From Dipteronia dyeriana (lineage: Eukaryota > Streptophyta > Magnoliopsida > Sapindales > Sapindaceae): a stretch of DNA of 64,000 bases. The stretch is taken from NCBI GenBank assembly GCA_032871835.1, contig CM065299.1:83829652-83893651 (forward strand), given 5' to 3'. Of this stretch, positions 1-64,000 are shown piece after piece (positions within the stretch are counted from its first letter, which is position 1; every line of letters starts with the position of its first letter). Made by a program: the position numbers and the translations under genes. The notes below the pieces were generated by a model. The model was given only the letters and a program-made list of their open reading frames with translations. It did no database searches and was not told where the DNA came from.

Positions 1-305
1 AGTTGGATTAAATATTGTTTAAATTTATTTATAAATTAAATATAATAGTATATAATATATAAATTATAATGTAAGGGTAAAATAGTAAAATTGATAAAGA
101 AGATTTTTCATCGAATTTTCTTTCTTTCATGTGTACCAAACGGCTCAAGAGAAAATTATTTTTCTTTCTTTCCCTCATCTTTTCTATCTCTCCAAATCTT
201 TCCATTATTCTTATTTTCTTTCCTTCCTACCAAACAAAACCTTAAATCCAATGGCACGTATCCAAGAAACTGATATATCTTATAACAGTTCGAAGTGATA
301 ATGGA

Positions 306-340
<35 letters not shown>

Positions 341-499
341 TAAATTCTATTGTCAGTTTCGTAATGATGTAAGATATATCAGTTCCTTTTATGTAGGTCA
401 TTAGATTTAAAAGTTTTTACTTGGCGGCATGCACTTGTCAAAGCATCTTTTAAATCCAATGACCCACATGTAAAGAACTGATATATTTTATATCAGTCC
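1..499. other. AT-rich spacer with MITE-like inverted motif
   Basis: No gene is visible; the short open frames are low-complexity. A motif resembling AAATCCAATGRCNC followed by AACTGATATATCTTA occurs at about 243-290, again inverted at about 360-410, and a third time in the first orientation at about 449-497. The first two copies form terminal inverted repeats of a small MITE-like unit of about 170 bp. A TA/CA microsatellite lies between them at about 310-340. The family is not recognised. Confidence 0.45.
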
Positions 500-991
500 T
501 ACTACAAGAATTTTAGTCTTTCCAAACAAAACTTTAGGAGACAAAGTAAGATTTGTAGGCACAAGTAACTTTTCACCTCAAAACGAGTTTCTTCGGCACG
601 GTAACCTTTCCCCATAAAACTCAAAATTCGTAGGCTTATGGTACAAAACGTTTCCCCACAAAACGAGTTTCGTCGGTACAGGTAACATTTCCCCTCAAAA
701 CTCAAAATTCGTAGACTAAAGATACAAAACTTTTCCCTACAAAACAAGTTTCATCGGTGCAAGTAACCTTTCCCCATGAAACTCAAAATTCGTAGGCTAA
801 GGGTAAAAAAACCAATTCCCCACAAAACTCAAATTTCGTACGGAAAAGTTAATTAAAATTAAAAAATATATACTAAAAATAATTAATTAATTAATTAAAA
901 CATATATATGCTAAAAAATATTAAAGTTAGTTAATTAAAATTAAATTTTTTGGATAATTCCACCACGACCAAACTAATCAGTAGTGGACAC

Positions 992-1313
992 TAATGGTGT
1001 CCACGGTTCGGTTCTGGTTTCGTGAAAATGTCAAACCGAAACCGTAAACGGATCGAACGGTTACGGTTCGGTTTCAGTTTCGTAACAACCGATTTGGCAG
1101 TTACGGTTCGGTTTCAGTTTCGGTTTCAGTTTCGGTTTTAGACCCTTTTTTACCACGTGTCACAATTTGATTGGTTCAATTTTTTTATATAATATGATAA
1201 AAACCACCGGTTTTAGGCGGCTTTTGGAGAAGTTGAACCGTAACCGATGGTTTCGATTATGGTTCGGTTTTAGTTTGGTTTCGGACGGTTTAACCAAACT
1301 ATAGACACCTCTA
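992..1313. mobile_element. Non-autonomous hAT-like element, 322 bp
   Basis: The left end TAATGGTGTCCACGGTTCGG and the reverse complement of the right end (TAGAGGTGTCTATAGTTTGG) are imperfect inverted repeats. The element is flanked by GTGGACAC (984-991) and GTGGACAA (1314-1321), an 8-bp duplication with one mismatch, as expected for hAT transposition. The interior is built from repeats of CGGTTTCGGTTT, common in plant hAT MITEs. No transposase is encoded. It lies inside the CACTA-like element. Confidence 0.65.
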
Positions 1314-1806
1314 GTGGACAATCGATATATAAAAGTTTGATTAAAGAATATATAAACTACACTTATTAAAAAAAAAATCTTATCCAATAGATTTCCACTT
1401 CCTAGGTTTAGAGTATGGCATCTTCTATGCCTATGCAGTTGGTCCTCATTAAACTGATATATGATTAATTGTTAATTAATTAACTCTTATCACATTTTCC
1501 ATTAACACCATCTCAATTGATTACCACTTTGAGCTATTGATCTTTAAAAAAAAATTATAAAAGTGGACAATCGATATATAAAAGTTTGATTAAAGAATAT
1601 ATAAACTACACTTATTAAAAAAAAAATCTTATCCAATAGATTTCCACTTCCTAGGTTTAGAGTATGGCATCTTCTATGCCTATGCAGTTGGTCCTCATTA
1701 AACTGATCTATGATTAATTGTTAATTAATTAACTCTTATCACATTTTCCATTAACACCATCTCAATTGATTACCACTTTGAGCTATTGATCTTTAAAAAA
1801 AAATTA
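1314..1806. repeat. Tandem duplication, 249-bp unit, two copies
   Basis: A unit starting GTGGACAATCGATAT at 1314 is repeated almost identically from 1563. The differences seen are a few bases (for example ATATATG versus ATCTATG). The near identity indicates a recent duplication. The first unit starts exactly at the right-hand target duplication of the hAT-like element. Confidence 0.85.
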
Positions 1807-2113
1807 ACAGAAATTGATAAAAAAAAAACGTTATCACCAAGCCCGATTTGCAATCCAATAAATATTTTTCAATATATGTTTGTCATTCAAATTAAGTTGA
1901 ATAAATTTAAATTTATCTAATAAGTTTTTTTTTAATATCTAACAGCTCATATAGGTCATATATAAATATTGTGTAATTGTTAAAAAATTAAGTGTTGTAG
2001 TTAGGCGATAAAGGCTTACGACTTCAATATATGATGTTGTAAGTTCAATTCGTCATAACGACAATTAACTGTCATTATTATCAAGGGTTGGCCGGACGGT
2101 GGATTAATTTTTA

Positions 2114-2340
2114 AAGTTCCAACATCTCTGCCGATGAATGTATACTCTTAGTTGACGAAACTCAAAATTCCGTCGGCTAAAACCTTTCCTGACCATGGTG
2201 TCCTCACGAATTTACCGACGAATTTTTTAAGTTCCAACATCTCTACCAATGAATGTTTACTCTTAGTTGACGAAACTCAAAATTTCGTCGGCTAAAACCT
2301 TTCCCGACCATGGTGTCCTCACGAATTTACCTACGAAATA
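2114..2340. repeat. Tandem subterminal repeat, 115-bp unit, two copies
   Basis: The block starting AAGTTCCAACATCTCT at 2114 recurs at 2229 with few changes. Each copy contains GACGAAACTCAAAAT, CGTCGGCTAAAACC and GGTGTCCTCACGAATTTACC. The motif set resembles the array at 580-840, so these are probably subterminal repeats of the CACTA-like element. Confidence 0.75.
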
Positions 2341-2409
2341 CAAAAATGATTCGACAGGAAAGAAAGACAAAAAATCTTGTAGTGTTCGAATTAACAATAG
2401 AAAGACTAT

Positions 2410-2481
2410 ATATTATTATTATTATTATTATTATTGTTTATTTATTTAGTTCTAGATACTGTGATGCTTAGGTTAGTCCAA

Positions 2482-2529
<48 letters not shown>
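2410..2529. repeat. Microsatellites (TTA)n and (AT)n
   Basis: A (TTA)n run covers about 2410-2436 and a (TA)n run about 2486-2529. Both are simple repeats with no coding content. Confidence 0.9.
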
Positions 2530-2530
<1 letters not shown>

Positions 2531-2532
2531 GG

Positions 2533-2855
2533 TTATCTCATAAGTGATAATTTATTTTAATTTTTGTCAAGATCATCTTGAAATCACATTCATTTTTATG
2601 AATTTTGATCTGAATTTTTTTGTGGATGATATTTTCTGTAAAATCTACATATATAAAATTGAGAACTTTTCAAACACCACAACTATTTATCCCGATTTTA
2701 TTAAATATAAAGACATCGATAAAAGGGTGAAATATAGGAAAAATCAAGAAAAATTGTTGTGTTTGAAAAAATTCAGATCAAAATTCAAAAAAATGGATGT
2801 CGTTTCATGGTGGTCCTTACCAAAAATAAAATAAGAGATTCCTTATGAGAGAAAC
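2533..2855. mobile_element. MITE with ~85-bp terminal inverted repeats
   Basis: The sequence from TCTCATAAG on the left pairs, reverse-complemented, with the sequence ending CTTATGAGAGA on the right. The arms continue through ATTTTGATCTGAATTTTT, giving long imperfect inverted repeats of about 85 bp around a short AT-rich centre. The total of about 320 bp and lack of coding capacity fit a MITE. Superfamily and exact ends are unclear because the flanks are (AT)n. Confidence 0.7.
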
Positions 2856-2867
2856 AATATATATATA

Positions 2868-3009
2868 GTCATTTTCCTATCAGTGCGCACTGATAGAATT
2901 ATATAAGAACATTGAATATGAACAACTCATTTATAAAATAACTTTGACAAATGTACATTCAATGTCCTTATATAATTTCATCGGTGCGTATTTATATGAA
3001 AATTTTCGT
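2868..3009. mobile_element. Short MITE, about 140 bp
   Basis: The left arm contains TGCGCACTGATAGAATTATA followed by AAGAACATTGAAT. The right arm, reverse-complemented, contains TACGCACCGATGAAATTATA followed by AAGGACATTGAAT. The arms cover most of the element, so it can fold into a hairpin. It lies directly beside the preceding MITE, separated by a short AT run. Confidence 0.65.
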
Positions 3010-4273
3010 GTGTATATATATATATATTGTATAATTCATGAATACCGCACCCACGTTCGGTAACATAAAAAGACACAATAAAGCGCTTTACCATAATTCT
3101 AATACCTATGGTCGATATGAAATTGAGCTCTTCAACTATCTGCATTTGTCATGAAAGATTAATTTGAATTTCTTCTTCATGATGAATGAAATTACAAAGG
3201 AAGATGAGTCTAGTATTGATGTATAATGTCCGTAATTGCATCAAATTCTCAGTAGTAATTTTTTTTTTTCCTTCATATGGATTCTGGCTATAGTTTGTTA
3301 TGTTACTCCATATATTAATCAGGCCTTGCAGAGGAACCACTCAACATCAGGGACCATATGATAAAGTTATCAAAAGCTCCTTAAAGCTTAAAATGTTTGG
3401 TGATCTAGACTTCACATCTAGTAGTCAAGCAAACCCATTGATGGAGATTCTTAAGAAATTATGTAGATAAATATAGCTGAGACGCGACCACATCAAAGTG
3501 AAACGTAGACATCTCATGGCAAAACCCCCCTCTGGATGATGGAACATTTAACCCACGTGAAATGAGCAACATGAAAACTATAACTTTTTGGTGTGAAGAT
3601 GAACCCGTCGACAAACTATGGGAATCCAGAGATGGATATTATTCATCTTGTCTTGTTCCACATACATGATCAATCTTGATTAGAGATTTGAAGAATAACT
3701 TAGATCTTAGGAGAATTTTCCTTGTTTTTGCATCTACTTTCGAGGCAAAGTCATCTTATTATGTGTTCTTGAGTAACTTGAATCGTGATTGAGAGAATTT
3801 TCAACTGTTTTGCTTCTATAAAACAGTATAAGGAACTGGAGAAAGCGAAGAAGAATCATGATGTCAAGAAAATCTACAATAATGTGTACGACCGGTACAG
3901 ATTATTTAGATTAATAGCAACATCAATCTCCCACAACAGAATTTCGAATCACGTCATAATCAAATCAGTTTAAGATCTAGTTTGCTTTGCAAATTGAATA
4001 TGATTCCTTGTATTGTAAAACAATGGAGATAACAAATCTTCAAGAAAATGCCTTCCAACTGATGATGATATATAATAACATCATGTTAACAGCAAGTATG
4101 CACAATTACACATCATTTCATACTACAACACTAGAAAACTAACAGGGCATGCATTTCTTCGGAAATCAATTGAAATGACACCAAAAACTGAATCAAAGAA
4201 CCAGCTTACAAATTCTACAAAATTTTCTAAGCCAGTCATTTATGGAGAGAATATTTACCACAAGATCTGTCCT
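3010..4273. other. Intergenic spacer, no gene recognised
   Basis: Both strands were read. Open frames here are short and show no recognisable protein similarity. Base composition is less extreme than in neighbouring spacers. The last 150-250 bases before 4274 would be the 3' untranslated region of the small minus-strand gene that ends there. Confidence 0.5.
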
Positions 4274-4827
4274 TCACTTGTGAATAAAATCCTTCAAGAA
4301 TTCGTTCCCCTGCTCAAGCGTTGCATTTCTTCGCCAATTCTCAACTGCTCTGAGGACGGTAGCATTAGCTTGGTGTATCTCCTCGGCAGAGAACTTGTGT
4401 TCTATGATCCCCAAAGGTCCGGGTTGCAGTATTTTAACCACAGTTTCCATCTCCGACTCCAGCTGCCTTTAAGATAGGAACAGCAACATATCATCAACAA
4501 ACACTCAACACACAAAAAACAAAATTGACCACTTGTCCATATTATCGATCTTTTAATGAGCATTAAACAAATCCAACTACCTGAACGATCGAAAATGAAA
4601 AATCAGGTGCATCAATTAAATGATCAATTCACACTTCCAACTATGAATCTCAAACAGAAAACTGTAACGACAAAATCAGATTTCAATTGTTATTTGATCA
4701 ACCATGCAATGAATTTGCCAATGTTATAGCAATTAAATAATCACAAAACCCTAACCAAATAGAAACATCACCTGTACAGGTTTGAAAAAGGCAAGGCCCG
4801 GCCTAGCCGAGTTAAGGATATATGCAT
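4274..4827 (-). CDS. Small conserved plant protein, 82 aa, two exons
   Basis: Exon 1 covers 4827-4772 and exon 2 covers 4466-4274. The 305-nt intron has a GTGATG donor (preceded by TACAG) and a TTAAAG acceptor. The joined frame starts at the first ATG after an in-frame upstream stop and ends TGA, giving about 82 residues. Exon 2 encodes QLESEMETVVKILQPGPLG, IIEHKFSAEEI and AVENWRRNATLE, an obviously protein-like, soluble, helical sequence. From memory it resembles a small conserved plant protein annotated in Arabidopsis as 'DIS3-exonuclease-like', but no exonuclease domain fits in 82 residues and I assign no function. The coding strand is shown by the splice sites and by the codon-like conservation of exon 2. 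The plus-strand open frame over the same bases is an artefact. Both neighbouring genes also lie on the minus strand. Confidence 0.7.
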
Positions 4828-4973
4828 CTTTCTTCTACAAGAAACACCTTCACAGTCGCAGTCTCGCAGGTTAAACTTACAGGCAACAGGCGACTTTCAA
4901 GCGTCGTTTTCATTCCTCGCGTACGGCGTCGTTTTAGGAGTCCAAAAGGACCAAAAGTGAAACATAAAAGGAG

Positions 4974-5046
4974 CGTCTCCACTTGGGATCGAACCCAGGA
5001 TCACTATTTCCGAAGACCAGAGCCTTATCTATTGGGCCATGGAGTC
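4974..5046 (-). tRNA. tRNA-Arg(UCG), degenerate and probably a pseudogene
   Basis: The 73-nt minus-strand sequence begins GACTCCATGGCCCAAT and contains the B-box GGTTCGATCCC. Position 34-36 is TCG, giving an Arg(UCG) anticodon. Length and spacing are exact for an intronless tRNA, and TTTT follows within a few bases, as for a Pol III terminator. Several positions are damaged: an A-A mismatch in the acceptor stem (2-71), G-A in the anticodon stem (30-40), G-A in the T stem (51-63), and G18 changed to A in the D loop. The tertiary fold is therefore probably impaired. It may be a tRNA pseudogene or a tRNA-derived relic rather than a working tRNA. It lies just upstream of the small two-exon gene on the same strand. 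Confidence 0.6.
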
Positions 5047-5899
5047 ATATGTTGAAATCGCCATATATATTATATAATTCAACTTTTGCCAACAATCTGT
5101 GACCGGGGCATGACGTTACGATGAAGCTTGGTTAATTAACATGATCCTCTTTGCACTTTTTGTGTCATCGATTTCACGTGTTTAATATAGTAAATATATT
5201 AAGATTTTATATTGATTAAGTATGGGATTAGTTAAGGTGTATAACCCATTGGATACCCTTTTCTTACGAGCCGATTTTTAAAGATGAGTTCTACCTATTG
5301 GGTTCGTATCAAAATCAATGGTTTAGATTATTTTTATTAATTCTTATGTTTTACATTGTAACAACATATAATTAACCCAAACCATGAATTTAAGTGAGGA
5401 CACGAAAGATGCGGAGGGAATCGAAATCTTAATTAACATTCCATGAAAGTGCAATGCTACCTCATACGTCCTTTGTTACATTACCGTGGATCGGTGGTAA
5501 ATGACGCTCATATGATATTCCAAGTTCAAGTTACTACACCGCTGGCGGTATTTATATAAATGAAGTCTCTTATTGTAAATTGCAATGCTAACAAATAAGT
5601 AAAATGTGTTTCAAATGGGAAGTCTCAGCTCTGTCAAAAAGGTTAAAACATGTGCTTTTAACTCGGTTTCAATTTTCTAAAATTTTCTCGCACATGCATC
5701 CAAACATACCCTATTAGGATACAAGTTTGATCAAGACTGCATTCCCTAAGCAACCCATAATCAACACTCAACCAATAAGAAAAAAAACTATCAATAATCT
5801 GGTAACATCATTAATTAGATACAATCACACCATATATAATATATATACTATACACTCTTAATTAATTTACTTTTTCAAACAATCACACTATATCGATGA
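5047..5899. other. Spacer between tRNA-like gene and SETH6-like gene
   Basis: The stretch is AT-rich and I see no coding frame on either strand. The part next to 5900 should contain the 3' untranslated region of the minus-strand SETH6-like gene. No repeat family was recognised. Confidence 0.5.
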
Positions 5900-8800
5900 T
5901 CATGACACTGAGTGGCGCCACCGCTTCTGTAACATGAATCGATTTTCTGAGTTAGCCTTGCCACCTACAGGCTTGAGACCGTTGATCCTGAAGAGGGCAT
6001 TGAGCTTGCTTAATTTCTTCGTAAACGATTTGAAGAGCTTGTTAGCAGGATGTGACCTTACCAGCTCTTGTTTCATGGACACATGGTCTTTTTCGAGGTC
6101 TGTTAGTCTCATTCTCATTCTTGCAACTTCAAGCTTCAGCTCCCTGTTCTCTCTTCTCACTGATGCATAGTTGTCTCTTGGAGAAATGGCTCCGCTCCCT
6201 GCGCCACTGCTTGATCTTTGAGGGAATTGTCCATTATTGATTGCACCGAAGAAGAACTGGTTGTGTCCACCACTCATTGCATTTCGAAGCCTGATTTGTT
6301 CGAAATAGAGTACCTGTACTGCCATCTGCACTGGTAGCCTCTCATTCTGTGCTGCATGACTACATGCTTCTTGTGATAGTTTTTGACAGTCAATTGTCTT
6401 GCACAACCTGTATCGCTCTGAGTCCTTCATATTCGGATGAACCTACAAACACAATCACAATTGTTGTTCACAATCTAGCAACAAAATTCTAAACATAACT
6501 TCCAACACAAGTATAATTGAATGCTGCTTACTTTGAGGAAGATATCCACAGCTCTGTACAATCCATCGCTTACTATACGAGCGTGGTCTGGAAGTAGTTC
6601 AGCTAATGCTATGAATTTTGATGGCAACAGGTTGGAGTCTAGTGCAACTTCTGCTAGATAATTGTCCAACAACTTTGATACTTTGAGAATTGAACTCTGC
6701 TTAGGAGATCCAGGGCTGTCAAAATCATAAACCATTTCGCTTTCATCTCTCAAGTGATTATTATTATTATTGTCTTCATCGTCATCCTCATCCAAGTTGA
6801 GAAATATTGAGAAGATCCTCAACATTGAATCTGTATCGTACAATGTGCTGTGGTTGCTCCCGTGTGAGTTTGCCGGGATAAGAATGTCTTCAAGGATTGC
6901 CTGATCAAGTTGAAGACCAATACGCCTCTCTAAATCGGATCTGCAAGAGGTAATAGCAGATGCTGCTATTGCTGTTTTCAAAAGACTTGAAAGAAATGCC
7001 ATTGGAACCGGACTCTTTCTTGATTGTGTTGGTAACAAGCCCACCATTGTTTCAACAATGATCCTTTGTCTCTTCTGCAACTCCAAATCCAGGAGGCTTC
7101 CTTTCACCAACTGAGGGTCTCTGACAACAAGACCTTGTAGAGAATTATGTGCATAATTTATCAAAATCTTGCTGATCAAATCCTGTTTTAGTCCCTTTGA
7201 TTTTACTGCGGATAGAACTCGTTGGAAGAAATCAAGATTAAGCATTGCTAGAGACTTTCCCCACCAATCCGATGGTGTTTCAGGTTCGATGTTTGTGGTA
7301 GTTTTTGCAGGGAAGTTATGATCAAGCTTTAACAAACCAGAGGTGAGCTGTTCTTTACATGCATTATTTGCTATCGCATTGATAAGCCTGTTAATCAGAT
7401 TGATCTCATCAGATACCGGTAAGAGGCTTTCACAACGATGAAGAACGGATATAGAGTTCGATATGTTTGGGAAAACCATCTCCTGTAGATAAGCTTCAGC
7501 TCTAGTCTCCAGGTTTTTCTCAGCAAAATCTTCTGTCATTTCCAGGAAATGTGCAGAACAATGTAGCATCGCAACATTCGACAAGGTAATCTCAACGTTT
7601 ACTCCGTAGCAGAACTTTGCAGCCTGCTCAAATGACTCTGATCCACCCGGAACTGCTGATAGATTAATGCGTGAAATTTTTGTCTCCTTCGATTCCAATA
7701 ACAGTTTTCGAATTCTTCCACTTCGAGACACTAGAGGGAACTGCAAGAGAATCGCAGTAAAAGCCTTACTAAATCTCCAACAATAAGACGATACTAGACC
7801 TAAAATTGTTCGGTTCATTGAAAAAGGACTATGATGTTCATAGTTTTATTTCTAATAATTAGATACTATATTAAGGATACCAACCGGTTGTAATTCAATT
7901 TAGATATGACTAAAATTGCATACAGGAAAGAACCGATAGTGAATTTCATTAGTTTTGCATCGATAAGTTAGATACATGGATGAATTTATAATAAAAAACA
8001 AACTTGATTAGCAGAATGTGTTGGTAGAGCAAGAAACAGATCCCTCCTCGTACCTTATGAAGTGCAAAGTTTGATGATCCTACTTCGATAGTGAGGTCAC
8101 TAGACACATCCGAAATTGGCCTGCAAAACAGTAGAACATTGAATGGATGAAAACTGGTCCTCCATAGAGACAAAAAAAAAAAAATCTTGAAAATGGAACA
8201 ATGAGTAAAGACAGGAAGAAAGAAACACAAGGAAACATACATTCTTGTAATGGACAATAATTTAGGAACCATGCAGGAGCTTCTACTGAAGGCTTGCAAC
8301 CCCATGTTTGAACTCATTATTATGATCTAAACAAATTCATTAGTCTTCTGCAGAAATTATTCATTTTTTATATATACGGTTTAATGATCTTCCTCAAAGC
8401 TTGTGGACAGAATGATCTGTCTTGATTTTATGTTTCGACACAAGTGGCCCAGATATTAGACATACGACTCAATTATTAAATCATATCACTAGCTTCCAAG
8501 CACTAGAACAGGCAAATAAGATCATATTTGAAGGTAAAAAAATGCTTTGGTTGTACAAAGAAGTGGAAAATAATCTGGCCAGATACTAATGTGACAATTT
8601 TGTTGCATTATGTATAATCTGTCAAATACATATTGATGAACAGATGTGTACGGCACTTTCATACAAGTTTGAGGGCCTATTGAAAGTCAGAGCTTGCAAA
8701 ATTATTGAGAGGCAAGACAGGATATGAGAATAAATGAGTTCAGTCTCGTGACAGTGTCAATTGGTTAGAGAACTTGAAGGGTCAAGTACTTCAGAGGTTT

Positions 8801-9212
8801 GATCTGCCGGATTCTTCGCTTACAGGTGATAGAATGAAGTGTTGTTTTCTTCTATTAAATAGATAGGGGGGCCGTATGTGAGAAGACTAGTGAGAAATGT
8901 TGACAAAATCACTATAGGCTATCGTTTGGACTATTCAAAGCAAGAACATCAACAACAGGAATTACATAGCAACCACAGAATAAAATTTCCAAATAAGAGC
9001 AAAAACATGTTTCATATTTTGCAAGAGATGTATGATAAATGCAGAATTATGATTGCAACTACCATGAGAAGCAGTGTACAGAGAAATAGCTGAGAATTAA
9101 AGGGAAGATAATATTGTTACCATTCAGTGGCATGCCTTATACTAGAGCTTGGACGAAAAGATCTCTTCCCTGATATACTTGGCTTCAATTCACCAACAGT
9201 GACAACACCCAT
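5900..9212 (-). CDS. SETH6-like: BTB/POZ-NPH3 family protein, SETH6-like, 636 aa, four exons
   Basis: Exons are 9212-9121, 8120-8054, 7740-6532 and 6442-5900. Every junction is GT-AG and the phases agree, giving 636 residues, usual for NPH3 proteins. The start at 9212 gives [19 protein letters not shown], matching my memory of Arabidopsis SETH6. The BTB domain follows (about residues 35-140; [36 protein letters not shown]). The NPH3 domain covers about 215-490 ([53 protein letters not shown]). An Asp/Asn-rich loop sits near residue 385 and a coiled coil near 535-585 ([18 protein letters not shown]). The protein ends RWRHSVS; NPH3 itself binds 14-3-3 through the third-last serine of a similar tail. 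NPH3/RPT2 proteins are CUL3-E3 substrate adaptors or plasma-membrane signalling partners; SETH6 was named from pollen-germination mutants. The exact paralogue is inferred. The gene looks intact. Confidence 0.88.
8121..9120 (-). other. Intron 1 of the SETH6-like gene, with an alternative in-phase start
   Basis: The intron runs from donor GTAACA at 9120 to acceptor TTTTGCAG at 8121, 1000 nt. Inside it an ATG at 8317 opens 25 codons ending at 8241 with donor GTATGT. That segment would also splice to exon 2 in the correct phase. It lacks the conserved family N-terminus, so I regard the 9212 start as correct and this segment as a possible alternative first exon or chance. Confidence 0.6.
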
Positions 9213-10090
9213 CTCTATCTTCTCCTAAAAGAAAACAACAAAAACAAAACAAAACAAAAAAAAACTGACAATTCAGCCTTAGTACAATGGTGTTCTTTCT
9301 CTGACTTGTGTTTTAACAACCCAATATCTCTCTTGTCAGGTCCAAAAACTACCTAGAAGTAGTACTGATAGATGTTATTATTCTTCTGCTGCTGATGATG
9401 ACAGATTGATAGGTTGTTTAATTAAAGAAAAAAGCTGGAGTGAGAGGAAAGTCACATGAACTCATGCAGGATTAAAGGAGTGTAATGTAGTGATGACTTT
9501 GAAAATGAAAAACTTTAATCAAGTGTTTTTTTATAATGTGATTAATAATCTAAAGTCAAGGAATTTTTGCAGGGTGGTGTGCTTGCACTTTTCGGTGAAA
9601 GTTAGTTTTGTGAGGAATTTTTTGCCTTTTTTATGGGTTTTGTTTTGTTGAGAAGAAAATTTGCAGGAATCCTGAAGGTCTGCAATGCTTTTGGGGGGTG
9701 TAATCATAGCTAGTGAAAGCTACCCACATAAAGATTAGTATAAATTAAACCTTATATTATGTGTAAAGTCTCATTAAAGTGGAAATTTATAAAGATAAGT
9801 TGGATCATGGATGACACTTGTTATAACGAGCAACACATTACCTCTACTTTTATTTATATGGATCTAATTATATAAAGCCTATTTTAGTAATACAAGAATA
9901 CTTGTACACAAGAACTGATTTGGTTTGAGCATCCAAACTTTGTGCCTTCCAAATTTCTGTGCCATAAAACACTACAACATTTCACTAACTAATTTGGAAA
10001 GGTATTCCTCAAAAAGATTTTTTCGATCCTACGGGCATCAACTTCCATAGTGCAATTCTTTTATGTACAGGTATTCCTTATTAAAAGTTT
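9213..10090. other. Upstream region of the SETH6-like gene
   Basis: The first tens of bases should be 5' untranslated leader, with an AAAAC-rich run at about 9228-9263 (GTTTT-rich on the coding strand). Beyond that I see AT-rich sequence without coding frames. No convincing TATA box or other control site can be assigned by eye. Confidence 0.45.
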
Positions 10091-12330
10091 TTAACATGTG
10101 TGAAAATGGTGAGCATCTTTCTTTTCTTTGTTGCATTGATGTCACAGATTTAATAACTTAAATTTAAAAGATAACTATTACGGTGAACTATCCAAATTAT
10201 CCTTAAATAATCTATTTTTTATTCTCATTATGTTTCCATTTACACTTTAAAAACGATTACTCATCTCTCTCTCCCTCCAAAATAGTTGTCTGAAAATCGA
10301 TCTACAACTTCTCTCTCTAAAAAACTTGTCTCTTTCCAGATTCTACATAAGAAGATAACATATAATTGTGATATTCGTTTATATATTTTCATATATTTCT
10401 ACGTGGTTTAACAATGTATCCATTCGTTATGATTTATTGTCACAATCCTTGTATGAACATGTATGAAGATTTAGTGTCCAGATTCTGTCCGAGACTTTTT
10501 TGAAATACTTTGAGCTTTTTTTTATTAGTGTCCGAACTTTTTTGATATGATTCCAAGCTTTTTTTATACTCCTCCGAGCTTTTTTGATTTGTCTCCGAGT
10601 TTTTTTGTTAAGTTAATGTCTGAGATTTGTCTCCGAGCTTTTTCTATATGTCTCCAAGCTTTTTTGATATGGTCTAAATAAATTTCTAACCCTTGGCAAA
10701 AAACTCGAACCCAGTAAAAAAAAACTTGGGCACTTAGCGAAATAGCTCGAACCCATTAAAAAAACTCGAGCTTTTTTGGTAAGGGTTTAAGTTTTTTTAC
10801 CAAGTGTTCAAGCTATTTTTTTACTGGGTTCGAGCTTTTTTACCAAGTTGCAAAAAAGCTCGAACTTTTTTGGTAAAGGTTCAAGTTTTTTTACTAAGTG
10901 TTCGAACTTTTTTGTTAAGTGGCCGAGTTTTTTTGTTAAGTGGCCGAACTTTTTTTTTAACTTTGTAAAAATGCTCGAACCCAGTAAAAAAAGCTCGACC
11001 ACTTGGTAAAAAAACTCCAACCATTAAAAAAAAAAGCTCGAGCTTTTTTGTAAGGGTTTGAGTCTTTTTGTCTAGTGCTCGAGCATTTTTTAATAGGTTC
11101 GAGTTTTTTTGTCAAATGCCCGAGCTTCTGTTTACTAGGTTCGAGCCTTTTTGCTAAATTAAAAAAAAAATTGGGGCACTTGGTAAAAAAACTCGAATCC
11201 AGAAAAAAAAAAGTTCGGTCACTTGGCAAAAAAACTAGAACCCATTAAAAAAAAATTCGAGTTTTTTTTGTAAGGGTTCAAGGTTTTTTGCTAAATGCCC
11301 GAGCTTTTCTTCACTGGGTTTGAACCTTTTTGCCAAGTTAAAAAAAAGTTTGGACACTTGGAAAAAATACTCGAGCCTAGTAAAAAAAAACTCGGGCACT
11401 TGGTAAAAAACCTCGAGCTCGAGTTTTTTTTAATGGGTTCGAACTTTTTTGCTAAGTGCCCGAACTTTTTTCTACTGGGTTTGAGCCTTTTTGCCCAGTT
11501 AGAAAAAATCGGGCACTTATCAAAAACAACTCGAACCCAATAAAAAAAGGCTTGGGCACTTGGTAAAAACAGTTCGAACCCAATAAAAAAAACTCAAGCA
11601 CTTGGTAAAAAAGCTCGAACCTATTAAAAAAAAACTCGAGTTTTTTTGGTAAGGGTTCGAGCTTTTTTGTCAAGTGCTTGAGTTTATTTTAATGGGTTCG
11701 AGTTTTTTTGTCAAGTGCTCGAGTTTTTTTTACTGGGTTCAAGCATTTTTGTCTAGTTAAAAAAAAGCTCGGGTTTTTGGTAAAAAAGCTCGGGTTTTTG
11801 GTAAAAAAACTCGAACCCATTAAAAAAAAGCTCTGGTTAGGGTTCAAGCTTTTTTGATAAGGGTTCAAGCTTTTTTGATAAGGGTTCAAGCTTTTTTGCT
11901 AAGTGTTCGAGCTTTTCTTTACTGAGTTCGAGCTTTTCTTTACAGGTTCGAGACTATTACTAAAGGCTCCGAGCCTTTTGTAATTACATTTCGAGCCTTT
12001 TAAGTACTAACTAAAAAAAATAAAGCTCTAGAGGCGCTTCCTCCTTGCAAGCTGACCGGGAAGCTCGAACACCGCGAGCTCGACTCTCAAATGTGTCTAC
12101 ATAGCGCCATTCCGTCACCGTTCAAGTGATTGTCTGAGTTTCAACGAGACTTTCTCTCTCTACTTCACAATTTTGTCACTGTAAAATGAATGAAAGAAAT
12201 CTGATGTGGAACAACTATTTGAGGTATTTTTATCTGTTCACCATAAGAGATTCATTTTAAATATAAGTTATTGAAGCAGTGACCGTGTTGAAAGGTCACT
12301 TCAAAAAAGTGTCATTTATTTTTTGAACCC
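10090..12330. repeat. Expanded AGCTCG-motif array in a dispersed repeat, copy 1
   Basis: The flanks at about 10100-10210 (GTGAAAATGGTGAG, TTTAATAACTTAAATTTAAAA, GGTGAACTATCC) and at about 12310 (TTTATTTTTTGAACC) match the second copy at 45.1-46.1 kb, so both belong to one dispersed family. The interior from about 10500 to 12000 is made of short motifs such as ACTGGGTTCGAGCTTTTTT, GCCAAGTGCCCGAGC and GGTAAGGGTTCGAGC. They alternate between T-rich and A-rich orientation every 40-120 bp, so neighbouring blocks are inverted copies that can pair as hairpins. Long open frames here are artefacts of the repeats. Termini and class are not established. Confidence 0.7.
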
Positions 12331-12854
12331 TTTAGCATATCACCCTTGGTAGGACTGCATCTTAGAGCATCTCCAATACAAATATGCATTTAGAGAAAAT
12401 TTACTACCACATAGGATAGATAGTTAAAAAGTTAGAAATTTTTTCTCCAATACAATTATTTAACTTTAATATGAAGATGATGTGACAAAGAAAAAGTTAG
12501 AGAATATAGAGTTGGGTTTCTAATTCTAGAAACTCTTCTAGAATTGCTGACTAGGATTTTTAACTCTTTCCACCAATAATATTAAAGCTTATTTAATTAT
12601 AAAATAAAAGAGGAGAGAGAATGTAATAACTGTATTATTATGATTGGTCAAAAAATAAATACATATTTGACTTTAGATTATTGTATTGAAGATGTGAATA
12701 TACATTTTTCTATAAAAAAAAAATTCAAAATTTGGTCCACAGTAAATAAAAATACTGATATGATGCTGTTTAGAAACTCAAAAATACATGTTTACATTGA
12801 AAATACTCTTATTTATGGAGGGTTCGAATTTCACTGTATACTTATTTTACAATG
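12331..12854. other. AT-rich spacer with possible MITE end
   Basis: No gene is seen. TAGAGCATCTCCAATAC at about 12364 resembles the GAGCATCTCCAA terminus of PIF/Harbinger-type MITEs. A matching right end was not found, so it may be truncated. Confidence 0.35.
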
Positions 12855-13970
12855 ACACATTTATGATGTGTTTGGCACATAGAATTTAACAGAATTGGAA
12901 TATTTCCAATCATGTCCGATGTTTGGGGCAACCATCGGATTAGATAGTACAATCCAGTGGCCCCCGCTTTATTGCTTTCGCAATCTTGCCTAGGTGGGAC
13001 TGTGTAAACCCACTAAGAGCTTGTTTGGTTGTGCTTTTGAAAAACCTTTATTGCTAAAAGATCTACTTATAGTAGATCTATTAGAAATAGGGTTTTTTAA
13101 AACTATATATACAATTGTTTGGTTGGTAGATTTTTTTTTTTAAAAACAAATGTCTATTTGAAAAAGTACCTCCCCATGAGCTTTTGTCTAGTAGAGGTTT
13201 AAACTATACTAGCCTCTACTCAATTAAAAACTTAAAAGTCCAACCAAACAATTCTAAAAAATCCAAATAGACGTGCGTAGATCTTTAAAGCCAGTAGAAA
13301 GCTCAAGTAAACGAGCACTAAAACTGGTGGGTTTTATATTTAATACTGCTTATGCAAGATTATGTTATTTTAATGTAAAAGAAAACAAAATAAACCTATA
13401 ATTTTAATTACAATTAATTTTAAATATTGTTAATATATATATGAATATTTATTTTGTCGGAAAAGTTATTTCAATAATTTTTTATTCAATTTTTATTCTA
13501 CTTCTAGGGATTGAGATTATTTCAATTCTAATTCCTTCTACGGGAATAAAGAGTTGAACCCACCGTAATCCCAACAGTATTGTTTTAGTAAGTTATTCTA
13601 TTAAATAAACAAGTTATAAAATTGACAAGTATTTAAATTTACTTAAAAGTAATATAAATCTATATTTTGGTTATTGTTACTTTAATAATATACATATTAA
13701 AACATTTATTTCTTCAAAAAAATATTTTAATAATTTATTATTCAATTTCAAAATGTTGTCAAATTTAAAATATTATTAAATTTAGATCAATCTAATGTGT
13801 CACCAAACAGCACATAATATTAATTCAATTCAGTCTCATGTTTCTCCAAACACGTATATCATAGTATTAATTTATTAGAGTCCAATTTCATCAAATCCAA
13901 TCAAATCTCATCTCAATCCAATACAATCTCATGAAATAGTATAATCCAATCTCGTGTACCAAACAAACCT
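12855..13970. mobile_element. MITE-like element of about 1.1 kb, nested host
   Basis: GTGTTTGGCAC near 12857 and the inverted GTTTGTTTGGTACACGAGATT at about 13950-13970 look like imperfect terminal inverted repeats. The interior near 13830-13950 is an array of CCAATC/TCATCTCAATCC-type motifs. A smaller MITE is inserted inside. No transposase frame is visible. Boundaries are approximate. Confidence 0.35.
13017..13318. mobile_element. Tourist-like (PIF/Harbinger) MITE, 302 bp
   Basis: The left end GAGCTTGTTTGGTTG and the reverse complement of the right end (GTGCTCGTTTACTTG) form short imperfect inverted repeats. The element is flanked on both sides by TAA (13014-13016 and 13319-13321), the 3-bp target of PIF/Harbinger elements. 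Size and lack of coding capacity fit a MITE. Confidence 0.6.
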
Positions 13971-14369
13971 TTAGAATTTACCGGAGTAGATATCTCATCT
14001 TATAAGAGTAGATATCCATGTTAATAGGGGCAGACCCACCTTTTTCCAAAACAATTTGATTTTGTTTATAACAATAATGAAAATGATAATAATAATAAAA
14101 ATAATAATAATAAACACTTATGATAAATTAATAACATATTACAACTTTGTATAGCTAGCAATGTATTTTTGTTCCCACAATAGTGATGACCGATGACTCG
14201 ACGAGGTTTCAACGATTCAAGTCCCAACATTTGAATTTTTCAAACAAAATAAATATCATTTTAAAAAAATCAATTTTATCCTTTACTTTAATAATTTTTA
14301 ATATCTTTTTTATTTTATCATCTTTTCGAATTTCTTTCTCAAAACAATTATATTTTTTCATCTACTTCT
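13971..14369. other. AT-rich spacer with (AAT)n
   Basis: A degenerate AAT/ATA microsatellite lies at about 14084-14113. No coding sequence is recognised. The last five bases (CTTCT, 14365-14369) are the left target duplication of the Copia element. Confidence 0.6.
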
Positions 14370-14602
14370 TATTAAAGGAAAGAAAATCCACATTCATATG
14401 TGATTGATCTGCATTCATATATGATTGACGTGATATGAGCAAATTATGGATAAAGTAAACAATCAGCATTTAGGATAGAGTAATTTTAGGATCGTAACTT
14501 TTTGTACTTCTAGAATAGCTCTTTTGCACTTGTATATAATAGCTAGCCTTATATAGTTGAAGCATTGTAATATACAAAAATTTTCCCACATCAATTTGTT
14601 TA
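14370..14602 (+). repeat. Copia 5' LTR, 233 bp
   Basis: It starts TATTAAAGGAAAG, where the 3' LTR has TGTTAAAGG, so the first G is mutated. It ends ATCAATTTGTTTA directly before the primer-binding site. It matches 42097-42339 along its length with scattered differences. Confidence 0.88.
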
Positions 14603-14614
14603 TGGTATCATAGC
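14603..14614 (+). promoter_or_regulatory. Copia primer-binding site (initiator tRNA-Met)
   Basis: TGGTATCATAGC directly follows the 5' LTR and differs by one base from TGGTATCAGAGC, the usual complement of the initiator tRNA-Met 3' end. Confidence 0.8.
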
Positions 14615-14685
14615 ACCCTGTTCTGGTGTCTCTAACATATCACCTTCCACCAGAAACAAAACCCAAACACCACCACATCGACAAC

Positions 14686-15792
14686 ATGGTTGAAAACCTA
14701 GAAAAAACCAAAAAATCCACATTCAAAGGCATAGAACGAAAGGAAGCAACATTACCTGATCCTCTAGTCTTGCACCACTCAGACACGCCATAACTCATCA
14801 TGGTTAACTCACCGCTGGATGGTCGCAACTACAGAGAATGGAGTCCCTCGATGCACCTTACCCTCAACACAAAGAACAAGCTTAGGCTAATCGACGGATC
14901 TTTGAAGGCCCTACCAGCAGGCGATGCGAGATTTCCATTGTGGCAACGCTGCAATGATTTAGTGATAACTTGGATCCTCCATTCAATCCAACCCGACATA
15001 GCCCGTATCATCATATTCCATGATACAGCAACAGCGGTTTGGAGTGACCTCAATGACAGATTCTCTCAAAAAGACGATTAGAGAATCTATCAAATTCGAG
15101 AAGAAATTGTCGAATGTCGCCAATGATCACTCTATGTTTCTACATACTACATGAAACTAAAGGGGCTTGGGAACGAATTGGGATCTCATCAAGAACCCAT
15201 CATATGTTCCTGCGATATGTTGAAGAAGATTGTTGTTCGAAAGGAAAAGGAGAAGGTGATACAGTTTTTGATAGGGCTAAACAAACCTTACTCTACGGTT
15301 CGTAGCTCGATCTTGATGATGAATCCACTTCCAGATACACAGAGAGCCCACGATCTCATCCTTCAACACGAAAAGCAGATGGAAGTGGCGATCCGTCGAG
15401 AGATTTCATCGGCCTCACATGTGATGCAGATTGCTCTCTCACCAGCACAGACGACGACCTCTTCTTCCCAATGCAAGTGTTGTATTTACTGTGACCAGGA
15501 GGGTCACTTGATTTACCGATGTTATTACTTAATTGGATTCCCAGTGGGTCACAAAATGGCATGGGAAAAATGTCAAGCCCATAACTAATAAGGTAGCAGC
15601 CCACAATGTTGAGATGAAAAGGGAACCAACCAATGAGAGCCTAACCTTTACAGTTGAGGAATACAAGCAGATCATGGTCTTGATTCACAATAAAAATGGT
15701 AACGATCAACCACTCGCAGGCGCGACATGTATATTTACACCCAGCTGTAATAATATAAAACATGATGCAAATTCAACGTTATATTGGGTAGT
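14686..15792 (+). pseudogene. Copia gag and start of protease, broken
   Basis: One reading frame from the ATG at 14686 to 15588 encodes a Copia Gag with in-frame stops (at about 14794, 15079 and 15121). It includes the N-terminal Gag part (LDGRNYREWSPSM, WSDLNDRFSQKDD) and a zinc knuckle CIYCDQEGHLIYRC of the CX2CX4HX4C form near its end. A frameshift near 15540-15580 moves the reading frame, which continues through TFTVEEYKQIMVLI to LYWVV. There the Gypsy-like element interrupts the protease just before its active site. The active-site half resumes at 38926. The protein would normally form the particle shell and bind RNA. This copy cannot produce it. Confidence 0.85.
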
Positions 15793-16499
15793 TGTAACAC
15801 CTCAAAAATCAAAGAGTAATTAAACACTTTGATATGGAATGTTAATACATAAACCATCAGTTATTTCACCCAAATAAACTAATAATCATCAAATAACTCC
15901 AAATACGCCATTCTAAAATGTAAATATATCTCCAAATAATTCTAACAATACTGTTCAAAACACTCTAAAGAAAATTAAAACAATACCGAGCACCCAAACT
16001 CAAATTCTAAGTAACAAAACAAAACAGAACATTACATATAATGTCATTAACTTTACCCTCTTGAAAGTCTATTGCTCTAGCGGTCAGCTTCTAAGATACT
16101 TATTCTGCAAAATATTAAATGACAAGGGGTGGGCTGTCAACTCAGTAAGTATTGCATAATACGTAATTGAAAACATTTATGAAATTTATAATAACATTTA
16201 CTACGTACATAACTTTTCAAATATTCAGATACAATTAAAATTACAAAAGTAACATTTTCAATATATAAGTAAACTTGTAAAAGTAATATTTTCAAATACA
16301 AGTATATTTGAAAAATTATCATTTTCAATATACGATAACAATTAATAACATTTCATAAAAATAAGCTCAAGTCAGGTAATGTCACCAATACCCCCGGTGA
16401 CCCGGCCATTTACATTTCAGAGATTGGTACAAGACCAAAATCATTACATTTCAAAAATTGGTACAAGACCAAAATCGTAACATTTAAATTGTTGCGCGC

Positions 16500-17029
16500 T
16501 GTCACAGGGTTAAAGTTTACACAGCACACCCGTGTGGCACTTAGCAAATTTTGTGAGAATGTTCCTAAGTAAGCCTTACAAGAGAGATTTGAGAGAAGAG
16601 AGTAGAAGAGCTTGAATGGAAAACAAAGTTTGTATTGATATGAAGGAAGCTTTACAATGCTTTGGATACTAGAATACTTGAGTTTCTAGGATGATTTACA
16701 AATGAGAGGGGTTGGTTATTTATAGGTGAGTCACCTTCTTAAGGAATATTCTAGATTAATCTAGTCTAATAGTGGAGATTAAGTCTCTAGACTATTCTAC
16801 ACCTAGCTAGAATACTCTACATGTATTTACATGCCTTTACAAGGTTCTAGATTATTCTACACCTATCTAGCTAAGTACAAGAATGGTGTAGAGATGGTTG
16901 GATTGCTAGAGACTTCCAGAAGCTTAACCAATGCTGGAATTGTGGAGAAGTCTCTAGAATCTTCCAGGAGCTTGGCATAGTTGTGGCAGTTGTTGGGCTC
17001 CTAGGCTTGATAGCTTGCGGGCGGTGTCA
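16500..17029 (-). repeat. 3' LTR of the gag-protease element
   Basis: The 530-bp sequence matches 19041-19566 closely throughout, for example AAGCCTTACAAGAGAGATTT and GAGACTTCCAGAAGCTT. On the minus strand it follows the polypurine tract. Confidence 0.87.
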
Positions 17030-17042
17030 TCTTCCCCCAGCT
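17030..17042 (-). promoter_or_regulatory. Polypurine tract of the gag-protease element
   Basis: On the minus strand AGCTGGGGGAAGA directly precedes the 3' LTR. This is the expected plus-strand priming site and fixes the element's orientation. Confidence 0.75.
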
Positions 17043-17460
17043 AAGTTTGCAACGTCCTCGTTGTGTGGGCACTGAGTATATTGGAGTCTGTCACAAGTGG
17101 GGTCCTTCGTATGGATGGACTTTGGTTGGGGAAGCCTCCATTGAAGGACCGTCTTCGAACATTGTATCCTTGGCTCGACGCAAATGGGTTTGATTGGCTT
17201 TTACGGTGATCCAGCATCTTGGGATCCTTCTTCCTTTGCCCTTGGTCCCTTTCCATGACTTGCGCGCTTCTTACTTCTTCGAATGCCTACGGTCGGCTGG
17301 TTCTGTGGAGAAGTTGGAGAAATTGGTGTCTCCTTAGGCCATACGGTGGATAGCATCTTACATGGCTGGAGGTATACATCCCACCAGGATGGTGAGTGCC
17401 TTGCCACCGTTGAGAATGCTAAGTGAGTTAACAACGGGAATGGGGAAAGCATTGGCTTGC

Positions 17461-18996
17461 TCAAAGAACGCCATGCCTAGCACCGCTTGGTAGTCGTTTA
17501 AGGAACCATCGAAAAGTCGAGCTTTCCCTCCATGGGCCTAGGTGGACAATGACGTCTTTTGATGTGCCATCAATTTGCTTGGCAGGAGAGTTGGCAGCTT
17601 TAACGATGGCACATTCACCATTAGTGATGTGAAGGCCAAGTCGTTCGGCTTCATCTGTTGAGATAAAGTTGTGCGTTGCCCCGGTGTCTAGCATTGCACG
17701 AACTTGTTTGCCTTTGATGGTGGCGCTCACGAACATGGGGCCTTTGGTAAGTGTAAGAGGCACAGGTTGCCCTTTGAGTGGGTAAAGCTGTTGGAGAGAA
17801 CTCATGCTTGCTTGGGGCTCGACTGCCTTAGTTTCTTTGAGCTGGGTAACCATGGCATTGAGCATTTTTCGCTTTGGGCAGTCATGTACCCAATGTGTCC
17901 CATCACAAATGAAGCATGGATACTTTGGCTTGATCAATACGGACTTGCCTCCATAGGCGTTGTCACACCGGTTGTAGCCATTGGGAGTTCTTTTTGGTCA
18001 TTCGCTCTTACGATTGTGGTCTTTGCACTCGTCTCCCCCGCCTTTATCATGGTTATCTGTCTTTTCCTTAGTCTTGGTGAGGTCGGCAAGGGATTCTGCG
18101 GTGGCAATGGCTGCATCAATGTCTTGCACGTTCCGCCTTTCTAGTTCTACTCTCGCCTATTCCTTGAGACCATCCATGAAGAAGAATAGTTTGTCTTTAT
18201 CGGACATATCTTCGATCTCAAGGATTAAGGTAGAGAACTCCTTGATGTAGTCATGGATGGATCCGGACTGCTTGAGGCGACGAAGGCAACTATGAGCCTC
18301 CTTATCGACATTGGTTGGCGAGAACTGCCTCTTGAGTTCTCGTTTGAAGTCATCCCATGTGCAGATGGGGTGGATAGTATCACCATGCTTGCCTCGCCAC
18401 CATAGTTGAGCAGAATCCTAAAGGAAGGTGAGAGCATTGGTGATCCGTGTAGCGTTATCCCTAACTCTCTTGGCCTTAAAGTAATGTTCTAGGTCGAATA
18501 GGAAGTTTTCCACTTCCATGGCATTGCGATTGCAGTTGAATGTGGATGGCTTAGGGATGGCATCCCATGTGCTCGTGCTAGAGGAGGCACCATTGCCAAA
18601 AGTTGGGTTGTTTTTAAACAAAGCCCATTTGGTGCGAACTTCATCCATCTCGGCTCGAATGACCCGCAACTCTTGCTCTACGAAAGTGTGATTGTTACGG
18701 ATTTCTTAGGTGAGGAGGCATAAATCCTCCTTGATGCCCTCCTGGAATCCTCAAAGCATGGCCTTGGTGGCTTGAGTGATTACGGCGTAGTCGGTCTTTA
18801 GGCCATCGAGACGGTCGACCACAGTGCTCAAGGTGGCCTGTACTTCGGAGAGGGTTTCATCGTGGGCATCCATGTGTGATTCCAAAGCGTCCATGGATGG
18901 ACCCTTGGACTTGCTACGCTTGGTGTAGGTGTGTTGCTCGCCACGACCACGTGCTTGCTCTTCAACTCTAGCAGCAACTTCGCTATGGAAGGCCAT
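17461..18996 (-). pseudogene. Gag-protease of the short LTR element, broken
   Basis: A single frame from the ATG at 18996 down to 17461 encodes Gag and an aspartic protease, interrupted by several stops (for example near 18754, 18420 and 17990). Recognisable parts in order are a helical N-terminus, the Gypsy Gag core (KPSTFNCNRNAMEVENFLFD, YIKEFSTLILEIEDMSDKDK), a basic linker, the zinc knuckle CFICDGTHWVHDC (CX2CX4HX4C), and the protease motif MLDTGATHNFIS with its catalytic Asp intact. Beyond 17461 the frame shifts and protease-like sequence continues (MAFFEQANAFPIPV). There is no room for reverse transcriptase before the LTR. Gag type indicates Ty3/gypsy ancestry. Confidence 0.82.
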
Positions 18997-19026
18997 AACT
19001 TTTGCTAGCTGTGGTTGCTTAACCTG

Positions 19027-19038
19027 GCTCTGATACCA
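19027..19038 (-). promoter_or_regulatory. Primer-binding site of the gag-protease element
   Basis: On the minus strand TGGTATCAGAGC lies a few bases after the 5' LTR. It is the exact complement used with initiator tRNA-Met. Confidence 0.85.
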
Positions 19039-19040
19039 AC

Positions 19041-19566
19041 AATCACGGGGTTAAAGTTTGTGCAGCACACCTGTGCGGCACTTAGGCAAATTCTATGAGA
19101 ATGTTGCTAAGTAAGCCTTACAAGAGAGATTTGAGAGAAGAGAGTAGAAGAGCTTGAATGGAAAACAAAGATTATATTTCTATAAAGAAAGCTTTACAAT
19201 GCTTTGGATACTAGAATGCTTGATTTTCTGATTTACAAATGAGAGGGGTTGGCTATTTATAGGTGAGCCACCTCCTTAAGGAATGTTCTAGATTAATCTA
19301 GTCTAATAGTAGAGATTAAGTCTCCAGAATATTCTACACCTAGCTAGAATACTCTACATGTATTTACATGCCTTTACAAGGTTCTAGATTATTCTACACC
19401 TATCTAGCTAAGTACAAGAATGGTGTAGAGATGGTTGGGTTGCTAGAGACTTCCAGAAGCTTGACCAATGCTGGAATTGTGGTGAAGTATCTAGAATCTT
19501 CCAGGAGTTTTGCATAGTTGTGGCCTTTGTTGGGCTCCTAGGCTTGATAGCTTGCGGGTCGTGACA
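19041..19566 (-). repeat. 5' LTR of the gag-protease element
   Basis: This is the right-hand LTR in window coordinates and the 5' LTR on the minus strand, since the primer-binding site follows it. It matches 16500-17029 with scattered substitutions. Confidence 0.87.
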
Positions 19567-20242
19567 GCGCGCTGCATTTACATTATCACCGGTGATTAAA
19601 ATTTCATTTCATTTCATTTACTACTGACATTGAGCTAAAACATTCTTTCAAAATATGTATATCATAATACATTTGCAAAGCGCAAAAGAACCAAACATTT
19701 AAGCATTTAAACAATAAGTTCTAGTAAGTGTAAAACTTATTCAAAAAGAATTAGGTAACGAATATATAAGTAAAGACTACATAAGTAGAAAATGGGTTTA
19801 TTTACATATATAAACATATATAAAAAAACTATTTTAGATCATAACAATATGATACATAAATCTAGTTTCTAAGAAAACATTTGTGCAATTACATACTATA
19901 CAAAAAGGAAAAATCTACTTAACTCTTAGCAAACCTCATAAAAGCAATCGCCCACGAAACTAACAATCCAAACCTTACCCTAAAATCATATATTTATATC
20001 TAGGACTGGAATAAGGTCTGACATATCGCTTCACAACCGAAATCCTAATGCTAGAAGTAACCAATGTCATTTTTCGAAAACCGAGTAGTGTCTGATTTAG
20101 AACTTTTAATTTATTACACAAGCATTGGAAAATTCTAAAAATTTGTATACGCATCTTACATAAACATATCTATTGACATAGAAAAGTTCAGAATTTAAAA
20201 AAATCAGTAAGTACCTTAAAAGATTTTAAATGTCGTAGTATT

Positions 20243-21594
20243 TGATTAAAACTGAAAAGTGTATGTTTACTAAGGGATAATATCATAATTTTACACTTCC
20301 AATATGATTAATTCCCCAATTTAGACATAATTTCGTTCGCTCGCTTAAATATATGTGTTGTGTAGTAATCAGTGTATTTTTCTTTGTATTTCGAAGGTAA
20401 TTCGATCAATTCAGAATTATGAAGTAGTCAATGGAGAAGTTAGATGGAAAAACAAACATCGTTTTAAAGTTTAGAACGTCAAAAACCATAGGAAGACCAC
20501 GAAGGGTATTTTTATAATTTTGACTATTCACTGTTTATATTTGACTTTCACTGTTCACAGTTGACTTTCACTGATCCTGATGATGTGGCACATTCATATT
20601 GGGCCAAACTGCGAGTGCACCATACACGCGACTGTAGAGAATCATATTCTAGAAGCCGGTTCACTTTTCACTATTCACTTCACGGATGCGTTACTGTTCA
20701 CTGTTCACTTCACGGATGCGTACTGTTCACTATCATTGTTCACTGATGACATGGCAAAATCAGGACGCTTCATTCTAAATTCATCTGATGGTCAATTTTC
20801 ATCCGTATTTTGTATAAATAGGTGGCCTATCCTCCATAATTTTCATATTCTGAATCCAAATATAATATTAGATTTGTGAAATTCTCTCTCTTTTGTTCTC
20901 AAATTCTCAGTTTAAATAAAATAGTTATTTTCTAGTTAAATTATGTCTTGCTAATTTTATATAGTTGGGGTCAAATGTGATACTATTGGTATGGGAAATA
21001 TGATCCAAATATGGTAAGTTTATTATTTTTATGTTTTTTCCCTTCTGATCTTTGTAGAGTTTTTGACTCACTGTAGATAGACAGATATTGTCTAGCACAG
21101 TGGGTACTTTTACCCATATCTATCAAAGAATGGTTTCTCCCCTATGATCTTTGTGGAGTTTTTGACTCACTATAGACAGACAGATATTGTCTAGCACAGT
21201 GAGTACTTTTACTCATATCTATCAGATAGTGGTTTATCCTCTCTAATCTTTGTGAAGTTTTGACTCACTGTAGACAGACAGATGTTGTTTACCCCAATGA
21301 GTACTTTTACCCACATCTATCAGAGAGTGGTCAGTGGAGTGGAATATCATCTCATTAATCTGGACTAAATATTAATAATTGGATCATAATCGAATTACCA
21401 ACAGTGGATCCCTTAGCCCTAGTATTAATTTTAATTGATTTTCATTTTATAACAATCTTAGTAATTAATCTAGATAATTAATTCTACAAGGAAAAGTGAA
21501 CAACCTCCCTGTGGCTCGACCCGGTCTTACCGGTTAATTTATTACTATGACACTCTTATACTTGAGAGTATGAACACTTTTTTAGGACGTGTCA
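20243..21594 (+). repeat. 5' LTR of the Athila-like element, 1352 bp
   Basis: It starts TGATTAAAACTGAAAAG and ends GGACGTGTCA. It holds short CACTGTTCAC/CTTCACGGATGCG repeats at about 20520-20750 and three tandem ~98-bp units at about 21047-21340. The 3' LTR has only two of these units. Confidence 0.88.
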
Positions 21595-21600
21595 AGTTTT

Positions 21601-21618
21601 TGGCGCCGCTGTCGGGGA
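21601..21618 (+). promoter_or_regulatory. Primer-binding site of the Athila-like element
   Basis: TGGCGCCGCTGTCGGGGA lies 6 bases after the 5' LTR. It is the TGGCGCC-type primer site widespread in plant Athila/Tat Gypsy elements. Confidence 0.8.
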
Positions 21619-22143
21619 GGTAAGTCCGCCTTTTCTTTGTAGAAGTAATTTCCTTTTAATTTTATTTTAGTTTTGCTGTTTTTTCTTCTATCTTCTTTGT
21701 TATTGTTTTGTATTCATTTTGCATCACTCATCTCAATCATAAACTTCATCTACTTAAAAAAAAAAAACACTTGTAATCATTAATCATATTTTTGCATTTT
21801 AGTCATTCAATTTTTTATTTGCATTTTAGCTTAGATCTAGTTTGCATTTGCATATAAATCATTTTATTTTTTATTTTTGCATATCAGTCCCTGTAATTAT
21901 TGCATTTTCACTTTAGTCCCTATACTTATAATTATTTGCACTCTTACCCCAACACTTGTGTATATTTGCATTTACACCCCTAGAATTTTGCATCTTATTA
22001 TTTTCATTACTTTTTCTTTATTTCCTTCATTTTTGTGTATTTCACCTCCATGAACCCTTATTAAATTTGCATGAGACTTTGGTCTCGAACATCTAATGGT
22101 AGAATAATTAGGAGATCACAATCACCCACATTCATCAACAACA
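21619..22143 (+). other. Untranslated leader of the Athila-like element
   Basis: The leader is T-rich, with many TTTTATTT and TTGCATTT words, and has no coding frame. Long untranslated leaders before gag are usual in this lineage. Confidence 0.6.
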
Positions 22144-23226
22144 TGGCTGAAAACCCACATAGACATCAAACACGAAACTAAGCCAAGAACCTTTTAGACA
22201 ATATTGACAACATATCTCTACACAGCAACCATCCGCCTTATGTTGACCATGACCAACACATTAACCAAAATCCACCTAGAACTCTTAGAGACTATATGAA
22301 TCCCACACGTACTGGAGCACCTTCATGCATAGCTTTCCCAGCAAATGCAACACACTTTAATTTTAAACCGGGAATCATTCAACTTTTACCCAAATTTCAC
22401 GGTCTTGAATCTGAAAACCCATATTTGCATCTTAGGGAGTTTGAGGAAGTCTGTAACACTTGCACTGACCAAAATGTTAGTATGGATATAATCAGGCTTA
22501 AGTTTTTCCCTTTTCCCTTTTTCCTTAAAAGATAAGGCTAAAACTTGGTTACAAAATCTTAGGTCAGGATCAATCCAAACTTGGAATGATATGCAACAAC
22601 AGTTCTTAAAGAAATTTTTCTCACCTCATAGAACAAACTCTCTTAAAAGGAAAATCATTTCATTTTCCCAAAAACCTGGGGAAACACTTTACCACTGTTA
22701 GGATAGGTTCAAAGAGTTGTTTAATGTCTGTCCACATCACTGTTTTGAAACATGGAGGATAGTGTCACATTTCTATGAGGGACTCACACCCCAAGGTAGA
22801 CAAGTCATTGAAATGATATGTAATGGGGAGTTCAGTGACAAAAATCCTGAAGAAGCAATTGAATATCTTGATCATATCGCCGAAAGTGCTCAAAATTGGG
22901 ACACCATTGGTTCCTATGAGTCCATGAGCAAACCAAAACCATATTTATCTAGTGGAGGCATTTACAATCTTAGGGAAGATCATGACCTTCAAGCTAGATT
23001 CGCATCCCTAGCTAGGAAAGTTGAAACTTTAGAAACTAAAAAGAGTGAACATGTAAAATCTATACAAGAAATCGCATGCCATGTTTGTGATTCTAATGAT
23101 CATTTCACTCATAGTTGCCTAACTTTACCAGCCATAAAAGATTGCCTTTATGAACAAGCCAATGTTTTGTACACTTTCAAAAAGCCAAATTCTAACCCAT
23201 ACTCACAAACCTACAATCCTGGTTAA
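22144..23226 (+). pseudogene. Athila-like gag, broken
   Basis: The frame begins at the ATG at 22144 and has an early stop after about 13 codons. It resumes through RTLRDYMNPTRTGAPSCI and LLPKFHGLESENPYLHLREF, shifts frame near 22520, and has another stop near 22698. From 22717 it continues as LFNVCPHHCFETWRIV, FYEGLTPQGRQVIEMICNG and a CCHC-like knuckle CHVCDSNDHFTHSC. These blocks match Athila-type Gag in order. Gag would form the particle. At least two stops and one frameshift make it non-functional. Confidence 0.85.
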
Positions 23227-24020
23227 AGAAATCATCTTAACTTTAATTGGAGGAACAACAATCAAGCCCAATCTTCACAACCACCAGGTCTATCACATCC
23301 ATAAACACACCAGAATTTCCAAAACCCACAAGGTTATGCACCTTATGTCCTACCATCTAGGAAAAACTTTAAAGACACTTTGTACTCATTCATTGAGAAG
23401 CAAGAATCCATTAACAACCAAACTGCACAAACCTTGATAAATGTTAAAGATACTTTGGCAAAGATTGCTTCTACACTCACCATACAAGAAAAAGGTAAGT
23501 TTCCATCTCAACCACAACCAAATCCCAAGAGTCATTCAAGTTCCTATGATAATAACCAACGCCCAGATCATGTCAAATCAATTACACTCTTTATAGTGGT
23601 AAGGTCATCGAAAAACCTATTCTTGAATCTGGTAAAAATGATGATGAGTCATTTTCCAAGGGTAAGGAAGGGGTTGATGAAACCACTGTTAACGAAGAAA
23701 TAATTGAATCCCCACCTACACTTCCATATCCTCTAGCTCTTAAAAATTCACAGAAATTAATGCATCCCCCAGGGATTTTTGAAATTTTCAAACAGGTAAA
23801 GATCAATATCCCTTTGTTGGATGCAATCAAACAGGTACCTTCCTATGCCAAATTTTTGAGGGATCTGTGCACTGTGAAAATGAAGCATCAGGTAAGAAAG
23901 AAAGCCTTTATGGCTGAACAGGTAAGTTCCATTCTTTCCATTAAAAATGTTTTGAAATATAAGGATCCTGGCTATCCCACTATTTTCTACACAATTGGTA
24001 ACTGTAAAATTGAGCATGCT
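23227..24020 (+). pseudogene. Gag-protease linker of the Athila-like element, decayed
   Basis: Coding-like blocks in shifting frames include FKQVKINIPLLDAIKQVPSY and AKFLRDLCTVKMKH near 23760-23900. This is the conserved stretch between Gag and protease in Athila elements. Several frameshifts prevent a continuous frame. Confidence 0.7.
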
Positions 24021-24443
24021 TAACTTGACCTAGGTGCTAGTGTAAATTTGCTCACATACTCATTTTATCAGCGACTTAAACTTAGTGAGTTAAAGCCGAC
24101 TTCAACCACACTTTGTCTTGCTGATAGGTCAATTAAAATACCAAAAGAAATAGTGGAAGATGTGTTAGTATAAGTCGATAAATTTATCTACCCAGTAGAT
24201 TTTATTGTCTTGGAAACACAACCTGTGGTTAATTAGCACAAATCAATTCATGTTATATTGGGCCGACCATTTTTGGCTACTGCTAATGCCTTGATTAGTT
24301 GCAGGAATGGAATAATGAGCATGTCTTTTGGAAATATGGAAATTAAGCTTAATGTTTTCAACATGTCTAAGGAACCATTTGATGATGAAAATGTAGATGA
24401 AGATGTAGACATTATTGAAACCGTTGTTGAAGATCATGTTTAA
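24021..24443 (+). pseudogene. Athila-like aspartic protease, broken
   Basis: The active-site region reads LDLGASVNLLTYSF (D-x-G-A form) near 24026-24070. It is followed by LSELKPTSTTLCLADRSIK and the flap/second half VILGRPFLATANALI near 24250. At least two stops fall between the halves. The enzyme would cleave Gag-Pol. Confidence 0.8.
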
Positions 24444-24608
24444 AAGGATTCTTTTAACTCATCTGAATTTTGTTTGATCAATTCACCTGAGTTAAGCATG
24501 CATTCACATCTTGATGATTGTTTGTAGGTTGTCGAAGAAGAAGGAGACACTTCAGATTTTGAAGAATTGGAACAAACAGATGACGTGCCAGAAGAAAAAG
24601 CACCTTAA

Positions 24609-25433
24609 ATGGATTTGAAGCCCTTACATGAAGGACTTAAATATGCTTACCTTAGAGACAACCAGACCTACCCAATGGTAATCTCTTCTAACCTAACAAA
24701 AGAGCAAGAAGGTAAGTTGTTACATGTTTTAAAGAAAATTAAGAATGCAATTGGTTGGACTTTGAAAGATTTGAAAGGTATTAACCCATTGATTTGTTCA
24801 CATCGAATAAATTTAGAGGAAAATGCTAAAACATATCGACAACCCCAAAGAAGACTTAACCCATACATGAAAGAAGTTGTCAAGACTGAAGTCCTTAAAT
24901 TACTTGACGTGGGAATTATCTACCCTATCTTTGATAGTAAGTGGGTGAGTCTTACACAAGTTGTGCCAAAAAAATCTGGAATCACTGTTATTAAAAATGA
25001 AAAGGGTGAGTTAATTCCAACTCATATTCCATCTAGTTGGCGTATGTGCATTGATTATAGAAAATTAAATGATGCCACTAGAAAATATCATTTTTCCATT
25101 CCATTCCTTGACCAAATTTTAGAAAGAGTAGCAGGACGTCCCTACTACTGCTTTCTTGATGGGTATTCAGGATACTATCAAATTCCCATTACATTAGAAG
25201 ACCAAGAAAAAACCACATTCATATGTCCCTTTGGAACCTTTGCATTTAGAAGAATGCCATTTGATTTGTGTAATGCTCCGGCCATATTTCAACGATGCAT
25301 GCTAAGCATTTTTAGTGACATGATTGAACATTGTTTAAAGGTCTTTATGGATGATTTAACTGTGTTTGAGAATTCTTTTGATGAATGTCTAAATAATTTG
25401 GAAAGAGTCTTGAAACGTTGCATAGAAAAATGA
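24609..25433 (+). pseudogene. Athila-like reverse transcriptase, near-complete block
   Basis: A 274-residue open segment holds the RT palm and fingers in order: HRINLEENAKTYRQPQRRLN, WRMCIDYRKLNDATRKYHF, LDQILERVAGRPYYCFLDGY, TFICPFGTFAFRRMPFDLCN and the catalytic FMDDLTVF. It ends NLERVLKRCIEK* where intact relatives read on to RNase H. The catalytic Asp pair is preserved. It is part of a broken Pol, so it is scored as a pseudogene although this block itself is open. It reverse-transcribes element RNA in particles. Confidence 0.88.
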
Positions 25434-25463
25434 CTTATGCTTAACTAGGGAAAATGTCATAAT

Positions 25464-26486
25464 ATGACCACATCTGGAATTGTTTTGGGTCATGTTGTGT
25501 CATCTAATGGAATCGAGGTTGATAAGGCAAAAATTGAAGACATTTCAAAGTTACCATCACCACAAACTGTCAAAGATGTGCGGTCATTTTTAGGGCATAC
25601 AGGATTTTATAGGAGGTTTATTAAAGATTTCAGTGTCATATCTAAACCACTTTGTAACCTCTTATTAAAAGATGCAAAGTTTGAATGGACACAAGAGTGT
25701 CAAGAGTCCTTTAAAAAGATAATTGACCTTTTAACATCTGCTCCTATCATGCAATCCCCTGATTGGTCATTGCCTTTTGAATTGATATGTGATGCGAGTG
25801 ATTTTGTTGTTGAAGCTGTCTTAGGAAAAAGAAGAGAAGGTAAGCCTTTTGTGATTTATTACGCAAGTAAAACTTTGAATAGTGCACAAATGAATTACAC
25901 CACCACTGAGAAAGAATTATTTGCTGTGATATTTGCATTGGATAAATTTTGGTCATACTTGATTGGCGCTTCAACCATTGTTTTTACTGATCACGCTGCT
26001 TTGAAGTATTTAATGTCTAAACAGGATGCAAAGCCAAGATTGATTCGTTGGATTTTGTTGCTACAAGAATTCAAACTCACAATCAAGGACAAAAAAGGTG
26101 CCGAAAATGTCGTTGCAGACCATTTATCACGACTCACCGCTGAGTCGTCATTTGATAAAGCACCCATCAATGATTCTTTTCCTGATGATCTTTTATTCTC
26201 TATCATAACTTTGCCTTGTTATGTTGACATTGTTAATTATCTTGCAACAGGAATGATGCCACTCGATTGGAATGCACAGGACAAAAAGAAATTTTTGACC
26301 GAGGTAAAACGTTTTTACTGGGATGACCCGTACTTATTCAAATATTGTCCTGATCAAATTATTCAACGGTGTATTCCAAGCAATGAGGTAAGTAATGTCA
26401 TTGAATTTTGTCATTCTGAAGCATGTGGTGGTCATTTTTCGTCAAAGAAAACGGCTGCAAAAATCTTACAGTGTGGATTTTATTAA
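25464..26486 (+). pseudogene. Athila-like RT connection, RNase H and start of integrase
   Basis: The 340-residue open segment starts with [20 protein letters not shown]. It includes [18 protein letters not shown] and an RNase H block from [19 protein letters not shown] (catalytic Asp in CDAS) through [20 protein letters not shown] and [20 protein letters not shown]. It ends in the integrase H/zinc region ([20 protein letters not shown]). A stop at 26486 cuts the integrase. Confidence 0.87.
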
Positions 26487-27422
26487 CCCACCTTGTTTAA
26501 AGACGCTCATGCATTCTGTAAAACCTGTGAAAATTGTCAAAAGTTAGGATCCATTTTCTAGCGAAACATGATGTCTTTAAACCCCATTCTTGTCATTGAA
26601 ATATTTGATTGTTGGGGAATTGATTTTATGGGTCCATTTCCACCGTCATTTGGATTTTTGTACATTTTGGTTGCCGTTGATTATGTGTCAAAATGGGTCG
26701 AGGCAATTCTTTGTCGAAATAATGATCACAAAACAGTGATCAAGTTTTTAAAGGAAAATCTTTTGAGTCGATTTAGAATCCCTTGAGCCATTATCAGTGA
26801 TGTAGACAAACACTTTTGTAACAAACCTTTTGAGTCTTCAATGAAGAAATATGGAGTCACACACAAAATTGCTACACCATACCACCCTCAAACAAGTGGT
26901 CAAGTTGAGTTAGCGAATAGTGAGATAAAACATATCTTGCAGAAAACGGTTAACCCTGATCTAAAAGATTGGTCTATTAGACTAAATGATGCGCTTTGCG
27001 CTTACCGCACTGTATTCAAAACATCTTTGGGTATGTCTCCTTATCGTTTAGTTTATGGAAAACCTTGCCACTTACCTGTTGAACTTGAGAAAAAAGCATA
27101 TTGGGTCATTAAAGCTTTCAATTCTAACCTAAATGTTGCTGGTGAATTGCGCAAGTTGCAAATAAATGAACTTCAAGAATTAAGAAATGATGTGTACGAA
27201 AATGAAAAAATTCTTAAAGAAAAATCTAAAACCTTTCATGACAGACGAATTTCAAGAAGATCATTTGAAGTTGGTCAAAAGGTTTTGCTTTATAATTCTC
27301 GACTTCATTTATTTCCTAGCAAATTGAAATCAAAATGGAATGGTCAATTTGTTGTGAAACACGTGTATCCATATGGTGGCCTTGACATTGAGAATCCTAT
27401 GAATGATAATGTGTTTAAATAA
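26487..27422 (+). pseudogene. Athila-like integrase, broken
   Basis: The zinc part continues as HAFCKTCENCQK, then the catalytic core starts at [17 protein letters not shown] (first Asp). A stop follows SRFRIP, then [20 protein letters not shown] (second Asp) and [20 protein letters not shown] (catalytic Glu) follow. The C-terminal part contains [20 protein letters not shown] and [18 protein letters not shown]. The D,D35E residues are recognisable. Integrase would insert the cDNA; the stops disable it. Confidence 0.86.
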
Positions 27423-27728
27423 ATGGACAACGTGTGAAACCATTCTTAGAAAATACAGATTTTCAAAAAGACTCTACCGTCCTTTTTGACCCTTGTTACA
27501 AAGGTAAGTAAACAAATCTTTTTCTTTTGACTTTATTTGTGTTTGCAATTATTATTTTTGTTTTTGTTCGCTTTTACGTTTTGAATTTTTGCAGGATTAA
27601 TTTCTAGGTTCAATTTTTCTTGGTGTGTTTTGCTATATAACCCCGGTTAAGTGGCGGATAACGGTACTCCTTGACAATTCCAGTCGGTTTAATTCAGTTT
27701 CCCAAATAACTGGTCCCCAAAACAAGGC

Positions 27729-28280
27729 ATGGATGAAATTTTTATAAACCTGCGAAAATATTTTCCACTGTTGCCCCAAAATGCTCTGAAAAAGATTTAC
27801 AAAGCACGTTCTAAAAGATTACGCTTACTGATGATAAACAACAATCCTGTTGAAATTCTCTGGTTGATCGAAGTTAAGGTACGTCTAGCAGGTGGGTCTG
27901 CTAATTCATTTATATCTTACAGGCCTGGTTTTGGAAGAAGTAACCTTGCAAAAAAATGAAGAGCTAAGAAGTTAGGGGTTACTTGTCACAAATGTGCACG
28001 CACAACTTGCAACACAAGTTGTCGTTCTTTAGGAATGGTGTCTAATAATCGGGAAGATAAAATTTTATTCATTAGGCATGGTTTGCGTAGGGAGTCATTG
28101 GATAATATTCTAACGACTCTTGATGCACATCCTAGTGGATATGTGCAAATGACAATTGGCCGATTATGGCCACAATTTCGAAAATAACATGTACAATATA
28201 GTATTGGGAATCTGACTTTAAAAGACCCCGTTTGCCAATTTATAAGAAAATTTGATGGGAAGCATATCCCCAACCCATAG
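27729..28280 (+). pseudogene. Unrecognised accessory reading frame with cysteine cluster
   Basis: One frame runs from the ATG at 27729 to about 28280, interrupted by stops at 27957 and about 28186. It encodes about 184 residues. Blocks include MDEIFINLRKYFPLLPQNAL, a cysteine/histidine stretch VTCHKCARTTCNTSCRS, and RESLDNILTTLDAHPSGYVQ. The uninterrupted frame before and between stops suggests it was once a protein. It lies between integrase and the LOG-like gene, where Athila elements often have an env-like gene, but I see no signal peptide or membrane segment. CX2C plus CX3C spacing hints at metal binding (inference). Function unknown. Confidence 0.5.
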
Positions 28281-28579
28281 AGGGCGTTGAAACCGTTTCT
28301 AGACGTAAAACCAGAGGAAGATGTGAGCCAAAATCACAACTACCAGTAAATATTCTTTTGTTTTTATTATCTTTTTCCTTCCGTATTTAATTTCTTTTGT
28401 AATTAGTGTTTTTTACTTTTGATTTTTGAACCATTTGGATCTAATATCATTGACAAATACGCCACCCTATACATATAGGTGTATCATTGTGTTACCTTTT
28501 CAGGATCTATAGGCATTTGTTTTCCTTTTTGCTTCAAGCACTCATAAACATTCAAAATAAAAATTTAGAGAGTGCATAA

Positions 28580-29234
28580 ATGACATCACCTTCAATTAAA
28601 CGATTCACAAACATTTGTGTGTTTGGTGGCACTAACTATGGGAAATACAGAGAGTTTGTTGAGGTTGCAACTCATCTTGGTAAGGTTTTGGCTGAGAGAA
28701 AAATACACCTAGTGTATGGAGGAGGTCACTTGGGATTAATGGGGTGTGTTTCGTGAGCTGCACGAGATGGAGGTAGTCAAGTTTAGGGTATTGTCCCAAA
28801 ACTTATGGCCGCATCAGACATCATCGGAAAGAAAAACGACGAGGAGGTAGTTGTTTCAGGTATGCCTGAAAGATTGACTGTTATGTTACATCATGTTGAT
28901 GCGTTTAAAGCTTTGCCATGTGGTTTTGGAACCTTAGAAGAAATCTTTACAATGGCATCCTGGGCACAACTACACATCCATGGGAAACCCATCGGTTTGT
29001 TGAATGTTAATGAATTTTATGATGGTTTGCTTTCATTTCTTGATCATGCTTAGAAAAAATTATTACATTCCACCTTCAATCCGAAAAATCTTTATCTCTA
29101 CTTCAAGTCCTCATAAGCTGATTGACCAGTTACAAGCTTTCAATTATGAGCCAGATCCTTCAACCTCCAAAATCGATTGGTCCACTGATGAAGAGAACAA
29201 GAAACGCAGAATTGATCTGAATCTCAATTTGTGA
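28580..29234 (+). pseudogene. LOG-like: LOG-like cytokinin riboside 5'-monophosphate phosphoribohydrolase, captured and broken
   Basis: LOG enzymes release active cytokinin bases from cytokinin nucleotides in the cytosol and nucleus. From the ATG at 28580 one frame gives RFTNICVFGGTNYGKYREF, VLAERKIHLVYGGG and HLGLMG, then VVVSGMPERLTVMLHHVDAF, LPCGFGTLEEI, WAQLHIHGKPIGLLNV and FYDGLLSFLDHA. These are the LOG Rossmann-type motifs in order; the family PGGxGT motif has Cys for the first Gly. Stops occur at about 28754 and 28784, and a frameshift near 29050 is needed to join the C-terminal part (IPPSIRKIFISTSSPHKLID) that ends IDLNLNL. The total of about 217 residues is full length. Plant LOG genes normally have several introns; none is here, which points to capture through mRNA. 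It lies in sense orientation inside the Athila-like element. Confidence 0.88.
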
Positions 29235-30461
29235 TTGTCCCATGTTTTTAATGCATTTTATTTTCCTTTATTTTGTATTTCTTTTGTTGTTTTACAGGAT
29301 TTTGTTGTCTTTCAAGTTGTTCAGGTAATATCTTCTAAACCTTACCTCTTTCTAAAGACATTGGGGACAATGTCTAGTTCTGGTTGGGCGGAAGAGATAG
29401 TTGATTCAATAAATTTTGTTTTTTTAAAAAAAAAAAACTAACTTCTGACCTTTTTTTTCCTGTAAAGATGGTTGAGTAAGGAGATCTTTTAGATACTTCT
29501 GAGACGCATCTTTGTAGTTCTGATGCATTTTTTTTCCTCTCTTCTGACTATTCAAATGTATAAACTCTCCATTGTGATATCATTGACTAATCCTTTTGTT
29601 CATTAAGTCATCTTGAGAAATTTTTGGAACTATTCTAGACACACACGCATATTGACACGTGATTATGTGTAGTAAGTTGAGATTTTGCGATATTTAGCTC
29701 TGAAACATCATTCAAGGGTAACAACCAAAGGCAGTGGTCTTGTTTAAAAATATATTTAGTAATAATAATAATAATAATTTTATGTGTTGTGACCAAAACT
29801 CTTAATTAGTAGCCGGGCCTCATGCCTCAGTAAGCATAGAGTGTTCAAGCAAAACGGTGGAGTCTAGATAAGAATAAAGTACAGTTTCGCAGCTTCTTTA
29901 AATCGAGCAATTAAGTCTGAGGGGTGCTTCAACACCTAATGCCCTAAGACCAACTGGTTTGGGAGTCATTGACTCAAAGCTCGTTACACGGGTTAAAGAG
30001 AAAGCTTAAAGGAATTGTACTAAAAAAAAAAACATCTGCAATTCGAGTAATTAAGCCCGTAAGAGTGTTTTAACACTTAATGCCCTAAAGCTAATTGGTT
30101 TGGGAGTCATTGGCCTAAAGCTCGCTACATGGATTAAAGATGGAATGTTTGTTTCCAATTTTGTTATATTAAAAAAAAAACCAAAAAAAATATAAAAAGG
30201 AAAAAAGAAAAAAAAAACTACTGTCTAAGGAAGAAGCCCTGATGAGATTTCAGAATGAAAATGTTGTTTGATTTCAATTGAATTTCATAGTTATCGTGTT
30301 GATCTTTATTGAGCACAAGAAAGTTTGATTGATAACTCAATTGATGACTGATTGTCAAAGGGTGAGAAAAGAGGTATGGGAGAGTTTGTCTATTTAGTAG
30401 TTTAGAGATTTGAATTTGAGTTTTTACTATTTTCGCTTTAGTTGTTAGGGACTAGCAATAA
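29235..30461 (+). other. 3' non-coding region of the Athila-like element
   Basis: It contains an inverted repeat AGACATTG-GGGA-CAATGTCT (29356-29375), and a region around 29900-30140 where about 105 bp is repeated with a spacing near 141 bp (TTTGGGAGTCATTG, AAGCTCGCTACATGG). A-rich runs occur at 30010-30030 and 30170-30220. No coding frame is seen. Confidence 0.65.
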
Positions 30462-30474
30462 GCTGGTTGAGGGG
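30462..30474 (+). promoter_or_regulatory. Polypurine tract of the Athila-like element
   Basis: GCTGGTTGAGGGG directly precedes the 3' LTR start TGTTATTAAC. The position fits plus-strand priming, although the tract is short and interrupted by pyrimidines. Confidence 0.6.
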
Positions 30475-31689
30475 TGTTATTAACACTGAAAAGTTTATGT
30501 TTACTAAGGGATAATATTATAATTTTACACTTCCAATATGATTAATTCCCCAATTTAGACATAATTTCGTTTGCTCGCTTAAATAAATGTGTTGTGTAGT
30601 AATTAGTATATTTTTCTTTGTATTTCAGAGGTTATTCGATCAATTCAGAATTATGGAGAAGTCAATGGAGAAGTCAGATAGCAAAACAAACATCATTTTC
30701 AAGTTTAGAACGTCAAAAACAATAGGAAGACCACGAAGGGTATTTTTGTAATTTTGACTATTTACTGTTCACAGTTGATTTTCACTGTTCATGTTGATGT
30801 GGCACATTCCTATTGGCCCAAACTGTGAGTGCACCATACACGCGGTTGCAGAGAATCATATTCTAGAAGCTGGTGCACTGTTCACTATTCACTTCACGGA
30901 TGCGTACTGTTCACTTCACGGATGCGTTACTGTTCACTGATCACATGGCGAAATCTGGACACTCTATTCTAAATTCATCCGATGGTCAATTTTTATCCGT
31001 ATTTTGTATAAATAGGAGGCCTCTCCCCATAATTTTCATATTCTGAATCCAAATCTGATATTAGATTTGTGAAATTCTCTCTCTTTTGTTCTCAAATTCT
31101 CAGTTTAAATAAATTAATTATTTTCTAGTTAAATTATGTCTACCTAATTTTATATAGCTGGGGCGAAATGTGATACTGTTCATATGGGAAATATGATCCA
31201 ATTATGGTAAGTTTATTATTTTTATGTTTTCTCCCCTCTTATCTTTGTGGAGTTTTTGACTCACTGTAGATAGACAGATATTGTCTAGCACAGTGGGTAC
31301 TTTTACCAATATCTATCAGAGAGTGGTTTCTCCCCTCTGATGTTTGTGGAGTTTTTGACTCACTGTAGACAAACAGATATTGTCTAGCACAGTGAGTACT
31401 TTTACCCACATCTATCAGAGAGGGGTCAGTGGAGTGGAATACCATCCCATTAATCTGGACTAAATATTAATAATTGGGTTATAATCGAATTACCAACAGT
31501 GGATCCCTTAGCCTCAATATTAATTTTAATTGATTTTCATTTTATAACAAACTTAGCAATTAATCTAGATAATTAATTCTACAAGGACAAGTGAACAACC
31601 TCCTTGTGGTTCGACCCGGTCTTACCAGTTAATTTATTACTATGACACTCTAATACTTGGGAGTATAAACACTTCTTTAAGACCTGTCA
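30475..31689 (+). repeat. 3' LTR of the Athila-like element, 1215 bp
   Basis: It starts TGTTATTAACACTGAAAAG and ends AAGACCTGTCA, followed by the GTATT target duplication. It matches the 5' LTR with scattered substitutions and lacks one ~100-bp tandem unit. Confidence 0.88.
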
Positions 31690-33126
31690 GTATTCATGGC
31701 TGTCTGATAATAGACAGTCTCGAATAATACTTCCATTAGAATTTTTAAAAATTGTAAATTCATTAAAGTGATATGAAATCTTTACCAAAACATAAATAAC
31801 ACATATTAGGTTTGCAAATAAAAGTTTCAAAGTGAAATCATTCAAATAAATACTTTAAAAATATTTATACGTTTGGTTATTATAATCTGTCTAATACTGA
31901 ACAGATTGTAGAACCCGTTTTTGAAAATTCATATTTAATTTAATAAAACCCTAAAAATATTGAGATAAATTCTGGAACTGTTTTAACCTGTATTTAAAAT
32001 CTGTACCAAATTTAAACAAGTATAACATAGAAAAACATATTTTCGAATCTAGATCATACTACAAAAACTGATATTTTCAACAATACTGTTTTAAACTCAA
32101 AAATTCGTAAAAAATACAATACTCATTATTTTGAAACAAAACAAATTTATTTGGAACCCTTGGTAGTCTAGTTAATAATATCAAAACAAAAATCACAAAA
32201 ATATCATATATAAATTAACTATAAATTTAGTAATAATCACTGGTCAGCCCTAAATACAATGATATCAGAAGATGGGAGCTCAAAACTCACTATAATAAGC
32301 TTATAGGGTTACTACACAATCAAAACACTAATATTGATACCTCAAAACGTTTAAGAAATACAGAAAAACATTTAAAGCGAAAAAAAACACACCTTGAAAA
32401 CACCTTTCTTCTTCTTGCTTGAAACAAGTTTTTGTTAAAAGTATGAGAGTCTATTTTTTTTTCTCTTATTCTTTCCTCTCATTGGCCGTTCAAAAACATT
32501 TTAGGGTTATGTTTTTTTTCAAAGATATTAAAAGAGAAAACAAGAGCCTTTAAGTATAGGAGTTTTAAAAAAGGTAGGATTCCCAATCAAAATCTGAATC
32601 CCTATAATTATTTTATTATTAATATCATTTAAAAGAAAGAGTTATATAAGGAATAAAACACTTATTCAACTCTAAGTTTTATTTTAAAACACTAACCCCC
32701 ATAAAACTACATAAATTACAAAAACAAAATGTGTTTTTAAAATCTAAATGCTTAGGGAAACAAATATTCTAAAAATCAGAATTTGGGTCTTACATACAAT
32801 TTCACTGATTTTACTAAAATAGTCAAATCCCTTTAAATGTGGAATTGACTTATTTCAAATCACTACAAATGTGGAAATTGATTTATTTCAAATCCCTTTA
32901 AATGTGGAAATTGATTTATTTCAAATCATTGAAATTGACCTATTTCAAATCCCATGAAATTTATTTGTAATAATGCTAGAGAATTAATAGTCTACTGCCA
33001 AAATACTCAACCTTAATACCGGTTGATTTAGTTGTCTTAACAAAAAGAAACTGAATGAATGTGTTCCTATTTATATTAATATTATTATTAACACTAATAA
33101 AGAATGAATAAAATTTGGGTCTTACA

Positions 33127-36100
33127 ACTCTTTCCCCCTAAAAAAAAAATTCGTCCTCGAAATTTGTATGATTCTCGAACTCCAAAATATTAGAGAATTC
33201 ACCTTTCACTTATAGTTATTACAAAAATATATATAATCAAATCAATTCTTTTCTTATACTCTAAGTTTCCATTCACACGTTACTCAATCGAGTAATTTCC
33301 AAATCCAAAATCATGCTAATGATTTCCAATGGCAAATTCTATATCAGTAACTTATCTATCTAAAAGATTACAAAAAAAACTAAGGTAAAAAAGACTAATC
33401 TAGTATTTGTCAATCTCAAATCAATACAACTAATTGAACCTTCAGCATGACCAAGTAATGTCCAAAACATATATCACCATATGGTAGAAAAAGATGAATA
33501 TAACATAATCAAACTCAACAATTAAATTGGTAGGGCTAAAATATGAACACTTAAATTAAGTCAAAATTAGATGATGAATTTTAAAAAGAATTTGAGAAAC
33601 GATTTTATCGTGAGTGTCACTCATATTAGAGCAAGCCAGTCCATCACAATTAAAAAATTACAACTTATAATGTTGAGCAAATGTAGATTCCAACCTTGAA
33701 ATAAAAACAGTAGTATATTAATGAAATTCTACTTAAGATAATCATAAAACCTTAAAAGCATGAAATCTTAAAAACATAAGTGCTTTGATTTTACCAAAAA
33801 ACAAAAATAAAATTCTGAACACAACTCATGTTTAGGTTTTGACAAATAAATTATAGAGGTAAATCAATAAATAAAATAATCAATTCATTTAAGATATTGA
33901 AATACAATATCTATATAATTTTTATTTATTTTTAAGAAAATTAGCATGTGACATATAAAACATATATATATTTAAATTAGAAACAATTTTGTTAATATTA
34001 AAAAGAGAGGATACCGAAGAGGACTTAAACAACCATTAATAGAACTAGTTACAAGAAAATAAAAATATTTTACAAGTAAAATCATTAGATCAAACATTAT
34101 CACATCATGATTTAATATGAATGAGTGAATATTTAAAAATAATTTATAAAATTCCTATAAATAAAACCAATTGATAAAATAATGGTTTAATAGCCACATA
34201 TATCCATAAATTTTGGATTTAAATAATTTGAGGATTGAACATATAGCAAATATAAATATACTGTAAAACTTCAAAAGATAAAATCATAATAAGTTGAAAA
34301 GATATATAATTCAATACATTATTCGATTCACTTGTTTTAGATCAATAGTACTAAAGTTAAATTCTGAAATTTTTAGGTATTATCCTAAATAAATAAATAA
34401 ATAAAAGTCGTAAGTATAATTAAAATATAAAGATCATACATGTTAAATCTAATTTTTCAAATATCAAAATAGATATAGACTACTTCACTTCGTATAATGA
34501 ATTTTTAAGTTTAAGAAGTTTTGATCGAAATTTAATCAAAAGATTGCAATAAAGAAAACAATTGAATAACTATCAAAGTAGGATACGGAATTCAAACAAG
34601 GATCAAAAATATTTTACACAAATCATTTAGAGACAAAAGACAAAAGTTATATAATTTGATCACTAATATTTTATCGTATCTAAAAGATATAGATAACATA
34701 ATGAACCCAAATTGTTGAATGTATACCAAGGTATTATCAAGACAATTGAAAATTATAATTTAAACGAAGACTGAAATAATCATTTTAAAATTTTCAAATC
34801 AAGAGAATGAAAAACTATCATATTACAAATTAACTCTCATTCTCACAAAGAAGTTTAATACAATCATGCCAAAATAATACAAATTATATGGAAACAAAAT
34901 ATATACACAATTAAGTAAACCAAGTTCACTTTTGTAATTCTTGAAATTTTAAATGCGGTGAAAAATAAAATCGCATCAATAAAACAATAATAGACTTTGA
35001 AAATCCAGATATCGTAATAACTTGAATACATAACATAAATGAATGCACCATTGTTTGAAGACAAGTTCTTTTCTCTTTTTTTTTTTAATCAAAGAAAAAT
35101 ACATGTGCCAAAATGATAACCATGATAAATCTTAATTAGAATTTAGAAATATCTACCTATAATAATATGAGTAAAATCGAACTAAAAAATAGTTTATAAA
35201 TGTTAAGTAAATATATCAAATTTTCATTAAAAACATTTCAAAGAATTGAACCTATAAATAAAAATCTCTTGAAAGTCGATGAAACTTATATATATATATA
35301 ATATACTATACAATAAATTTGAATCTAGAAAATGGTTCAACCACTGGTCATAAAATTATGAATACGATTTAAAATAATTAAAATAACACATCATAAACAA
35401 CTCATGAGTAGTATCACCCTAGTTTGCAATTACACTTTATCTTGAATGGATGACTTGTACTATCACATTCATGAAGGTAACATGTGGCTGCCGACTAATG
35501 ACATCACAAAAGAATTCTTAATGTATCTCTTATCCCACAGATAATTCAAATGCATAATCAATTATATCCCAACTAAGAAGGCTTTACAACATTCTTTCGG
35601 AAATCTTAAGATTAAAAATTACTTAACGTATTATCCATAACTTAGTGTCGACTAAGGAAAATTCAAATTCACTAATCAATTGAACTACTCACCATATTAT
35701 CCATGACTTAGTATTAACTAAAAAAAAATTCCAAATTCTATAATCAATTTAATTATAACTTACAACTCAAACAGCATAAAGAAAATCTAAATTTTATCAA
35801 GAACTACACCAAAGTCTTGCAACTCCAAATTGAATAAATCGAATTTGAACATTATATATGACCGTGTCACCAATTTTTATTTTTTTTTGTATACTATGAA
35901 TCCTCTCTAAGGTAAGCAGTGATCTCATAATCAAAATTATGAAGTTCCTTATAAGACAGTACTAAGTCTATCTATAACTAATAGGACATCAATAAATCAA
36001 CATATCTTAAATAAATTATTTACACTATAAAATTCATACATGAATATTACTCAATATCACTTAGAAATATATTACATATAAAATAACAATTCCTCAAACT

Positions 36101-36548
36101 TTACATTGATATTTATGATTATCACTTCAATCCAACTTGCCCAGTCATCTCCTAGAAAACGAGATTATAACTTTTCTATCCATAACTCCAACAAGTAACT
36201 TGTAGAATAATAGTATTATGTTATGCAACCATAGTAATTTCTTTTAACTCTTGAAGGAAAAAAAATATTTACCAGAAAATATACTAACTCCAAGATACAC
36301 ATGTCATAAACAAATAGTCCTCAAGATTTGACATTTCAATTGGTTCCATTAACCAACTTCAACTAAGAGTATTTAGGACTCTAAAATATTAATCGTAAGA
36401 AACTAAAAATAATAAAACCTAGCAAAATACCAATTGTAAAATATTATAACCTATCAATACTGATTGTAGAATATTAGAACATATTGGTCATCTATAACTA
36501 ACACCCAAAAGTCCATAGAATCCCAAACCTAATGCTTGGATACCAAGT
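33127..36548 (-). other. AT-rich interior of the Gypsy-like element
   Basis: About 3.4 kb without a recognisable gene on either strand. Next to the left LTR, on the minus strand, AAATTTCGAGGACGAA and then AGGGGGAAAGAGT precede TGTAAGACCC. These look like the last codons of a Gypsy pol (NFxDE-like end) and its polypurine tract. Next to the right LTR, TTGGTATCCAAGC on the minus strand (about 36536-36548) resembles a degenerate initiator-Met primer site. The rest is AT-rich filler, often with CAAAT/TTAAAA words. The element must have moved with borrowed enzymes, or lost its pol after insertion. Confidence 0.7.
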
Positions 36549-38925
36549 TGTAACACCCCAAAAATCAAAGAGTAATTAAACACTTTGATATGAAATGTTA
36601 ATATATAAACCATCAATTATTTCACACAAAGAAACTAATAATCATCGAATAACTCCAAATAAGCCATTCTAAAATGTAAATATATCTCCAAATAATTCTA
36701 ACAATATGGTTCAAAACACTCTAAAGGAAATTAAAACAATACCGAGCACCTAAACTCAAATTCTAAGTAACAAAACAAAACAGAACATTACATATAATCT
36801 CATTAACTTCACCCTTTTGAAAGTCTATTGCTCTATCGGTCAGCTTCTAAGATACTTATTCTGTAAAATATTAAATGACAAGGGGTGGGCTGTCAACTCA
36901 GTAAGTATTGCATAATACGTAATCGAAAACATTTATGAAATTTATAATAACATTTACTACGTACATAACTTTTTAAATATTCAGATACAATTAAAATTAC
37001 AAAAGTAACATTTTCAATATATAAGTAAACTTGTAAAAGTAATATTTTCAAATACAAGTATATTTAAAAAATTATCGTTTTCAATATACGATAACAATTA
37101 ATAACATTTGTGCAATTACATACTATGCAAAAAGGAAAAATCTACTTACCTCTTAGCAAACCTCATAAAAGCAATTGCCCACGAAGCTAACAATCCAAAC
37201 CTTACCCTAAAATCATATATTTATACGAATATCAAAGTCTAATTTATATCTAGGACTAGAATAAGGCCCGACATATCGCTTCACAACCGAAATCCTAATG
37301 CTAGAACTAACCAGTGTTGTTTTTCAAAAACTGAGTAGTGTCTGATGTAGGATTTTTAATTTATTATACACGCAGTGGAAACTTCTAAAACTTTGTAAAC
37401 AAATCTTACATAAACTTATATATTGACATAGAAAATTTCAGAATTTAATAAAATCAATAAGTACCTTAAAATAGTTTAAATGTCGTAGTATTCATGGCTG
37501 TCTGATAATAGACAGTCTCGAATAATACTCACCATTTGAATTTTTAAAAATTGTAAATATATAAAATGATATGAAATATTTGCCAAAACATCGATAACAC
37601 ATATTAGGTTTGAAAACAAAAGTTGCAAATTGAAATCATTCATATAAATACTTTAAAAATATTTATACGTTTGGTTATTATAATCTGTCTAATACTTGAC
37701 AGATTGTAGAACCCATATTTGAAAATTCATAACTAATTTAATAAAATCCTAAAAATATTGAAATAAATTCAGGAACCTTTGCAACTTGTACTAAACATCT
37801 GTACCAAATTTTAAATGTTTTAAATAAGTATAACAAAGCAAAACATATTTTCGAATCCAGATCAAGCTACAAAAACTGATATTTTCAACAATACTGTTTC
37901 GAACTAAAAAATTCGTAAAACATACAATACTCATTATTTTGAAACAAAACAAATTTATTTGGAACCCTTGGTAGTCTAGTTAAAAATATCAAAACAAAAA
38001 TCACAAAAATATCATATATAAATTAACTATAAATTTTATAATAATCACTGGTCAACCCTAAATACAATGATATCGGAAGATAGGAACTCAAAACTCACTA
38101 TAATAAGCTTTTAGGGTTACTACACAATCAAAACACTAATATTGATACCTCAAAACGTTTAAGAAATATAGAAAAACATCTAAAGCTAAGAGAAACACAC
38201 CTTGAAAACACATTTCTTCCTCTTGCTTGAAACAAGTTTTTGTTAAAAGTATGAGAGTTTTTTTTTTCTCTTTTTCTTTCCTCTCATTGGCCGTTCAAAA
38301 ACATTTTAGGGTTATGTTTTTTTTTTTCAATGATAGTAAAAGAGAAAACAAGGGTCTTGAAGTATAGGATTTTTAAAAAAGGTAGGATTCCCAATAATTA
38401 TTTTATTATTAGTATCGTTTAAATGAAAAAGTTATCTATGCAATAAAACACTTATTCAACTCTAATTTTTATTTTAAAACTTTAACCCCCATAAAACTAT
38501 ATAAATTACAAAAACAAAATGTGTTTTTAAAATCTAAATGCTTAAGAAAACAAATATTCTAAAATTCAGAATTTGGGTCTTACATACAATTCCACTGATT
38601 TTATTAAAATATTCAAATCCCTTTAAACGTGGAATTGACTTATTTCAAATCACTCTAAATGTGGAAATTGATTTATTTCAAATCACTCTAAATGTGAAAA
38701 TTGACCTATTTCAAATCACTATAAATGTGGAAATTGACCTATTTCAAATCCCATGAAATTGATTTGTAATAATGTTAGAGAATTAATAGTCTACTGCCAA
38801 AATACTCTACCTTAATACTGGTTGATTTAGTTGCTTTAACAAAAAGAAACTGAATGAATGCGTTCCTATTTTTATTAATATTATTATTAACACTAATAAA
38901 GAAGGAATAAAATTTGGGTCTTACA
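36549..38925 (-). repeat. Right (5') LTR of the Gypsy-like element, 2377 bp
   Basis: In plus orientation it starts TGTAACACCCC and ends GGGTCTTACA. It matches the three native pieces of the left LTR. Between TAATAACATTT and GTGCAATTACA it lacks the ~430-460 bp present on the left. A microrepeat of CAAATCNCTNTAAATGTGGAAATTGA occurs at about 38610-38755. Confidence 0.86.
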
Positions 38926-40030
38926 AGTGAATAGTGGAGCAACAGATCACGCATCACACCTCTCACCTACCCACAACAAAACTAAGACACCTCATGATTT
39001 TGTTGGACTACATAATGGCGAACAAGCTACCATAGAAAATTTTGGATCTATTCAATTATCGTCGGATTTGTCTCTTGATAGAGTTCTTCATGTGTCTAAA
39101 TTTCGTGTGAATTTGATATATGTGAGTAAATTAACTAGAGCTTTGAGGTGTGTAGTGATATTTTACCGGGATTTTTGTGTTGTGCAGGACGTGGATACGA
39201 GGAGGACGATTGGCCTGGGCAAGCATTTTAATAGTCTCTACTATCTTACACCAACCCAAAATTCTCATCTTGTCAATCACATAATCCGCACTTCCGATCT
39301 CTAGCACCAACATCTTGGACATCCATCTACCACACCTCTTCACACTCTATCCCAATATTTTTTAATAATTGTGTTTAATTCTAAGCATGTTTATGAGATT
39401 TGTCCCTTATCCAAACAAACTCGTTTATCTTTTATTTCCAGTTTAATAAAAATAGTTGCACCGTTTGATTTAATTCATTGTCACATTTGGGAGCCAAACA
39501 AAATTCACACTCAGGGGCTCGTTATTTCCTAACCATTGTTGATGATTTTACTTGCTTTACTTGGGTTCATCTTATGAGTTTAAATCAAACAATCGATCTC
39601 TATTGAATCTTTCTTCTCTTGGGTCAAAACTCAATTTCATCTAAACCTTAAGAGTTTACGTGCCGATAATAGGGGTGAATTCACATTATGCGTTCTTTTC
39701 TTAAAGAACATGGCACCATTTTTCAACACACATGTGCTCATACTCCCCAACAAAATGTTGAGCGTAAACATCGTCATCTTTTAAATGTAACTCATGCCCT
39801 ACGATTTCAAGCCAATTTACCGTTACGGTTTTGGGAGGGAGTGTGTCCAAACAACGTGTTACCTTATCAATCGTCTATCCACACCTCTACTTTCCCATAA
39901 ATCTCTATATGAACTCTTACACAAAACACCACCAATTTATTCCAACCTTTGGGTCTTCGGTTGCTTATGCTATGCCACCAATCTCACCTCGAATACTTCC
40001 TTTAACTAAGCTTTTGCCAGAAAATCAAGA
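38926..40030 (+). pseudogene. Copia protease remainder and integrase, broken
   Basis: This resumes the interrupted Copia. It starts NSGATDHASHLS, the protease active-site block in which the expected catalytic Asp of DSGA is Asn. It continues with LHVSKFRVNLIYVSKLT, HLGHPSTTPLHTL and ICPLSKQTRLSF (integrase zinc region). SLRADNRGEF carries an integrase Asp and HTCAHTPQQNVERKHRH the Glu region, with the usual Gly lost after Asn. Frameshifts occur near 39300, 39520, 39660 and 39850. Non-functional. Confidence 0.84.
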
Positions 40031-40680
40031 AGATCATCCAGTCTTACTTCTTCCTATCGATCCAATTCATTTCCCACTGCCAAATCTTTCTGATCAACCC
40101 AATCCAACCAACTCTCACTCACCACATACTCTTTCTCACCCTACGCTTTCGACAGATATACTACCTGATCCTCTTCCTTCGCACACCACATCACATCTTA
40201 TCGATCCACCGATGGCTGATGCCTCCACCTCATCGTCATCCCCTTTAACACCGTCATTAGCACCATCACTGGTGGAATCTCAAACCCCGGCTGCCTCTTC
40301 TTCCTCATCTCGTTCGCACCAGTCTCCACCATCGGACCCTCGTCCCATCCCGCCGCCTCTATTCCCTATGGTCGGTCGGCCCATCACCACCATAATAGAT
40401 ACCCACTGCCATCCCCAACCCTCATCGCTTATCTCGAACTCACCAACCTCCGCCTCATCTCTAAGATTACAAAACGTACCATGCTGCTATCATGGGCTCT
40501 GATGCTTCTTCTTTCTCCACGTTTGGCACTCGCTATCCATTACAGTAGTATGTTTCCTACTCTGGGTTGTCTAATAGATATTGTTCATTTATGCATAGTA
40601 TATCTTACCTGGTAGAGCCAACAACTTATGAACAGGTACGTTATGACCCTTAGTGGGTTGAAGCTATGACCTCTGAAACT
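40031..40680 (+). pseudogene. Copia linker between integrase and RT, Ser/Pro-rich
   Basis: The open segment is rich in Ser, Pro and Thr (for example TSSSSPLTPSLAPSL), typical of the poorly conserved linker between Copia integrase and reverse transcriptase. It ends with frameshifted RT start sequence near 40620-40680. Confidence 0.65.
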
Positions 40681-41445
40681 TAGGCCTTTAAGGATAATCA
40701 CACATGGTCCATGTTCCCTTTTCCTCCTGGGCTATGTCATATCGATAATAAGTGGGTTTTCAAGATCAAATATCATGTCGACAGTTCCATTGAGCGAAAT
40801 AAAGCTCGACTTGTTGCCAAAGGGTTCACTCAACACAAAAGCATCGATTTTAAAGATACCTTATCTCCTGTTGCCAAATTAATCACTGTTCATTGCTTAC
40901 TAGTGGTTGTTGCAGTCTGGAATTGGCCATTACATCAAATAGATGTTCAAAATACCTTTTTCCATAGAGAACTCACAGAAGACGTGTATATGCTTCAACC
41001 TTCAGGTTCTCGTCGACAGGGGGAGAATGTCGTTTGTCGATTTCACAAGTCCCTTTATGGCCTTAAGCAAGCATCTCATAGTTGGTTCTAACATTTCTCT
41101 TGTGCAATTCAAGAAATTGGCTTCCACTAGTCTCACGTCGATTACTCTTTATTCACACAGGTCCGTAGAAATTCCATTACTATTGTACTACTTTATGTTG
41201 ATGATATGGTCATAACAGGAAATGATCAGAAGACCATCGATGTTCTCAAGAAGTTCCTTAATAGTTGTTCCAGGATTAAAGATCTTGGACAGCTCAAATA
41301 TTTCCTTGGAATCGAGGTTGCACGTTCCAAAGCTAGAATTACAGTTTGTCAACAGAAATATACATTGGACATATTAGAGGAAACCGTATTACTCGGAGCG
41401 AAATCAGCAAAGGTTTCCACGAACCTGACTTGGTACTAATAGAAT
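40681..41445 (+). pseudogene. Copia reverse transcriptase, broken
   Basis: Blocks in order are NKWVFKIKYHVDSSIERNKA, LVAKGFTQHKSIDFKDTLSP, HQIDVQNTFFHREL (usually DVKNAFLHG), FHKSLYGLKQASHSWF, then a stop. After a frameshift LLYVDDMVITGND carries the YVDD catalytic motif, followed by IKDLGQLKYFLGIEVARSK. A stop at 41439 precedes RNase H. Non-functional. Confidence 0.86.
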
Positions 41446-42085
41446 CAGGGAGCGAAGCCCTCAAGGATCCCACTCAGTACTGACGGTTAATTGGGAAGCT
41501 GATCTACCTCACAATTAGTCGGTCAGAAATTACATACTCCGTGAATACTCTTAGTCAATTCATGCAGGAACCAAAGTTGCATCACCTTAAAACTACACTT
41601 AGACTCCTCCAATACTTGAAGGCAGCTCTAGGGCAAGGCTTGCTATTTCGCTCAAACAGTTCACTTCACTTATACTGTGATACCGACTGGGCAAGATGCC
41701 CGATTACATGACGGTCAGTGACAGGTTATTGTACTTTCCTTGGCAAGTCACTTGTGTCATGGAAAAGTAAGAAACAGGTAACCGTGTCAAGATACTCACT
41801 TGGTTGAGATACTTATTGATAAATACCTCATCTTGAACCAACAAAATTATTTTACGACAATCAGACAGCCTTACACGTTGCTGCCAGTCTGGTTTACCAC
41901 GAGCGGATGAAACATATTGAACTAGATTATCACACAGTCCGTGAGAGAATCCAAAGAGGAGAAGTGAAGACATCCTACGTGTAAACAGAAAGTTAGATTG
42001 CAGATTTGTTCACTAAACCATTACGAGCATCAGCGTTTCACACCTTCATCAGCAAGTTGAGTGTCATTGACATTCATACTCCAAC
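41446..42085 (+). pseudogene. Copia RNase H, broken
   Basis: Shifting frames give LIGKLIYLTISRSEITYSVN, LHLYCDTDWARCP (catalytic Asp block), [16 protein letters not shown] and HERMKHIELDYHTVRE near the end, then ADLFTKPL. These are the C-terminal landmarks of Copia Pol. Several stops and indels are present. Confidence 0.82.
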
Positions 42086-42096
42086 TTGAGGGGGAG
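42086..42096 (+). promoter_or_regulatory. Copia polypurine tract
   Basis: TTGAGGGGGAG directly precedes TGTTAAAGG, the start of the 3' LTR. Confidence 0.85.
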
Positions 42097-42339
42097 TGTT
42101 AAAGGAAAGAAAATTTGTATTCATATGTGATTGATCTGCATTCATATGTAATTGATACTTAAACACGTGATAGGAGCAAATTATGGATCAAGCAAACAAT
42201 CAGCATTTAGGATAGAGTAATTTTAAGATCGTAACTTTTTGTACTCCTAGAATAGCTCTTCTGCACTTGTATATAATAGCTAGCCTTGTACAATTAAAGC
42301 ATTGTAATATACAGAAATATCCCCGCATCAATTTGTTTA
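42097..42339 (+). repeat. Copia 3' LTR, 243 bp
   Basis: It starts TGTTAAAGGAAAG and ends TCAATTTGTTTA, followed by CTTCT (42340-42344), the target duplication. It is ten bases longer than the 5' LTR because of a small indel near GATACTTAAACACG. Confidence 0.88.
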
Positions 42340-42344
42340 CTTCT

Positions 42345-45144
42345 AAAACAAAACAATTCACTTTTTCTTTTCCAATAATTATATTACCAATAATTAGAAT
42401 AATAAAGAACTCAAAAAAGATGTCTAACAATATTAATTAATCAATTATGTTTTATATAAATTTAAAGTGATTCATTATAAATACAAAACACAATTTATTA
42501 TTATAAAATTATATTGCAATTTATTCTCTTAAAAATAAATATTTTAATATTTCATTGCTTATGTTGCTTTTCTTACTATTATTAATAGTTAATATTATAT
42601 TTCTTGTTTTTATTTTATTTTACCGTTAAAAATGTAATTCTTCTGGAATAAATTTTATATTTATTTTATTTTATCGAAACTTCATTGCATCATCATTTTT
42701 TCTTTATATAAAAAACTCATTTTATTTTCAACATAAAAAAAACTCATTTTAATACGATATTGATTTTTTAAATATTTTTTTTATATAATTGCTTTTTTGT
42801 TTAATTAACCCACCTGGTTAAAATTCATGATTCCACCACTATACATGGTGCTTTTGATCTTGTCAGCCCTACCCGTTTGAATTTATTATAATTGATGTAG
42901 AACAAGTGGTTGATTCCTATAAGACTTTGAGAGACCATTCTAAATTCAAAGCTAAGTGACTTTACCTGAAGTGAATTGGCGAGATGTTTTTGTTATTTTT
43001 GGAAAGTTTTGTTTTAGTCAGAAGTTGACTTTGATATGTCATAATCGTCTGTTGTCAATTCTGACTTGATTATGGTCGTAACCTCATTTCTTGTCCAACA
43101 AGAATTAGAGTAAGGGTTTATCGTTTTAAATAGAGTTGTAAGCCGAACGACTTATTATCATATTATTCAATAAAAGTTCAGTGTTCTTTTTCAGTTTGTT
43201 TATAGTGGATTTCAGATTATTACAGAATACCGACGTTGGTGTTATTCTTTTTGTGTTTGTTTTTGTCAATAATACTTTTAAAAATGTATATTTCAACCAT
43301 TTTTGTTTTTTTGAAAAAAAAAAAGGAAAAGGGAAACGTAAAAAGCGTGTCATTTTTTTTGAAAAAAAGTTTTTATTTAATAAACTTCTATCATACTACA
43401 TACACATCTATAAAAATGTGTAAGTTTTTGTTTGTTGGAAGTGTAAGTTACATCAAATACACATGCATTTGGATTTTGTCTTACTAGTTTATACGATGAT
43501 GATAAATGTGTATGTAATCCTGATGTGGGTTTACTATTGGTTTTAATGATCATATATACCATTCGATTGCATCGATCCTGTAGTAATGATGAACCCATTA
43601 ATGGCCGTTTTTTTGTGTGGTCATCCACTTATTTGTAGCTAGCTTGTCTCTAACTTTCATTTAACAAAAAAAAAAAAAAAACAAAGCTCAGAGGTCATGT
43701 GGTTTTTAGATCAATTGATCAAATTTCTCAACTACTTTACTTCAGTTAGAAAAATTTACTCCTCTACGCTAGATTCCGCTCCTATAATTTTCTCCCAAAC
43801 ACCAGAGTCCAAGACAAGGTTAGAAAAAAAATTTGACACCTGACATAATTTCATTGGATGAATGCATATGCATATCATGTGAAACTCCTTTCTTACTTGT
43901 AAATTTGTAATCGTTCATTTTCTTAACTTTTATATATATACATTTTCAATCTGCATGCATTTGTCAATGTTTATCCATAATCTATGGTTCATATATAATG
44001 TACTGATATATTTTATATCAATACGTATTGAGAAGAAAAGGATTGGACTATATATATATATTACATATGGGTTACAACTATTCGAATCTGAGATAGGGTT
44101 CAACAAATTAATTAGATACATATCTATAAATATACACATGAAAATGAGTAATGATATGCAACATAAATAATTAAATCAAATGATGTGGTATGTGAGTTGT
44201 CACCACTACATAAAACCATAGGATGATGTGGTCGATGAAAAAACCACTTATCAAAGTATTTAGGTTGAAATTTGAGTTAAATTTTTTATTTTATATTATT
44301 AATATATGAAAATAAAAAGGGAAGTATAACTCTGTTTTTTTATTCTCTCTTGAAAAAAAAATTATGGGACAGAAGCTTGAAGAATTAATAATGAAACATG
44401 CCTCAAGAAAGGTAGCATAAGATATGAATATTTGAGTAGCCACTTCATCTTCAGCTACCTCATCAATGTCTCACCTTTTGTATGGACCTTATTTATAATA
44501 ATTTAGCTAGATGATGAGTTGCATACACACTTGGAAATATATTTTACACTTAGGTTGTTTCATTTTTTTTTTATGTGGGTTCAATTCAAAGTTCAAACTC
44601 TAACTTGGACATGGTTTCTTCCTGTATGAGCAATGCATTGAAATTGGCACAAACCAAAAGTTAATTAAAAAGAATAAAGGGTTTTTTTTTTCATAAAAAA
44701 AAAAGCATATGAAGAGGTTAAAGGAGGATGGATATGATTAGTGCAGGTGAGGAATGGTGGTGGCCACAATTATGGTGTACACAAAAGATTTGAGCCCACC
44801 ATTTTTAAACAAAACCCTAGGATAGTCATCATATTATAAACGCACACTGGTACTTTCATAGTTTCATAGCATTAATTTGCAATGTTATTTGATCGTGTGG
44901 ATGGGTTTTTTTGTTTTTTTTTTCTTTAATTATGTTCCTATAATAATTAACGGTGCCCTAATCAACAGAGAAATGACCTAAACTTACTTTTAAAAATCAC
45001 CGAATCGTCAGCTCTTATGAGGGAATAATTGGTTAAGATAAGGATTGTGAAGCTTAGAGTTTTTTTAATCCGACAACGAACATGTCAAATGTTGAGAACC
45101 GGATATATACAATCCGGGTATCAGGAATAAACTTCTCATACATA
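42345..45144. other. AT-rich spacer, no gene recognised
   Basis: Short open frames are low-complexity. About 42840-43200 has features of a decayed LTR: TAGAGTTGTAAGCCG followed by TCAATAAAAGTTCAG, resembling a promoter-proximal and polyadenylation zone, but no partner copy was found. Poly-A and poly-T runs occur near 43310 and 43665. A TACTGATATATTTTATATCA word at about 44002 resembles the motif at 1-500. Confidence 0.4.
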
Positions 45145-46110
45145 TTTATAAGTGAAAATGGTGAGGATTGTCACTTTGTTTTTTTCTTGTGTTGTGGTGA
45201 TATCACCAGTTTAATAACTTAAGTTTAAAAGACACCTATTATGGTGAACTGTCCAAAATACCCTTAAAAGTTGTCTTTGTATATCAATCAGCCTTACTTT
45301 AAATTTTTTGAAGATTTTATTATTTCATCTTCTTTATAGCGGTCTGTTTAATAGACCTCCAATGGAATGGAGGTCAAACATCATAACACTATCAGTGGGG
45401 ATACGCAGACGCATTCGGGGGTCGAGCTCGGAGCTTTTATATAAAAGCTCGGATCTTTTGTACAAAAGCTCGGAGCTTGTGTATAAATGCTCGGAGCTTC
45501 TTTATAAAATCTTGGAGCATTTATAAGAGCTCTGATCGAGCTTTTATAAAAGTTCGGATCGAGCTTTGGTACAAAAGCTCTTTAAAGGTCGAAGCTTTTG
45601 TACAAAAGTTCGATCCGAGTATACAAAAGCTCGATCCGAGCTTTTATAAAAGCTCTGAGATTTTGTATAAAAGCTCCGAACTTTTATACAAAAGCTCTGA
45701 GCTTTTATAAAAGCTCTGAGATTCAAAAGCTCGAAACTTCTGTATAAAAGTTCGAGTACATGTCAAAATCTCGAAAAACAAAAAGTCAAATGCAAATAAA
45801 AGCTCGATTTCATCTTTTTCAACAACTTTCATCAAATACAAAACCCTAATCTAACCCATTTTCATTTTGTTCAACTCTCCAGATGACACTGGTTTCCAAG
45901 TTCCGGTACCGTCACCGTGAAAACGAAGTCACGATTCACTTTTTATCTCTTTACTTTTTATCTCTTTTTTCATAACGACAGTGATGACATGAGTATTTTC
46001 GTCTCCACACTTTAAATGGTGCATTTTAAACATGATTTATTAATGTGGTGATATTTCCACAAAAACCCCTCTAAAAGGTGCCATTAATTTTTTGAACCAT
46101 ATTTATAAAC
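45145..46110. repeat. Dispersed AGCTCG-array repeat, copy 2
   Basis: The left flank (GTGAAAATGGTGAGGATTGT, TTTAATAACTTAAGTTTAAA, GGTGAACTGTCC) and right end (CATTAATTTTTTGAACC) match the 10.1-12.3 kb copy. The interior at about 45415-45800 is an array of AAAGCTCGGAGCTTTT palindromes separated by TATA or TGTACA. It is much shorter than copy 1 (about 400 bp against 1500 bp) and uses a different variant, so the array seems to expand independently in each copy. Confidence 0.65.
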
Positions 46111-47690
46111 TCGAATCCCCACATTAATGTGAAAGGGGCATGCAATATTACTTATGTTGATTATTAATTGTTTTTGAATTTTATTTTGATGGTACATATT
46201 TCCATTATAAGAAAACTTTATATTTATAGCATGTTTGTAAATTACGAATTTTATCCGGTGAAATGAAAATTAATTAATTTTTAGTATTTACAATAAGATA
46301 AATTCATAGACGAGATGAGGTTTTTATTTTTTTATTTTTTTATTTTGTTAAAAAAGTAGACTAGATGAGGTCGGTTGGTCATATGAATGACTCTCACATC
46401 CTACGTTAATTAAGTATGGGTCCCAAATATGTCTCCCTCCTTTGACCTTACATTATAATAGTTAAAATGTAAATTAGGGGGAGAATTTGAAAATGCCAAA
46501 TATTGATTCTCAAGTAATTACTAAACTCATTCTTCATTCTTATTATTATTATTTTTTAAATTAACACCTAACAGGCTTCAGATAAGTCGGGACCTACCCC
46601 ACACATATTGTGTAACTTCCCACCATAAACATGGAAAGAGAGTTGTATACCATTTGATGTATATGGTGAGACTAACCCCACTAATACGGAAGAGAGATGC
46701 AAGTAACCCATTGTTAATAGTTATAAAAAAGTAATAATAATAATTATAGATAATATTAGATGGCTATCTTAAGTCTTAACTAGATTTTGACCCTTTATTT
46801 ATGGTCTTTTATAAGTATTACAAAGGGTAGGACTTAGGAGGCAGCCAAATATGTTAGAAAATGGGCCTGATTTGTCCGAATAGAACCAAATTAGGGTAAA
46901 TGTAATGGGCCCATCAACCCCATGGACCATCACAAGGTGCATCTGCATGGGATGCCATTGTATTTGCGGCAGACATCCCATCAAACAATAAGCTGTTCCT
47001 TCTTTTACAAACGTAAACCGTACATTCTATCAAACCTTTTCATTACCCAAAACTGGTTTAAGTGAATGAATGTTGAATATTTTTTGTTGTTGCTATTGAT
47101 AAAAAAGTTAATGCCTTTTTTTTTGTTCCTTTTCCTAATTTGTAGCAAGTCAATTTATATATATACAACCTATTTTTCCACTTTTGGGCCCAAGTCAAGA
47201 TAGGAAGAAAATCATCAGCTTTTTAATCTCACTGAAAAATCGCTTTTGATTCTCTAGTAGTTCTAAAAGACAAAAAAGAGTAGGAATAATGGAAAATGTG
47301 TTTTATAGATATAGTAATTGTGATTAGGATAAGATTTATTGCTGATCTACTCTAATAGACATATTAATATTAGGGTTCAGCTACTATACATGATTGTATG
47401 ATTACTGGGTTAATTTCTACCTTTTAGATTTTAATCCAAGAGTGTATAAAAATAAAAAATAAAAAATAAAAAAAATAAAAAAAATAAAACATAAAGTAAC
47501 TAGCTCTCTCTCACATAACCATCCTTTAACAATACATTTTCTATATTGTAGCTAAACCCTTAATATTATTCTTAATATAATTTTAACAGGTTCACGTAAA
47601 TTAAAGACGGACCATCGGTCAAACCATTTTAGGGTTCATGCTAACATATTTGCCTTAGTGGGCAAAGTGGCCATATTTTGCACAAATCTA
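46111..47690. other. Spacer, no gene recognised
   Basis: No supported coding frame on either strand. TTA and T-rich runs occur near 46540, and A-rich simple repeats (AAAAATAAA) near 47450-47490. Some stretches (46560-46720, 46830-46980) are less AT-rich and may be relics of an unrecognised element. Confidence 0.4.
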
Positions 47691-49784
47691 CGCTACAAAA
47701 AAAATGGGCTATTGGGACGAATAAAATTCATCCCAATAGAGGATATATTGGGACACAATATTATATTCGTCTATAAAATTTTCAAACCTAAAGAAACCTT
47801 TAGGGATAAAAAAATTCGTCCCGATAAAACATTTATTGGGACAAAATAAATTATTCGTCCCTAAAGAATACAAATCTAACAAGACTTTAGGACGATTTTT
47901 TTTATCCCAATAGAATGTCTATTGGGATGAAAAAAATTATTCGTCCCAAAAAAATGTCTATTGCGACGAAAAAATAAAAAAGAAATTATAGAAGTTATTT
48001 TATTAGGACAAATATAATATTTATTGCTGTTAAAGATTTATCGGGATTATATTTTAATTTTTATCTTTATTTTTTTTTTAGTTTTTCCTAAGAGAGAAAA
48101 ATCATAATTAAATTTGATTCACTTTTTTATATAATCAATATAGATTAATTCAAAAAATTATGAAAAATTATATATATATATAAAATAAAAATCGAAAATG
48201 CAAAACTACTTTGTAGAAGAGTTGTTGTAAATTTATCCTTCCCTTTGTGATAGGAATTTAATATAACATTTGTCGATTAAATTGGAAAATGTAAAGCAAG
48301 TATTTTGTGTACGATTAACGATAGACTCTTTCATCTGACAATATATGATATGAAAAAAATAGTTCAATTAAATGCTACAATAACATTTTTTAAAAATAAA
48401 ATAAATTATTGTAATTAATCTACATTAAAAAATTTAATAACATATAGAGGTTATATAAAAATAGTATGCTTTAATTGATAAATTTGAAATAGTAGCAAAG
48501 TGGATAAGTTTTGCTTCAGTTTCAGATGAGTGGTTCGATGCTAAACATTAAATGAGGCTAGATTATGATGAAGGGTTGTGATGAGAGTGAGTTGAGGGTG
48601 AGTTGGGGTAGTGGGACGACAGAGTTCTAAACAAACCAATTTTTTTTTTCCAAATTTCGTCTCTATAGGTAGTTTTTAGGGACGAATTTACTCATTAAAG
48701 CACAAATGTCGGGAGAAATCTCTACTGAAGTGGGAGTTTCATTTCTAATTCAATCTTGTAGCATTGGTCTAATAGTTTAATAAATGTTATCAATTAAATG
48801 TTTTTTATTAATCATTTGTATATCATACAAAATAATTATAAAGATTACTGGAATCAATTTAAATTATCTAATAATATTTTTTTAAAAATTTGTTCAGTAC
48901 AATTTTAATTTCAATAAAAAACATATTTAATAAACATATTTACATTATATATAAATAGTTTTTCATTATTTATCAAAGTTGAAGTTGTGTAGTGCAATGG
49001 TTTGAGCTCTACACCATCGAATGTAAAAAGATAAAAAGTAATCGTCTCAATAGAAATTAAAATTTTACAATATGTCTACCATTTTTTTAACTACTGCCAG
49101 GATCTGATGAAATTAATTAAACTCTATACGCATTGGCTAGAATACTACTCACACTATCGGGGAGAGGTTACATATGGACTTTAGCTCTCACAACCAAAGA
49201 GAGGGTTGCTCCTTCAAACCGAGAGAAAACTCCTCACACTTGCTAGTAAAATGCATATGGTGGGACTTTAATCCCTGACCACTAGATGTGGAAGGGATGT
49301 GCACAATTATCTTTGAAATTAAAATTTTGATTAGTGAAATAAAATTTAAATTTATCAAATAATTGCTTTTTCCGGTAAGAGTTCGGTTTAAAATCAATGG
49401 AAATTTAATAACCTTATAGGTTATACATAAATATTATGCAACTAATAACAATTTGAATAATTTGGTCTAGTGGTGGAGGCTACATGATGGAGTCAAGAGT
49501 TCAATTCCCACAAAGATGGTGATCGATGGGCTATGGGGCGTGCTATTGTGTAGTGTGTGTGATGATGTGTTGCATGCTTGATGGGTCATGTGTTCAAGAT
49601 GTTAATTTTTTTTTCTAGGAAAGAAATCTGTTGGGACGAAATAATTTATTTCGTTCCAATAGTGTATCTGTTGGAACGAATTACTTTTGTCCCAATAGTG
49701 TATCTGTTTGGGATGAAATCTAAGTGATGAATTTTTTTAATGTACTTTTTTGTTTCGTCCCAATAGGCCAGTTTTCTTGTAGTG
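47691..49784. mobile_element. Non-autonomous CACTA element, 2.1 kb
   Basis: The right end, reverse-complemented, is CACTACAAGAAAACTGGCCT, the classical plant CACTA terminus. The left end CGCTACAAAAAAAATGGGCT is its inverted partner. Both continue into ATTGGGACGAA, and subterminal regions carry many copies of TTGGGACGAA or its complement TTCGTCCCAA (47710-47970 and 49620-49770). The centre is AT-rich and non-coding; there is no transposase. The flanking triplets CTA and TAA do not form a clean 3-bp duplication. Confidence 0.75.
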
Positions 49785-49892
49785 TAATCTCTATTTGCTT
49801 CAGCTGTTTCTGAAAGGGTTTATGTTAGTTTTCCAGTAGCATCCACCGATATGTGTTATAGGTCGTAAGTGCTAACATTTGATCGAGAGGTT

Positions 49893-50265
49893 TGTTAAGA
49901 CCATTGAAGAAGAAGCTTATAGTTAGTTGTTAATTCTGTTACAACTGAATGTATATGTGTAAGCTTCTGATTAGTAGAAAAGGTTAATATATTATTAAAG
50001 AAAAATCAAAAGCTTCTTTTAAGCTTAATCCCCCGTACTCTTCATTCATCGAATTAATGAGAAATTCCTAGATTTAAAGTTCTTTTCATTTCCTTTGACA
50101 TGGTGTCAAGAGCCTGTCCTTCAAACATGGAAGATCAATGAGATTCAATCTCCATGGAAGGTGTTTTGTCAAATTTGTTCCAGTTTCTTTTAAGCACCCT
50201 ATTTCTATTATACTTGACAACGGTAATTTTCTACTCTGGCGCCAACAAGTACCGATAGCCATTTG
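49893..50265 (+). mobile_element. Decayed Copia 5' end: LTR, primer site and gag start
   Basis: TGTTAAGACC at 49893 to TTTGACA at 50100 has LTR-like ends (TG...CA, 208 bp). TGGTGTCAAGAGCC (50101-50114) follows as a degenerate initiator-Met primer site. From about 50192 the frame reads KHPISIILDNGNFLLWRQQV, the N-terminal block of Ale/Retrofit-type Copia Gag. No further Copia coding follows, so the element is truncated. Confidence 0.65.
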
Positions 50266-50723
50266 TTGACGGTGATTTTTGGACTTTTGAAAAGTCAATC
50301 GGTAAACTATTAGGTTTTGACTTGTATTCTCAAGTGAACCTAATGTTAACCAAATGATACTCAATTGTTGTGAAGCTTCTTGGAGACATGGGATATGTTT
50401 AAAAGGTTGAAGGTGGTGTCTGAGGGAAGCTTGAAGACCGAAGAATATCTGAAGAATCGGATTCCAGAAGTATTCTGCGGTGTAGGGCGCAATGGCAAAC
50501 CACGACCCAGACTGCGATGACAGCGTATTTTACACAGGTACTGGAAGTTACGCAGAAATAGGAAAGGTTTATTCTGAAAGTTCTTGTGTTTGAAGGAAAA
50601 AAGATTTCTCTTGCGAAGAAGACTTTTCATAAAAGAAAATAATATTTATATGGAACAAGTAAGTCTTGTAAGTATAGGAGACAGATTTCTTTGTTGATCT
50701 AACCTCCCTGTAACTAGTATTTA
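50266..50723. other. Unclassified repeat-like sequence
   Basis: The stretch between the truncated Copia and the LINE shows no clear frame. Its plus strand has LTR-like words (ACTGGAAGTTACGCAG, GTAAGTCTTGTAAGTATAGG), but no second copy is present in the window. Possibly a fragment of another retroelement LTR. Confidence 0.3.
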
Positions 50724-51372
50724 GAATCTTGTAATTATGTTATTTGTGGCAGATGTCACATCCGTAGTGAAAATTGCATCATGAATATCCTCAGTGGAAA
50801 GAATATCAATCAAAAAATCATTCTCAACAACCATCACTATATTAGGAATCACGTCATCCACCATCGAAAAATTATATCTGTGCCTAGAAGAATTACAGGA
50901 AAAAAGAGCCGAATAATAACCTATAATATGATCCTTGATAACTAAACAATCATTCGAGAGTACCCCATTAATCGAAAGAGTAGATAAAGCCTTCCGATAT
51001 TGCCGATGTCTAAAAGAGGCATAAAAGAAAGTAGAGTTTCGATAACCATGGCGAAGCCATTTTCCCTTGGACCGATCACGAAGAAAACACTCATATCTAT
51101 GCATTAACACATCCAGATCATGATGAATGCGAAACTTGACTAGGAAAAACTTCTCATAGAAACCCTGATAAGACATCTAAAGCTGAATCGACTAAAGCTT
51201 AGTTGATTTCATTTTTATGTTAGACTCTAGATCACCGAAAATCTCCCAGTTCCAAGACTTAAGAAGCTTTTTCAAACATTTCAATTTGTGAATCACCATT
51301 TGAGGAGGCCGACCCACCGAAGGGGAACTCCAAACTCTACAAACCGTGGCCAAGAAATTTGGATGATCCAAC
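50724..51372 (-). pseudogene. LINE ORF2 fragment between endonuclease and RT
   Basis: On the minus strand the sequence LDHPNFLATVCRVWSS, KLKCLKKLLKSWNWEIFGDL, CFLRDRSKGKWLRHGYRNST and FFYASFRHRQYRKALSTL is the linker before the reverse transcriptase of plant L1-type LINEs. It is followed by STEDIHDAIFTTDVTSA at the RT threshold. The rest of the RT is absent. It continues upstream on the other side of the solo LTR at 54128. Confidence 0.78.
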
Positions 51373-54127
51373 TGTAGGGAAAATAAAACCCCGTGCAACG
51401 GAAGCGTAAGAAAATTTATTAAATAGGGTTTTCATATAATTTTTTTTTTCATTTTAAATAACAAGAACCTTAACCCTAGATTAATTGATGTATATAAAAG
51501 TGTCGTACCTTATTCTCGTGACGATTGAATAAACGCCGAATTGATTCCATAAGATCTTCCAATCCAATCACGAACGTGAATCACCTAGTAGTGTGGGCTC
51601 CCTTTCTTCAAATTGTTTACCTGAGGATGGAAACAAACAAAATCTATTTCATTGTTAGTTACAATTATCCTCTAAAATAAAAATCAAGAACGTCCGGCCA
51701 CTTGTGAATTATCAATCAATTTGATTGAAACTTGCGTGAACCTTGATTCAATGTTATACATAAAACCCTTTTGATGTAAAGGATACTAGTGTACTATCGA
51801 AAACAAAAATGTTCTCTTTTTCTCTTTTCTCCAAGGTCAAATTCCACACCCTATATCTTAGAGTTGATTGAATTTTGTCTAGAGTAAAATACTAAATTTT
51901 TCTCTCAAAATTCTCTCTTAGAAAAACCTTAGGTTGACCGAAATTTTACTCTAAGAATCTTTTATTTGTTAGTTACAAATATCCTCCAAGAGAAAAATCC
52001 AAGAACATCTGGTCACTTATGAATTATCAATTAACTTGATTGAAACTCGTATGAACCTTGATTCAATGTTGTACACAAAACCCTTTTGATGTAAGGATAC
52101 TAGTGTACTATTGAAAACGAAAACGTTCCCTTTTTTCTCTTCTTGGCCGAATTCACACACTATTGCTTAGAGATGATTGAATTTTGTTTAGAGTAAAATC
52201 AGATTTTTCTCCCTCAAAATTTCTATGATGGCCGAATTCTTCTCTTAGAAAAATAGGGCTGGCCGAAATTCTCCTCTCAATTGCCTTAGAGCTGACATAA
52301 TTTCTTATACACATATATATAGGATCATAAATCCTCTCATAAGAAGGATTTACTTTGATAAGAATCCTTTCCTTAGGTGGATTTATTTGGTAGTTAAGAA
52401 TCCTTATCTAAAAGGAAATCTATCCTCTCTTATATACACATGGGCTGGCCGAATTTCTCTTTGATATAGATTAGGAGAGTTTATTCTTTCCTAAGAAGGA
52501 TTTACTTGATGGACAAGAATCCTATCCTTAGATAGATTTACTTGGTGGTTAAGAATTCTTTTCAAAGAAGAATTCTACAATTAAGTAGTTTTACTTGGTG
52601 ACCAAGAACGTTTTCCAAAAAGAATTCTTTCCTACACCAAGACTCATAATCCAACTCAATAGCGTATTTGTAACCATATTAAAGACTTCCTAATTTGATT
52701 AGATAAATAATTCATTTTATTTATCTACTTATCAAATATAGTCTTTAACATTAATTATACTACCAACAATAATATAATTTTAGGAGACCATTTCCTAATA
52801 GGAAAAAGATTTTGACTTTTAATTAAATAATTAATTAATCAACAAATTAATTAATTTCCATTTAATTAAATAACAAAATAAAATAATATATTTAAGCTAT
52901 TCTTAATAGCCTTGCCGCCCATACCATATATATGGGCTATTATTAAATCCATTGGACCTTAATAAAAAGTCCACATGTGAACTAGACCTATTCTTACAAA
53001 AAGAAACAAGTTCTCATACCTTAATACAATTCTAGATGGACCCCTATTGACCTGGTAGAATATATCAAGTGATCCATGCAAGTTCGTGTGGATTGGGGAT
53101 CTTGGCGGGCTATCTAAATTTAAGCTCCAATAGACACAACCCAATCACAATCAACAAATGATTCACTTAGGTCCGATCTATTTAATTTTAGTTCATTCCA
53201 CTAAAGAATCAAAATTGAACTCTTAAATAAAGATAGAATAAGTTGATGTTACTCACTCATACCCTTGATAACCTTATTGGAGAAAGTGTATCCTCGTGAA
53301 GAATACCAGTAATCGCCAATAGCTCATAGACCGCCTATAGCTCTCCAAGTTACCATATTTACTCATATGACCATATTTGAACTTGGATATTTTGACTTGT
53401 CCAGAAGCCATGTTTCAATAGACACTATTGAAAACTTAACGTTAAGATTTAATATCCAATACCTCAAAATATCCATATGATGGTATTCTACTCTCATTCA
53501 ATAAATGGAGCCATGTTGTCCATATCTATAAATGAAATCCTCTATCGATTACCAAATAAATACCACCAAACTATCGAGGTTAGGCTATTCTATATAATCG
53601 TACTCATTGATAGCTCAAATGATAACACTTGTAACCATAAGTCTGTCATTTATCTCAGGATTAAGATAGACTATTCGATTGTCTTCAAATGAAAACTTTT
53701 ATCCGTTGACGGTTCCAGATAAAGTATTTCATTTTGATCCTATTCAATGCACCCAATACACTAGATTCTTTTGCCTGAAGACACCACACTTTGATGATTT
53801 TAGACTCATCATAACACATTTGATCCCACTCAAATGCTAGCAAAAGAATCTACAACTTTGACAAGATAAAGGCACCCAACCTTTTATCTTAAGTTGTGAA
53901 TATTATTCAAGACTAACTAAAGAATTGTGTCTACCTCAAACATATCTAGATGTATGAGCAATTATTCTTTTCTCATAGTCTTTTGACCTTATGATTATTT
54001 ACTTTTGACAATTACAATTATTAAACTATAAATGCTATAAGATTTGTTAAACTAGAAATCACTTTATTAATATGAAAAGATTGTCAATTACAATATTACA
54101 CTTTTGCTATCGAGCATGATCCTAACA
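51373..54127 (-). repeat. Solo Copia-type LTR, 2755 bp, inserted in the LINE
   Basis: It starts TGTAGGGAAAA and ends GATCCTAACA in plus orientation (minus: TGTTAGGAT...CCCTACA). It matches the LTR at 56836-59032 along its length. CCAAC flanks both sides (51368-51372 and 54128-54132), and LINE coding sequence resumes in order across the gap. No internal region is present, so it is a solo LTR left by LTR-LTR recombination. It is about 560 bp longer than its relative, largely because of an internal 314-bp duplication. Confidence 0.9.
51653..52280. repeat. Tandem duplication inside the solo LTR, ~314-bp unit
   Basis: The block starting TGTTAGTTACAA at 51653 recurs at 51967, with shared words GAATTATCAAT, AACCTTGATTCAATGTT and GGATACTAGTGTACTAT. 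The copies are diverged, and the LTR at 56836 has only one such block. Confidence 0.75.
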
Positions 54128-54950
54128 CCAACCGTATGCTTTAGAACCAAAAAAGGCATAGGACAAGAGACATTAATGTTTGATAACTGACTTAACAACG
54201 AACAGTGATAAAGAAATTGACGGGGAAAAGCTACACATGAAATATCCCGCCAACTGGAAATATAACCATCTGAAAATAAAGCCATATCTAATCATCTAAT
54301 CTTCTATCAAAACGAGTGCGTGTATAGCGACCTCGAGCCCATGTGAAACAAGAACCTTGAGAACTAATACCAATCAGCTCACTGTCATCGATCATCGAAC
54401 TGAAATCCATATAAGAACTCTAAGAAGGAGAATGAGAACCCAAAGACTTATGAGCTCCCAAAACCGTATTAAATGCTCCCATTACCAGCTAATAGGAAAA
54501 AACCAGATCGACCAAATCCCTAAGAGACTGCCAAAGCAAGCGACGAGCCAACATAGAAGTACTTGCATAAACAAAGGTATACCAATGCAACTGAGAGTTA
54601 ACTAAGAGCGAGACAGTAAGCTACTACTCAAGAAAGAAGATAACCTGAGCATCAAAAATGGAATCACATGCAAATACCCCAATGGAATGCAATAACCCGT
54701 CCTTGTCATTCTCCCCTACAAAGTACAGATCAAGAGAAGACCAAAACCTGGAAGCAAAATAAGAAAAAGTCACTATAGGCTCAGTAATGCATAACAAAGA
54801 TGGATGATGCAAACGACATAGATCTTTGAGAACCCATCTCATAAAATCGTTTCCAATCTCATGACAATTCCAATAAAGGTCACTAATCATCAGAAACCAT
54901 GGAAAAAGCCTAGGACCCTGACTTATAAAAAGCCAGTTTGCACTCAATCA
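54128..54950 (-). pseudogene. LINE ORF2 endonuclease region, broken
   Basis: Minus-strand blocks include NCHEIGNDFMRWVLKDLCRL, HHPSLLCITEP and, at about 54440-54300, VMGAFNTVLGAHK with SYMDFSSMIDDSELIGI and SQGSCFTWARGRYTRTRFDR. SSWRDISCVAFPRQFLYHCS follows near 54250-54170. These are the apurinic endonuclease landmarks of plant LINEs, in order (usual GDFN is GAFN, and the usual SDHCP reads LYHCS). Frameshifts and stops interrupt the frame. Downstream it joins the segment at 51372 across the solo LTR. Confidence 0.78.
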
Positions 54951-55659
54951 TATTAGACCTTTGAGCAATAGTAGTATCATCTAACTCTTTTTCCTCAACT
55001 TGGTTAGTCTAGGAAGAATCAAGAATAAGGCAACATTTAGCTTGGGAATCAAACAGTAGATGCTCAGGCCCTGGAACCGAACAACAGTGTCCACAACCAA
55101 AATTGCGAAACATAAAGATCCAAATCAATTCCTCAAAACAACCTATCAACCCTCTCAATCGAAAGAGTAACTGTACTCGCCCAATTGTCTATCTCATCAG
55201 CCAAAATCGATGAAGAAACAATAGGTTGAGTAAAAGAAACAACCAGAGAAATAGAATCCCTACCAACCTTCTGTTGAGGTTTATGCCTAAAGCTTGTATT
55301 TTGTAAATATGAATGAAACATTAGTACAAGAAGTAGTATATTCATTCCATAAACCTGCCTTATACATTTGTATCATGTGTACTTAACATCCAAGTTTGTA
55401 GGATGTAATATCTGACTGAGTATATGAGTGTCATATATAGAGGAATTTAGTTTGAGATAAGCAATCAAAAGAGTCCGTAGATAGCAAATAAAGCTGGAAA
55501 CATTATTTGTGGTTTTTTCCTTGACTATTCATATGGTGATATGAGAATGAAGGCACCTTATATGATGTAATCATATAGGACTGGGCCAAGATCTATATGA
55601 ATCTCTCACCAAGATCTGTTACATGATGATATTCATATTTATCGACAAATGATGGCTAT
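54951..55659. other. LINE 5' relic and unclassified sequence
   Basis: On the minus strand a short frame at about 55345-55133 (ADEIDNWASTVTLSIERVDR) may belong to the LINE region upstream of the endonuclease. From about 55330 to 55659 the plus strand is non-coding and could be the leader of the Copia fragment that follows. Confidence 0.35.
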
Positions 55660-56312
55660 ATATAGGTGATCTTATGTTTTTCATCACCACTGAATTCCTT
55701 TTGGGGATATGCACTATAAACGGTGACTTACATTTTAAATGTAGTCCCATCCAAATCTGTTCCAAAGACTCCCCCATAGTTGTGGAATGGTCGTAAAGCT
55801 AGTTTGTGACATTTCTTTATATGAGGGGGGGGGGGGGGGGGGTCTAGTACATGTACTGAAGAACAAAACTCGAAAGCTAGACCCTAAGTCTATGGTCTGC
55901 CTGTTTATAGGATATTCCAAGGAGACTGGAGAAGGATACTTCTATAGTCCTGAGGAGAACAAAGTATTTGTATCGACAAATACAATGTTTTTTGAGGTTA
56001 ACTATATGAGTGATCATAAACCTCAAAGAAAAATTGTATTAAATGAGATGGAGCTTAATACGACCAGTGCTCAGTCAACAAGAGTTGTTGATCTATTAAC
56101 ATCTGTTAGTCAGATGATTCCTAGTTAGGATACACTATCACATAGACGTAATGGGAGGGTTGTATGACAACATGAACGCTATTTGGGTATTGGAGAAGGA
56201 TAAGATGTCATCTCTAATGATAGTGTGGATGATCCAATGATATTTAAGAATGCAATAGAAGATCTTGACAAAGTGAAATGGCTTAAAGCCATTAATCTCA
56301 AGATAGAGTCTG
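55660..56312 (+). pseudogene. Copia integrase C-terminal fragment with poly-G tract
   Basis: The plus strand gives FWGYAL, YILNVVPSKSVPKTP and LWNGR in one frame, then HVLKNKTRKLDPKSMVCLFI, GYFYSPEENKVFVSTNTMFF and KIVLNEME from 55840. This is the C-terminal integrase region of a Copia related in wording to the element at 59-62.7 kb. The core before it and the RT after it are missing. A run of 18 G at 55825-55842 replaces expected coding sequence. A stop lies near 56128. Confidence 0.78.
55825..55842 (+). repeat. Poly-G tract, 18 G
   Basis: Eighteen consecutive G residues within the Copia fragment. Very unusual in this AT-rich window. Confidence 0.95.
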
Positions 56313-56835
56313 TTAGTTTCTCGGTTTTTGATTGACTTATTTCGATTGACAAACCACATTTAGGGATAATTATGTAAGGGGAGTTTAGGTCAGTTTTGCT
56401 CGTGACCAAGCTCAAGCTTCAAAGGTAAAATCACCTGCTTAACTTTCATTGAAGAGGTATTAGTGCACACACACACACACACACACTCATGCATGTTTTG
56501 ATCATTCTGCATGCTTGCTTATTTGCCTTCTTATGTGCCTTTTGTGCCTTAACTCTTACTTGGGTGTTTGATGCACATTGTGTGCCTTAAAAGAGGATTT
56601 TTACTCTGTACCACGGTTCAAACCGTTCCCTGTGCATTACCTCCATCACGGTCTGGACAATGATGTTCTCCAGTAGTCGAACGCTGCTGCTACCGCTGCC
56701 TGTGCTTGTTGCATGCATAGTGGTCTCCCAAACGAAAGTTTTCCAAGCGTCGCATGTTGTCCATACTGCGGTCAGTGCACTTGCATGCACATCGGTCTAC
56801 AAAACGGTGTTGTCCAGGCGATGCACCACTTTATA
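56313..56835. other. Spacer with (CA)n, unclassified
   Basis: A CA microsatellite lies at about 56466-56487. About 56600-56830 is GC-richer, with repeated GTTGTCC/GTTCTCC and GCATGCA words, but no gene family is recognised. TTATA at 56831-56835 is the candidate left target duplication of the next element. Confidence 0.4.
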
Positions 56836-59032
56836 TGTAGGGAAAATTGGTTAAAAAATGCAGTAGAAGCGTGAGAAAATTGAAAATTAAGGTTTGCATA
56901 TAAATAAAAATTTTCCCTTTGAATAACAAGAACCTTAACCCTACATTAATTTATGTATACAAAAAGTATCGTACCTTTTTTTTCTCGTGACGATTGAACT
57001 AGCGTCGAATTGAATCCGTAAGATCTTCCAATCCAATCACGACCGTGAATCACCTAGGAGTGTGTGCTCCCTTTCTTTGAATTGTATACCTGAGGATAAA
57101 AACAAACAAAATCTTATTCTTTGTTAGTCACAATAATCCTCTAAGAGAAAAACCAAGAACGTCTGGTCACCTGTGAATTATCAGTCAATTTGATTGAAAT
57201 TCGCATAAACCTTGATTCGATGTTGTACACAAAACCCTTTAGTTGCAAAAGATACTAGTGTACTATCGAAAACAAAAACGTTCCCTCTTTTCTCTACGCT
57301 TGACCGCATTCTTCACACAATGAGTTGGACAGTGTTTTTTTTTTTATATATAACAATAATAAACAAATAAAAAAAAACCTTCCCCTCTAAAAAAAAAGGT
57401 TTGGTCGAAATTTAAAAGATATATATAGGATCACAAATCCTTTCCTAAGAAGGATTTACTTGGTTGTTAAGAATCCTTTCCTTAGGTGGATTTATTTGGT
57501 GGTTGAGAATCCATATCTAAAAGGAATTCTATCCTACACCAAGACTCCTAATCCAACTCAATAGTGTATTTGTAACCATATTAAAGACTTCCTAATTTGA
57601 TTAGATAAATAATTATTTATCAACTTATCAAATATAATCTTTAATATTAATTATACTACCAACAATAGTATAAAATTAGGAGACCTACTCCTACTAGAAA
57701 AAATATTTTAAATTTTAATTAAATAAATAATTAATTAGTTTATATTTAATTAAATAATAAATTTAAAATAATATAATTAAGCTATTTTAAATAGTCTTGT
57801 CGCCCAACACACATATATAGGCTAATATATTATTTTTCTTATTTTATTAAATCCATTGGACCTTAATAAAAAGTCCACATGTGAACTAGACTCTTACTTA
57901 CAAAAAGAAACAAGTCCACATGCCTTAATACAATTCTAAATGGACCCCTAAATTGGTCCGGTAGAATATATCAAGTGATCCACGCAAGTTCGCATGGATT
58001 GAGGATCTTGGCGGGCTATCTAAATTTAAGTTTCAATAGACACAACCCAATTACAATCAACAAATAGTTCACTTAGGTCTGATCTATTAATTTTAGTTCA
58101 ATCCACTAAATAACTAAAATTGAACTCTTAAATAAAGAAAGAATAAGTTAATTTTTCTTACTCATACCCTAGACAACCTTATTGGAGAAAGTGTATCCTC
58201 GTGAAGAATACCAGTAATCGCCAAGAGCTCATAGACCTCTTATAACTCTCCAAGTTACCATATTTACTCATATGACCACATTTTGAACTTGGATATTTTA
58301 ATTTGTCAAGACGCCATGTTTCAATAGACACTATTGAAAACTTTACATTAAGATTTAATATCCAATACCTCATAACATCCATATGATGTTATTCTACTCT
58401 CATTTAATAAATGGAGCCACGATATCCATATCTATAAATGAAGTCCTCTATAGATTAACAAATGAATACCACCAAACTATCGAGGGTAGACTATGATATA
58501 TAATCGTGCTCATTGATAGTTCAAATGATAACACTTGCAACCATAAGTCCATCATTTTTCTCAGGATTGAGATAGACTTTCCGATTGTCTCCAAATGAAA
58601 TTTTTCATCCACTGACGGTTCTAGATAAAGTATTTCATTGTGATCCTATTCAATGCACCCAGTGCACTAGATTCTTTTGCCTAAAGATACCACACTTTGA
58701 TGATTTTAGACTCATCATAACACATTTGATCCCACTAAAATGCTAGCAAAAGAATCTACAACTTTGACAAGATAAAGGCGCCTAACCTTTTATCTTAAGT
58801 TATGAATATTATTCAAGACTAACTAAAGAATTGTATATACCTCATACATATCTAGATGTATTAACAATTCTTTTTTCTCACAGTCTTTTGATTTTTTGAT
58901 TATTTACTTTTGTCAATTATAATAGTTAAATTATAAATGCAATAAGATTTATTAAACTAGAAATCACTTTATTAATATGAAAAGATTGTCAAATACACTA
59001 TTATATTCTTGCTATCGAGCATAATCCTAACA
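56836..59032 (-). repeat. 3' LTR of the minus-strand Copia, 2197 bp
   Basis: It starts TGTAGGGAAAATTGG and ends ATAATCCTAACA in plus orientation. It matches the solo LTR at 51373-54127, including AACCTTAACCCTA, GATTAGATAAATAATT and TATCCAATACCTCA blocks. It has one copy of the block duplicated in the solo LTR. Confidence 0.88.
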
Positions 59033-59045
59033 ATCTCCCACGTGC
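59033..59045 (-). promoter_or_regulatory. Polypurine tract of the minus-strand Copia
   Basis: On the minus strand GCACGTGGGAGAT directly precedes TGTTAGGATTATG, the LTR start. It sets the element's orientation. Confidence 0.75.
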
Positions 59046-59046
59046 T

Positions 59047-59790
59047 CTATAGAAAATGTGTCATATCTCTCATCCCTATATTCTCTAGATATCCATCAAA
59101 ACTCTTTTGTGGAAGAACCTTTGTAAAGGGATTCGCTAAATTATCTACTGACGCGTTCTTGGTAATCGTCATGTCACCCTTATGCACAATTTCCCTTAGA
59201 AGGTGATACTTCCTTTCAATGTGTTTCCCTCTCTTATGACTTTTTGGTTCTCTCGAATTAGCCACTTCTCCACTATTGTCACAATAGATAGTGATCTGCT
59301 TATTCGCATCAGGAACCACTTCCAAGTCAATCAAGAATTAGGCGAGCCATACAGCCTCTCTAGCCGCTTTGCATGCGGCAATATACCCGGCTACCATGGT
59401 GGAATCAACAATACAAGATTGCTTGATACTCCTCCATATGACTGCCCCTCCTCCAATAGTAAACACAGATCCTGATGTTGATCTCATGGAGTCAGAATCT
59501 GACTTAAAATCAGAATCTGTATACCCAACGAGATTTAAATCTCCTCCATAGTATACAAGCATATAATCTCTCGTTCTCCTAAGATATTTGAAAATATGCT
59601 TGACTGCCATCCAGTGATCAGGATCAGGTTTCAATTGAAACCTACTAACTATGCCCACAACAAAACAAATATCTGGTCTAGTGTAGAGCATTGCATATAT
59701 GAGACTTCCAACTGTTGATGCATATGGAACCTTACTCATGAATTGCTCTTCATGCTCATTCTTAGGAACTTGTTCCTTAGAAAGTTTGAT
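59047..59790 (-). pseudogene. Copia RNase H of the minus-strand element
   Basis: Minus-strand blocks in order are KVPYASTVGSLIYAMLYTRP, DICFVVGIVSRFQ, LVGYTDSDFKSDSDS (catalytic Asp) and VDSTMVAGYIAACKAAREAV. A stop splits it at about 59335, then YCDNSGEVANSREPKSHKRG, KHIERKYHLLREIV and LANPFTKVLPQKSF follow. It ends shortly before the polypurine tract. Confidence 0.85.
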
Positions 59791-59796
59791 TCCATG

Positions 59797-60490
59797 TCAT
59801 AAAGGTAACATACATTTCTTGGAATCTAGCATGGAAAACCTATATAAGATTTTATCTATGTATGAAGCTTGAGATAATGCAATCATTCTATTCTTTCTAT
59901 CCCTTATGACTTGGATACCAAGAATATAACTTGCTTCTCCTAAGTCCTTCATATCAAATTGTTTTGCTAACCATTCTATTATTGATGTCAATACACCTAC
60001 ATCGTTTTTGATGAGTAGTATCATCAACGTAAAGAACTAGGAAAACCAAATTGTCGCCTTTAATCCTTTTGTATACACAAGGTTCATCAAGGTTTTGAAT
60101 AAATCCAAAAATTTTCACGGCTTGATCTAACCTTATGTTCTAGGATTTGGATGCTTGCATCAATCCATATATGGATATTTACAACTTGCAAACACTTTCC
60201 CCCTGGCCCTTTTCAAAGAATCCTTCCGGTTGTATCATGTAGATGCTTTCGTCAAGACTTCCATTAAGGAAAGCTGTCTTGACGTCCATTTTCCAAATCT
60301 CTAGGTCTAGAGATGCCGCAATGGATAAGAGTATCCTAATGGATTTAAGCATGACCACAGGAGAGAAGGTTTCGTCATAATCGATACTTTTCTTTTGTGT
60401 ATAATCTTTAGCTACCAATCTAGATTTAATGGTTTCCACCTTTCCATCCATTCCTCTTTATCTATTGTATACCCACTTGCACCCAATGGG
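59797..60490 (-). pseudogene. Copia reverse transcriptase of the minus-strand element, broken
   Basis: Blocks include KSRLVAKDYTQKKSIDYDET, FSPVVMLKSIRILLSIAASL, KMDVKTAFLNGSLDESIYMI and QPEGFFEKGQ, then a stop. Next comes LVFLVLYVDD with a small indel directly after the catalytic YVDD. The frame then continues as NDVGVLTSIIEWLAKQFDMK and DLGEASYILGIQVIRDR. Non-functional. Confidence 0.85.
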
Positions 60491-60520
60491 TTTTATTCCT
60501 TTAGGCAAGTCTACAAGAGA

Positions 60521-61420
60521 TCAAACTTTGTTTTTGAACATAGAATCAATTTCGGATTGCATTACCTTTTGCAAATAGTGACAATCAACATCTTCCATTG
60601 CTTCATTGTACGTATAGGGATCATCGTCGTCCGAGAGATTCTCTACAGATTCTCCTAGACAGATGTATCTTTCGAGTTGTCTACTAACCCTCCTACTATG
60701 AAGAGGTATGGTAAATTGTTGATCTTGTGTAGGTACTGAACTTATAATTGGGCTTGATTGTGAAACCTCTTGTGGAATTGTATCTCCTGAAAGCTCATTC
60801 AGGACAATTATACTTTTAGGCACATAATTATTCATATAGTCCTCTTCTAGAAATTTAGCATTTGTTGAAACAAATACATTAAGATCTAAAGGACTATAGA
60901 AATAATATACTTTTTTTCCTTTTGGATACCCTACAAATATGCATGTTTCTGAATGGGACTCCATCTTTTCTATCTTTCCTTTTAACACGTGTGCAGGACA
61001 TCTAAATATCCTTAAGTGTTGTAAACTAGGCTTTCGCCCGGTCCATAACTTATGTGGTGTTTTAGGAACTGACTTAGATGGTACATTGTTTAGAATGTAT
61101 ATTGCGGTTTGTAAGCATATCCTCAAAAGAATTCTAGAGCGTTGAATAACTCAACATAGGCCTAACCACTTCCAAAAGAGTTCTATTTTTCTTTTCTGCC
61201 ACCCTATTTTGTTGAGGTGTGCCTGGTGTAGAAAACTGAGAAATTATCCCATTATCAATAAGATATTGCTGAAACTCACCAGATAGATATACTCCACCAC
61301 GATCAGACCTCAAGATTTTTTTACGTTTCTCAAGCTGATTTTCAACTTCAGCTTTAAATACTTTGAACATGTCAAAGACATCCGACTTATGTCTCCTGAG
61401 ATACACATAGCCAAATCTTG
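60521..61420 (-). pseudogene. Copia integrase of the minus-strand element, broken
   Basis: The upstream part reads YLRRHKSDVFDMFKVFKAEV, LRSDRGGVYLSGEF (integrase Asp) and STPGTPQQNRVAEKKNRTLL (catalytic Glu region; Arg replaces the usual Gly after Asn). After a stop, the C-terminal region reads NNVPSKSVPKTPHKLWTGRK and CIFVGYPKGKKVYYFYSPLD and ends near QKVMQSEIDSMFKNKV. Frame breaks lie at about 61130. Confidence 0.85.
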
Positions 61421-62105
61421 AGTGATCATCCGTGAAAGTAATGAAGTACTCTTATCCACCTCTAGCTTGAATGCTCATTGGTCTATACACATCAGTGTGT
61501 ATCAATCCTAAACATTCAATGGCTCTTATGCCTTTGGTCGTAAAAGACCTTTTGGTCATTTTACCTTCCAAACAATATTCTCAAGTTGGTAGATCATCGA
61601 CCTTTAAGTCACTGAGAGGTCCGTCACTTACCAACCTTTTAATTCTATTAAGGTTAATATGAACTAGTCACACATGCAATAGGTAGGTTTCATCTTTTGA
61701 TAATTTTACTCTTTTATGATTAGGTTCCGTTGATTCTGTGTCTAACAAGTGAGAGATATTTCCAAGCAAATAGAATAAACCATTTTCCAATGTGCCTTTA
61801 CAAACAAATTTGTTACTCTTACTAATAATAAAACCTTTATTAAAAGTAACCGAATATCCAAATTTATTTAGACAAGAGACCGAAATTAAATTCCTCTTGA
61901 ATTTTGGTACATAATAAACGTTTATTAAAACTAAATGCCTATAAGAATCTAAATTGATTATAATAACTCCTATTTCACTAGTAGACACCAACTTTCCATT
62001 ACCTAAATGCATGTTGAATTCATTATTATTTAGCCTATTCCTTTTACCCTTTTCACCACAAAAGAAACACTTCTCTTTAGCCTTGGTTACTTTCTTGGTC
62101 TCCTT
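61421..62105 (-). pseudogene. Copia pre-integrase region with protease active site deleted
   Basis: From about 62075 the minus strand reads CFFCGEKGKRNR, the start of a zinc knuckle. It passes directly into NNEFNMHLGNGKLVSTSEIG and VYYVPKFKRNLISVSCLNKF. The rest of the knuckle and the DSGAT protease block, about 100 residues in related elements, are missing. The GAG-pre-integrase part (GLFYLLGNISHLL) and the zinc region follow with stops near 61668. Confidence 0.75.
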
Positions 62106-62700
62106 CTAAGAAGGCCTAAGTTGCTTTTTCTTCTGTTGTTTCTTGACCTTATAACTGGTCTTAACAGTAGCAACTTTACCAACCATATAAATCTCTTGAC
62201 TGTTGCCTTTTACAAGGATCTTTTTGATGCTTTGATCATCTTGCATCAGGCCTTGCAAGATGTTTTCCTTATTGTTCAAGGTGTAGTCCAACTTGAATTG
62301 ATCAAAGGAATCTGATAGTGAGTTAACAATCTTGTCAATTTTTGTCTCACCATCTATCTCAGCACAATTCATTTCAGCAATGTTGAGATGTGCTATAACT
62401 TTTATCATGTGATATTTCACAGCCTGTCTAGGTTTCATCCTAAGATTCATGAAAGCAGTCACTACCTCTCTCTTAACAATGTATCGTATATTTAACAATC
62501 TCATCTGAAGACTCCCACTGCTGATACTCATCTCTTTGCTCTTGAGTAAATTCATTAGTAGGAATAAGTGGTTTAGGAGTATACATAATGAACTTATGTT
62601 TTTCAGCTTGCAACAACAATACAATATTCCTTTTCCATGTGACATAATTATCATCAGTTAAAGTATTGTCATTTAGAATGTTGATTAGGGATGAGACCAT
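62106..62700 (-). pseudogene. Copia gag of the minus-strand element, broken
   Basis: The ATG at 62700 opens NDNTLTDDNYVTWKRNIVLL and LLQAEKHKFIMYTP, ending at a stop near 62473. A frameshift near 62470-62500 joins MKPRQAVKYHMIKVIAHLNI, INGETKIDKIVNSL-type sequence (here IDGETKID) and QFKLDYTLNNKENI. A basic KVKKQQKKKQ tail precedes the knuckle. This is a Copia Gag of the Tork/Ivana-like type (lineage uncertain). Confidence 0.8.
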
Positions 62701-64000
62701 GATTTCCTTTTAAATAATAAAAATTATTTAAGTAAATAATCATAATATAGAACTTTTGAATGTTTATCTTGAATTAAATAAATTAATTCAATCGTAAAAT
62801 TCAAAGGTGAACCAACACCGATAAATGTCACGCCTCATTTGGGAGTTCGTACCATTTACTAGTTGGACTAGGTCTCACCTAACTGTTAACATAATAACCA
62901 ACATTTTCAATTTAGCCTTACAATTTTATTAACAAGAACTCTTGGAAGGATATTAAGAAAATTACATTGAGTTTGCTACCAAGTTATTGACCTTCAATAT
63001 AATCCCTCATGAATATCCCTCATTTGGGAGTAGATATCGTTTGGGCTAATTGTCTAGTCTATCATTGTAAGGAAGTATCTTGCTAAATTCCATTCATGAA
63101 TACCTCTTGGGAGGTTATTACACAAAACATAAAGCTCAACTAAACTTGGAGGCCGTTGGTGTTACAAAACACCTTCTCCCACTCAATTGTTTAAGGCATG
63201 TAATCGAATTCCAAAGAATGATTTACCAAGTTATCTAGATGCCAATTTAGATACCTAAACCATTCTATGCATATTCATACCAAAAGAGATATATGAGTGG
63301 CACTCCTATTCTATATGACATGTTATCATACAACAATAAATATTGTAATATTTATGAAAATATAAATAGCCACAATTTTGGTCCATCCTAGAAAAATAAG
63401 TAAATTACATGTATTGGAATACAAAAAACTCCTTTCTAGGCGAACAAGTCTTCACGCGACTTTCGTCGTTTGGACTCCCTCGGCTGCCTCCCATGGGCGT
63501 GTGCACTCTTGGCCCCTTCCCATGGGCGTGCGCATGCCACAACACAATATAGGGCTTCCATGCGTAGCCATGGATTCCACAGGGCTGCCGTGCGCAGCCC
63601 ATGCCACAACAAATGTGGCCGCGTGCTCTTTGCACACACGTTTGTTTGTATGATTCGCACATTCCCAAACTTGGTCCGGTTGCTCTCAATTCTTCAATTC
63701 TTCGATACTTGAATGTATTACAGAAGAATTTAAAATAAAATAAAATACTGCATTTTTTTTATTGCTACAAGTGCAGTTTTTTTTATTACAATAGCAAAAT
63801 AAAAAATAATTAGCAACTACCAAGAAGGAAATTATAGTGATGATATACCACCCTTCCTGTTACAATCCCAAAACAAAAATACATTGAAATTCTAGGACCA
63901 AAATTGAGAAATAACAAACCACATATAAAACATATATATATATATATATATATTCATATATTCCAATGTAAATATATATGCGAATACCTAGAGTGTCATC
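62701..64000 (-). other. Leader region of the minus-strand Copia, with GC-rich patch
   Basis: No coding frame is supported. CCTCATTTGGGAGT occurs twice (about 62834 and 63025), suggesting a diverged duplication. A GC-rich patch at about 63440-63680 has repeated CATGGGCGTG and GCCATGGATT/CCATGCGTAGCC words on a plant-AT background. A (TA)n run lies at about 63932-63952. The 5' LTR and primer site must lie beyond 64000, unless the patch is itself an insertion. Confidence 0.45.

Follow-up and report, generated by a model that had tools for sequence, protein, structure and literature searches.

The window analysed here, a stretch of 64,000 nucleotides from Dipteronia dyeriana, contains an LTR retrotransposon with a reading frame for LONELY GUY (LOG), the cytokinin-activating phosphoribohydrolase, and the question raised by this locus is whether LOG is a chance passenger of one element or a gene of an element family. 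LOG here forms part of an Athila-like Ty3/gypsy family and stands at the position held by the env-like gene in related elements. It belongs to one clade apart from the sampled host LOGs, with a constrained core and, in most members, a C-terminus made of a basic stretch and LxLxL. That LOG is an inherited and selected component of the element family is considered the probable reading.

The Ty3/gypsy element spans 20243-31689 (11.4 kb; Table 1). The clear LTRs and the GTATT duplications reported in the initial annotation were both recovered, and Pfam matches place gag, reverse transcriptase, RNase H and integrase in that order between the LTRs, all in sense. The two LTRs differ at 91 of 1213 aligned sites (7.5%; K2P 0.079). 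Tandem units of about 98 bp lie within them, three in the 5' LTR (21031-21359) and two in the 3' LTR (31224-31454), and much of the 137 bp difference in LTR length is due to the additional unit in the 5' LTR. The primer binding site agrees in 16 of its 18 letters with what we take to be the 3' end of tRNA-Asp. Among the integrase matches, Integrase_H2C2 is weak (E=0.0018) and rve (E=8.5e-7 on 26562-26786) falls under its Pfam cut-off, while Pfam scans of the element pieces gave no match to a protease domain. Domain scans also gave no Pfam match for the coding-like region that follows the integrase, which may represent an env-like domain or a C-terminal domain of pol. An imperfect direct repeat (29924-29999 and 30065-30140, 83%) is present between LOG and the 3' LTR.

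Table 1. Features of the retrotransposon and its LOG frame (positions in the window)
Feature	Position	Strand	Basis or remark
Target-site duplication GTATT, left and right	20238-20242 and 31690-31694		Identical 5-mers outside both LTRs
5' LTR, 1352 bp, TG...CA	20243-21594	+
Primer binding site, tRNA-Asp type	21601-21618	+	Starts 6 nt after the 5' LTR
gag and presumed protease region, broken	22182-24443	+	Retrotrans_gag PF03732, E=1.3e-14 on 22492-22701
Reverse transcriptase and RNase H, integrase start (H2C2)	24609-26486	+	PF00078, E=6e-20; PF17917, E=2e-32
Integrase core region, split by a stop	26562-27422	+	rve PF00665
Post-integrase coding-like region	27693-28343	+	Common to the Acer LOG-bearing protein P0135
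Captured LOG frame, pseudogene	28580-29234	+	Between integrase and polypurine tract
LOG C-terminal tail KKRRIDLNLNL	29199-29231	+	Basic stretch and LxLxL (EAR-like)
Polypurine tract, GGTTGAGGGG before TG	30465-30474	+	Adjoins the 3' LTR
3' LTR, 1215 bp	30475-31689	+

The provisional label 'Athila-like' is based on primer site, domain order and position rather than on a reverse transcriptase tree; neither a chromodomain nor a second RNase H was found among the element pieces scanned, a trait common to other non-chromovirus gypsy lineages too. Diaspora and the Calypso group are reported to use a tRNA-Asp primer (PMC1142308), and Athila, Calypso and Diaspora as described there resemble the window element in being Ty3/gypsy elements with a primer binding site, of putative tRNA-Asp type in the window, shortly after the LTR and a long interval between pol and LTR. 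The window element differs from them in carrying LOG instead of the env-like gene and in a primer binding site that lies 6 nt, not 5 nt, past the LTR (PMC1142308).

Elsewhere in the window, an NPH3-family host gene lies on the minus strand at 5900-7845 (PF03000, E=6.7e-72 on 6475-7842), and its open frames 5900-6442 and 6475-7845 may be exons of one gene. Two repeats about 2.5 kb apart (16544-16991 and 19086-19528, 92-95% identical) could be the LTRs of an element that is short or has lost internal sequence. Copia-type remains occupy 60521-61150 and approximately 59344-59673 on the minus strand (retroviral SH3-like PF25597, E=2.6e-19); a stretch neighbouring them has a pol-like look and gives weak chance matches.

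The LOG frame begins at ATG 28580 and its C-terminal part is open up to the stop at 29232-29234. Its identity as LOG, judged on sequence, is beyond chance because PF03641 (Lysine_decarbox/LOG) matches 28787-29053 with E=7e-24 and the frame is 77-85% identical to five annotated Dipteronia LOG-like proteins, which are no closer among themselves (74-86%) than to the window LOG. PF18306 on 28580-28753 (E=1.3e-5) scores 25.3 bits where its cut-off is 26.3, and among solved structures Arabidopsis At2g37210 (2a33) is the best match to the 28787-29053 piece. Pfam matches and element anatomy thus bear out the initial description of a nearly full-length frame, in sense, between integrase and polypurine tract. 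The catalytic motif reads PCGFGTLEE, with PCG for PGG, the conserved Arg is kept, and the protein ends in LNLNL, matching LxLxL.

The two stops and one frameshift initially counted in LOG equal the least-lesion path through it; in frame there are three stops (codons 59, 69 and 158), the frame change adjoining the third. On the least-lesion path LOG has 3 lesions in 218 codons (1.38 per 100) and gag-pol 17 in 1747 (0.97), a difference that is not significant with such small numbers (p=0.48), and two non-coding stretches have 4.4 and 4.6 lesions per 100 codons. LTR divergence, with a transition weight of 4 as the author's choice, predicts 0.86 new stops in LOG since insertion, compared with the two on the least path and three in frame. 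Since its decay is about that of gag-pol, the LOG frame was probably open or nearly so when the window copy inserted; this copy of LOG is now dead.

Host plant LOG genes are normally multi-exon. The frame in the window aligns to uninterrupted relatives and no intron was found in it by that alignment, as the initial annotation had stated, and capture via a spliced mRNA is the presumed route. A separate retroposition of LOG into this copy alone was considered and rejected: no A run of at least 9 adjoins the frame, the nearest (29426-29437) lying about 190 nt past the stop, and the longest exact direct repeat flanking it, a T-rich 11-mer, is at chance level, with its length matched by 24 of 200 single-base shuffles. 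The same A run was dropped as a cDNA tail marking the capture, since it lies away from LOG. A poly-A tail or target duplications belonging to LOG itself, or the lack of LOG in any other element copy, had been named beforehand as grounds for abandoning capture within the family; the first two were not seen around the frame, and LOG is present in further copies of the family. Capture by an element therefore stands, but it is not peculiar to this one, as the LOG clade reaches Populus and Paulownia.

The 203 distinct LOG relatives considered are drawn from two protein-database listings (the best 120 of 1299 and the best 120 of 7999 scored) and, because both queries were retro-type, are biased to that type; 31 of those listed count as host-type, the type being assigned from the best BLAST match among selected references. 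Intact relatives, the recent existence of which had been suspected from the broken copy, are represented by uninterrupted retro-type proteins such as P0004 (PF03641, E=5e-41). For the trees, rows were hand-picked from the listed relatives, and in the 80-row tree long rows were trimmed by 20 residues to drop the tails. A single branch, with SH-aLRT 100 and a stem of 0.61, sets off all 66 retro-type LOGs in that tree (window 1, Dipteronia 5, Acer 2, Xanthoceras 6, Populus 6, Reevesia 9, Paulownia 3, unnamed contigs 34). On the other side are 14 host LOGs, mostly LOG7-type with one each from Populus and Paulownia, other host LOG groups being thinly sampled. The retro clade has support of 100/100 in a 39-row tree, the bootstrap of which is not fully settled.

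Constraint was assessed, after removal of five Dipteronia and three chimeric Xanthoceras rows, on the 120 listed retro-type rows of at least 200 aa, thinned at 80% identity to 33 rows. Median identity among the 33 is 61%, and the core has a gap in eight of them. At least 95% of rows share one residue at 55 of 214 sites, and at 47 of those 55 it is the host residue. Site entropies of retro and host rows are correlated (rho 0.59), a value reached in 0 of 2000 within-residue-class permutations (maximum 0.35), and the columns of the catalytic motif rank among the most conserved. PGGxGTxEE is present in all 31 host rows and in 140 of 169 listed retro rows, hence 29 lack the exact motif; the Arg pattern is kept in 149 of the 169 and both together in 123. 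In the AlphaFold model of the intact P0004 the LOG core matches 2a33 (TM 0.94 by target). We take the fixed sites and the entropy correlation to indicate purifying selection within the retro clade, although open frames are more likely than broken ones to be listed in databases; the rows with core gaps or without the exact motif speak against full health of the family.

The tail separates the two types further. With three chimeras excluded, LxLxL forms the C-terminal end of 96 of the 116 listed retro rows of at least 205 aa and of 0 of the 31 host LOGs, and 95 of the 96 have a basic stretch before it (at least three Lys/Arg in the preceding nine residues). By the author's sorting, ten of the 20 exceptions have Xanthoceras/Acer-type ends (KKRRLA, KKRKLA, KRRRLD); in five others the end is a near miss or altered, and another five are truncated or run-on models. 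LxLxL is also the EAR consensus (PMC6283911, PMC9956375), and of the two sequence forms accepted for EAR (LxLxL or DLNxxP) the window LOG has the first, as LNLNL. The tail of P0004 is probably flexible, its residues 196-217 being modelled with pLDDT < 50.

Such a tail might itself be what is selected, with the LOG fold as a non-enzymatic scaffold and the basic stretch and LxLxL recruiting or decoying a TOPLESS-type corepressor, a role that is compatible with an inherited element gene. The restriction of the tail to retro rows, the grouping together of tail-bearing rows in a tree built without the tail and the low confidence of the tail in the model would all fit. Selection on the tail without catalysis is nevertheless unlikely, given that the catalytic-motif columns are so well conserved and that the Acer/Xanthoceras branch, which is without LxLxL, still gives large Xanthoceras clusters.

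It is likewise unlikely that LOG is a functionless passenger, recently captured by this element or a few copies. The death of the window copy, the 29 retro rows without the exact core motif and the shortness of several annotated Dipteronia LOG pieces (120-170 aa) are what a passenger might leave, but a single clade with frames of 216-217 aa in 92 of 172 listed retro rows, a median identity as low as 61% after thinning and a site constraint resembling that of the hosts speak against one. Flank and LTR are, in addition, common to other copies: residues 149-170 of the Dipteronia protein P0001 match the window LTR (E=2.4e-6), so that LOG runs into the LTR, and P0002, also from Dipteronia, starts with the 39 nt preceding the LOG ATG.

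Four of the 203 listed proteins (P0001, P0002, P0122 and P0135) have element parts beside LOG in a comparison with the window element alone, which LOGs tied to more divergent elements would escape. In P0135 (Acer yangbiense) residues 1-140 match 27825-28343 with 55% identity (E=1e-50), and in P0122 (Xanthoceras) residues 140-187 match 23694-23837 (E=9e-12), a stretch of the gag/protease region that here lies between parts of LOG. All four look like gene models running across element parts, each with LOG joined to a different part. No pol-LOG fusion was found among 221 candidate proteins of approximately 912-2900 aa at E <= 1e-5, so LOG is probably a separate ORF or was split off by annotation. 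In viral contigs, 12 stretches fitted the pattern with the Populus LOG P0007 as query and none was confirmed, and a reverse transcriptase piece of the element gave no match. Among the matches listed, proteins from unnamed contigs are all retro-type and the 31 host-type proteins all come from named records, a split that weakly fits intronless retro-type genes.

Expansion of single-exon plant LOG genes, with elements inserted beside or around them, would account for relatives annotated as host genes (LOGL10 in Populus) and for the finding that the Populus, Reevesia and Paulownia proteins showed no window-element sequence. It is improbable in view of the position of the window LOG inside the element, with LTRs and target duplications outside it, and of the joining of LOG to different element parts in Dipteronia, Acer and Xanthoceras. 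Clusters at 90% identity are also large, with up to 39 members from Xanthoceras and up to 29 from Reevesia, although assemblies of one species may be pooled in them, and the YgdH domain is reported in LTR-element consensuses of Citrus and P. trichocarpa (PMC9289625). Linkage of LOG to elements in Populus is accordingly taken from published work and would extend by inference to Reevesia and Paulownia.

Within the retro clade Paulownia and Reevesia are neighbours (SH-aLRT 83) surrounded by rosid rows, and the Sapindaceae rows occupy two places. Paulownia is an asterid, and the order of the clade is at odds with plant kinship; horizontal spread is therefore possible, and one old capture with several element lineages would also give this order. 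That several element lineages each took a host LOG would suit this order and the two tail types inside the Sapindaceae, but it is very improbable with all retro rows in one clade with a stem of 0.61 and with a forced grouping of retro rows with the one sampled host LOG of the same genus rejected for both Populus (p-AU 0.00056) and Paulownia (1.7e-10).

The presence of such a domain in plant retrotransposons is already in print. PMC9289625, citing Steinbauerova et al. 2011, reports YgdH, a domain found in LOG proteins, in consensus LTR elements from P. trichocarpa and from two species of Citrus. Like the window element they are Ty3/gypsy elements with the LOG/YgdH domain inside; the LOG of the window element is nearest to those of Dipteronia. 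Presence is what the part of PMC9289625 on these elements reports, whereas position, origin, tail and constraint come from the present analysis, and the single clade and origin, the retention and the tail are what is new here. Among the publications listed by literature searches, none was seen to connect LOG to an EAR tail or to elements of the Sapindaceae.

Other captures offer partial parallels. An orchid Ty3/gypsy lineage likewise keeps a host-type enzyme domain, an m6A demethylase (PMC9289625); enzyme and plants are different, and a function is claimed in the title of that paper, whereas LOG is known here from sequence. Maize Bs1 is similarly an LTR element with transduced host sequence (PMC7264820), yet transduced sequences are described there as occurring in a single copy or a few, whereas LOG is common to a clade. 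Tpb1-1, a member of the Athila/Calypso/Diaspora lineage and by our reading of the figure key a Populus element, is described as holding in its pol-LTR interval an apparent retrogene, without an identifiable ORF, together with a poly-A of 47 bases (PMC1142308); that this retrogene is LOG is a guess. With plant LOG enzymes (At2g37210, 2a33; At5g11950, 1ydh; LOG7-type) the retro-type proteins share the fold and, for the most part, PGGxGTxxE and the conserved Arg, and they differ in having about 50% identity or less to 2a33 and 1ydh, a separate clade, an uninterrupted frame and the basic and LxLxL end. Related plant LOGs are reported to differ in product (PMC11593424).

If LOG is an inherited and selected gene of the element family, a host LOG transcript would have been captured once, long ago, transmitted inside elements by vertical descent, horizontal transfer or both, and kept because its product helps the element. 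Element RNA would lead to LOG translation in cells with an active LTR. A donor-like GAGGTAAGT lies directly after the primer binding site, and the best acceptor-like site in 27000-28700, scored with rough weights, is 76 nt upstream of the LOG ATG; spliced, env-like expression of LOG is a weak lead only, because AGGTAAGT is found at six places on the window's + strand, each of them inside the element. The enzyme would release free cytokinin from the riboside monophosphate, and free cytokinin could favour division or meristem identity, such that new insertions pass to progeny. The tail may bring LOG into the nucleus and into contact with TOPLESS-type corepressors. The enzymatic mechanism on its own is put at somewhat less than an even chance. 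More tentative is the full proposal that the lineage took up a cytokinin-activating LOG once in the distant past and kept it working, by descent or by spread, across rosids and asterids with a nuclear corepressor tail, making its own hormone signal where it replicates.

Gene models annotated as LOG-like in such genomes, 'LOGL10' of Populus among them, may belong to elements, and a check is advisable before any of them is counted as a duplication of a host LOG. Whether captured genes help the element becomes testable in this family, because intact copies exist and the LOG assay is simple. Should the enzyme be active, a hormone-activating function would be encoded by mobile elements of several plant families, giving a genome parasite a direct means of acting on cell fate.
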